In this document: one piece after another, positions 1-42,803 of the stretch
Layout of the letters: every line of letters starts with the position of its first letter
Position numbering within the stretch: position 1 is the first letter of the stretch
Assembly: GCF_000420245.1 (NCBI RefSeq)
Contig: NZ_ATUO01000008.1
Span: forward strand, 1-42,803
DNA from: Psychromonas hadalis ATCC BAA-638
Lineage (GTDB): Bacteria; Pseudomonadota; Gammaproteobacteria; Enterobacterales; Psychromonadaceae
Direction: 5' to 3'
DNA: 42,803 nucleotides
Position numbers and translations under genes: made by a program
Notes under the pieces: model-generated
Seen by the model: only the letters and a program-made list of their open reading frames with translations
The model's database searches: none
What the model was told of the DNA's origin: nothing

Positions 1-138
1 ATGTTTAGCACTCTTATTCTTTTATGAATTCTGTTTGAGTTTATTGATTATCCACATTGTGGATTTATATTTTGATGAAACGATACTGCAAAGATAGAGA
101 TGTTCCCCGATTTTCTACCTCCTAACAAAAATAATATA

Positions 139-401
139 TATACCCATGATGCTTCGAGATGCAAAGTCAGCAAGGCAAATTGTGCCGAGATGCTAGGCAT
201 AAAATTGAAGCCTAGTCATTCTAAGTCGAAATTTCATAACGACGTAGATTGGTACAAGTTGCCTTGCCCTACGGGGCGCAAGCTCGAAAATCAGCCCTAC
301 GTTACAACAAGCGGAAAGGGAATAACCATTACCTCGTGTTGTGCCTTGCTCTGATTATCGAGCTTGTGCCTGACAAAGCATCTTGAAGTAACATGGGTAT
401 A
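139..401. mobile_element. MITE-like non-autonomous element, 263 bp
   Basis: Imperfect terminal inverted repeats of 24 bp lie at 139-162 and 378-401 and match at 21 of 24 positions; both ends begin TATACCCATG. Similarity continues inward for some tens of bases (GTCAG and CAAGGCA motifs occur near both ends). No transposase is encoded. The open frame across 100-354 starts outside the element, has no ribosome binding site and matches no family I know, so I treat it as spurious. The TA at each tip is compatible with TA target-site use as in IS630/Tc1-like elements, which is inference. From memory, similar ends are dispersed in Vibrio and Shewanella relatives. The upstream 1-138 holds only a short palindrome (ATCCACA-T-TGTGGAT at 50-64). 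Confidence 0.6.
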
Positions 402-476
402 GATCACATTAGTAACTATAATCAAGGTACTTATTTATTATAAGTCAAATTAACAAAAAAACAGATGGAGCATATG

Positions 477-1496
477 ATGAAAATTTTGATAAAAACAGCT
501 TTAGCAAGTGCCGTGATCTCTATTTTAACTGCATGCGGAGGCTCTACTGAAGAAAGCAGTCCTACTGCAGAGCTTACTTTTGCAGTGTCAGACAACCCAG
601 CTAATGTGCAGGCCGTGGTTATTGCATTTAAAAGTGTAGCAATCAAAAAAGTAAACGATGATGGCGATGCAGAAGAGGGAGAGGCAGAGCAGACTATCAG
701 GGTTCAAGATAATAATGCTGAAAATACTGATTACCGTCAAGTTGACTTAATCAAGTTTCAAGGCAGTAATGCACAAGAGCTTTTTCGTGATATTACACTT
801 GAGCCGGGTGATTACCAAATGTGTATTTATATTACCGACGGCATAGGAAATAATGAAAACACCGATTCTTATGTTATTGAAAAAGATGGCAGTCGCAAAG
901 GGCTATCAACCAATTCAAACGGTAGTTGCGCAGGATTTAAACCTGATGATGAACTTGCTACAGGGCGTCTGAAAACTACTACTTTTACCATTCATGAAGG
1001 TAAAAACTACATAGTAGCTGAGTTTGATCTAATGAAAGTATTAAAAGAACCCGCTGGTAACAGTCATGACGGTAATTGGACATTAAAACCTACAGGTTAT
1101 GAATTAGTACATGTCGATAATGTGGGTAGTATCAGTGGCAATGTGAGTGAACAAGTAAAAGCTAATTGTGAAGGTGCAGTAGGTGGGTCTGAGTTTGCCT
1201 ATTCTGTTTACCTGTATCCAACCACTTTGCTGACTAATATGGGTGATTTCAGAATTGAACATCCAAACATTGGTTATCTATCTCCAATCGCCTCTGCCCG
1301 AGTTAATGAGGTTGAAACTGTTTGGTCGTATGAATTTGGCTTTGTTGAAGCAGGTAGCTACAGTATTGGTTATACTTGCACTGCCCAGCTCGATGATCCT
1401 GAACTTTCAGACCCTAGCCCTATTTACCTTGCCGGACCTGATGTTGAGGTTATTGCGGGAGAAACCGTTACAGCAGATATTGAGATAGAACTGTGA
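477..1496 (+). CDS. DUF4382-type surface/periplasmic lipoprotein
   Basis: Predicted lipoprotein of 339 residues. The N-terminus is a classic lipoprotein signal with a basic start, a hydrophobic stretch and a lipobox LTAC, placing the lipidated cysteine at residue 20. The mature part opens with a Ser/Thr/Glu-rich linker and then a beta-rich domain with the pattern FAVSDNPANVQAVVIAFKSV, characteristic of DUF4382. The binding partner and role are unknown. I chose ATG 477 because GGAG at 467-470 sits six bases before it and it gives a textbook signal peptide; ATG 474 is also possible. An in-frame ATG at 465 overlaps the Shine-Dalgarno itself and is unlikely. A TATAAT-like hexamer at 417-422 lies just beyond the MITE, but no good -35 is visible. 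The gene stands alone and is followed by a hairpin. Confidence 0.72.
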   Translation: MKILIKTALASAVISILTACGGSTEESSPTAELTFAVSDNPANVQAVVIAFKSVAIKKVNDDGDAEEGEAEQTIRVQDNNAENTDYRQVDLIKFQGSNAQELFRDITLEPGDYQMCIYITDGIGNNENTDSYVIEKDGSRKGLSTNSNGSCAGFKPDDELATGRLKTTTFTIHEGKNYIVAEFDLMKVLKEPAGNSHDGNWTLKPTGYELVHVDNVGSISGNVSEQVKANCEGAVGGSEFAYSVYLYPTTLLTNMGDFRIEHPNIGYLSPIASARVNEVETVWSYEFGFVEAGSYSIGYTCTAQLDDPELSDPSPIYLAGPDVEVIAGETVTADIEIEL

Positions 1497-2190
1497 TCAA
1501 GAAGATCAGCAAAACGCATTATTATTCCGGCGACAACACTGCCGGAATAATCTGTTCTACACCTAAACTGAACAAAGGAAGATCGTAAAAGATCGGGGGT
1601 AGACAAACCTTTTTGACTGGCTTTTAAGTTTTACCGAGGGTTAATTAATCATCATAAGTTCACTCTTTGGGGCAATATCACTCTTCATTTTAGTCTCCTA
1701 CTGCACCATGAATTATCTCTGTTACTCAAAATTATCCGCTGTAATTTTCATTATGTCGCTATTTATCGACCAATGTATCTCCCTCTTTTTACTCTTCTTG
1801 CTATTAAATAAATTGAAAATAGAGCTGTTTTTATTAAAACAGTGAACTTGATCGTTTTTCGTATGAATCGTTGTCAGTAATTTTTTCTTTTTATTAAGGG
1901 CTATTATTAATGGTTATGCCATTTTCCGGTGATCAACGTCATTTATTTTTAATTTTTATATATTATGGATTCATTTTGAACTTGTATTTGTTCTCTGGTT
2001 GTTTCCTTTTGAAACTTTATGACTGCTTTTGTTACTCGCTTTTTGTTCGGATAATATGTTGTAGTTCTTCATGTGGTGAACGTTAATTTTAATAACTTGT
2101 TGCATAAACTTATCTTGTTGATTTTTTATACAACTTTTTAGCGAGTGTAATCGTCTGCTTATTTAAGCAGCTACAAAGGAAAGCCTTACA
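1497..2190. other. Long AT-rich non-coding stretch with hairpins
   Basis: No convincing gene is seen in these 694 bases. A perfect 11-bp stem (1521-1531 with 1541-1551, 9-base loop) follows the lipoprotein gene and may end its transcript, though no U-tract follows. A second 7-bp stem occupies 1825-1842. A third small hairpin, CTGCTT-attt-AAGCAG at 2155-2170, lies immediately before the porin ribosome binding site (AAAGGA at 2175-2180), so it would be in the porin mRNA leader. The rest looks like a long 5' regulatory region for the porin, but no promoter could be assigned. Confidence 0.45.
1521..1551 (+). terminator. Hairpin after the lipoprotein gene, possible terminator
   Basis: Perfect 11-bp inverted repeat (ATTATTCCGGC and its complement) with a 9-base loop, 24 bases after the stop codon. 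It lacks a clear downstream T-run, so termination is only a possibility. Confidence 0.4.
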
Positions 2191-3165
2191 ATGAAAAAGC
2201 AATGTGCAATAGTGTTAGCGTCTGTGATCATGGTACCTGCAATGCAAGCAGAAACTTTATTTTCAGATGAAACTAAAGAGTTTAATGTCGCGGGGCGAGC
2301 AGAGGTAAGAGCAAAGTTTACAGATAATGAGTTTCAAGACTTATCTCGCATACGTTTAAACGTATATGGCCATAATGCATTAAATGAAAACATTACCATG
2401 TTTGGACGTTATGAGTTTGAGGCTGCAAAAACAGAAGCAGATAGTAACGAAGTAACATTTAATGCTCGTCATTTATATGTGGGGGGAGAGACTAATTTTG
2501 GTTCTTTCATTTATGGTCAACAAGACAATGCGGTTACTTATCTAACCAATTTTACTGATATGGCGGAAACATTTAGTGGCTATATTAATGAGCACACGGT
2601 AACGTCTGCAGATCGCTCCAATAATACATTTCGCTATACTTTTTCAACGGAAAAATTAATGCTACAAGTATCAGCAACTCAAAATGCAAATAAAAATGCC
2701 GATGGTTTTGGGGGCGTGATCGCTTACCAGTTGACCTCAACGTTAGAATTAGCCGCCGGTATGACGAGCAGTGACCAAGAGTATGGCGCGGGGAATGCCA
2801 CTGAAAAATCAGATACTTATATGTTAGGTGCTAAATATAAGAGTGAAAATATTTGGCTAGCTGCAAACGTGATGAGTGGTAATATTTCAGCGGATGGTAT
2901 TGCCGACTCTGACTTCGTTGCTGGCGATCTTTTTGCTGCTTATTATTTTGGTGCTGACAACAGTAGTATCGTTAACATTAGTTACAGCTATTACAGTGCT
3001 GATGATATAGAAGCATTAGACACCAACTTTATTGGTTTAGAGTACGCTTACTATATTCATAATGTTGCACTTTATAGTAGCTATAAAATCGCACTAAGTG
3101 ATGACAGAGCAGATGGCTTACTTGAAGAAAATGAATTACGCATTGGAGCTCGTTACTCTTTTTAG
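2191..3165 (+). CDS. Outer-membrane porin, gram-negative porin family
   Basis: General diffusion porin of 324 residues, expected to form a trimeric 16-strand beta-barrel in the outer membrane. Residues 1-20 (ending PAMQA) are a Sec signal peptide, with maturation before ETLF. The mature chain alternates short amphipathic strands with acidic loops (for example SADGIADSDFV). It ends ARYSF with the C-terminal phenylalanine needed for BAM recognition. Motifs such as GRYEFEA and ARHLYVGGETNFGSF are typical of the OmpC/OmpU-like porins of marine gammaproteobacteria. The ribosome binding site AAAGGA lies 10 bases upstream of the ATG. The very long upstream region and leader hairpin hint at regulated expression, but no operator was recognised. 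A strong hairpin follows the stop. Confidence 0.88.
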   Translation: MKKQCAIVLASVIMVPAMQAETLFSDETKEFNVAGRAEVRAKFTDNEFQDLSRIRLNVYGHNALNENITMFGRYEFEAAKTEADSNEVTFNARHLYVGGETNFGSFIYGQQDNAVTYLTNFTDMAETFSGYINEHTVTSADRSNNTFRYTFSTEKLMLQVSATQNANKNADGFGGVIAYQLTSTLELAAGMTSSDQEYGAGNATEKSDTYMLGAKYKSENIWLAANVMSGNISADGIADSDFVAGDLFAAYYFGADNSSIVNISYSYYSADDIEALDTNFIGLEYAYYIHNVALYSSYKIALSDDRADGLLEENELRIGARYSF

Positions 3166-3187
3166 TCTTTATTTGTTTTGAGGTTGG

Positions 3188-3220
3188 AGATCTCTTTACT
3201 GTCCCTCAGTAAAGAGATCT
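3188..3220 (+). terminator. Hairpin terminator after the porin gene
   Basis: Perfect 14-bp stem (3188-3201 with 3207-3220) and a 5-base loop, 22 bases after the porin stop. It is followed by a pyrimidine-rich TCTCCTCTTC tract rather than a pure T-run. Confidence 0.65.
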
Positions 3221-3442
3221 TCTCCTCTTCACAGAGATCCTAGCGCATTAACCGTTAATAACTAGACAAATACAGCTAACTGGCATTGTTGGTTGCTGAT
3301 GAGTTCTTCTACCCTTAAAATAACATCCTCTTGCTTTTAATTACTTCCTGATTTCGGATAATAAGTGCAGTTCAGGTTTTGATCGTTTTACATTTCACGC
3401 TAATAAGGTAAATTGTACTCATTAATCACAAGGAACATTATT

Positions 3443-3700
3443 ATGAATCCCATTATTAAAATATTAAAAGATCACCATGTTAGTGACCAGAAAATTGCAG
3501 AACTGTTTCAAACATTAACTGAAAATCCATTAGTTGCGATGACCGTTATCCCCAGCCTCGGTATTCCAGCAGAAAAATTACAGCCACTGATGATGATGGT
3601 GATGACCAATCCTGATCTGATTAAACAGGCCGTTGCAGAGCTTGGTTTAGATTTTTCAAAGGTAGAGGAAGCCCAAGCTAAATTACAAGAAAGTAAATAA
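3443..3700 (+). CDS. Small DUF2999-type protein of unknown function
   Basis: An 85-residue protein with no signal peptide or membrane segment. The sequence is helical and methionine-rich in the middle (LMMMVMTNP), then runs IKQAVAELGLDFSKVEEA at the C-terminus. This matches my recollection of DUF2999, a family found in Vibrio, Shewanella and relatives with no assigned role. ATG 3443 is chosen because AAGGAAC lies 6-12 bases upstream; the in-frame ATG-less extension back to 3413 adds residues without a ribosome binding site. The gene is convergent with pykF and shares a bidirectional terminator with it. A dispersed repeat sits between its stop and that terminator. Confidence 0.7.
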   Translation: MNPIIKILKDHHVSDQKIAELFQTLTENPLVAMTVIPSLGIPAEKLQPLMMMVMTNPDLIKQAVAELGLDFSKVEEAQAKLQESK

Positions 3701-3704
3701 TTAC

Positions 3705-3731
3705 TTGGAAGTGGGACTTTAGTCCTGCATG
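3705..3731 (+). repeat. Dispersed 27-bp repeat, copy 1
   Basis: The core GGAAGTGGGACTTTAGTCCTGC appears here and twice more at 35163-35229, in both orientations. The 27 bases here match the inverted copy at 35163-35189 exactly. The inner GGACT-TT-AGTCC can form a small hairpin. Confidence 0.75.
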
Positions 3732-3742
3732 TTTTAACAGGC

Positions 3743-3775
3743 AAAAAAAAAGCACTGCCTAAGCAGTGCTTTTTT
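3743..3775. terminator. Bidirectional terminator between the DUF2999 gene and pykF
   Basis: Stem AGCACTGC (3751-3758), loop CTAA, then GCAGTGCT (3763-3770), flanked by an 8-base A-run on the left and a T-run on the right. It therefore reads as a rho-independent terminator on both strands for the two convergent genes. Confidence 0.9.
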
Positions 3776-3795
3776 GATCTGTTGGTTATTAGTGA

Positions 3796-5205
3796 TTAAG
3801 CGATAACGTGTACAGAAGAAGTATTGGTTGTACCTGAAGCGACTAATGCACCAGAAACAATCACGACTTTATCGCCAGACTTAACCAGGCCAAGCTCTTT
3901 CGCAAGATCCATTCCTAATTTGTAGAAATCTTCGATAGTATCTTGTGGCTCGATAACTTTAGCTGATACACCTTTCGTTAATGCTAACTGTTGGCGAGTC
4001 TTAGGGTTGCTTGTTAGTGCTAAGATTTGTGCAGTTGGGAAGTATTTACGCACTGAACGTGCAGATTTACCTTCGCCAGTTGCGACGATAATAAGTTTCG
4101 CATCAAGTTGCTCAGCATTCACTACTGCGCCACTACATACCGCTTCAGTGATACGTAAGTCAGATGTCGCACACGCTGTACGTGTTGCCATAACACGGTC
4201 TGTACGTTTACAGATAGTCGCCATGATTTCAACAGCTTCTGCAGGGTATTTACCCTTAGCAGATTCACCAGAAAGCATGACTGCATCTGTACCATCAATG
4301 ATTGCATTGGCAACATCACCGGCTTCAGCACGTGTTGGGCGTGGGTTTTTGATCATTGAATCAAGCATTTGTGTTGCAGTAATAACAGGCTTACGTGCAG
4401 CATTTGCTTTTTCGATCATCATTTTTTGTGCGAAGATTACTTCTTCAACAGCAATTTCAACACCTAAGTCACCACGAGCAACCATGATGGCGTCAGAAAC
4501 AGCTAAGATTTCGTCGAAGTTATCAACACCTTCTTGGTTTTCGATTTTTGAGATGATTTGGATCTTCTCGCCACCGTTCGCGTTTAATAGCTCACGAATT
4601 TCAAGTACGTCTTCTTTCTTACGAATGAAAGATGCCGCGATGAAATCAACTTTTTGCTCACAACCAAACTTAAGGTCGCCTTTATCTTTAACAGAAAGTG
4701 CAGGAAGTTGAACTTTAACACCAGGAAGGTTAACACCTTTGTTTTCACCAAGTTCACCGGTATTCATTACTTCACAAACAACGTTTGTATCTGTGATGCT
4801 TTTAACGGTCATCTCGATTAGACCATCGTCTAATAAGATAGTGTTACCAACAGATAGGTCGTTAGTAAAGTTTTCGTATGTTACTGCTACGATGGTGTTA
4901 TCACCAACGATTGTTTGGTCTGTAGAAAGCGTGAACTCTTGACCAGCCGTTAATAATACGTCATCACCGTTGATTAATTTAACAGTGCGGATTTCAGGGC
5001 CTTTCGTATCTAATAATATCGCAACATTTTTGCCTGTTTCTTTACAGATTTCACGAATAGTTGTAATACGAGCGCCGTGCTCATTAAAGTCGCCATGAGA
5101 GAAGTTAAGGCGCATTACGTTCATGCCGTTCTCTACAAGTTTAGTTAACATCTCTTTTGATTCAGATTTTGGACCAATCGTACATACTATTTTAGTTTTT
5201 CTCAC
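3796..5205 (-). CDS. pykF: Pyruvate kinase, type I (PykF-like)
   Basis: Converts phosphoenolpyruvate and ADP to pyruvate and ATP, the last step of glycolysis in the cytoplasm. At 469 residues it matches the E. coli PykF length (470). The N-terminus [14 protein letters not shown] and [13 protein letters not shown] form the start of the barrel. The B domain covers about residues 70-170. SKIENQEG carries the catalytic lysine, ARGDLGVEI binds metal and substrate, and [11 protein letters not shown] is the family signature. The C-terminal domain (about 345-469) is the allosteric site, activated by fructose 1,6-bisphosphate in PykF enzymes. The start codon is GTG (5203-5205), preceded at good spacing by GGAGA. 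Upstream lie about 180 AT-rich bases and then an insertion sequence, which marks the far edge of its promoter region. Confidence 0.96.
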
Positions 5206-5387
5206 CGTCTTTTCTCCAAGAGTGATTATGTTGTTTTCTTACAAGTTTATAAAAAATTTGAAATCTTTATAACATCCATATTCGATGGCGCACATTTTAC
5301 AAGAAAAACAGGAAAAAAAAATGATTTATGATCATTTTTCTTCACTTTTTCTGTTTTTTTTGAAAATTTATTACACTTTCTATTAAA

Positions 5388-6399
5388 TTAACGCCATGCG
5401 CGACTTTTAAAAATGAAAAAACATTGAAAAAGGCATGATCTAACCTTATTTTGTTATCACAAAACAATAAATAAAGCGAACAAGATCATACCATTAGAAG
5501 AGTTTATCATTTTGGTTTATTGCTGGACAGATGAAAATATGAATAAAGTGCTAGGAAACACAAAATTAAGAAGCCGAGGTTTTCAACCTGAACTTAGTGA
5601 TGTTGAGGTAATTACGATGGAAATTGTTGGTGAATTTCTTTCACATGATACTGATAAGGCAATTTGGACATACTTTAAAACACACTGGCTATCGCTGGTT
5701 CCTAAGCTTAAGTCACGTTCAAGTTTTGCTAAACAAGCTTCAAGCCTTTGGCATGTAAAGCAGTTGCTTCAAGAGAAATTAAATGAAGAAAGTAGCATTA
5801 ATGCTCAATGTCTGATTGTCGATGGTTTCCCTATGGGCACTGCTCATTTTAAGCGCGCAAATAAAAGTAATAACTTTAAAGGAGAGGCTGGTTATGGCTT
5901 TTGTGCAAGCAAATCAGAAACTTATTATGGTTTTAAAGGGCATTTACTTGTTGATGCTGTGGGTAATATTGCAAATTTCACACTAACAGAGGCATCTGGT
6001 AGCGAAAGAAAAGCGGTATGGGAATTGGTTCGAAATAAAAAGGATAAATTTTTACTTGGTGATAAGGGGTACTTATCAGCGCGTTTTAAAAGCGATTTAA
6101 ATAGTGAGCAAGCTATAAAATTAGAAACACCTGTTCGCCATAATATGGTTGACCACTTAGAACAAACTGAGCGTAATTTTTTGAATAAAACACGTCGATT
6201 AGTTGAAACTGTAATAGGTCAGCTAACTGGCCGATTTAATATGAACAAGGTGTGGGCAAGGAAAATGTGGACACTATCAGGTCGATTAAGCCGCAAGATA
6301 TTAGCTCATGGATTAGGGATGCTTGCTAATACATTGCTTAAAAATAAGCCTCTACAACTCGAACATGTAATTTGTGTTTAAAGTCGCGCATGGCGTTAA
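5388..6399 (+). mobile_element. Complete IS982-family insertion sequence, 1,012 bp
   Basis: Perfect 20-bp terminal inverted repeats (TTAACGCCATGCGCGACTTT at 5388-5407, its complement at 6380-6399) bracket one transposase gene. The length and the single DDE transposase fit IS982. No target duplication of the 6-9 bp expected for the family is seen; the only match of flanks is AAT, which could be chance. The transposase stop codon overlaps the right inverted repeat. The element lies in the gap between divergently oriented neighbours pykF and the hairpin segment before degQ. Confidence 0.9.
5512..6381 (+). CDS. IS982-family transposase
   Basis: DDE-type transposase of about 289 residues or slightly more. 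Visible family features are LIVDGFPMGT with the first catalytic aspartate, YGFCASKSETYYGFKGHLLVD, and FLLGDKGYLS with the second. A C-terminal ETVIGQLTGRFNMNKVWAR carries the expected glutamate. The N-terminal part (ELSDVEVITMEIVGEFLSHD) is the helical DNA-binding region. The first available start here is TTG 5512. Similarity to IS982 proteins continues upstream in frame (PLEEFIILVYCW), so translation probably starts earlier at a non-ATG codon such as ATA 5488 or ATC 5485; no ATG exists. The frame is intact, so the copy may be active. Confidence 0.9.
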   Translation: MVYCWTDENMNKVLGNTKLRSRGFQPELSDVEVITMEIVGEFLSHDTDKAIWTYFKTHWLSLVPKLKSRSSFAKQASSLWHVKQLLQEKLNEESSINAQCLIVDGFPMGTAHFKRANKSNNFKGEAGYGFCASKSETYYGFKGHLLVDAVGNIANFTLTEASGSERKAVWELVRNKKDKFLLGDKGYLSARFKSDLNSEQAIKLETPVRHNMVDHLEQTERNFLNKTRRLVETVIGQLTGRFNMNKVWARKMWTLSGRLSRKILAHGLGMLANTLLKNKPLQLEHVICV

Positions 6400-6703
6400 A
6401 TTATGCTTATATCAATGGAATTAATGAAGTGTTCAAGTATTGCGCAGGAAAAATTAGCACTAATAAATGCGTGAGTTGTGGCCTTTCGAGAGATTAACTA
6501 CGTTAATCCTCTCGTGGGGCATTGATTAGAAGACTTTAATGCCTTGATAGTTATTCTCACTTCACAAAATCGCATGGAACGATTTTGAACCGCTTTAGCT
6601 GACCACGCAGTGGTGAAGAACAGAGATGTTCTGAATAAAACTCACAACGCAGGTAGGGATAATTTTAACAAGTAAGACTGATCACCTTTTTGATTCCTTG
6701 GTA
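6400..6703. other. Non-coding segment rich in stem-loops
   Basis: No gene is seen in these 304 bases between the insertion sequence and degQ. Successive inverted repeats fill 6471-6645. They are a closing GTGAGTT/AACTCAC pair (6471-6477 with 6639-6645) and a long stem around CGAGAGATTAAC/GTTAATCCTCTCG (6487-6514). Then come GGCATT/AATGCC (about 6518-6546) and CTTCAC/GTGAAG (6560-6618) enclosing AAAATCG/CGATTTT and ACCAC/GTGGT. Last is AGAACA-gaga-TGTTCT (6617-6632). It could be a structured RNA or a remnant of a mobile element. Confidence 0.45.
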
Positions 6704-8044
6704 CTAGTCGAGCATTAAATAAAGATGTTGTTCACCACGTTTAATATTGAGTGCTAAGGCTGCAGGTTGTGAATCAATCATCTGTTGTAACTCGTCAATA
6801 TTATGAATTAGGGTACGATTGATGCCAATAATAATATCTGCACGTTGTAAGCCAACATGCTCTGCCATGGAACCTTGTTGTACCTGTTTAATTGTGACAC
6901 CTTGGTTGTTGGCTTTATTCGTTAACATTGCGCCAGACAACGCGGGGTGTAAAACGTGAGATGTTTGCCCTTTTGGCTGAGCCTGTGGTGGCTTAAGAGT
7001 CGCTTGTAATACGATACTTTTACCATCACGGATGATCGCCAATTTAATGGTTTTACCACTGCCTAACGTGCCGACTTTTGCGCGTAGTTCTGCAAAGCTT
7101 TTTATTTTCCGTCCATTAACCGCGGTAATAACATCCCCTGCTTTAATACCCGCCTCTTGTGCTGCACTGTCACTATTTACTTGATAAACAAATGCACCGT
7201 GTTGCGACTCTAATGCAAAACTTTTTGCTAGCTCTGCGGTTATTTCACCACCACGTACGCCTAGAATGCCACGACGAACTTCCCCGTGTTCAAGTAATTG
7301 CTCAACAATATTTTTCACCATGTTCGCGGGGATAGCGAAAGCAATGCCTATATTACCACCATTAGGGCCAAGAATAGCGGTATTAATACCAATTAATTGT
7401 CCCTGTAGATTGACCAATGCGCCACCTGAATTGCCACTATTAATGGCCGCATCGGTTTGAATGAAATTTTCAAGATTCTCAATGTTTAAGCCACTGCGGC
7501 CCAGTGCGCTAATAATACCGAGGGTAACAGTTTGTCCGAGTCCAAAAGGGTTACCGATAGCGAGTGCAAAATCACCTACACGTAATTTATCAGAGTCTGC
7601 AAAGGGCATTGCGCTGAGTGTGGTGTTTGTTTCTACCTTTAATAGCGCAATATCACTCTGTTTATCTTGCCCAATGAGTGTGGCATTTAAGATCTGTCCT
7701 GATTTAAGTTCTATCTGTATCTCATCTGCGCTATCGATAACGTGCTGATTGGTAATAATGTAACCTTTCTTTGCATCAATAATCACGCCTGAGCCTAATC
7801 CGACAAAAGGTTGTTCTGTTTGGTTTGGGCGTTGTTGGTTAAAAAATTCAAACAGATCATTCATCGGAGAGGGGGCTATCTGTTTGCCTGAAACAGAGAT
7901 ATTCACCACTGCTGGACTGACTTGCTCAACCAGTGGCGCAAGGGTTGGGCTGTCATCTAAGAAAAAAGGCAGAGCAGCGATGACTGGACTTGATAAGGAG
8001 AGGGCACTGATAAAAAGTAGCAGATAGCTCATTTTATTTTTCAT
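6704..8044 (-). CDS. degQ: Periplasmic serine endoprotease DegQ
   Basis: HtrA-family protease and chaperone that degrades misfolded envelope proteins. The 446 residues contain a signal peptide (about 1-23, cleaved near VIA-ALP) and a trypsin-like domain with the triad His101 (TNQHVID), Asp131 (QSDIALLK) and Ser206 (GNSGGAL). Two PDZ domains follow (about 260-350 and 365-446). Two PDZ domains and a short LA loop fit DegQ rather than single-PDZ DegS. The start is supported by AAGGA upstream of the ATG; a second ATG four codons later is possible. Neighbouring zapE-rplM-rpsI is the usual genomic setting of degQ. No degS is present beside it. Confidence 0.93.
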   Translation of the reverse strand: MKNKMSYLLLFISALSLSSPVIAALPFFLDDSPTLAPLVEQVSPAVVNISVSGKQIAPSPMNDLFEFFNQQRPNQTEQPFVGLGSGVIIDAKKGYIITNQHVIDSADEIQIELKSGQILNATLIGQDKQSDIALLKVETNTTLSAMPFADSDKLRVGDFALAIGNPFGLGQTVTLGIISALGRSGLNIENLENFIQTDAAINSGNSGGALVNLQGQLIGINTAILGPNGGNIGIAFAIPANMVKNIVEQLLEHGEVRRGILGVRGGEITAELAKSFALESQHGAFVYQVNSDSAAQEAGIKAGDVITAVNGRKIKSFAELRAKVGTLGSGKTIKLAIIRDGKSIVLQATLKPPQAQPKGQTSHVLHPALSGAMLTNKANNQGVTIKQVQQGSMAEHVGLQRADIIIGINRTLIHNIDELQQMIDSQPAALALNIKRGEQHLYLMLD

Positions 8045-8199
8045 ATTATATTCCTTTTAATGAACCGGACTAAGTGTGACCAAAAATAGCACTAAAAGTT
8101 CGCAAAAGATGGAGATCTTTCGCAGTTGTTAATAAAAGGTTAATACAGTGATTGCAGTTATGATTAAATCGTTCCAAAATAGCGTTTTATCTATTAATA

Positions 8200-9321
8200 G
8201 TGACAACCTCTGTGACCCCTTTATCTCTTTATCAAACTGATCTACAAAAGCCTAATTTCTTTGCGGATGATTCTCAAGCACAAGCGATACAACATCTGCA
8301 ACGCCTGTATCTTGAATTAGAAAATATTCCTACGCCGATTAAAAAACAAAAAGGTTTTATGTCTCGCTTGTTTAAGCGAGAAGTAAAGCAGAGCACATCG
8401 ATACAGGGGCTTTATTTTTATGGTGGAGTAGGGCGAGGTAAAACCTATTTAATGGATCTGTTTTTCCACAGTTTAAGTACTGAGCGAAAATCACGTCTGC
8501 ATTTTCACCATTTTATGTTACGTGTGCATAAAGAGCTAGGATTATTAGTGGGACAAAAAAACCCATTAGTTAACATTGCTAAAAAGTTTGCTACTGAAGT
8601 TGATGTGATCTGTTTTGATGAGTTTTTTGTCGATGATATTACCGATGCGATGATTTTGGCGGGTATGTTTGAAGCGTTGTTTGCAGAAGGGGTTGTGTTA
8701 GTAGCAACCTCTAATATTCACCCGACTGACCTTTATAAAAATGGTTTGCAACGTGCACGATTTTTACCTGCCATTGCATTAATAACATCACATTGTGAAA
8801 TATTTAATTTAGACGGTGGTAAAGATTACCGATTGGATCGTCTTGTAGAAGCTGAAATATATCATTTTCCACTGGATGCACAGGCGCAAGCACTGTTAGA
8901 TCATACTTTTGAAAACTTAGCTAATGGCGATAAAGTATATAAACAATCACTAGAGATTAATGGGCGAGCGATTGAGACCCTTGCATATAGTGTGGATACC
9001 TTGTTGATTGATTGTGTAAGTTTATGTGATGGTCCGCGCGGTGTGGCGGATTATATTGAATTAGCCATTGTTTATCGCACTATTATTCTGGCCAACGTGC
9101 CACAGATGAATCCCCAAAAAAATGACATGGCAAGACGCTTTATTGCCATGGTTGATGAGTTTTATAATCATCATGTGGTGCTTATTATTTCAGCAGAGGT
9201 AGATGTTTATAGTTTATACGATGGACATAAATTAGCGTTTGAATTTCAGCGTTGTATTTCACGTTTACTGGAGATGCAAAGCACAGAGTATTTGCAAAAA
9301 TCACACCATATTGATGACTAG
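8200..9321 (+). CDS. zapE: Cell division ATPase ZapE (AFG1-like)
   Basis: AFG1/LACE1-type P-loop ATPase that in E. coli associates with FtsZ at the constricting septum. The 373 residues show Walker A GGVGRGKT (75-82), Walker B VICFDEFFVDD (about 137-146) and the sensor region VVLVATSNIHP. The start is GTG 8200. It gives MTTSVTPLSLYQ, which aligns with the E. coli N-terminus (SVTPTSQY), though no clear Shine-Dalgarno is seen and no ATG is available upstream. It is divergent from degQ, with 155 bases between them, and precedes rplM as in E. coli. The nearby yhcB usually found here is absent. Confidence 0.93.
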   Translation: MTTSVTPLSLYQTDLQKPNFFADDSQAQAIQHLQRLYLELENIPTPIKKQKGFMSRLFKREVKQSTSIQGLYFYGGVGRGKTYLMDLFFHSLSTERKSRLHFHHFMLRVHKELGLLVGQKNPLVNIAKKFATEVDVICFDEFFVDDITDAMILAGMFEALFAEGVVLVATSNIHPTDLYKNGLQRARFLPAIALITSHCEIFNLDGGKDYRLDRLVEAEIYHFPLDAQAQALLDHTFENLANGDKVYKQSLEINGRAIETLAYSVDTLLIDCVSLCDGPRGVADYIELAIVYRTIILANVPQMNPQKNDMARRFIAMVDEFYNHHVVLIISAEVDVYSLYDGHKLAFEFQRCISRLLEMQSTEYLQKSHHIDD

Positions 9322-9335
9322 CAAGTGAAAAATGT

Positions 9336-9450
9336 CACCACGAAGTCGCTATGCGACACAGAGAACACGAAAAAATCAACAGAATTAAAGGTTGGATTTG
9401 GATTCTAACTTCCTTTCCTTTCGTGCCTTCGTCGTTAAATGCTTTTGAAC
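9336..9450. repeat. Long hairpin repeat, copy A
   Basis: Begins CACCACGAAG and ends with the reverse-complementary CTTTCGTGCCTTCGTCG plus a TTAAATGCTTTTGAAC tail. The left arm contains a small GTCG/CGAC hairpin. It is about 75% similar by eye to the copy just downstream and related to a third copy at 30441-30545. Confidence 0.65.
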
Positions 9451-9472
9451 TTGGTCATTGCGACAAACAATT

Positions 9473-9583
9473 CACACGAAGCCACTGTGCGACACAGAGG
9501 ACACGAAGAAAATCAAAAGAATTATAAAGGTGGAGTTTTAGCCTCCTTTTCCTTCGTGCTTTTGTGGTAAATGATTTTTGAAC
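9473..9583. repeat. Long hairpin repeat, copy B
   Basis: Same orientation as copy A, from CACACGAAG to a TAAATGATTTTTGAAC tail. Arms CACGAAG/CTTCGTG pair around a purine-rich then pyrimidine-rich centre. Together with copy A it forms a tandem pair with a spacing of about 137 bases between zapE and the rplM promoter. Confidence 0.65.
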
Positions 9584-9618
9584 TGGCTGTGAATATTGTG
9601 AAAAATTGCACAATAAGC

Positions 9619-9647
9619 GTGATCTCTGCGCAAATGTTCTGTATAAT
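9619..9647 (+). promoter_or_regulatory. Probable rplM-rpsI promoter
   Basis: A perfect TATAAT at 9642-9647 is followed by a CGCCGCCCACC segment typical of the start region of ribosomal protein transcripts. The -35 is poor (around 9618-9624). It would give a leader of about 145 bases before rplM. Confidence 0.5.
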
Positions 9648-9652
9648 CTCGC

Positions 9653-9799
9653 CGCCCACCTTATCCACACCCCAAAATTTATATGGTGGATTTGATTACG
9701 CTTGACGTATTCGAAGGGATACAAAAGGCAAAAACACATTTTTGATGAGCAACATTGCTTATCATATTTTTTTTAAATCATTAATTTGGGTATAACTTA
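9653..9799 (+). promoter_or_regulatory. Candidate L13 autoregulatory mRNA leader
   Basis: The leader contains inverted repeats, the clearest being GATGAGCAA/TTGCTTATC around 9744-9763, directly followed by a T-run at 9767-9775, which looks like an attenuator. In E. coli, L13 represses rplM-rpsI through the mRNA leader, so a similar role is expected. The specific L13-binding fold was not verified. Confidence 0.4.
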
Positions 9800-10228
9800 A
9801 TGAAAACATTTGTTGCTAAACCAGCTGACGTTAAACGCGAGTGGTTTGTAGTTGATGCTGAAGGTAAAACTTTAGGCCGTCTAGCTACTGAAATCGCATT
9901 ACGCTTACGTGGCAAACACAAAGTAGAATACACTCCTCATGTTGATACGGGTGATTATATCATCGTTATCAATGCTGAGAAAATTACCGTAACTGGTAAT
10001 AAAGCGAAAGGTAAAATCTACTACCACCACACAGGTTTCATCGGTGGAATCAAAGCGATTAACTTTGAAGATCTTATCCAACGTGCTCCAGAGCGTGTTA
10101 TTGAGAAAGCTGTTAAAGGTATGTTACCAAAAGGTCCACTAGGCCGCGCAATGTACCGTAAGTTGAAAGTTTATGCTGGAACTGAGCATCAACATTCTGC
10201 ACAGCAACCACAAGTTTTAGACATCTAA
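9800..10228 (+). CDS. rplM: 50S ribosomal protein L13
   Basis: Large-subunit protein of 142 residues, the usual length. Signatures are [17 protein letters not shown] near the start, [18 protein letters not shown] in the middle and [21 protein letters not shown] toward the end. In E. coli L13 also represses its own operon at the mRNA leader. rpsI follows after 15 bases, with a GGA-containing ribosome binding site in the gap. The upstream -10 and leader are described separately. Confidence 0.98.
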
Positions 10229-10243
10229 TAGGAATATAAAACA

Positions 10244-10633
10244 ATGGCAAATCAATACTACGGCACTGGTCGTCGCAAGAGCTCTGTAGCTCGTGTATTT
10301 ATGAAAGCGGGTAGTGGTCAAATCACTATCAACAAACGCAATATCGATGAATTTTTCGCTCGTGAAACAGCAGTTATGGTTGTTCGCCAGCCATTAGTGT
10401 TAACAGGTAACGAAGAAAAATTTGACTTTAACATCACCGTTAAAGGTGGTGGTACTACGGGTCAATCTGGTGCAATCCGTTTAGGTATTACACGTGCATT
10501 AATGATCTTTGACGAAACGTTACGTCCTGAACTACGTACTGCTGGTTTTGTTACGCGCGATTCTCGTATCGTTGAACGTAAGAAAGTTGGTCTACATAAA
10601 GCACGTAAACGTCCACAATTCTCAAAACGTTAA
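10244..10633 (+). CDS. rpsI: 30S ribosomal protein S9
   Basis: Small-subunit protein of 129 residues. The start [18 protein letters not shown] and the end [16 protein letters not shown] are diagnostic; the basic C-terminal tail reaches the P-site tRNA. It is co-transcribed with rplM and followed by a rho-independent terminator, so the operon ends here. Confidence 0.98.
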
Positions 10634-10653
10634 TATTTCGTTTTTCGAATTGC

Positions 10654-10684
10654 AAAAAAGTCCAGTTTATCTGGGCTTTTTTTT
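10654..10684 (+). terminator. Terminator of the rplM-rpsI operon
   Basis: GTCCAG (10660-10665), loop TTTAT, CTGGGC (10671-10676), then eight T; six A precede the stem and extend the pairing. Confidence 0.9.
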
Positions 10685-10742
10685 ACCTTTTTTTGCCTCT
10701 AAGAGTGTTTACGTTTATTGTTATAAAAATGTAATGACTCAG

Positions 10743-10768
10743 CACCTCCTAAAATTTGAGGTGTTTTT
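10743..10768 (+). terminator. Second terminator-like hairpin before ftnA
   Basis: CACCTC (10743-10748) pairs with GAGGTG (10758-10763) and is followed by TTTTT. It lies between the operon terminator and the ferritin gene. Confidence 0.5.
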
Positions 10769-10814
10769 CTAAAAATAGAACGTACATAATAATTAACAAC
10801 AGATGGAGAAAAAA

Positions 10815-11339
10815 ATGTTAGCTGAAACCATGGTAGAAAAATTAAACGAACAGATTAATCTTGAGTTTTACTCTTCTAATTTATACCTGCAGATGAGCGC
10901 ATGGTGTGAAGATAAAGGGTTTGAAGGGGCATCCATGATGTTACGCGCACATGCAGCTGAAGAGATGACCCATATGAATCGTTTATTTACTTATGTGAGT
11001 GAAACGGGTGCATTACCTATTTTAGGCACTATTGAGGCGCCACCGCACGAGTTTATTTCATTAAAAGAGATATTCAAGGCGACTTATGAGCATGAGTGTT
11101 TAATTACCAAAGCGATTAATGAGTTAACCCACGTTGCATTCAGTACGCATGACTATTCCACTTTTAACTTCTTACAGTGGTATGTTGCTGAGCAGCATGA
11201 AGAGGAGAAACTCTTTAAAGGTATTTTAGATAAAATTGAGTTGGTGGGTGAAGATGGTAAAGCTTTATTCTGGGTTGATAAAGATCTCGCTGAGATTGCA
11301 AAAACAGGCTCTACATCAATAATGGATGCACCTGCTTAA
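10815..11339 (+). CDS. ftnA: Non-heme ferritin
   Basis: Iron-storage protein forming a 24-mer that oxidises and stores iron in the cytoplasm. The 174 residues form the four-helix ferritin fold. Ferroxidase ligands visible are Glu17 (NLEFYSS), Glu50 and His53 (HAAEEMTHM), and the glutamates of YEHECLI and [26 protein letters not shown] is nearly the E. coli FtnA sequence. ATG 10815 is chosen since GGAG sits seven bases upstream and [13 protein letters not shown] aligns with E. coli MLKPEMIEKLNEQ; the in-frame ATG at 10803 overlaps the ribosome binding site. It stands alone between the ribosomal operon and petABC. No Fur box was recognised. Confidence 0.95.
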
Positions 11340-11671
11340 TTTTTTAATTTCATTGATAACAGCATGGTTAATTAAACGATGCTGTTCATTTCGATATAAA
11401 ATAGGTCTCTTCTTTCGGTCGGGGTTTATCACCTTATTTATGGGTTGAGGGTTTAAAAACCAACCTAAATGAGAGGCGTTATCAGTTGGTTGGTTATATC
11501 GCCTTTCCCATCATAAAAGTAATGTTAATAGCTTGTAAATATAGGGCGATTTCTTTAGAATTCAGCCAGATTTTGTGCGCCTGATGATCTTGAATCGATT
11601 ATTGGAATAATCGCACTGCACAATTTTATGTTTAATGGGTTACGTTTGTAACTTCCAATGGAGATGGTTAA
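11340..11671. other. petABC upstream region with palindromes
   Basis: No gene is seen in 332 bases. A stem AACAGCAT/ATGCTGTT (11358-11386) lies just after ftnA and may end its transcript, though no T-run follows. AACCAAC/GTTGGTT pair around 11458-11493. A perfect 8-bp-arm palindrome, CGATTATT-GG-AATAATCG, occupies 11596-11613, about 60 bases before petA, and could be an operator. Confidence 0.4.
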
Positions 11672-12262
11672 ATGAGCAATGCGCCTGATAATTCTGGTCG
11701 CCGCAAGTTTCTAACACTAACAACGGGTGTTGTTGGTGCGATTGGAGCCGCTGCTGTTGCAGTTCCTTTCGTGAAATCTTGGAGCCCTAGTGAGAAAGCA
11801 AAAGCGGCTGGTGCCCCTGTGACAGTTGATATTAGTAAAATTCAACCGGGTCAATTAATTCGAGTTGAATGGCGAGGAAAACCAGTTTGGGTTGTTTCTC
11901 GTACGACAAAAATCCTTGATGAACTAGGGACGTTGGATGCGAAATTACGTGATCCCGCATCCGAAGAGGCGCAGCAACCTGAATATGCAACTAATGCATT
12001 ACGATCACTTAAATCAGAAATTTTTGTCGCTGTGGGTATCTGTACTCACCTTGGTTGCTCACCAACTTATTTGCCTGACTCGTTTTCTGAGCAAGTTGAA
12101 GGTGTTGAATCTGGTTTCTTCTGTCCATGTCATGGTTCTAAATTTGATATGGCGGGGCGTGTATTTCAAAATGTACCTGCACCATTAAACTTAGTGATTC
12201 CACCACACCATTATGTGAGTGAATCACAAATTCTTATTGGCCTCGACAAAGGAGATGCCTAA
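11672..12262 (+). CDS. petA: Cytochrome bc1 complex Rieske iron-sulfur subunit
   Basis: Carries the 2Fe-2S cluster that takes the first electron from ubiquinol at the Qo site. The 196 residues begin with a twin-arginine-type segment (GRRKFL, 9-14) and a hydrophobic anchor (about 16-35). Cluster ligands are in CTHLGC (Cys124, His126, Cys129) and CPCHGS (Cys151, Cys153, His154); Cys129 and Cys153 give the stabilising disulfide. Ribosome binding site GGAGA lies before the ATG. Its stop overlaps the petB start (TAATG), indicating translational coupling in petABC. Confidence 0.97.
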   Translation: MSNAPDNSGRRKFLTLTTGVVGAIGAAAVAVPFVKSWSPSEKAKAAGAPVTVDISKIQPGQLIRVEWRGKPVWVVSRTTKILDELGTLDAKLRDPASEEAQQPEYATNALRSLKSEIFVAVGICTHLGCSPTYLPDSFSEQVEGVESGFFCPCHGSKFDMAGRVFQNVPAPLNLVIPPHHYVSESQILIGLDKGDA

Positions 12263-13539
12263 TGCTTAAAAAATTAGTATTAGACGGTATCGATTGGGTG
12301 GACGCACGTATCCCAATGACGGAAACATGGAATAAACATTTAGCACAATACCCTACACCAGTTAACTTTAACTTTTGGTACTTTTTTGGTTCACTAGCAA
12401 TGCTAGTACTGGTTAACCAAATTTTAACCGGTATCTGGCTGACCATGCATTACAACCCTTCAGCAGAAGGTGCATTTGCTTCTATTGAGTACATTATGCG
12501 TGATGTACCTTATGGTTGGTTATTACGTTATATGCACTCCACGGGCGCATCTGCGTTCTTTGTCGTTATCTATCTTCATATGTTCCGTGGCCTTATTTAC
12601 GGTTCATACCAGAAACCGCGTGAGCTTATCTGGGTCTTCGGCATGTTAATATTCTTAGTATTAATGGCTGAAGCATTTATGGGTTACTTATTACCTTGGG
12701 GACAGATGTCTTTTTGGGGCGCACAGGTAATTATTTCACTCTTTGGTGCGATTCCAATTATTGGTGATGACTTGACCCTGTGGATCCGTGGTGATTACGT
12801 TATTTCGGGCGCAACACTGAATCGTTTCTTTGCATTGCATGTTATTGCATTGCCATTGGCGCTCGTTGGTTTAGTTTTCCTTCATATTATTGCGTTGCAT
12901 GAAGTGGGCTCAAACAACCCTGATGGTGTTGAAATTAAGCGTAAGAAAGGCTCTGTACCAGAGGAAGAAAAAAGCAAATTCACTTTCCACAAACAGTACA
13001 GTGAGCATAAAGATATTGTTGATGCTATCCCTTTCCATCCTTACTTTACGGTTAAAGATATTATGGGCGTCTCGTTTTTCTTAATCTGTTTTGCCACGGT
13101 TATTTTCTTCATGCCAGAGGGGGGCGGTTATCTTTTAGAAGCACCAAACTTTGAACCTGCAAATGGCTTGAAAACGCCTGATCATATTGCACCTGTTTGG
13201 TATTACACACCGTATTACGCTATTTTACGGGCGATTCCAGATAAGTTACTTGGTGTTATCTTTTTTGGTGGCTCGATTGCGATACTGTTCCTATTACCAT
13301 GGCTAGATCGTTGTAGCGTGAAATCGATTCGTTATCGTAGTTGGAAACATAAATTGAATATTACTCAATTCACCATCTGTTTCATCGTGTTGGGTGTATT
13401 AGGGTCATTACCTGTCACACCATTATTGACAACAGTTGCACAAGTGGCATCGGTGGGTTATTTCGGGTTCTTTATTGCGCTGTGGGTTTACAGTAAAAAT
13501 GAGAAAACCAAGCCATTACCAACAAGGTTGACACACTAA
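12262..13539 (+). CDS. petB: Cytochrome b subunit of the bc1 complex
   Basis: Integral membrane core of ubiquinol:cytochrome c oxidoreductase, holding both b hemes and the Qo and Qi sites. The 425 residues form about eight to nine membrane helices. Heme-binding histidines are seen in LRYMHSTGAS and VIYLHMFRG, then FALHVIALP and FLHIIALHEVG. GYLLPWGQMSFWGA is the conserved Qo-site loop. The Qo motif reads PVWYYTPYYAILR, a PVWY variant of PEWY. The C-terminal helices (about 320-415) resemble subunit IV of b6f. Coupled by TAATG to both petA and petC. Confidence 0.97.
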   Translation: MLKKLVLDGIDWVDARIPMTETWNKHLAQYPTPVNFNFWYFFGSLAMLVLVNQILTGIWLTMHYNPSAEGAFASIEYIMRDVPYGWLLRYMHSTGASAFFVVIYLHMFRGLIYGSYQKPRELIWVFGMLIFLVLMAEAFMGYLLPWGQMSFWGAQVIISLFGAIPIIGDDLTLWIRGDYVISGATLNRFFALHVIALPLALVGLVFLHIIALHEVGSNNPDGVEIKRKKGSVPEEEKSKFTFHKQYSEHKDIVDAIPFHPYFTVKDIMGVSFFLICFATVIFFMPEGGGYLLEAPNFEPANGLKTPDHIAPVWYYTPYYAILRAIPDKLLGVIFFGGSIAILFLLPWLDRCSVKSIRYRSWKHKLNITQFTICFIVLGVLGSLPVTPLLTTVAQVASVGYFGFFIALWVYSKNEKTKPLPTRLTH

Positions 13540-14285
13540 TGAAAAAGTTAATGATCGCCTTAGTGGCTGTATTTTCGATACTACCGTTATTTTCTTTCGC
13601 AGCCGGTGGCAATGTACACCTTGAGAAAGCAAATTATGACTTAACAGATAAAGCCTCACTACAACGTGGTGCTAAATTGTTCATGAACTACTGTTTTGCT
13701 TGTCACTCAACGGGTTACCAACGTTATCAACGTGTTGCGACAGATCTTGATATCCCTGAGCAGTTGATGAAAGAGAACCTGATTTTTACAGAGAGTAAAA
13801 TCGGTGAGTTAATGTTTAACAGCATGGATAAAAAAGAAGCTGAGAAATGGTTCGGCAGTGCACCGCCTGATTTAACGCTTGAAGCACGTTTACGTGGACC
13901 TGATTGGATCTACACTTACCTGCACTCTTTCTATAAAGATGAGAGTCGTCCATTTGGTGTCAACAACTCAGTGTTCCCAGATGTGGGTATGCCTCACGTA
14001 TTAGAAGAGTTACAAGGTATCTCGATTGCTACTTTTGAAACAACAACTGATGCGAATGGTATCGAACATACCAAAGTGGTTGCGTTAACCAGTGACGAAT
14101 CTGGAGAGATGTCATCGGATGAGTATGACGAAGCGGTACTTGATCTGGTAAACTTCCTTGTGTACGCAGGTGAACCAAACAAATTAGAGCGTCAAAGTTT
14201 AGGTATTTGGGTTGTTGCATTCCTATTTGTCCTATTTTTTGTGAGCTACTTATTGAAGAAAGAGTACTGGCGCGATATTCATTAA
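13539..14285 (+). CDS. petC: Cytochrome c1 subunit of the bc1 complex
   Basis: Accepts electrons from the Rieske protein and passes them to soluble cytochrome c. The 248 residues start with a signal peptide (about 1-21, ending SFA) and have one heme site CFACH (Cys52, Cys55, His56). The axial methionine lies in PDVGMPHVL. A C-terminal anchor runs from about 222 to 240 and ends KKEYWRDIH. An acidic insert of about 20 residues (DESGEMSSDEYDE) precedes the anchor. It is the last gene of petABC and is followed by a terminator-like stem. Confidence 0.96.
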   Translation: MKKLMIALVAVFSILPLFSFAAGGNVHLEKANYDLTDKASLQRGAKLFMNYCFACHSTGYQRYQRVATDLDIPEQLMKENLIFTESKIGELMFNSMDKKEAEKWFGSAPPDLTLEARLRGPDWIYTYLHSFYKDESRPFGVNNSVFPDVGMPHVLEELQGISIATFETTTDANGIEHTKVVALTSDESGEMSSDEYDEAVLDLVNFLVYAGEPNKLERQSLGIWVVAFLFVLFFVSYLLKKEYWRDIH

Positions 14286-14313
14286 TCGTCATTAGTCGCT
14301 TTTTAACTTGTTA

Positions 14314-14352
14314 GGCAATGGTGATTTTTCATCATTGCCTTTTCTGTTTTTT
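14314..14352 (+). terminator. Terminator of petABC
   Basis: GGCAATGGTGA (14314-14324) pairs with TCATCATTGCC (14329-14339), loop TTTT, one G-T pair, followed by a T-rich tract. Confidence 0.8.
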
Positions 14353-14380
14353 GAAGAATTATAATAATTAAGGGATAACC

Positions 14381-15013
14381 ATGGCCGTAGCTGCAAATAA
14401 ACGTTCTGTAATGACACTTTTTTCGGGTGTTTCAGATCTATATAGTCATCAAACACGTATCGTATTAGCTGAAAAGGGCGTAAATGTAGAAATCACTTTT
14501 ATTGATGATGAGAATCCTTCTGTTGAGCTTGCTGATCTCACGCCAAATAGTGAAGTACCGACATTAGTTGACCGTGAATTAGTGTTATACAACTCACGTA
14601 TCATCATGGAATATTTGGATGAGCGTTTTCCACATCCACCACTAATGCCAGTGTACCCAGTCGAGCGTGCTAAGAGCCGTTTATTGATGCAACGCATTGA
14701 AAGAGAGTGGTATCCATTAGTGGCTATCATCATGTCTGCTAGTGAAGATAAAGCAGCCTCTGCACGAACAATACTACGTGATAAAATATTAGAAGTTGTT
14801 CCTGTCTTTGAGCATTTCTCTTATTTTATGTCTGAAGAGTTCACCTTAGTTGATTGTTACATGGCACCCTTGTTATGGCGCTTACCTGAGCTTAAAATTG
14901 ATTTAGGTTTAGATCATCTTGGCATTAAGAGTTACATGGTAAGAGTATTTGAGCGTGAATCATTTCAAGCATCAATGACTGAGACTGAGCGTGAAATCCG
15001 TCTCGGTTTATAA
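14381..15013 (+). CDS. sspA: Stringent starvation protein A
   Basis: RNA-polymerase-associated protein of 210 residues with a glutathione-S-transferase fold. In E. coli it acts in the stationary phase and in acid tolerance. The thioredoxin-like N-domain shows MTLFSGVSDLYSHQTRIVLAEKG and NSEVPTLVDRELVLYNSRIIMEYLDERFPHPPLMP. The helical C-domain includes FTLVDCYMAPLLWRL. It lacks the catalytic residue of true GSTs, as is normal for SspA. sspB follows after 14 bases, which is the standard operon. Confidence 0.96.
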   Translation: MAVAANKRSVMTLFSGVSDLYSHQTRIVLAEKGVNVEITFIDDENPSVELADLTPNSEVPTLVDRELVLYNSRIIMEYLDERFPHPPLMPVYPVERAKSRLLMQRIEREWYPLVAIIMSASEDKAASARTILRDKILEVVPVFEHFSYFMSEEFTLVDCYMAPLLWRLPELKIDLGLDHLGIKSYMVRVFERESFQASMTETEREIRLGL

Positions 15014-15027
15014 TTCGGAGCACTAAA

Positions 15028-15447
15028 ATGGATAGCATGTTAGTGCAACGCCCTTATTTGCTGAAGGCTTTTTATAATTGGATTGTAGACAGCGAATGTA
15101 CACCTCATATTATTGTGGATGCTACGCAACCCTGTGTTGAGGTACCAGAGCAGTTTGTTGAAGATGGTAAAATAGTGTTAAATATTGCGCCTAAATCGGT
15201 TATGCATTTTTCAATGGATGATGATGCGGTTGCATTTAATGCGCGATTCTCTGGCCAACCAATGCAGGTTTATGTGCCGTTGTACGCAATAGAAGGTATC
15301 TACGCCCGTGAAAATGGTGCAGGGACTATGTTCCCTGAAGAGCCTGCTTATAAGGCTTTGGATAACGCTGTTCCTGTTACTTCTGAGCCCAAAACTGAAA
15401 AACCTGCTGTAAAAAAGAATAGAGCGGGTTTGAAGATAGTTAAGTAA
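15028..15447 (+). CDS. sspB: ClpXP adaptor SspB
   Basis: Delivers ssrA-tagged proteins to the ClpXP protease. The 139 residues comprise an N-terminal substrate-binding domain (RPYLLKAFYNWIVDSECTPH, then INARF-like VAFNARFSGQP) and a Lys/Glu/Pro-rich linker (about 105-130). The linker ends in the ClpX-docking peptide RAGLKIVK. All functional parts are present. It is second in the sspAB operon and ends at a strong terminator. Confidence 0.96.
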   Translation: MDSMLVQRPYLLKAFYNWIVDSECTPHIIVDATQPCVEVPEQFVEDGKIVLNIAPKSVMHFSMDDDAVAFNARFSGQPMQVYVPLYAIEGIYARENGAGTMFPEEPAYKALDNAVPVTSEPKTEKPAVKKNRAGLKIVK

Positions 15448-15488
15448 AGCGAAAAATCAGAAGGGTTAGAACGTTTTTGATTGATCAT

Positions 15489-15516
15489 AAAAAACCTAGC
15501 TAAGCTAGGTTTTTTT
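15489..15516. terminator. Bidirectional terminator after sspB
   Basis: CCTAGC (15495-15500), loop TAA, GCTAGG (15504-15509), flanked by six A and seven T. It can serve sspB on the plus strand and the ATP-grasp gene on the minus strand. Confidence 0.88.
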
Positions 15517-15566
15517 ATGTCAGTATTTTAACCTTCAAGCATCACTGCCGCTGTCTATAGGCGTAT

Positions 15567-16517
15567 CTATTTTTTTGAAAAATGCTTTTTACAAAACTCA
15601 ATACGCTCTTCAACACTCATGTTGTGATCGTCACCTAAACTTTCAACCAACTTAAGACGTGGTAAGATCCCCTGTCCATTCGCTATTTGAATAGCCAGTC
15701 CTGGGCGCGCATTAAGTTCTAATAACATCGGCCCTAAATCACGATCTAGTACCATATCTGTGCCTAAATAACCCATACCAGACATCTCATAACAGCTCGA
15801 GGCTAAATAGATAAGGCGTTCCCATTTAGGCACTTGCAGTAGTGCGAGTTCTTTACCTGTATCAGGGTGATATTTAACAGGTTTATCAAACTGTACCGCG
15901 TTGATAGCCGCACCTGTTGCAATATCAATACCGACACCAACAGCGCCTTGGTGTAAGTTTGCTTTACCGTCCGATACAGCCGTTGAAAGACGCATCATTG
16001 CCATCACTGGGAAGCCTTTAAAAACAATAACACGTACGTCTGGTACACCCTCAAAGCTGAAACCATCAAAGGCACTATCAAATTGAATGAGTCCTTCTAC
16101 AACAGCGACATCTGCACTGCCACCTAAGCTAAATAGTCCCGCAAGAATGTCCGTGATATGGCGTTTTGTTTCATCAAGTGAAACTTCGTCGCCATTCGGT
16201 TTATAATAACGACCTTTCTCAACTTTAGTGATCACTAAAATACCTTTACCACCGCTACCTTTGGCGGGTTTAATCACAAACCCTGGGGTATCTTTAATAT
16301 ACTGTTCAATACCCGCTACTTCCGCTTGTATGGAAATCACACCCAGCAGAGCGGGGGTCGTTACGTTTGCTTCGCGGGCAATGATTTTAGTTTTAAGTTT
16401 ATTGTCGACCAAAGGGTAGAGTTTACGTGGATTATAGCGACCAATGTAACCACTGTTGCGTTGGTTCATGCCCATAATACCTTTGCTTTTTAACTTAAAC
16501 GGACTGGCAAAAAACAT
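15567..16517 (-). CDS. RimK-like ATP-grasp ligase of a 7TM/retropepsin cassette
   Basis: ATP-grasp protein of 316 residues, usually labelled alpha-L-glutamate ligase-like. The glycine-rich nucleotide loop is FVIKPAKGSGGKGI (about 80-93). The ATP-grasp core shows DVRVIVFKGFPVMAMMRLS and the metal-binding LLELNARPGL (about 277-286). Such enzymes join a carboxylate to an amine via an acyl-phosphate; the actual substrate here is unknown. No signal peptide, so cytoplasmic. It is the last gene of a three-gene minus-strand unit, 3 bases after the membrane gene, with its AAGGAA ribosome binding site overlapping the preceding stop. Close packing implies a shared task. Confidence 0.85.
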   Translation of the reverse strand: MFFASPFKLKSKGIMGMNQRNSGYIGRYNPRKLYPLVDNKLKTKIIAREANVTTPALLGVISIQAEVAGIEQYIKDTPGFVIKPAKGSGGKGILVITKVEKGRYYKPNGDEVSLDETKRHITDILAGLFSLGGSADVAVVEGLIQFDSAFDGFSFEGVPDVRVIVFKGFPVMAMMRLSTAVSDGKANLHQGAVGVGIDIATGAAINAVQFDKPVKYHPDTGKELALLQVPKWERLIYLASSCYEMSGMGYLGTDMVLDRDLGPMLLELNARPGLAIQIANGQGILPRLKLVESLGDDHNMSVEERIEFCKKHFSKK

Positions 16518-16520
16518 AGT

Positions 16521-18047
16521 TTATTCCTTATCGGCCAAAGGTTTAAAGCGACGTAATTCAAGTAATCGGTAACCTGTGTAACTGCCGAGTAATAATACCA
16601 ATGACATCACCACAAATTGTAAGCCGATAAAGTTAAACATTAAATGACGTGTCACATCGTTGCTCATTGCAAAGTAAGCTAATACTGCTACTAATAAACT
16701 GCCACCACCTTGTGTGAATACCTCTTTCGCGCCCTCCTCTTCCCATAAAACTGACATACGTTCAATGGTCCAAGAAAGAATAATCATAGGAAAAAAGGTG
16801 ATTTTAAGTCCTTCAGTTAAACCCAATTTATATGAAAGTACGCCAAATAGTGCAATCAGCAGAATAACCATGATGATCACCGTGGATATTCGTGAGACCA
16901 GCAGTAGATTGAGGTGTGAGAGATAAGAACGAATAATCAAACCAATACCCACAAGCAGTATAAAACCAATGAGGCCCGTAATGAGGCTAGTTTGAATAAA
17001 TGCCATGGCGATTAATACCGGCATAAATGTACCCGATGTTTTTAGCCCAATTAATACGCGCATCATCACTACAATCAATACGCCTAATGGGATCATTAAG
17101 ATACCTTTAAATAGCGATTGATCTTCCACGGGTAAGCTATGAATTGAGAAATTAAACAGGTGCTCATTTTCAGATTTTTGTAATAGTGCTGAAAGTGCAG
17201 GTTGCTCTTGCTGAATCATCGAGAAGCTGACTCTAGAGTCGCTACCGCCTGTTAGCTCTAGTAATGCTTTGCCACTTTGATCCCATAACAGTAAATTATC
17301 GCGGTTTACAGACTCTAACGTATTTGCATCAAACAGGCGCGAGCTAATCACACCCTCTTTTTCTTGGAAAACTTCCACTAGGGGTTGTAAATGTTGGCGA
17401 CGACGGCCATCTTCGAGTGTTAAGGCTCCAATTCTTTTAGTGTGTATATCTGCTCCGTTTAACAGTGCAATCAGGATCGCTGTTTTACTGACTTTTTCGG
17501 TTAAAATAAGACTGATATTTTGATTGGGTGTTTCAGCATTAAGCTGTTTTAGTAGTTCACGTGCAAAGCTAAATGCATCTGCACTGGTTTTAAGTGCATC
17601 TTTAATAATCGTTTTACCCGCTGCCAGTTCCGCGGCACTATACTCTTTATCAAAAAGCGGTGGCATTTCAAGGATTTGTGGGTCCAAGCTTTTTGGATCT
17701 TCAAGTACCTGAATGTTGTAATAGAGCGTTTGTTTACCCGCTGCTTCACGAATGGTCCATTCCGCTTTTGGGGTCAAGCCATCATCTAAAAATGAAAGTC
17801 CATAACCTGGAGAGGCAGCATTTTGACTGATTGTTGTAAATCCAGCTTGGCGCTCAGGGGTGGTGAGTGAGGCAATAATAGCATTGTCGTGAGCATTGAA
17901 ATTGATTTTTGCATCAATGTTCCAGATGGTACGTGTTTCCCCCGGCATCCATGGAATATCAAACGCAACGTGACGTTGTACTGTTTGGAATATGCCCAGT
18001 GACATTAAACCTGCCACTAGCACAAAGAAGAAAATACGTGCGTTCAT
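16521..18047 (-). CDS. Inactive transglutaminase fused to seven membrane helices
   Basis: Membrane protein of 508 residues. An N-terminal anchor (about 5-21) leads to a periplasmic region of about 250 residues, including a degenerate transglutaminase-like part. Where the catalytic cysteine would lie the sequence reads EKVSKTAILIALLNGAD, and the histidine strand survives as RRQHLQPLVEVF. About seven helices follow (roughly 313-495), ending with the cytosolic LELRRFKPLADKE. This is the architecture of Pfam families for inactive transglutaminase with 7TM. I infer a receptor or channel role linking a periplasmic substrate to the cytoplasmic ligase. It starts 35 bases after the retropepsin gene. 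Confidence 0.85.
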   Translation of the reverse strand: MNARIFFFVLVAGLMSLGIFQTVQRHVAFDIPWMPGETRTIWNIDAKINFNAHDNAIIASLTTPERQAGFTTISQNAASPGYGLSFLDDGLTPKAEWTIREAAGKQTLYYNIQVLEDPKSLDPQILEMPPLFDKEYSAAELAAGKTIIKDALKTSADAFSFARELLKQLNAETPNQNISLILTEKVSKTAILIALLNGADIHTKRIGALTLEDGRRRQHLQPLVEVFQEKEGVISSRLFDANTLESVNRDNLLLWDQSGKALLELTGGSDSRVSFSMIQQEQPALSALLQKSENEHLFNFSIHSLPVEDQSLFKGILMIPLGVLIVVMMRVLIGLKTSGTFMPVLIAMAFIQTSLITGLIGFILLVGIGLIIRSYLSHLNLLLVSRISTVIIMVILLIALFGVLSYKLGLTEGLKITFFPMIILSWTIERMSVLWEEEGAKEVFTQGGGSLLVAVLAYFAMSNDVTRHLMFNFIGLQFVVMSLVLLLGSYTGYRLLELRRFKPLADKE

Positions 18048-18082
18048 AAATTTTCCCTATTATCTATTTTATTGTTATTTTA

Positions 18083-18814
18083 TTATTGTTTTTTAGGTGC
18101 TTGATGTTTTTCAAAAATGTACTCTTTACTGACATCAACCAACACAACATCTTGCATAAAAGTACGTCCAATTAATACGGGGTATTCCATGTGTAAGCGG
18201 CTGGTTAACGTAAATTCTGTTAGATGCGCAACATCACCGATGCGCACGTGTAATTTAACCACTGGGCGCTCTGTTTCAACGCCAGGTTTACTTGATTGAG
18301 TGATTTTTGCAATACGCACAATTTTAGCTTCAATCATTTCCGCTTTATTACCTTTAGCATGGGTTAAGTTAAAACGTACCCATTTTTCACCATCACGCTC
18401 AAAGCGCTCAATATCAACGGCATTGAGCGATGAAGTTGCCGCACCTGTATCAATGCGCCCTTTGAAGTTTTCTTTTACGGTTGATACATAAACCCACTCA
18501 GATTGACCAAGGATAGTTTTATCATCTATATGTGTTACTTTTGGGTTTTTTATCGCTTTAGTTGTTTTTGCCATTTTTTGGCTCTTCTCTAATGCCATAC
18601 TCAATTTGATGATTTTTTCTTCACTGATTTTTAAGGCCATATTGGCACTGTCTAATTCATTTTTAGTTTGTGTTGTTAAGGTTTTTGATGCCACTAGAGA
18701 ACTTTCTAAGTTGGTGATCTTAGCGAGCTGCTCTGTGTCATTCGTTGTTGTTACACAGCCCGTCACTGCAATGACAGTAAATGCAGTGAGCAGTGTTTTT
18801 TTAGTTAAAAACAT
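18083..18814 (-). CDS. Retropepsin-like aspartic protease lipoprotein
   Basis: The 243 residues start with a lipoprotein signal (VTGC, Cys20), followed by a probable coiled coil (about 27-85). A C-terminal domain (about 95-243) carries the retropepsin active site RIDTGAATSSLNA (Asp122) and the closing YPVLIGRTFMQDVV. This Pfam family is often called ATP-dependent zinc protease, yet no zinc HExxH is present and the DTG motif argues for an aspartic protease acting in the periplasm, probably as a dimer. It is the first gene of the cassette; AAGGGA precedes the ATG. Lipid anchoring plus coiled coil suggests attachment to a membrane and spacing from it. Confidence 0.85.
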   Translation of the reverse strand: MFLTKKTLLTAFTVIAVTGCVTTTNDTEQLAKITNLESSLVASKTLTTQTKNELDSANMALKISEEKIIKLSMALEKSQKMAKTTKAIKNPKVTHIDDKTILGQSEWVYVSTVKENFKGRIDTGAATSSLNAVDIERFERDGEKWVRFNLTHAKGNKAEMIEAKIVRIAKITQSSKPGVETERPVVKLHVRIGDVAHLTEFTLTSRLHMEYPVLIGRTFMQDVVLVDVSKEYIFEKHQAPKKQ

Positions 18815-18925
18815 GAAGATCCCTTAAAAATAGGTAAAGTAAGAAAATTAAAACAGAATGTTAGCAGTTTGTAATGCAAATAACAGGGAAAATCTCACGA
18901 ATATGTTTAATCTTTATTTTTTCAA

Positions 18926-20296
18926 TTAACTATTTAGCATGTTTCTCAACCAGTGTTTTTTATGTACACGGTGGATAACTAATACCACTTTTATTAACTC
19001 CTCAGAAAGCATCACTATATATGCTTCTACGAGTGTAAAGTGATAATATTTGACGGCGATAAAGGTAAGCGGAATACCGACACACCACATACAAAAAATA
19101 TCAATAAAGGTGCTGTAATTAACATCACCTCCACTGCGTAATACGCCAATAATACCGATGAAATTAATCACACGAATAAATAATACCAGTGCAAGTACCA
19201 GTAAAACCCCAGATGCACTGCTCATCGCTTCTGCGGACAGGCTGGGGAAAAGTGATAAAATCGGCTCTCGGAAAATGATAATAAGGGGGGTGAAAATAAA
19301 AGCAATAATGGGTACAAATAGGATGAATGTCCATGCTTGTTGCCATGCTTCATCGAATGCTTTTGCACCCAGTTGATGGCCTATCATAGTGCCACTGGCA
19401 ATGGCGATACCAATAAATAGGGCAAAAATAGTCTGCTCGATGGTTGAAACCATACTCATTACCGCAAGCTCTTGGATACCTATCATGGCAAATATAAGGG
19501 TGTAGACCAACACGCCTAATGCCCAACCGCCATCATGCAGTACCATTGGAAAAGCGAGTTTGATATAACGTTTAATTTCAACTCTGCTTAAGGCTTGTTT
19601 GGCTTCGGTCATTTTAGCGATAATAAAAGGGCGTTTTTTAATCACAAACAGCACCATTAATAACATCTGAATGAAACGTGCAAGCAATGTACCCCATGCA
19701 CTTCCCGCAACCCCCATCTCAGGAAACCCTAAGTGACCAAAAATGAAGATGTAATTGAGTAGCGCGTTAATGGGCAGTACCAACATGCTAATATTCATCG
19801 CTGTTTTAGTATCACCTGCTGAGCGCAGTGCGGTTTCTAAAGGTAAAACAATGGCGGTAAAAATAAAACTGTACGCGGTGATAACAAGGTAGTCATTAGC
19901 GAGTAAAATTAATGTAGCATCATCACTGGCTAGGCTGGTAATTGTTGTTGGGGCAAGCGTGTATAGTGCAATAAAGGGGATAACACTGACGACACTAAAC
20001 AGTAGTGAGACCACTAAACTTCTGCGTAATCCTGAAAGGTCATCCGCGCCAAAATATTGTGCCGACAATACGCCACCCGCATGGCTTATGCCTACCATCA
20101 TCAGTAGGTTAAAGAAAAATATTTTGTTACCTAAGCCCACCGCTGCAATTTCACTTTCACCCAATTGGCTGACCATTAAGATATCAACTAATCCAAGAAA
20201 AGAGTAAAGCAGAGATTGCATGGTGATAGGTAGCGCTAACTTCCACAGTTTATTTTGAAATTCTGGTGCTCTAAATGTTGCTATTTTGTTTTTCAT
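18926..20296 (-). CDS. MATE-family multidrug/toxin exporter
   Basis: Twelve-helix cation-coupled antiporter of 456 residues. The start (LWKLALPITMQSLLYSFLGLVDILMVSQLGESEIAAVGLGNKI) is the MATE signature of helices 1-2, repeated at about 245 in the second half (LAFPMVLHDGGWALGVLVYTLIFAMIG). The sequence is closer to NorM/DinF-like bacterial MATEs than to polysaccharide flippases. The substrate cannot be read from sequence. Its ATG overlaps the lnt stop (TAATG), so it is translationally coupled to lnt at the end of the miaB-lnt unit. This neighbour is not part of the E. coli operon. Confidence 0.9.
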   Translation of the reverse strand: MKNKIATFRAPEFQNKLWKLALPITMQSLLYSFLGLVDILMVSQLGESEIAAVGLGNKIFFFNLLMMVGISHAGGVLSAQYFGADDLSGLRRSLVVSLLFSVVSVIPFIALYTLAPTTITSLASDDATLILLANDYLVITAYSFIFTAIVLPLETALRSAGDTKTAMNISMLVLPINALLNYIFIFGHLGFPEMGVAGSAWGTLLARFIQMLLMVLFVIKKRPFIIAKMTEAKQALSRVEIKRYIKLAFPMVLHDGGWALGVLVYTLIFAMIGIQELAVMSMVSTIEQTIFALFIGIAIASGTMIGHQLGAKAFDEAWQQAWTFILFVPIIAFIFTPLIIIFREPILSLFPSLSAEAMSSASGVLLVLALVLFIRVINFIGIIGVLRSGGDVNYSTFIDIFCMWCVGIPLTFIAVKYYHFTLVEAYIVMLSEELIKVVLVIHRVHKKHWLRNMLNS

Positions 20297-21858
20297 TAGT
20301 GGTTATTAGCCCTATTTTTATAAAAGAAAAACATCCCTATTAGAATCAACAAACAATACAGGGTAAGTGGCAGAGAGCCAAACCGTTGATAAGGTGTTAA
20401 GCCAAATGCAGGCTGCACCTCTTTACGTAAAACACCTTCTGTGTTGTTGGCTAAGCGCCCTAATTCTTTACCTTGATCATTATAAATGGCAGTAATACCC
20501 GTATTGGTACTGCGTAAAATCGGCCGTGCAAATTCAATGGCGCGCATACGTGCTATTTCAAGATGTTGATCGGGACCAATTGAGCTACCAAACCAAGCAT
20601 CATTGCTGAGAGTTAATAACATGCCTGTATTTTCATGGACATTTTTACGCAATAACTCTGGAAAAGCGACTTCATAACAGAGTGCCGGTGCAAATGTGGT
20701 TAAGCCTGTTTGTAAATTAGCTTGTATCTCATCACCACGCTGAAAACTTGACATCGGTAGGTTGAAGTAAGGTGCAATAGGGCGAAGTAGATCTTCAAAA
20801 GGAACAAATTCGCCAATGGGTAATAACTGATGTTTACGGTAGCGGTTAGCGCTAGTTTGTGAATAACCTGCACCAACGGGTAATTTTCCTAACATAATAA
20901 TGGTATTACGGTATTCATCCTTTTTAAGGTCATACTCAATAATGCCTGTCATTAACGTTTTTCCTTTCATCTCTAGTTCTTGGGAAAGAGGTTGTAAAAA
21001 ACGTTGCATATCAATTTCAAGCCCTGCAATAGCGGACTCTGGCCAGATAATCAGTTCATTTTCACGGGTGCTATTATCACCTGCTTCACTGAGATCTAAA
21101 TATTTAAAGAGAGATGGATAGAGTTGTGATGGCTCCCATTTCTCATTTTGGTCAATATTACCCTGCACCAAGGCGACTTTAATGGCGGATTGTAATTCGG
21201 TATATCGTTGCTGTTGAAGAAGGTAACCACTGACTATCAAGCTGGCAATAAGTAGTAAGCTAGTTTTGATACGTTGTTTTTGGATAAGTAGGGTCAATGC
21301 ACCACAAATAAGTACAATGGCGAGTGTGATACCTTGCACACCCAGTACAGGTGCAAAACCAACAAGTGGAGTATCTGCATGGCTATAACCAAGGTAAGCC
21401 CACGGAAAACCAGTTAAAAACCAACCTCTAACCCAATCCATTAATAGCCAAAAAACAGGAAATATGAGTAGGTAACGGCTGCTCTGTGATAAAAAACTAA
21501 GGCGATAACTTGCCCAAATTGCAAGCGTGGGGAAAATAGCTAAATAAGCCGCAAATAGGAAAATAAGTAATATATTAACGATGGTTGGCATGCCACCAAA
21601 CAGATCCATACTCACATAAATCCAATGGATAGTGGCAACAAACATCGCTAAATTAAAGATAAAAGCAACTAAAAATAATTTTTTATTGGTTTTTTGAACC
21701 TGCTGTAAGAGTAAAAACAGGCCAATAAAAGAGGGGTACAGTGTCCACCACAAACCAAAAGGCGCAAAAGCAAACACTTGTATAGAGCCCAGCACAAGGG
21801 CAACTAAAAGTTGCCCTGAAAGTGTGCTGCTAAATTTTTCCAAAAAATTACTCTTCAA
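20296..21858 (-). CDS. lnt: Apolipoprotein N-acyltransferase
   Basis: Adds the third acyl chain to the N-terminal cysteine of lipoproteins in the inner membrane, needed for Lol sorting. The 520 residues have several N-terminal membrane helices and a nitrilase-type periplasmic domain. The catalytic triad is Glu274 (IWPESAIAG), Lys342 (RKHQLLPIGEF) and Cys394 (ALCYEVAFP), each shifted by exactly 7 from E. coli. A last helix (about 495-514) closes the chain. The gene overlaps corC by 11 bases and MATE by one. At least two lipoproteins in this window are presumptive substrates. Confidence 0.97.
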   Translation of the reverse strand: MKSNFLEKFSSTLSGQLLVALVLGSIQVFAFAPFGLWWTLYPSFIGLFLLLQQVQKTNKKLFLVAFIFNLAMFVATIHWIYVSMDLFGGMPTIVNILLIFLFAAYLAIFPTLAIWASYRLSFLSQSSRYLLIFPVFWLLMDWVRGWFLTGFPWAYLGYSHADTPLVGFAPVLGVQGITLAIVLICGALTLLIQKQRIKTSLLLIASLIVSGYLLQQQRYTELQSAIKVALVQGNIDQNEKWEPSQLYPSLFKYLDLSEAGDNSTRENELIIWPESAIAGLEIDMQRFLQPLSQELEMKGKTLMTGIIEYDLKKDEYRNTIIMLGKLPVGAGYSQTSANRYRKHQLLPIGEFVPFEDLLRPIAPYFNLPMSSFQRGDEIQANLQTGLTTFAPALCYEVAFPELLRKNVHENTGMLLTLSNDAWFGSSIGPDQHLEIARMRAIEFARPILRSTNTGITAIYNDQGKELGRLANNTEGVLRKEVQPAFGLTPYQRFGSLPLTLYCLLILIGMFFFYKNRANNH

Positions 21859-22711
21859 TATTTTTTAACTCTTTAGGAATACGTACCTGTAGTTGTATTA
21901 AACGGCGGTTATCCGCATTAATTACTTTATATTTATAGTCACTGATAGTCACACTTTCACCACGGCCGGGAAGATGTCCAAGTCGATTGATCATGAGACC
22001 AGCAATCGTATCTTGCTCTTCAATATTATACTTTGTGCCAAAGTAGTCGTTAAAATCATCAAGGGTGGTGAGTGCATTCACTGCGTAAGTGCGTTTGCCG
22101 ATTTTACGGATCTCCGCAACCTCTTCATCATCAAATTCATCTTCAATTTCACCAACAATTACTTCTAAAATATCTTCAATGGTGACAAGTCCTGATACAC
22201 CACCATATTCATCAACCACAATCGCCATGTGGTAACGTTGGCTACGGAACTCTTTGAGCAGAGTATCTAAGCGTTTACTCTCTGGTACAACCACTGCTTT
22301 ACGCAGGATATCTTCAATTTTAAATTCACTCGCTTCACTGCTAAAACCATAACGAATAAGATCCTTTGCTAGCAATAAACCCACAATATGGTCTTTATCT
22401 TCAGTGATAACGGGAAAACGCGAATGCGCGGAATCAATCAGGATAGGTAAAAACTGTTGTACTGTTTGGTGCAACCCGAGTGTGACCATTTGTGAGCGTG
22501 GGATCATGATGTCACGAACACGTAGTTTCGAGACATCTAAGACACCCTTGATCATCTCTTTGGTTTTTTGATCAATAAGTTGGCGTTTTTTTGCGCCATT
22601 GATGACATCTAATAATTCGGTTTGGTTTTTTGGCTCAGCTTGAAATAGGTTGCCAATTTTATCGAACAAACCTGGTTTAGTTTGCTCGTTGGTAGAATGT
22701 GCTTCTGACAT
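21848..22711 (-). CDS. corC: CorC/YbeX, CBS-domain protein
   Basis: Cytosolic CBS-pair protein of 287 residues linked genetically to magnesium and cobalt handling and to ribosome maturation. Two CBS repeats run from about 66 to 190 (DIMIPRSQMVTL, then VVVDEYGGVSGLVTIEDILEVIVGEIEDEFDD). A CorC/HlyC transporter-associated domain follows (about 205-285). No membrane segment is present, as usual for YbeX. It lies between ybeY (9 bases upstream) and lnt (overlap), the conserved order. Confidence 0.93.
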   Translation of the reverse strand: MSEAHSTNEQTKPGLFDKIGNLFQAEPKNQTELLDVINGAKKRQLIDQKTKEMIKGVLDVSKLRVRDIMIPRSQMVTLGLHQTVQQFLPILIDSAHSRFPVITEDKDHIVGLLLAKDLIRYGFSSEASEFKIEDILRKAVVVPESKRLDTLLKEFRSQRYHMAIVVDEYGGVSGLVTIEDILEVIVGEIEDEFDDEEVAEIRKIGKRTYAVNALTTLDDFNDYFGTKYNIEEQDTIAGLMINRLGHLPGRGESVTISDYKYKVINADNRRLIQLQVRIPKELKNIEE

Positions 22712-22720
22712 TACTGTTTT

Positions 22721-23194
22721 TTACTCTTGTTCGTTATAAGGAGCAGAAAAACCGAGTTCAACTAAAAGTCTGGTCTCTAAGTTTTCCATCTCGAGGGCTT
22801 GGTTTTCGACAATATGATCGTAACCAAGTAAGTGTAAGCTACCATGAATTAACATATGCGCCCAGTGTGCCGTTAAACTTTTCTGTTGTTCTATTGCTTC
22901 TTTTTCAACCACCTGTTTACAGATTACCAGATCACCGAGCAGAGGTAACGTGATTCCGGGTGGATTTTGGAAAGGAAATGAGAGCACATTGGTTGGTTTG
23001 TTTTTACCGCGATAATCAAAATTAAGTTGCTGACTCTCATCAATGTCAACAATACGTACGGTAAGCTCCGCTTCATCGTGTTTTTTTTCTGAGCCTGCAT
23101 CGATTGCAGCAGAGATCCATTTTTCAATGTCGGCTAAATCTGGTAATAAGACTTCATTTTCACAAGCGATTTGCAGATCAACAAACAGTGCCAT
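22721..23194 (-). CDS. ybeY: Endoribonuclease YbeY (16S rRNA maturation)
   Basis: Single-strand endoribonuclease needed for 16S 3' end maturation and 70S quality control. The 157 residues contain the zinc motif [11 protein letters not shown] with His117, His121 and His127, and the upstream [11 protein letters not shown]. The ATG overlaps the ybeZ stop (TAATG). The length is normal for the family. Confidence 0.96.
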
Positions 23195-24216
23195 TATGAT
23201 TTACCCGATGCAATGTCTTCTTTTCGCTCAAATGCTTCATAGGCTTTGACGATGCGCGCAACGATTGGGTGACGCACCACGTCATCCGCGTTAAAGAAGC
23301 TAAAGCTTATCTCTTCTACATCATCGAGTACTTCAATGACATGGCGAAGCCCTGATTTTTGATGCTTAGGTAAATCTATTTGAGTGATGTCACCCGTGAT
23401 AACTGCGGTTGAGTTAAAACCAATACGGGTTAAAAACATCTTCATCTGCTCAACCGTGGTATTTTGAGCTTCATCTAAAATAACAAACGCATCGTTTAAA
23501 GTACGCCCACGCATATAAGCAAGTGGGGCGATTTCAATGATATTTTTTTCAATCAGTTTCTCAACCTTTTCAAAACCTAACATCTCAAATAGCGCGTCAT
23601 ATAAAGGACGCAAGTATGGATCTACCTTTTGGGAAAGATCGCCCGGCAAGAAACCCAATTTTTCACCCGCTTCAACCGCTGGGCGGGTTAATAAAATACG
23701 GCGGACTTCTTGGCGTTCTAACGCTTCAACTGCACAAGCGACCGCTAAGTAAGTTTTACCCGTTCCCGCAGGACCCACACCAAAACTGATATCGTTACTG
23801 AGAATATTACTCACATACTGGCTTTGATTCTCACCGCGCGGTTTTATTACCCCACGTTTGGTTTTAATGGTCAGGCTTTGCGATCTTATTTTTGCTGTCG
23901 CTGAGTGAACCTCAAGCAGGCGATGATGAGAGATTAAATCTTGTAAAGCAAGGTGTACATCTTCATCGGTCAGCGTTGGAATTTTGCCTTTCACCGTTTG
24001 TGTTTCGATATAAAGATCTTTAATGAGGTCGTTACAGGCTACTGCATAACGGTGTTCACCAATAATTTGAAAGTGGCTATCTTTATAAACGATCTCAAGC
24101 CCTAAACGGCGTTCAATTTGTTTGATATTATCATCAAAGGGACCACATAAAACCGCTAAACGGTCACTGTCCTGTGGCACTAAATCAAGATGTACAGTGG
24201 TTAATTGTTTAGTCAC
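23194..24216 (-). CDS. ybeZ: PhoH-like ATPase YbeZ
   Basis: P-loop ATPase/RNA-helicase-like protein that partners YbeY. Walker A is [11 protein letters not shown], Walker [11 protein letters not shown], and the mid-motif [18 protein letters not shown] is characteristic of Pho[21 protein letters not shown] matches the E. coli N-terminus. I chose GTG 24216 (340 residues): AAGG sits 8-12 bases upstream, right after the miaB stop, and no overlap results. The alternative ATG 24255 would overlap miaB by 26 bases and add 13 residues that do not align with the family. Confidence 0.93.
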
Positions 24217-24229
24217 GTCGTTAAACCTT

Positions 24230-25666
24230 TTATTGAGGGTTATAGGTGTGTACACCTAAGTTTTCCGCTTGTTTGTTTACAATGTCGCTAGGGCGAATTG
24301 ATTCTCGCAGGTTCATATCTGCTTCTGCGCGGATAAACTTACCACGAATTGAGTTTTTGTGTACTTCGGTGATCTCAACATCTACAAAACCACCAATTGA
24401 GCGGTGATCGCCCTCAAAGTTTACAATGCGGTTATTTTCAGTGCGACCACACAGTTCCATAATATTTTTACGTGAAGGGCCTTCTACTAAAATACGTTGT
24501 ACAGAGCCCACCATACGGCGTCCAATCTGTTGTGCGTTCTGTGTGATTCTATCTTGTAAGATAGCTAAACGCTGTTTTTTTGTTTCTAGGGTTACATCAT
24601 CTGGCATATCGGCGGCGGGTGTGCCGGGGCGCTGGCTGTACACAAAACTATAACTGGTATCAAAACCTATCTCGTTAATAAGATCCATTGTTTGCTGAAA
24701 GTCATCATCTGTTTCATTGGGGAACCCGACAATAAAATCAGAGCTTATGGTTAACGCTGGGCGCACCAATTTTAGCGCGACTATCTTCTCTTTGTATTGT
24801 GCAATCGTATGTCCACGTTTCATTGCTGTTAAAATTCGGTCTGATCCCGCTTGTACGGGAAGATGTAAAAAATTCACCAGCTCAGGGGTATCGCGGTATA
24901 CATCGATAATATCTTCATCAAAATCGATAGGGTTACTGGTGGTGTAGCGCAGACGATCGATACCATCAATGGAAGCAACATAACGTAACAACTCTGCAAA
25001 ACTACAGGTTTCACCATCAAAGGTTGCGCCGATATAGGAGTTTACATTCTGTCCTAACAAGTTGATTTCACGTACCCCTTGCTCTGCAAGCTGGGCAACT
25101 TCTAACAGGATATCATCAAGTGGGCGACTCACCTCTTCACCACGGGTATAAGGGACCACACAGAAAGTGCAATATTTAGAGCAACCTTCCATAATGGTCA
25201 CAAATGCGGTTGCACCATCCGCTTTTGCGTCTGGCAACGCATCAAATTTTTCAATTTCAGGGAAACTAACATCGACGACAGCTCCCTCGTCAGATTTAAC
25301 GCGTTTAATCATATCTGGTAAACGGTGTAGTGTTTGTGGGCCAAAAACGATATCCACATAAGGTGCGCGTTTACGAATAGCATCTCCCTCTTGAGAAGCA
25401 ACACAGCCACCGACACCAATAATAAGGTTAGGATTGATTGTTTTAAGTTTTTTCCAGCGCCCGAGCTGATGGAATACTTTTTCTTGTGCTTTCTCTCTAA
25501 TAGAGCAGGTATTGAGTAAAATTACATCCGCATCTTCTGCGTTATCAACGGTGATATAACCGTTACTTGAATTTAAGAGATCGGCCATTTTTGATGAATC
25601 GTACTCATTCATCTGACAACCCCAAGTTTTGACGTGTAATTTTAAACTCATAATCTGTGTGCTCAT
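24230..25666 (-). CDS. miaB: tRNA i6A37 methylthiotransferase MiaB
   Basis: Radical-SAM enzyme adding a methylthio group to i6A37 of tRNA. The N-terminal UPF0004 domain has cluster cysteines 17 ([13 protein letters not shown]), 54 and 88. The radical-SAM motif is CSKYCTFC (Cys162, 166, 169). A TRAM domain follows at about 378-442. The 478 residues match the family. The second in-frame ATG (25651, [12 protein letters not shown]) aligns better with E. coli MiaB and may be the true start; neither has a strong ribosome binding site. First gene of the minus-strand unit and divergent from ubiF, as in E. coli. A GCGCGTA/TACGCGC hairpin lies in the shared upstream region. Confidence 0.96.
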
Positions 25667-25781
25667 CTGTAATGCTTTATAAAAAGAGCGCGTATTTTAC
25701 GCGCTTCAAAGCTAACTTACCACTTTTTGTTTACGTTTGAATTGCGTACAATATTCATCTCGAATAAAAAGGGATAACAGG

Positions 25782-26939
25782 ATGAAAAATAGAGAGATAA
25801 TTATAGTTGGTGGAGGCATGGTGGGGGCGTTAAGCGCATTACTGCTTGCACAACAAGGTTTTGTTATTCATTTGATTGAAAAAAATCCTGTTATTAAACT
25901 CGCTAATGACGCGCCCTTTGATCTTCGTGTCTCCGCTTTTAGCGCGCAAAGTAAAAAGTTACTTGAGCAGGTGGGGGTTTGGCAAGATATTCCAACAGAT
26001 CGTTTATGTGCTTACCAAGGGTTACAAACATGGGAAGTCGGTAGCAGTAAGCTTACATTTGACAGTGCTGAATTAGGCATGGAAGCATTGGGTTATATTG
26101 CTGAAAACAGTTGGATTCAAGCTGTTTTATGGCAAGCGCTTAAGCAATTAGATAACGTTGTTTTTTATGAAAATAGGGCGTTGTTATCTATTAAGAACAA
26201 TGAAAGTAGCGTCACTGTTATTTTAGATAATCAACAAAGCATTGAAGCAGAGCTATTGATTGGTTGCGATGGAGCCAATTCTGCAACACGAAGCCTATTA
26301 AATATTGGTATTAGCGCGTGGGATTATCGCCAACATTGTATGTTGATCAGTATAAAAACAGACTGTAACCAGCAAGATATTACTTGGCAGGAGTTTCGAG
26401 AAACAGGACCATGTGCGTTTTTACCGCTTGCTAAAAACAATGCTAGTTTAGTGTGGTACCACAGCCCAGAAAAAATAAAAATGCTTAATTCACTGACTAA
26501 TAATCAACTTAAAGAAATCTTACTCATTGAATTTCCTAAGTTATCTTTTGATTTTAACGTAATTAACAAAGGTGCATTTCCACTGACTCGTCGTCATGCT
26601 CAAACCTATTTCAAAGGGCGAGCTGTTTTATTAGGCGATGCCGCGCATACCATTAATCCTTTGGCAGGACAGGGGGTTAATTTAGGTTTTAAAGATGTGC
26701 AGTGTTTAGTGGATCTTCTGATAAACAGCAGTGACTTGCCGATGAATAAGTTATTGAGACGTTATGAATTGTTACGAAAACCACATAATTTATTGATGCA
26801 AACTGCGATGGATGTGTTTTATAAAAGCAGTAAAAGTAATGTTACCTTGGTACGTTTGATGCGTAAAGCAGTATTGATTGTCGCTCAAAATAGCGGACAA
26901 TTAAAAAATAGAGTCATGAAGTATGCGATGGGGTATTAG
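25782..26939 (+). CDS. ubiF: FAD-dependent ubiquinone biosynthesis hydroxylase UbiF-like
   Basis: Flavin monooxygenase of the UbiH/UbiF/COQ6 family, hydroxylating the benzoquinone ring in aerobic ubiquinone synthesis. The 385 residues show the FAD Rossmann motif IIVGGGMVGALSALL at the start, the DG motif LIGCDGANSATR, and the second FAD motif LLGDAAHTINPLAGQGVNLGF. Position next to divergent miaB is the E. coli ubiF site, which is why I favour UbiF (C6 hydroxylation) over UbiH/UbiI. ATG 25782 is chosen: AAAAAGGGA precedes it, and the extension to a TTG at 25737 adds a non-conserved stretch. Confidence 0.88.
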   Translation: MKNREIIIVGGGMVGALSALLLAQQGFVIHLIEKNPVIKLANDAPFDLRVSAFSAQSKKLLEQVGVWQDIPTDRLCAYQGLQTWEVGSSKLTFDSAELGMEALGYIAENSWIQAVLWQALKQLDNVVFYENRALLSIKNNESSVTVILDNQQSIEAELLIGCDGANSATRSLLNIGISAWDYRQHCMLISIKTDCNQQDITWQEFRETGPCAFLPLAKNNASLVWYHSPEKIKMLNSLTNNQLKEILLIEFPKLSFDFNVINKGAFPLTRRHAQTYFKGRAVLLGDAAHTINPLAGQGVNLGFKDVQCLVDLLINSSDLPMNKLLRRYELLRKPHNLLMQTAMDVFYKSSKSNVTLVRLMRKAVLIVAQNSGQLKNRVMKYAMGY

Positions 26940-26993
26940 TGGGTTAGATAAAGGGAAATAGTGGGAGCAAATCCTTTTGCTACTGATTGTTCA

Positions 26994-27164
26994 CTATTTG
27001 TAGCTCTCATTAATAAACATCTCCAGATCACTTTTCATTACATTTACAACTTGTGCGGTTGTTACCGCGCCTTGGTTTATCACTGGCTTCAAAGCAAACA
27101 GACCGATGGTAATTGTTAGTACCATTGTGACTGTAAAGTATTGTATTAATAAAAAAAGTTTCAT
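26994..27164 (-). CDS. Candidate 56-residue membrane protein
   Basis: An uninterrupted ATG-to-TAG reading frame coding for MKLFLLIQYFTVTMVLTITI, then GLFALKPVINQG and a soluble tail ending MFINESYK. One hydrophobic segment of about 22 residues at the N-terminus suggests an inner-membrane small protein or an uncleaved signal anchor. A purine-rich AGAGA tract lies 9-13 bases upstream, only a moderate ribosome binding site. A palindromic operator-like block (27225-27256) lies 60-90 bases upstream. I do not recognise the family. It could also be chance, but gene-like composition and its place in an otherwise empty 500-base gap favour a real gene. Confidence 0.45.
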   Translation of the reverse strand: MKLFLLIQYFTVTMVLTITIGLFALKPVINQGAVTTAQVVNVMKSDLEMFINESYK

Positions 27165-27224
27165 GTCGTTTATCTCTCATTTATGTTGATAAAATGAATG
27201 ATAGGTTAACTTTCCCGATAAAAT

Positions 27225-27256
27225 AACTACCTACCTGGGTAGTTTTATAGTAGGTA
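27225..27256. promoter_or_regulatory. Palindromic operator-like block
   Basis: AACTACC (27225-27231) pairs with GGTAGTT (27238-27244), and TAGTAGGTA (27248-27256) repeats the complement of the same CTACCTA theme. Such spaced CTACC/GGTAG palindromes resemble TetR-type operators. It is placed to control the 56-residue gene on the minus strand or the hydrolase on the plus strand. The rest of 27165-27439 is very AT-rich with no other feature seen. Confidence 0.35.
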
Positions 27257-27439
27257 ACGCTCAAAGAATACTTTTTTTTGCTGATTTATTATGTTTAGCA
27301 TCTTAATTTATATTTTTTAGTTTTTAAGTTGCTGATTTTTATATTACTTTTTTTGTTGCTAAGCGGGAGATTTAAATCCAAAAAAAATCATATAAATCAC
27401 CAACTGATCCTTTTTTTCAATCCTTTAAGAGATTTTTAA

Positions 27440-28081
27440 ATGACCTTTATAGTAAATGGCCCCGCGGATGGCCCTCTGTTTTTATTTGCTCATGGTGCGG
27501 GGGCGCCTGCGGATTCCTGTTTTATGGAAAGTATCGCACTAGGACTCGCCAAACAGGGCATTTTTGTTATCCGTTTTAATTTCGATTATATGCAAATACG
27601 CATGGAAACGGGTAAACGTAGACCGCCTGAGCGCGCGCCAAAATTGATCAAGCAATTTGAAGATATGATTAAAAAAGTGACATTACAAAAAAATAGAGCA
27701 ATGGTCATTGGTGGTAAATCGATGGGTGGACGCATGGCAAGTTTAGTGGCATCGCAGTTTGAGGAAAATGGACTCATTGAGATTAAAGGGGTTGCGTGTT
27801 TAGGTTTTCCTTTTCACCCCGCTGGTAAGCTGGATAAGTTGCGCATTGATCATTTCCCATTAATAAAACAGAAACAGTTAATTATTCAAGGGTCGCGTGA
27901 CAAGTTAGGATCGTTTGCCGAAGTAGAAAGTTATCATCTACCCAAGGCGATAAACTGGTGTTGGCTTGAAGATGGCGATCATGATCTTAAACCACGTGTA
28001 AAAAGTGGTTTAACACATGCACAACATATCAATCAGGCGATTGAATGTTTAAGTCAGTTTATTAAAGCGACACTCTGTTAA
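27440..28081 (+). CDS. Alpha/beta hydrolase (KANL3/Tex30-like)
   Basis: Serine hydrolase of 213 residues with no signal peptide. The nucleophile elbow is GGKSMGGR (Ser94), the acid is Asp154 (IQGSRDKLG), and the base is His181 (LEDGDHDLKP). The early LFLFAHGAGAPADS is the oxyanion-hole HGxG segment. These features define the KANL3/Tex30-type small hydrolases found widely in proteobacteria; the substrate is unknown. The gene converges on a lysR gene with only 5 bases between stops and no obvious terminator. Confidence 0.85.
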   Translation: MTFIVNGPADGPLFLFAHGAGAPADSCFMESIALGLAKQGIFVIRFNFDYMQIRMETGKRRPPERAPKLIKQFEDMIKKVTLQKNRAMVIGGKSMGGRMASLVASQFEENGLIEIKGVACLGFPFHPAGKLDKLRIDHFPLIKQKQLIIQGSRDKLGSFAEVESYHLPKAINWCWLEDGDHDLKPRVKSGLTHAQHINQAIECLSQFIKATLC

Positions 28082-28086
28082 CTGCT

Positions 28087-29052
28087 TCACCTCTCATTAT
28101 TTATGGCGTTAGCAACGCTATTGCAAATCATCTCACGTATCCATTTATGACCCGGTTCATCATTATTACGTTGGTGCCATAGCAAAACATAAGCCATAGG
28201 GGCAAAATCAAAAGGCAGGGGAATCTGCTTTAACGGATAGAGTTTTTGTGCGTGAGGGACAAAGCTTGAAGGTAGCGTAAAAATTAAATCACTATAAGCA
28301 CAAACACTGGCTGCCCCATAAAAATCAGGCAACGTGCTGATAATATTACGTTGTTTGTTTTGACTGGCTAAATAGTAATCTAATGCCCACCATTCATTAC
28401 CTTCACAGCGTACTTGAACATGGTTTTGGGCAAGGTAGCTATTTAAATTCCAGTGCCCTTGCTCGACCATTTTTAAGATGGGATGAGACGCATGGACGAG
28501 GCAGATTTGTTGATCATGAAACAGTGTACTGTAGGCAATGCCCTCTGGTAATTTATCAACTTGTAAACGACGATCATCAGTGAGGTCACGACCTGTAATA
28601 CCGAAATCTACTTTACCCTGTTGCAAGTCGAGCATTGAGTTTTGACTCCAGCCGAAGACATCTAAACGCACGTTAGGCGCTTGTTGCAATAACGGGCCGA
28701 TATAATAGGGTAATAAAGTGGCATAGGCACTTTCCACCATGCTAATTGAGAAGTGCCTTTCACTTGTGAGTGGCTCAAAACTAGGGGCTTGGGTGAGCTG
28801 ATACAAGGTTTGTAATAAATCAGGTAATTGTTTTTTTAATTGCAATGCATGAGCGGTTGGTTTTAAGCCATGAGCGGTACGTGTAAATAGTGGATCTTGC
28901 AAACTGTTACGTAGACGAGTCAGACTTTTACTTAATGCCGATTGACTCAGGTGTAGACGACTTGCTGCCCGGGTAACACTTTGCTCTTCTAATAATACCT
29001 GCAGAATGACCAATAAATTTAAGTCGATACGGGTGAGGTTATCAATATTCAT
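28087..29052 (-). CDS. LysR-family transcriptional regulator
   Basis: Transcription factor of 321 residues. The winged helix-turn-helix covers about 8-66 (LLVILQVLLEEQSVTRAASRLHLSQSALSKSLTRLRN). The effector-binding domain follows from about 95. It is of the NodD/LeuO-like subgroup by its DLNLLVILQVL start. It is divergent from a Bcr/CflA exporter gene with 101 bases between them. LysR proteins usually control the divergent neighbour, so it probably regulates that pump. The inducer is unknown. The intergenic region contains short AT-rich dyads (for example GAATAT/ATATTC) but no clear T-N11-A site could be assigned. Confidence 0.92.
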   Translation of the reverse strand: MNIDNLTRIDLNLLVILQVLLEEQSVTRAASRLHLSQSALSKSLTRLRNSLQDPLFTRTAHGLKPTAHALQLKKQLPDLLQTLYQLTQAPSFEPLTSERHFSISMVESAYATLLPYYIGPLLQQAPNVRLDVFGWSQNSMLDLQQGKVDFGITGRDLTDDRRLQVDKLPEGIAYSTLFHDQQICLVHASHPILKMVEQGHWNLNSYLAQNHVQVRCEGNEWWALDYYLASQNKQRNIISTLPDFYGAASVCAYSDLIFTLPSSFVPHAQKLYPLKQIPLPFDFAPMAYVLLWHQRNNDEPGHKWIREMICNSVANAINNER

Positions 29053-29153
29053 ATAGATATTCCTTATGGGAAATTCACTTGTGATATTATACCATTTCTG
29101 TTCATATCATATCTGTTTTAAACTGCGCTACCAAATTTTAAAAAGAGTAAATC

Positions 29154-30356
29154 ATGAAACGTCTATTACCCATTTTAATGTTAATGGTGGTGCTAAGCCC
29201 ACTTGCCATTGATATATATCTCCCATCGATGCCTGAGATGGCAGCTGAATTTAATGTCTCCACTACACAGATTCAATCTACACTCATCCTGTTTATGTTG
29301 GCGATGGGCATAGGGCAAATTTTAATTGGTCCTTTAGCAGATCGATTTGGCCGTAAACCTATCGCTTTATTTGGCATCTGCTTATATATCAGTAGCAGTC
29401 TATTTGCAGTCTATGTTACTGAATTTCAATATTTACAGTTAGCGCGTATTTTGCAGGGCATTGCCGCTTGTGCCACCTCTATTGTGGTCTTTAGTGCGGT
29501 TCGTGATAGTTTTTCTAATCAAAAAAGTGCTCATTATTACAGTTACTTAAATGGTGTTATTTGCGTTATCCCAGCACTGGCTCCCACTTTAGGTGGACTA
29601 CTCGCATTGCAGTTCGGTTGGCGTTCAACTTTTCTGTTTATGATGGCTTATGCGATAATTGTATTAGTGGTGGTGGCGTTTAAATTACCTGAAACACGCC
29701 CTAAAAACACGATCACTAGTGGGGCTTTATATCGTTGGTCTCGTTATCAACCGATGTTAGCAGACAGTCATTTTATGTTTTATGCTACAGCTTGCATGGT
29801 TGCGATGGCCGCTATCTTAACTTATGTTTCCTATGCACCAAGTTGGGTGATCACTCATTTAGGGTTATCGGAGATGACCTTTAGTTACTTGTTTGGGGTG
29901 AATGCAATCATCAATATTGCAGCCTGTTTCTGTGCGCCTTGGGTAATTAAAAAACTGGGTAATCGTCAAACTGTATTAGTGGCGTTGTGGTTGATGATAT
30001 TGTCTGCGTTGTTGCAGCTTGTTTTACAACAGATAACAGTAACCAATAGTCTTATCGCTGCTGTCTACTTTATGTCTCCTATGTTGTTATTATGTATTGG
30101 TTTTGCGCTGTTATTAGGACCAGCAACGAGCATGGCGCTGAGTCGTTTTGGTGAACGTGCGGGCACAGCAAGCGCTATTTTAGGTTGTATGCAGATGAGT
30201 GGCGCCGCAGTATTAACGGGGTTATTACAACAAACGGAATTAACCGCACCCTACGCAAGTGCACTGATGATTGGCGTGGGCGCGATGATCTTACTATTGA
30301 TTATGTCTTTATCACGATTTAAACATTGGCATCATGAACAGTTGCAGAGCGCTTAA
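29154..30356 (+). CDS. Bcr/CflA-family drug-resistance exporter
   Basis: Major facilitator superfamily proton antiporter of 400 residues and twelve helices. The start SPLAIDIYLPSMPEMAAEF and the helix 2-3 loop GPLADRFGRKP are Bcr/CflA signatures. ARILQGIAACATSIV and the motif C-like GVICVIPALAPTLGGLL support an exporter. Family members export bicyclomycin, chloramphenicol or sulfonamides; the specific substrate here is unknown. Divergent from lysR and followed by a strong terminator. Confidence 0.92.
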   Translation: MKRLLPILMLMVVLSPLAIDIYLPSMPEMAAEFNVSTTQIQSTLILFMLAMGIGQILIGPLADRFGRKPIALFGICLYISSSLFAVYVTEFQYLQLARILQGIAACATSIVVFSAVRDSFSNQKSAHYYSYLNGVICVIPALAPTLGGLLALQFGWRSTFLFMMAYAIIVLVVVAFKLPETRPKNTITSGALYRWSRYQPMLADSHFMFYATACMVAMAAILTYVSYAPSWVITHLGLSEMTFSYLFGVNAIINIAACFCAPWVIKKLGNRQTVLVALWLMILSALLQLVLQQITVTNSLIAAVYFMSPMLLLCIGFALLLGPATSMALSRFGERAGTASAILGCMQMSGAAVLTGLLQQTELTAPYASALMIGVGAMILLLIMSLSRFKHWHHEQLQSA

Positions 30357-30361
30357 TAAGA

Positions 30362-30398
30362 CCTCAGTACACGGTAGGATTGTGTACTGAGGCTTTTT
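30362..30398 (+). terminator. Terminator of the Bcr/CflA gene
   Basis: CCTCAGTACAC (30362-30372) pairs perfectly with GTGTACTGAGG (30382-30392), 9-base loop, followed by CTTTTT. It starts 6 bases after the stop codon. Confidence 0.9.
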
Positions 30399-30408
30399 AA
30401 TTAACTAC

Positions 30409-30590
30409 ATGCTTATGCACCTAACCCAGGGAAAAGCAATTAACCACAGAGGCACGAAGTTAAAGAAGAAAAGATCAAAATTTGCAACAATTGTTTTAGT
30501 CTTTTCTTCGTGCAGCACGTAGTGCCTCTGTGTTCTCTGTGGTAATGTTTTTAATGTTTTCACCGAAGCCTGAGTTAGCTACATAAGCAT
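30409..30590. repeat. Nested inverted-repeat element (hairpin repeat, copy C)
   Basis: Outer arms ATGCTTATG... (30409-30430) and ...CATAAGCAT (30569-30590) match at 19 of 22 positions. Inside them, TAACCACAGAGGCACGAAG (about 30441-30459) pairs with CTTCGTG...CCTCTGTG...GGTAA (to about 30545). The inner part is related to the repeats at 9336-9583 but in the opposite orientation. Confidence 0.6.
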
Positions 30591-30604
30591 GATTAACTAT
30601 TAGG

Positions 30605-31792
30605 CTAATCTTTTAACACGCGTAAAATCTCTAAACATGCACCGATAGTATGGTAATCAATTTTAGCGCCGGGACTGGCAATATTTTTATCCAATACTTT
30701 TCCTTCTCGACTTAATAAGCGCCACCAAGGTTTGTGTTCCTTTTCACAAAAAGCAGACCAACTGTATTGCCACAACTGTTGGTATATTTGCCAATATTTT
30801 TGATTGTTGGTGGCTTTTGCTAATAATGCGGCTGCCGCTAATGCTTCTGCATGCACCCAAAAATATTTTTCATCATCACAAATAGTGCCATCGGGTGCAA
30901 ACCCATATAACAGTCCACCATGCTCTTTATCCCACGCGTTTTTTATTCCTGCATTAAACAGTTTCTCTGCTTGTGGAATTAACCAATCTACTTGTTGGTG
31001 GCGATTGATCATTAATAACAATTTTGTCCACTCAATCAGGTGACCCGGTTGGTAGCCCCAAGGTTTGTATAAATTACGCGGATCATCTTTGTTATAATTC
31101 CAATCAATCGACCAATCTTGATGATAGTGTTCCCAAATAAGTCCGTCAGTTTCTTTGGTTTGGCGGAGGCAAATATTTTCAGCAATAGTGAGTGCTCGTT
31201 GTAAATACTTTTTATCTTGCGTCGCTTCAAAGGCTGCAATCATTGCTTCACAACTGTGCATATTGGCATTTTGACCGCGATAATCATCAATCACTGACCA
31301 ATCGGCACTGATTTGATCAACATACAAACCAAACTGAGGTTGCCAGAAACGATTTTCCATCAGTTGAAAGGTGGCTTCTATTCCTTCTGTCGCCCCTTTA
31401 ATACCCGCTTTAGCACTTGCTGAGTACATGAGTAAAACAAAGGCTAATCCATAACAGTAGTTATCTTGATCGACCGCTTGTTCACCGTCCATTATCCAGT
31501 TATAAGCATTACGCGCAGTATCAAAGTGTTTATCACAAACATAGTCGTAACCATGTTGAGCATGCTTTAACAGATCCTCTCTCTCTAATAACTTTCCAAC
31601 AGAAGCAAACACATAAGTTAGGCGTGTTGAGCTTACTAATTGTTTAATATTCGCCTGTGAATGATCACCACTAGCATCGAGGGTATGAAAATAACCACCA
31701 TTAATCTTATCAATCGCGTGCGTGGCATAAAAATCCGTTAATTTTTGGATATGCGTGTTAATAAATTCAGGGCTGTTAAATAGCTGAGTCAT
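30605..31792 (-). CDS. AGE-family sugar isomerase, probable mannose isomerase
   Basis: The 395 residues form the (alpha/alpha)6 barrel of the N-acylglucosamine 2-epimerase family. Conserved motifs include INGGYFHTLD, STRLTYVFA, DYRGQNANMHSCEAMIAAFEAT, WEHYHQDWSIDWNYNKDDPRNLYKPWGYQPGHLIEWTKLLL and EKYFWVHAEALAA. The histidines in NMHSCE, PGHLIEW and WVHAEAL are the catalytic and binding set. RGQNANMH together with a length near 400 suggests an aldose-ketose isomerase such as D-mannose isomerase or YihS rather than a GlcNAc epimerase. Coupling to a fructokinase gene (2 bases between stop and ATG) supports mannose to fructose to fructose 6-phosphate. No signal peptide. Confidence 0.85.
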   Translation of the reverse strand: MTQLFNSPEFINTHIQKLTDFYATHAIDKINGGYFHTLDASGDHSQANIKQLVSSTRLTYVFASVGKLLEREDLLKHAQHGYDYVCDKHFDTARNAYNWIMDGEQAVDQDNYCYGLAFVLLMYSASAKAGIKGATEGIEATFQLMENRFWQPQFGLYVDQISADWSVIDDYRGQNANMHSCEAMIAAFEATQDKKYLQRALTIAENICLRQTKETDGLIWEHYHQDWSIDWNYNKDDPRNLYKPWGYQPGHLIEWTKLLLMINRHQQVDWLIPQAEKLFNAGIKNAWDKEHGGLLYGFAPDGTICDDEKYFWVHAEALAAAALLAKATNNQKYWQIYQQLWQYSWSAFCEKEHKPWWRLLSREGKVLDKNIASPGAKIDYHTIGACLEILRVLKD

Positions 31793-31794
31793 GG

Positions 31795-32784
31795 TTATAC
31801 CTTTTCAATAGTGGCAAGTAGAGGCGCGATATCGTCGCGGGTTGGTAGTGCACTCCATGCTCCTTTTTGTGTGACAGCATAAGCGCCACAACACATCGCT
31901 ATATTAATCGCATCAATCAGTGGTGTGATTTTTTTACACGCGTTTATTAATTGTGTGGGGTTGTGGATCCCCTGTTCAATAAGAGCAAAGATCCAACCGC
32001 CACTAAATGCATCCCCTGCACCTGTGCTATCCACCATCTCAACACTGGGTGTCATAAAAAATTGATGGTGATCTTTTGTATATAAACGTACTGGTTGCTT
32101 GCCATCAGTAATAACAATAACCTTTACACCTAAATCAAATAACGTGTTTAAAAAATCAGATTCATTTTGTGTGCCACGTAAAAAATCAACCTCTTCAATG
32201 CTCAATTTTGCAAGGTCAGTGTATTGCATTATCTGCATCACACGTGGTTTTACCTGTTGAAGGTCTGCCCATAACATTAAGCGTAAATTAACATCAAAGC
32301 TGGTTAATGTTTGCTCTGCTTGTGCCATTTTCATGGTTTGCAGTGTGCAATCATGGATCGCTTGTTCCGTTAATGTATTGGAGCAGATATGAAAAATACC
32401 TACATTTTCAAACATTTGTTTTGTGAGTTGTTCGCTAGGGTAGTTGAGATCGGCTGTATTATCACGCTTAAAGGTAAAAGAGCGATCACCTGTTGAGTCT
32501 AGATGTACAAAAGCCATTGCTGTCGCGTGATCAGATTGTAAAAGGTACTGAGTATCAACATTGTACTTTTCTAAACAATTTTTTAGGTATTGCCCTGTTG
32601 CATCTAAACCCACTTGGCCTATAAACACGCTATCTGCGCCTAACCGTCGTGTGGCAACAGCTACATTTGCGGGAGCACCACCGGGGAATTGTGCATATAG
32701 AGGGATCTTTAATTCGCCCACATGTTGAAAACCATGCGGAATCCAATCAATGAGTAACTCACCAAAACAGAGGATTTTTTGCAT
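31795..32784 (-). CDS. PfkB-family fructokinase
   Basis: Ribokinase-fold kinase of 329 residues, probably ATP:fructose 6-phosphotransferase. The N-terminal FGELLIDWIPHG and GGAPANVAVATRRLGADSVFIGQVG are the PfkB signature 1 typical of fructokinases. The C-terminal DSTGAGDAFSGGW carries the catalytic aspartate and anion hole. It is the first gene of a two-gene operon with the sugar isomerase; AAGG lies 7 bases before the ATG. The gap of about 186 bases to the divergent methyltransferase should contain its promoter; no operator was recognised. Confidence 0.88.
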   Translation of the reverse strand: MQKILCFGELLIDWIPHGFQHVGELKIPLYAQFPGGAPANVAVATRRLGADSVFIGQVGLDATGQYLKNCLEKYNVDTQYLLQSDHATAMAFVHLDSTGDRSFTFKRDNTADLNYPSEQLTKQMFENVGIFHICSNTLTEQAIHDCTLQTMKMAQAEQTLTSFDVNLRLMLWADLQQVKPRVMQIMQYTDLAKLSIEEVDFLRGTQNESDFLNTLFDLGVKVIVITDGKQPVRLYTKDHHQFFMTPSVEMVDSTGAGDAFSGGWIFALIEQGIHNPTQLINACKKITPLIDAINIAMCCGAYAVTQKGAWSALPTRDDIAPLLATIEKV

Positions 32785-32970
32785 TTTTTTACCTTAATAT
32801 GAATCAGTTAATTTAATATATTAGCAATAAATAGTTAAAAGCCCATTTGATTTTTGTAATTAAGCGTAAAAATAGTTTGTGCCAGTTTGCATTGTTGAAT
32901 AGCTTTTATCGTAATAAAGCGTCAACTGCGTATGATATTTAAAATTGAAGATAAGTAAAATAGGAAAAAA

Positions 32971-33813
32971 ATGAAATTAGATAGAAATGCGATGGGATTA
33001 GCTTTTTTACGTGGCGTCGAGTCCTCATTCCATCAAGATGTGCGCTTTTTTGAAGATCGTTACGCACTGAAATTGATTCCGGGTGCTGGGTTTAAACTTG
33101 CTGCTGGGTTAACTAAATTTCATTATTTTAGAAAAAAAATTATCAACCGCTATGAAAAATCGATTCCTGGTGTTTACGGTAATATGATCTGCCGTACCCG
33201 TTACATTGATGAAAAACTTAATGAAGCGATTCAAAAGGGTGTTAAAAATGTAGTAATTTTAGGGGCGGGCATGGATATGCGTGCTTTTCGCATTGAAGGC
33301 ATTGATAGCCTTCATATTTATGAGCTTGATAGTGCTGCCATGAGTGACTATAAACAGCAAAATATCAAATCACTTATAGGCGATAATCAACACGTTACTT
33401 ACGTACCCATTAATTTAAAAACAGAATCACTGCAACAATATTTAACCGATGCGGGTTGTGATAACTCACTGCAGACCCTGTTTATTTGGGAGGGGCAAAC
33501 TCAATACTTCTCTCAAACTCAAGTCGAAGCGATGTTAAAAACAGTGGCAAATTTTGCCAAAGGCAGTCAGCTTATCTTCTCCTATCTTATCAAAGATGTG
33601 ATCCCTGAATATTCGCAAGAGGAGATCGAGGAAAATTTAGTAAAATGGCAATTTGGTATTGAACCTAAAAAAGTGAAAGCATTTTTAGCCGAGAATAAAC
33701 TACAATTAGTTGAAGATGTTAACGCTACTGAATTTGAAAAACGTTATATCGAGCCTAGTGAACGTGCATTGAGTTGTTTGGTGACGGAGCATACCGTACT
33801 AGTAGAAGTTTAA
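32971..33813 (+). CDS. LCMT-family SAM-dependent methyltransferase
   Basis: The 280 residues belong to the leucine carboxyl methyltransferase-like family (SAM-dependent, TIGR00027 type). Motifs are RTRYIDEKLNEAIQKG (75-90), the SAM loop VVILGAGMDMRAFR (94-107), the acidic YELDS, and LFIWEGQTQYFS. The latter two replace the LVAEGLLMYL motif of other members. Methyl acceptor is unknown; bacterial members act on small molecules or polyketides. It is a single gene, with AGGAAAAAA before the ATG. An AGATTAAT/ATTAATCT stem at 33891-33914 follows it but has no T-run. Confidence 0.85.
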   Translation: MKLDRNAMGLAFLRGVESSFHQDVRFFEDRYALKLIPGAGFKLAAGLTKFHYFRKKIINRYEKSIPGVYGNMICRTRYIDEKLNEAIQKGVKNVVILGAGMDMRAFRIEGIDSLHIYELDSAAMSDYKQQNIKSLIGDNQHVTYVPINLKTESLQQYLTDAGCDNSLQTLFIWEGQTQYFSQTQVEAMLKTVANFAKGSQLIFSYLIKDVIPEYSQEEIEENLVKWQFGIEPKKVKAFLAENKLQLVEDVNATEFEKRYIEPSERALSCLVTEHTVLVEV

Positions 33814-34079
33814 TGGGGATTTTTAGCTGATAAAATTGAGGGTATCTACATATTACTCAAAAAATTTTTCAGTGTAGCGTGATGTCTCCAAGATTAATCA
33901 ATGGTAATTAATCTTCGCTTAACCTTAAACGTCAACCCAAAGGAGACCGCTGTCCCAATCTTTTTTTCAGTTAACTATTTTGGTGTATTTTAAATCGCCG
34001 TTAAATGTGGCTTAAAAGTTGCTGGGATTAGAAGAAAGGCATAATTCATTGAGCACCTGATAAAAAGTGAGAAAGCAAA

Positions 34080-34925
34080 ATGAATATATTACACATTTCA
34101 GATTTACATTTTGGTCCTCGCCATTGGGAGGGGAATAATAAATTACTGTTGGAAAAATTAAACTCCTACAACGCGGATATAGTGATCAATACAGGTGATT
34201 CCACAACAGACAGCCTAGAATGCGAGTTTAGAAGTGCGAGCAACTTTCTAAATTCAATCAATTGCACTCGTCGATTTTCTATTATAGGAAACCATGACAA
34301 GCGAAATTTACGTTCTCAAGACCTTTTCCACGAGTTTATTGATGATGCAATTATTTACCCATTAGATCCCCAAAAATGTACCAAAAAGAATATTTTTCTC
34401 GATCCAAGCATATCCAAGGTGAATAATCATTTTACAGATATTAACTTTATTCACACATTGACCCTAAATGGAGAGACAACACTCATTGTTGGCATCGATA
34501 CCAATGAGATGTACAGTGATAATGGTTGCATTGATGATGAGATGTTGCGCACGCTCTCTGAACATATAAATCAAGCAACTTATGACAAAATTTTTCTTAT
34601 GTGCCATCACTCACCGTTAGAAACGGATAATGATCCTCTTTACAATTCCTATCGTTTACAAAGCTTTATCAGCAAACATGAAATAGAACATGTTTTTTGC
34701 GGTCATACTCATAAATTGTCTTTGAAAACCTCAACTGATCACTATCAACAACACTCTTTTACCCAATATGTGAGTGGCTCTTTATCTGCTGCAAATCACA
34801 GTGAAGATACAAATATGTTCCTATTCTATGAAAACTGGGCTGAAGAAGGGATGAAAATTCACTTAGTGAGGATTTTTGTAGAGGGCGAACAACTAATATT
34901 TAAAGAAGAGCTCATCACTTTTTGA
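34080..34925 (+). CDS. Calcineurin-like metallophosphoesterase (CpdA type)
   Basis: The 281 residues carry the complete two-metal site: DLH (Asp8, His10), GD (Asp40), GNHD (Asn71, His72), MCHHSP and CGHTHK. This is the class III cyclic nucleotide phosphodiesterase-like group, but the substrate could be another phosphodiester. No signal peptide, so cytosolic. It is a lone gene with weak ribosome binding site GAGAAAGC. Its neighbour the methyltransferase is 266 bases away, so no operon is implied. Confidence 0.85.
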   Translation: MNILHISDLHFGPRHWEGNNKLLLEKLNSYNADIVINTGDSTTDSLECEFRSASNFLNSINCTRRFSIIGNHDKRNLRSQDLFHEFIDDAIIYPLDPQKCTKKNIFLDPSISKVNNHFTDINFIHTLTLNGETTLIVGIDTNEMYSDNGCIDDEMLRTLSEHINQATYDKIFLMCHHSPLETDNDPLYNSYRLQSFISKHEIEHVFCGHTHKLSLKTSTDHYQQHSFTQYVSGSLSAANHSEDTNMFLFYENWAEEGMKIHLVRIFVEGEQLIFKEELITF

Positions 34926-35057
34926 AAATCCGAGTCGTTTTTCTGGTCGATTGGGAACTACTACATCTTGCCTTTTGCTACCCTACGACTGATCTGTGAA
35001 TAGTGAAGCCCTATCTGATTTAAAGTATATCGACCTGATGTATAAGTAGGATCTGCG

Positions 35058-35299
35058 CAGGGGAAACGGGTGGCAGATTCAACATTGAAGTACATTTAAC
35101 AACCAACCCTGCGATATTTTCTTGATTAAAAGAGTCTAACCTCTATTTCTATGAATGAAACACATGCAGGACTAAAGTCCCACTTCCAAAGCAACTAATT
35201 ACCCTCGGAAGTGGGACTTTAGTCCTGCCTTTTGATGTTTGAATTAATAAGTGGCTAGAAAGTGAACTCATTCTGTTTGTTTTAGACCCGTTTTCCCTG
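35058..35299. mobile_element. MITE-like element, 242 bp, with 10-bp flanking duplication
   Basis: Terminal inverted repeats CAGGGGAAACGGGT (35058-35071) and ACCCGTTTTCCCTG (35286-35299) match at 13 of 14. Directly outside both ends is the identical AGGATCTGCG (35048-35057 and 35300-35309), as expected of a target-site duplication. No open reading frame of note is inside, so it is non-autonomous. The family is not assigned; a 10-bp duplication is compatible with IS4-like transposases. It contains the paired 22-bp repeat at 35163-35229. Confidence 0.7.
35163..35229. repeat. Inverted pair of the dispersed repeat
   Basis: The inverted copy (35163-35189) is an exact complement of 3705-3731. The direct copy shares 22 bases (35207-35228). 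The two pair as a 22-bp stem with an inner spacer of about 17 bases. Confidence 0.75.
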
Positions 35300-35322
35300 A
35301 GGATCTGCGTATTGTAGAAATA

Positions 35323-35350
35323 AAAAAGCGAGGCAATAGCCTCGCTTTTT
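35323..35350 (-). terminator. Terminator of pntAB
   Basis: GCGAGGC/GCCTCGC with loop AATA, flanked by A-run and T-run on the two sides, 19 bases below the pntB stop; reads as a terminator on either strand. Confidence 0.88.
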
Positions 35351-35368
35351 CTTTATGATTCAATAATA

Positions 35369-36760
35369 CTAAATGTTAGCAAGTATCTGCGTAACAGAAT
35401 CTTTGGCATCACCCAATAACATTTCAGTGTTATCTTTAAAGAACAGTGGGTTTTGTACACCTGCGTAACCGACACCCATTGAACGTTTGAAAACAATGAC
35501 TTTACTTGCTTCCCAGACGCTTAATACGGGCATGCCGGAGATAGGCGTACCCGGCTCATTAGCTGCGGGATTAACCGTGTCGTTTGCGCCGATAACTAAT
35601 ACAACGTCAGTATCACTTAGGTCATCATTGACCTCATCCATCTCTAATACGATGTCATAAGGTACTTTTGCTTCTGCCAATAATACGTTCATGTGACCTG
35701 GTAGTCGACCTGCAACAGGGTGGATACCAAAGCGTACATTTTTACCTTTAGCGCGTAGACGTTTAGTCAATTCAGCAACAGGGTACTGCGCTTGTGCTAC
35801 CGCCATCCCGTAACCCGGTACAATAACAATGTTTTTTGCGGCCGCTAATGCATCAGCAACCTCTTGCGCATTTGTTTCGTAATGTGTGCCGTAATCTTTG
35901 TCGCCAGTATCTGCAAATACTTCATTGCCAAAACCACCTAAAATAACGCTGACAAATGAGCGGTTCATCGCTTTACACATAATGTAAGAGAGGATTGCAC
36001 CACTTGAACCCACTAATGCACCAATAATGATTAACAGATCGTTTGATAACATGAAACCTGTTGCTGCCGCTGCCCAACCAGAATATGAGTTGAGCATGGA
36101 GACAACAACGGGCATATCTGCACCACCAATTGAAGCCACTAAATGCCAACCAAATGCTAATGCAATAAGCGCCATCAAGATAAGTGCTGTTAAGCCCCAA
36201 CCGCCACTAATAAAGCCAATCAGAAGAATGGCTGAGGAAGCGATAGCGATAATATTTATCCAGTTTTTACCGGGTAGAGCAAGTGCTGAACTGTTGATTT
36301 TCCCACTTAATTTACCAAAAGCAACCAGAGAACCCGTGAAGGTGACTGCGCCGATAAAGACACCTAAAAACACTTCTACATTATGAATTGTTTTGGCTGC
36401 GCCAAATAACAGATCATGGTCAAGGTAAGAGTTGAAACCAATAATTGTTGCAGCTAAACCCACAAAACTGTGTAAAATAGCAATCAATTCTGGCATTGAG
36501 GTCATCTCAACTTTAGTCGCTAAACGAATACCGATGCCTGCACCAATGATCATTAATATGGCAACTAAACTATAAGTCCAAGCCCCTGCATTTCCTGCGT
36601 TTATCATGGCGCCAATCGTTGCAACAATAGCAAGTGTCATGCCGATAATACCGTAAATATTACCTTTTTGTGCTGTTTCTTGACTGCTTAAACCATTTAA
36701 GCTGGCAATAAACAAAATGGCTGCGATGATATAAGCAGCTGTAATTAATCCTTCTGACAT
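35369..36760 (-). CDS. pntB: NAD(P) transhydrogenase subunit beta
   Basis: Membrane subunit of proton-translocating transhydrogenase, making NADPH from NADH using the proton gradient. The 463 residues match E. coli (462). About nine helices occupy the first 260 residues. The NADP-binding domain III (about 290-463) shows [67 protein letters not shown] and [16 protein letters not shown]. pntA lies 2 bases upstream, so the pair is an operon. Confidence 0.97.
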
Positions 36761-36762
36761 GA

Positions 36763-38304
36763 TTATTTATCCTTTTGGAACATTTTCAACATACGGTGTG
36801 TCACGGTAAATCCGCCGACAATGTTGATGGTTGCGATAAGAATGGCAAGTAGGGCAAATGCATTTACATACCAATACTCACTGCCGACTTGTAATAGGGC
36901 ACCAACAATAATGATACTGCTGATGGCGTTGGTGACACTCATGAGTGGCGTATGTAGTGAATGTGCTACATTCCAAACCACACCATAACCGACAATACAT
37001 GCCAGTATAAAGACCGTAAAGTGTGCTAAGAAATCACTTGGGGCAACATGGGCAACCCAGCCAAATAAACCGGCGGCTACAAGGGCGCTAACTGGTTTTA
37101 TCCATTTGTTAGGGGCTTTTTTTTCAACAACAATGGCGGCTTTTTCTTCTACTTTAGGTGTAGGTGCTGCGCTGACATTAATTGCTGGAGCAGGCCAAGA
37201 GATTTTACCCTCTTTAACCACGGTTGCACCACGAATCACTTCATCTTCAAAGTCGATATCAATTAAACCATCTTTGTTTTTACAAAGTAGCTTCATCAAG
37301 TTAACTAAGTTTGTTGAATACAGTTGGCTTGATTGTGTTGGTAGACGACTTGGCAAGTCGGTATAACCGACAATTTTCACGCCATTTTCAGTGGTGAAAA
37401 CTTGATCTTTTACCGTGAATGCTGCGTTACCGCCAGCAGCCGCCGCTAAATCAACAATCACGCTACCCGATTTCATCGATTTAATCATCTCTTCTGAGAT
37501 AAGTTTTGGTGCAGGTTTGCCCGGAATAAGTGCAGTGGTGATAATGATATCAACCTCTTTCACTTGTTCTGCCATCATTAACGCTTGTGCCTCTTGATAA
37601 CCTTTACTCATGGTTTTAGCGTAACCTGTTGTGCTAACTTCTTCCTCTTCGGTGTAATCAACCACCAAAAATTCAGCGCCCATGCTCTCAACTTGCTCTT
37701 TTACTTCAGGGCGAGTATCAAATGCACGTACGATAGCACCAAGACTACCTGCTGTGCCTAAGGCCGCAAGACCTGCAACTCCAGCGCCGATAACCAATAC
37801 TTTTGCCGGTGGTACTTTACCTGCGGCGGTAATTTGACCGGTAAAGAAACGCCCAAATTGGTTGGCTGCTTCAATCACTGCGCGGTAACCCGCGATGTTT
37901 GCCATTGAACTCAGTGCATCAAGGGCTTGTGCGCGAGAGGTACGTGGCACACTGTCCATTGCAATCACACTGATTTTTTTAGCTTCAAGTTGCTTCAATA
38001 ATTCAGGATTTTGTGCTGGCCAGATGAAGCTAACTAATGTTGCTCCCTCTTTAATGAGCACTATTTCAGCTTCCGTCGGTGCATTAACTTTAAAAATTAT
38101 GTCCGATGACCATACATTGGTTGTCTCTGTGCTGATTTCTGCACCTGAGTCGATGAAGGCTTGGTCAGAAAAGCTGGCTGCTGTTCCGGCGTTTGTTTCT
38201 ACAAGAAAAGTAAAACCTTGTTTAATGAGTAGCTCAACGGTTTTAGGCGTTGCGGCTACGCGGTTCTCATTTTCTTGGATCTCTCTAGGTATACCTATTT
38301 GCAT
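36763..38304 (-). CDS. pntA: NAD(P) transhydrogenase subunit alpha
   Basis: NAD(H)-binding subunit of 513 residues (E. coli 510). The alanine-dehydrogenase-like domain I (about 1-375) starts [20 protein letters not shown] and contains the Rossmann loop [23 protein letters not shown] Lys/Glu-rich linker follows at about 380-405. Four C-terminal helices (about 405-505) complete the membrane domain with pntB. Upstream of the ATG is a 398-base gap with the promoter not resolved. Confidence 0.97.
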
Positions 38305-38702
38305 AATAAGTCCGTGATCGCTTGTGGTTATATTGAGTTGTAATCGTGTGATTTTACGTATTATTTATAAAGGGAATTAGATCTGGATCAGTTTCACCTT
38401 GCATTTATTTTTATGAATGTAAAATCTTAATTTTGTCGTTTTATTACTACATTAAATTAATCGTTAAATATTAGTTAAAAAATGTGATAAAGGCTACTGT
38501 TTTTAACATTAAAAAATACTATTTATAGAAAGATAACGTTACTTAATAGAAGAAATTACTCTATCGTGTTAATGATATGTAAATTTAGCTCTATTTTGAA
38601 ATAAATTCTGATCAAAAAGGAATGTTTTTTCCTATCTTATTGATAGGAAATATTCACGGGCTATATTGATTGAAAAAATATTGCATCGTTTTAACGCTGG
38701 AT
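38305..38702. other. AT-rich gap between rluA and pntA
   Basis: No gene is seen in 398 bases. A perfect 9-bp stem, TTTCCTATC (38628-38636) and GATAGGAAA (38642-38650) with loop TTATT, lies 53 bases below the rluA stop. It lacks a T-run in the rluA direction, so it may not be a terminator. The region must hold the pntA promoter, read on the minus strand. Confidence 0.4.
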
Positions 38703-39371
38703 TTAACCGCCCATAAACGGTGCAGGGCAGTCGAAAGTGATACGTTGTTCAGTACTCGGGTGAGTGAGGGTAATGCTTGCCGCATGCAGTGCTAAACGCT
38801 GTGGAGAAAGCTGTTTACCAAACTCACTAGCATAAAAATCATCACCTACGATTGCATGGCCGATTTGTTGCATATGTACACGCAGTTGATGTGTTCTCCC
38901 TGTTAACGGTGTTAATTTTACTAGGGTGGTCTGCTTCTCTCTTTTGACTATTTCCCACTGTGTTTGTGAGTTTTTACCTAATTCAAAATCAACAATTTGG
39001 CGAGGGCGATTTTCCCAGTCACAACGAATCGGCAGATCTACAAGGCCAGTGTTTTTTTCGATAATGCCTTCGACACGTGCATAATAGGTTTTATCAATCA
39101 CCTTTTGTTGGAATTGTCGGCCTATATGGCTTTGTGCCGATTTTCGCATCGCTAAAATAATTAAACCTGAAGTTGCTAAATCTAATCGATGTACCACACA
39201 AGCATTAGGCCAAATACGTAATAGTCGTAGTGCTAAACTATCTGAGTGTTTTTTCTCACGTCCCGGTACACTTAATAAACCTGCTGGTTTATTCAATACA
39301 ACGATATCGTCATCTTGGTAAAGAATATCTAAGTAGGGGGCTTGTGGAGGATTGTAAACAAAATGTGGCAT
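38703..39371 (-). CDS. rluA: Dual 23S rRNA/tRNA pseudouridine synthase RluA
   Basis: Isomerises uridine 746 of 23S rRNA and uridine 32 of tRNAs in E. coli. The 222 residues contain YQDDDIVVLNKPAGLLSVPG and the catalytic motif VHRLDLATSGL with the aspartate nucleophile. LTPLTGRTHQLRVHMQQIGHAIVGD is the conserved C-terminal part. No S4 domain, as expected of RluA. rapA lies upstream on the same strand, separated by a terminator; the rapA-rluA arrangement is conserved with E. coli. Confidence 0.95.
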   Translation of the reverse strand: MPHFVYNPPQAPYLDILYQDDDIVVLNKPAGLLSVPGREKKHSDSLALRLLRIWPNACVVHRLDLATSGLIILAMRKSAQSHIGRQFQQKVIDKTYYARVEGIIEKNTGLVDLPIRCDWENRPRQIVDFELGKNSQTQWEIVKREKQTTLVKLTPLTGRTHQLRVHMQQIGHAIVGDDFYASEFGKQLSPQRLALHAASITLTHPSTEQRITFDCPAPFMGG

Positions 39372-39394
39372 AGTTAAGGCCTATCTAGAGGGAG

Positions 39395-39420
39395 AAAAAC
39401 TGACAGCTACCCGCTGTCAG
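39395..39420 (-). terminator. Terminator of rapA
   Basis: Read on the minus strand: CTGACAGC, a 5-base loop, GCTGTCAG, then TTTTT. The gap between rapA and rluA is 56 bases, so some read-through into rluA is possible. Confidence 0.85.
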
Positions 39421-39427
39421 TTTATTA

Positions 39428-42340
39428 TTACGATTGGGTAGAAACGATAAATCGAATCGCATCAAGCTTGAGTTGAGTTTGATCTAATATCTGCTCAAAG
39501 TTGGCCTGTTGATCACGAATAAACTGGATTTCATCTTCTCGAATATTTGGATTAACCGCTTGTAATGCTTGTAATCTATCACGCTCACCTTGCAATGTTT
39601 GTTGCATATCTGTTTTAGCCTCTGAGAGTATATCTACCATGAGACTTTGCGCAGTGGGTAAAGCATCTTTAATTAATTGGTGAATTAAAGATTGTGATGT
39701 GCTGGTTATTTGACGACTAATATGTCGATTAATAGGCGTTAATTGACGGTCAAAACTGTCAAAAGTCACGCTTTGACCGAGATCTTTACCATTTTTGTCC
39801 AATAATAGACGAATAGGCGTTGTTGGTAAAAAACGACTGAGTTGGGCGTTGTCGGTATTCATCGCTTCAACCACATAGATAAGCTCTAGAAATGTTGAGG
39901 CGGGTGGCAGTGAGCTATTTTTAAGAATAGCCACAGAGGTAGTACCCGTATCGCTACTTAATATCATCTCCATACCCCCTAAAATCATTGGATGTTCCCA
40001 ACTCAAGTAGTGAACATCATCTCGACTTAATGCGGTTTGACGATTAAAAGTAACGGTTGCTCCTTCTTCAGGTAAACCTGGGAAATCTGCTGTTAACATA
40101 TGAGATGTTGGCTTGAGTACTAAACAGTGCTCACTTTGATCTTCTTGCTGCACACCGACTACATCAAAGAGTTGCAGTGCAAATGTGGTGAAGTCAGGCA
40201 GTTGGTCCGCTTCGGTAATGTCATCTAATAGATCACTTGGGTGTAATATGCCACTGGAGTTGATCTCAAGCAGACGATCTCGACCTTGCTCAAGTTGTAT
40301 TTTTAATTTTTCGTTTTCAGTGCGTGTTGTCTGAATCAGCTTGGTAAATTCATCATTGCTGTTTTCACCCGTTGCTAACAGATTAATTAATTGCTCTTTT
40401 ACTATCTCATAAACAGTATGACCCGTCGGGGTTGTTTGTGTAAAAGCGGATAATCCATTTTCATACCACTGTTGCAGATGCTCTTGTGCGGTATCTTTTA
40501 GATAAGGGGTGTAAATTTGAATATCACAGCGCTGTCCGATGCGATCAAGGCGACCGATACGTTGCTCTAGCAAATCTGGATTAATAGGCAGATCAAAAAG
40601 AACAAGGTGATGTGCGAATTGGAAATTACGACCTTCTGATCCTATTTCAGAGCAGATCATTACCTGTGCACCCTCTTCAACTTGTGCAAAGTAGGCTGCT
40701 GCTTTATCACGTTCAATCAGTGACAAACCTTCGTGAAAAACGGCTGCTTTAATTGCTTCACGACTGCGCAACGCTTCTTCAAGTGCTAACGCTGTTTCTG
40801 CTTGTGCTGCGATAATTAATATTTTTTCATCTTTAAACTGCAGTACAAGGTCAATTAACCAACTAATACGCGGATCAAAAGCGCACCATGAGTTAGTTGT
40901 TCCACCTTCAAAGGTTTGATACATCTGTTCTGGATAGAGTGCGCTAAATGCTTGCTCTTCAAGGGTGCCAGAAGGAAGCATTTTTGATACTTTCATTGCG
41001 GTTTTATATTGTGCTGGTAACTCTAATGCAATTGATTTTAAAATGCGTTTAGGAAAACCTTTTATAGCTGAGCGAGTATTACGGAATAATAGACGACCTG
41101 TGCCATGTCGGTCTAATAGATTAGTGATCAGTTCGCGCTCAGCTTGTTTGCGCTCTTCATTTTCAGGAGGCAGATCATCAATTACCCTTAATAGGGGTTG
41201 TACATCTTGCTCACTAAGCAGATCGGTAATGCTATTTTGTGCTTCATCATCGAGAGGTTGGTTATCGAGCAGTTGATTTACTGCATCAGCAACAGGTTTA
41301 TAACCCGCTTCTTCGTCTATAAATTTTTGGTAATCATAAAAACGGCTTGGATCTAATAGACGTAAACGCGCAAAATGGCTTTCACGGCCAAGTTGATCGG
41401 GCGTTGCAGTTAACAGTAAAACCCCGGGTGTTTGTTTTGCTAACGCTTCAATCACTTGATATTCACGACTTGGTTTCTCTTTGTCCCAGATAAGGTGATG
41501 TGCTTCATCAACAATGAGCAGATCCCATTCTGCTTCCAATGCATGTTCAAAGTGTATTTTTTTACGTAATAAATTGATGCTACATAAAACTAACTGTTCA
41601 GTTTCAAATGGATTCACTTCATCTAAGTAGGCTTCACTACAACGGCTATCATCAAAAATACTAAAATATAAATTAAAACGACGCATCATCTCTACTAGCC
41701 ACTGATGCTGTAAATTTTCAGGCAATACAATTAAAACACGTTTTGCGCGACCAGTAATAAGTTGTTGATGGATGATCAATCCTGCTTCAATGGTTTTACC
41801 AAGACCGACTTCATCGGCTAATAAAATACGTGGGGCGTGACGTTTACCAACCTCTTCTGCGATATAAAACTGATGTGGAATAAGATCAACACGAGGTCCT
41901 AATAAACCGCGTAGATTAGACTTTTGCTGAGTATGTTGATTAATTAACGCTTTATAACGAAGTACAAAGCGATCAAATTTGTCTATTTGCCCAGCAAACA
42001 ATTTATCTTGTGGTTTATTGAACTTAATAAAATTATTTAAAAAAGTCTCTTTTAACGTTGTTGATTCACCCGTTGCTAATAAAGTACCTATATAGGTTAT
42101 AAGTTCCCCATCTTCTTCAACGTCAGTCACTAATATTTTAGATTCATCATGACTGACAATCTCGTCACCAATATTAAAACGTACACGCGTAATAGGCGCT
42201 TCGGCAATCGCGTAAAGGCGTTGTTCGCCAGAAGCTGCAAACAGCAGTGTCAACATGCGTCCTTCAATAGCGACGATAGTGCCTAATCCTAGTTCGGATT
42301 CTGCATCACTAATCCAACGTTGACCCAAAGAAAATGTCAT
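39428..42340 (-). CDS. rapA: RNA polymerase-associated ATPase RapA
   Basis: Swi2/Snf2-type translocase that recycles RNA polymerase. The 970 residues (E. coli 968) begin with Tudor-like domains (about 1-110; FSLGQRWISDAESELGLG). Helicase lobe 1 has Walker A DEVGLGKT (176-183) and DEAH (278-281; LIVDEAHHLIW), and LLLTATP. Lobe 2 includes IGSEGRNFQFAHHLVLFDLPINPDLLEQRIGRLDRIGQ. Spacer and C-terminal RapA domains follow. The start MTFSLGQRW aligns with E. coli MPFTLGQRW. Confidence 0.97.
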   Translation of the reverse strand: MTFSLGQRWISDAESELGLGTIVAIEGRMLTLLFAASGEQRLYAIAEAPITRVRFNIGDEIVSHDESKILVTDVEEDGELITYIGTLLATGESTTLKETFLNNFIKFNKPQDKLFAGQIDKFDRFVLRYKALINQHTQQKSNLRGLLGPRVDLIPHQFYIAEEVGKRHAPRILLADEVGLGKTIEAGLIIHQQLITGRAKRVLIVLPENLQHQWLVEMMRRFNLYFSIFDDSRCSEAYLDEVNPFETEQLVLCSINLLRKKIHFEHALEAEWDLLIVDEAHHLIWDKEKPSREYQVIEALAKQTPGVLLLTATPDQLGRESHFARLRLLDPSRFYDYQKFIDEEAGYKPVADAVNQLLDNQPLDDEAQNSITDLLSEQDVQPLLRVIDDLPPENEERKQAERELITNLLDRHGTGRLLFRNTRSAIKGFPKRILKSIALELPAQYKTAMKVSKMLPSGTLEEQAFSALYPEQMYQTFEGGTTNSWCAFDPRISWLIDLVLQFKDEKILIIAAQAETALALEEALRSREAIKAAVFHEGLSLIERDKAAAYFAQVEEGAQVMICSEIGSEGRNFQFAHHLVLFDLPINPDLLEQRIGRLDRIGQRCDIQIYTPYLKDTAQEHLQQWYENGLSAFTQTTPTGHTVYEIVKEQLINLLATGENSNDEFTKLIQTTRTENEKLKIQLEQGRDRLLEINSSGILHPSDLLDDITEADQLPDFTTFALQLFDVVGVQQEDQSEHCLVLKPTSHMLTADFPGLPEEGATVTFNRQTALSRDDVHYLSWEHPMILGGMEMILSSDTGTTSVAILKNSSLPPASTFLELIYVVEAMNTDNAQLSRFLPTTPIRLLLDKNGKDLGQSVTFDSFDRQLTPINRHISRQITSTSQSLIHQLIKDALPTAQSLMVDILSEAKTDMQQTLQGERDRLQALQAVNPNIREDEIQFIRDQQANFEQILDQTQLKLDAIRFIVSTQS

Positions 42341-42516
42341 AAAGTACCACTCAAAATAAAACGGGAAGAATAAAGGCGCGTAGTTTACCTAAATCACACC
42401 CTAATTTGCTAATCATAAAACTATAAATTTTAGACTTAATAAAACTAGCATATAAAGGAAGAAAAACTGTCATTGTTTGTTTTGTAAGCGAACAGTCGTT
42501 AAATACAAATAAAGTG

Positions 42517-42544
42517 TTGCCAAGGTGATTTAGATCCCTATAAT
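42517..42544 (+). promoter_or_regulatory. rrn P1 promoter
   Basis: TTGCCA at 42517-42522 and TATAAT at 42539-42544, 16-base spacer, followed by GCGACCCCAC. CCCTATAATGCG reproduces the E. coli rrn P1 core closely. A/T-rich sequence upstream may act as an UP element. The GC-rich discriminator suggests stringent control. Confidence 0.85.
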
Positions 42545-42652
42545 GCGACCCCACAGACAAGGCAACTAACGCAAGTTACTAACCGAGTCCGAACCAACAA
42601 ACTCAGTGAGTTTGAGCCAACAAAAACTTTTAAAGTAATTTAAAATAACATG

Positions 42653-42680
42653 TTGACAAGGTTCAAGGTTAGCGTATTAT
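42653..42680 (+). promoter_or_regulatory. rrn P2 promoter
   Basis: TTGACA at 42653-42658 and TATTAT at 42675-42680 with a 16-base spacer. GCGTATTAT and the following ACGCACCTCGCC mirror E. coli P2. An A/T-rich tract (about 42623-42650) precedes it. Confidence 0.88.
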
Positions 42681-42688
42681 ACGCACCT

Positions 42689-42803
42689 CGCCGAAAGGCG
42701 CGCTCTTTAACAATTTAATCAAACAATCTGTGTGAGCATTGATAGACGATTTCAAAAAAGTCCACTCTCCTCGTGAGAAGGGGACAAAAAGAATCAATAT
42801 CAA
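42689..42803 (+). promoter_or_regulatory. rRNA operon leader with boxB-like hairpin and boxA
   Basis: CGCC-gaaa-GGCG (42689-42700) is a boxB-like hairpin, followed by boxA CGCTCTTTAACA (42701-42712), which loads the Nus antitermination complex on rrn transcripts. A CTCTC/GAGA-containing segment about 42764-42780 is likely part of the 17S processing stem. The 16S gene is beyond the window. Confidence 0.85.

Follow-up and report, generated by a model that had tools for sequence, protein, structure and literature searches.

The window, by which we mean the whole stretch of 42,803 nucleotides that was analysed, carries an rloABC operon, and the assignment of the cassette to this operon is firm. 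We propose that the ligase RloC and the membrane protein RloB together produce a glutamate-type chain and export it, and that the lipoprotein protease RloA trims it in the periplasm. We give this reading a probability of about 0.5. The rloABC operon was described in 2025 as a stress tolerance operon of Pseudomonas aeruginosa, with phenotypes and polyglutamate as a candidate substrate (PMC12239564). The statement in an earlier note on this DNA that these families have no settled function is thus outdated.

An rloABC operon in the window

An ORF reading of the window recovered three genes on the minus strand, with the positions and motifs given in the earlier note (Table 1). The gap between rloA and rloB is 35 bases, that between rloB and rloC only 3. 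The order is A-B-C, in which a secreted retropepsin-like protease (motif DTGAATS, Asp at 122) is followed by an inactive transglutaminase fused to membrane helices and a RimK-related ATP-grasp protein. The three families named earlier, retropepsin, transglutaminase-7TM and ATP-grasp, were recognised correctly (PF05618, PF14400/PF14402 and TIGR02291). The palindrome downstream of rloC is likely a terminator; it is absent from the output of a promoter and terminator pattern scan of the operon. The same scan returned 8 promoter-like sites in the operon against 9.9 expected, which is uninformative.

Table 1. Coordinates of the rloABC operon and its features in the window
Feature	Position	Strand	Description	Basis
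rloA	18083..18814	-	243 aa; lipoprotein retropepsin	PF05618, 2.9e-41
RloA lipobox Cys20 (VTGC)	18755..18757	-		rloA sequence
RloA DTGA motif, Asp122 to Ala125	18440..18451	-	active-site motif	aligned to DTG of 9g59 and 2pma
rloB	16521..18047	-	508 aa; transglutaminase-7TM membrane protein, zero cysteines	PF14400, PF14402
RloB periplasmic domain	17199..17975	-	transglutaminase fold without catalytic Cys; ~residues 25-283	PF14400
RloB membrane domain	16533..17135	-	~residues 305-505	PF14402
rloC	15567..16517	-	316 aa; RimK-related ATP-grasp ligase	TIGR02291, PF14397
RloC ExNxR motif (E267-R271)	15705..15719	-	ATP-grasp site	invariant in 30 alignment rows
Palindrome with T-runs	15489..15516	.	between convergent rloC and sspB-like gene; likely terminator	by eye

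RloA is a lipoprotein retropepsin

The view that the first gene encodes an aspartic and not a zinc protease was borne out. A sequence scan for HExxH found no such zinc motif in RloA, and its relatives with solved structures, retrieved by phmmer, are 9g59 (1e-20), 9g58 and 2pma. Pitting metal dependence against pepstatin inhibition would be a misleading test, because the RloA homologue RimB withstands pepstatin A as well as EDTA and phenanthroline, yet requires its Asp31 (PMC11957791). In P. aeruginosa, RloA cleaves polyglutamate, the D48A variant does not complement, and K46, R92, R114 and R137 have been named for polyglutamate binding (PMC12239564). In our own reading of the alignment, these four residues correspond to R120, R167, R183 and R206 of the window protein.

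Judged by eye from the sequence, a helical stalk lies between the lipobox and the protease domain. The lipobox Cys20 is the only cysteine of RloA, and the cysteine pair of periplasmic orthologues, reported to form a disulfide (PMC12239564), is missing. Many of the RloA proteins in the 80 loci described below likewise have a single cysteine, and we do not count the pair as defining membership of rloABC. The window proteins also score below the NCBIfam cut-offs (RloA2 108/250, RloA3 106/210, RloA 94.5/280 and RloB 296.5/900 bits), which we do not take as defining, three of the four model kinds being 'exception' models. Since rloA is the sole PF05618 gene found in its genome, redundancy should not mask a phenotype in this organism.

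RloB joins an inactive transglutaminase to a conserved membrane domain

RloB matches PF14402 (3.4e-110) and PF14400. There is no cysteine in its 508 residues, and the catalytic Cys of an active transglutaminase is therefore missing. In the predicted structure (pLDDT 81.7), the periplasmic part resembles 3isr, a transglutaminase-like putative cysteine protease (Z 14.1, rmsd 3.9, 216 aligned residues). The periplasmic domain also aligns with TgpA (6g49, Z 6.9). A sequence search of the PDB with the RloB profile returned no chain below E 0.18, with 6g49 at 0.25.

R330, G334, G339, F341, P420 and R430 of the membrane domain have a conservation of 1.00 over 161 relatives. A fold search with this domain was uninformative; it returned only hits with Z up to 7.0, mostly AcrB-type pumps, and found no transport fold. 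Kinship with CapC/PgsC, suspected by eye, gained no support in sequence tests. The probabilities of hhalign were 9.6, 0.4 and 1.3%; this result is weak either way, since the CapC profiles were shallow, being drawn from five genomes, and those of the two repeats of CapC match each other at only 71%. In HMMER comparisons in both directions, one RloB (L046) ranked directly below the CapC proteins themselves with one CapC profile, at a non-significant E of 0.26. PF14102 (CapC/PgsC) matched none of 22 RloB rows at E up to 10 under the HMMER filters, and a PDB sequence search with a CapC protein matched no chain. One PF14102 match (in G265) was discarded, as it overlaps a frame read as heme A synthase-like.

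RloC is a RimK-related ligase

RloC scores 466 bits against TIGR02291, with a cut-off of 314, and also matches PF14397. The protein contains the ATP-grasp stretches KPAKGSGGKG and LELNARPG. Its predicted fold (pLDDT 89.9) is nearest to ArgX, which adds glutamate, and RimK, which synthesises poly-alpha-glutamate, followed by cyanophycin synthetase (Z 16-18). The pre-ATP-grasp domain of RimK, PF18030, was not among the family matches of RloC, and it is present in the true RimK of another locus (L232).

The trio is conserved and RloB tracks the ligase

In all 80 loci from named genomes, RloA, RloB and RloC are adjacent and keep their order; this set was drawn from the closest matches to the window and is therefore biased toward its form. 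The arrangement is exact in 78; of the two others, one has an additional RloA (L124) and one a broken rloC (L127). Among relatives' loci, RloA lies upstream in 28/29 and RloC downstream in 29/29. In a sample of 299 genomes, RloB and RloC are neighbours in each of the 48 with PF14402, and two loci (L046 and L229) join them in one polypeptide. The recurrence of these families as a group, anticipated earlier, is thus confirmed. What is new in this comparison is the close coupling of RloB with the ligase, fusions included, together with the sister form of RloB described below.

Some loci speak against our preferred reading. In G004, the rloB and rloC frames are whole and rloA is gone from its usual place; no PF05618 match was found in this 79%-complete genome. 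Two loci (L129 and L170) encode an RloA with an altered DTG motif. The remaining PF05618 genes seen in the genomes of these two loci look cytosolic.

Live and dead forms of RloB have different neighbours

A sister form of RloB keeps the Cys-His pair of the transglutaminase. We called live and dead forms by the pattern C-x-x-K/R ... H-x-W; 166 distinct RloB proteins minus five partial copies (L001, L084-L087) left 161, of which 14 are live and 147 dead, in an uneven sample drawn from targeted searches. The third position of the live motif is Asp in 13/14 and Gly in L046. None of the 14 live forms has an RloA within 5 kb. In most of them, genes for a TPR protein and an outer-membrane barrel come next, a barrel of the same family being found near 12 of the 14, and all nine sister-form TPR proteins scanned contain TPR repeats. 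Dead forms have a retropepsin nearby in 143/147: the RloA profile finds a match no more than 5 kb away in 141, and PF05618 matches beside RloB in L076 and L081 (G079, G347) raise this to 143. The other four dead-form loci (L017, L068, L097 and L235) have no RloA within 5 kb. The contrast between live and dead forms may be one event, because it appears on the tree as a single change. If a retropepsin has indeed taken the place of a dead cysteine-enzyme domain, this would be a case of enzyme replacement.

The barrels do not match any one export family, which weighs against an export model. SlipAM, MtrB/PioB, OMP_b-brl and Omp85 are scattered among them, and most match no family. EpsL matches 3 of 12, all far under the cut-off; since these matches are too weak, a polysaccharide identity was dropped and we refer only to a beta-barrel. 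A third form of RloB has RimB-type proteases beside 6/7 and RimK-type ligases beside 3/7, in a family scan that covered some of the neighbours. A ligase within 5 kb was not found in the other 4/7 loci, one of which is at a contig end.

A model for the rlo product and its alternatives

In our model, cytoplasmic RloC would polymerise glutamate or a similar amino acid. The product would be a free chain and not a modified protein. RloB would carry this chain through the inner membrane by way of its membrane domain, while the dead transglutaminase domain may hold or guide it on the periplasmic side. Lipid-anchored RloA would then cut the chain in the periplasm, which would keep the polyanion from building up. 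Both the polymer and its export by RloB are inferred here, and they provide a testable candidate for the rlo product. We count as right the idea of the earlier note that a ligase and a periplasmic protease act together from either side of the inner membrane.

The glutamate-chain model fits the published genetics. It also draws on the conserved trio, the RloB-ligase coupling, the nearest folds of RloC, the corresponding basic residues of RloA, the sister form, and the RimB-type and RimK-type neighbours of the third form. In Pseudomonas, the rlo operon influences survival at low salt, biofilm and the tolerance of beta-lactams (PMC12239564). If all three secreted RloA proteases are lost, P. aeruginosa does not grow without salt; deletion of rloB or rloC cures this lethality, and sucrose eases the defect (PMC12239564). 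Against our explanation, single rloB and rloC deletion mutants carry defects of their own (PMC12239564). We also count against it that the fold search gave no transport fold for the membrane domain, that the CapC kinship, which would have strengthened the model, gained no support, that no ligase was found near four loci of the third form, and that the live and dead forms differ by a single change on the tree.

Alternatively, RloC and RloB could put glutamate tails on a specific envelope protein or a peptidoglycan precursor and RloA remove them, a reversible modification that we consider somewhat unlikely. This would parallel RimK, which modifies the protein RpsF and whose tails RimB trims (PMC11957791). 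Polyglutamylated proteins are among the options named by the P. aeruginosa authors, and the phenotypes in cell shape, biofilm and cell-wall antibiotics indicate the wall (PMC12239564). However, the TPR protein and outer-membrane barrel of the sister form rather suggest that a bulk product is exported, and with RloC in the cytoplasm and RloA in the periplasm, a tailed protein would need to be exported after its modification. The TPR proteins also raise the improbable scenario of a Slam-like system that exports or modifies a surface lipoprotein, with the glutamate link a side matter. TPR_Slam (PF24575) is over its cut-off in 9/9 TPR proteins scanned and SlipAM weakly matches 2/12 barrels (E 0.009 and 0.043), but TPR models cross-match widely and the barrels spread over several families, most without any match. 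Moreover, the window form has no TPR or barrel genes beside it, and polyglutamate cleavage by RloA would be left unexplained.

In the circuit put forward in the earlier note, the 7TM protein, RloB, would sense a peptide in the periplasm and relay this to RloC, with RloA processing a target. The topology, with a periplasmic domain, membrane helices and a cytoplasmic ligase, permits this. Yet the proposal found no support and is very improbable: a family search found no signalling domain in the trio, no sensor-type feature was found in RloB, which goes with the ligase, and losses of rloB and rloC in P. aeruginosa cure alike, as in one synthesis route (PMC12239564). The barrel-bearing sister form, too, fits export. 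Judged from gene content, the sister form and the RloB-ligase coupling would fit synthesis and export better than sensing.

Taken together, we tentatively suggest, at well under even odds, that RloB and RloC form the centre of a new kind of ATP-grasp-driven machine in Proteobacteria, one that makes a glutamate-type chain in the cytoplasm and moves it through the inner membrane. A surface-export form would combine the live transglutaminase with the TPR protein and barrel, and a periplasmic form, with a dead transglutaminase and a retropepsin that trims the chain, would tune periplasmic osmotic pressure.

Comparison with known systems

The predicted ATP-grasp fold of RloC is close to those of cyanophycin synthetase and ArgX/LysX, which to our knowledge are soluble systems without an RloB partner. 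If our model is right, the window shares its logic with the poly-gamma-glutamate systems PgsBCA/CapBCA, which combine a ligase, a membrane partner and a trimming hydrolase. Their ligase is Mur-ligase-like, whereas that of the window is an ATP-grasp enzyme, and no sequence kinship between RloB and CapC was detected with the shallow CapC profiles or with PF14102. RimB-RimK, or RimABK, the ribosome-modification system, has a retropepsin homologous to that of the window and an ATP-grasp ligase with a similar fold, polyglutamate being both product and substrate; poly-alpha-glutamate is made by RimK, with RimB (PMC11957791). There, the protease is cytosolic and has no signal, whereas the window protease carries an N-terminal lipobox, its ligase lacks a match to the RimK N-domain, and an extra membrane protein stands between the two. 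In contrast to rloABC of P. aeruginosa, a long helical stalk is present in RloA of the window, its lipobox Cys is the only cysteine, and the genome has one PF05618 gene in place of three RloA. The two operons agree in their three families and in gene order: a secreted retropepsin with DTGA, a Cys-less transglutaminase-7TM protein and a RimK-related ATP-grasp protein (PMC12239564).

The rloABC operon and its recurrence

In the window, rloA, rloB and rloC are three minus-strand genes separated by gaps of 35 and 3 bases. The earlier note had read from the sequence a lipid-anchored aspartic protease, a membrane protein with a cysteine-less transglutaminase domain and an ATP-grasp ligase; re-examination of gene order, gaps, domains and motifs bore out these statements. 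A profile search of the genome finds a single gene matching PF05618, the retropepsin model. The RimK-family model PF08443 has one match (8.6e-11), on another contig, and as RloC itself is absent from the matches of that scan, weak family members may be missed. The palindrome beside rloC is a possible terminator shared by the two convergent genes; it is not among the results of our pattern scan.

Among 299 sampled genomes of the phylum, 48 contain PF14402 (RloB). In all 48, the coordinates place a TIGR02291 (RloC) match about 0.5 kb away or less, on the contig that carries PF14402. PF05618 is found in 44 of these genomes versus 54 of the remaining 251. Within the genus, PF14402 is present in 21/24 sampled genomes, counting that of the window. 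In the 80 loci fetched from named genomes, the three genes are adjacent in every one.

Features of the window and of loci from relatives (L, fetched locus; G, sampled genome; f, sample family)
Locus	Position	Strand	Feature
Window	15567-18814	-	rloABC, form I: RloB with dead transglutaminase between RloA (upstream) and RloC (downstream)
Window, gene 1		-	rloA, lipoprotein with retropepsin domain
Window, gene 2		-	rloB, transglutaminase-7TM protein without cysteine
Window, gene 3		-	rloC, ATP-grasp ligase
Window	15489-15516		Palindrome with T-runs on either side, between convergent rloC and sspB-like gene
L127 (Vibrio aestivus contig)	6510-7498		rloC split over two frames, by sequencing error or a real break
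L092-L096, L222-L229, L046			Form II: transglutaminase Cys and His kept, RloC downstream or fused
L046	6234-8657		Form II RloB-RloC fusion, 807 aa
L229	6475-8991		Form II RloB-RloC fusion, 838 aa
L230-L236			Form III: dead-transglutaminase RloB relative near RimB-like and RimK-like genes
L049 (G004, small Psychromonas-group genome)	5627-9728		Whole rloB and rloC frames kept
L129 (Marinagarivorans)	3618-4451		RloA with altered DTG motif, rloB and rloC retained
L170 (Cellvibrionaceae)	4069-4998		RloA with altered DTG motif, rloB and rloC retained
L043	4487-7726		~1080-aa protein with two CapC (PF14102) domains, then a long frame >750 aa
L044	3686-6937		~1080-aa protein with two CapC domains

Three forms of RloB

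RloB occurs in three forms, which differ in the catalytic residues of the transglutaminase domain and in gene neighbourhood. We define a live domain by its residues and not by a Pfam hit, because the active transglutaminase model PF01841 also matches dead members (12/22 rows of alignment A1, plus form III). The 14 form II loci are spread over seven families (f4, f51, f119, f149, f156, f184 and f244), and in 13 the transglutaminase Asp is kept too. RloA lies within 5 kb in none of them. An outer-membrane barrel of one family follows RloC in 12/14, the exceptions being L096, where the contig ends, and L229, with none in the DNA examined. A TPR protein stands between RloC and the barrel, confirmed by Pfam in 9 of 9 scanned. 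The two fusions join live-type transglutaminase, 7TM and ATP-grasp parts in one polypeptide. Eight form II genomes, some incomplete, have no PF05618 match anywhere (G026, G115, G189, G224, G324, G414, G533 and G636); in the remaining six, one or two matches lie on contigs other than that of the form II locus. G377 and G633 carry, besides form II, a copy of form I or III.

Form III has a RimB-like retropepsin within 5 kb in 6/7 loci and a RimK-like ligase in 3/7, one locus stopping at a contig end. Nearby genes encode an AstE/AspA-type hydrolase (L231, L232), an MscS channel (L231, L236) or a Mg2+ transporter, CorA or MgtE (L231, L233, L234). L097 and L098 (family f57) encode a short RloB without transglutaminase; the gene upstream was read as a barrel, in L097 from a weak OMP_b-brl match alone (E 0.018). 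Separately, the two-CapC proteins occur in five f51 genomes.

Across 161 distinct RloB proteins, RloA accompanies 0/14 live versus 143/147 dead members. On a tree of 33 membrane domains, chosen from the 161 at 72% identity, forms II and III each fall on one side of a branch (support 98/93 and 100/100). The live/dead state needs one change on this tree, so the contrast, which may reflect a single evolutionary event, is a lead and not statistical proof despite the large counts.

Predicted structures

The periplasmic domain of the RloB model (pLDDT 81.7) is predicted to resemble 3isr (Z 14.1, rmsd 3.9, 216 aligned) and TgpA 6g49 (Z 6.9, rmsd 4.2, 168 aligned); structure comparison of the modelled membrane part gave no informative fold match. 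The RloC model (pLDDT 89.9) is nearest to ArgX 3vpb (Z 17.8, rmsd 2.8, 215 aligned), followed by RimK 5zct (Z 16.8, rmsd 3.3, 217 aligned) and cyanophycin synthetase 7wae (Z 16.1, rmsd 3.1, 218 aligned), where rows at most one Z unit apart are ties. Further ATP-grasp ligases, D-Ala-D-Ala ligase included, come next at Z of about 15. These fold matches prove no substrate.

A proposed pathway

The trio was named rloABC in P. aeruginosa, where cells without any of the three RloA proteases fail to grow in the absence of salt, a defect eased by sucrose (PMC12239564). RloA requires its catalytic Asp48 and cleaves polyglutamate. When rloB or rloC is deleted as well, growth returns and the other traits recover in part; mutants lacking just rloB or just rloC show milder defects (PMC12239564).

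In the pathway that we propose, cytoplasmic RloC would build a glutamate-type chain, which RloB would pass out for trimming by RloA in the periplasm. Loss of RloA would let the polyanion accumulate, producing the low-salt failure that sucrose eases, and stopping synthesis or export would cure the defect. The published epistasis would thereby be explained. Form II might use its live transglutaminase-fold domain to trim or attach the chain in cis, and its TPR-barrel pair to carry the chain to the surface. Gene content, motifs and coupling are already established, as are the published genetics and cleavage; the polymer and its export we infer. RloA is probably placed in the outer membrane, given the residue that follows its lipobox Cys and the lipoprotein sorting rule.

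Some loci count against this pathway. G004 retains rloB and rloC, and the stretch between its lnt-like gene and rloB contains neither rloA nor the MATE gene, which usually lie there; the lnt-like gene overlaps the rloB start. A PF05618 search of this 79% complete genome found none. The altered DTG motifs of RloA in L129 and L170 are counted likewise. Both genomes have two PF05618 places, one of which looks cytosolic on our reading, the second presumably being the altered RloA itself. It is also quite possible that the product is a tailed protein or a muropeptide and not a free chain. The P. aeruginosa study leaves the RloA substrate unnamed and offers polyglutamylated proteins or free polyglutamate as candidates (PMC12239564).

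Comparison with characterised systems

In titles and abstracts of mostly open-access papers, we recognised no work on the operon product or on other RloB gene contexts. Disruption of a Shewanella 'inactive transglutaminase' gene increases vesicles (PMC12096838). RimB, the cytosolic homologue of RloA, requires Asp31 and enables poly-alpha-L-glutamate synthesis by RimK; it is resistant to EDTA, phenanthroline, PMSF and pepstatin A (PMC11957791).
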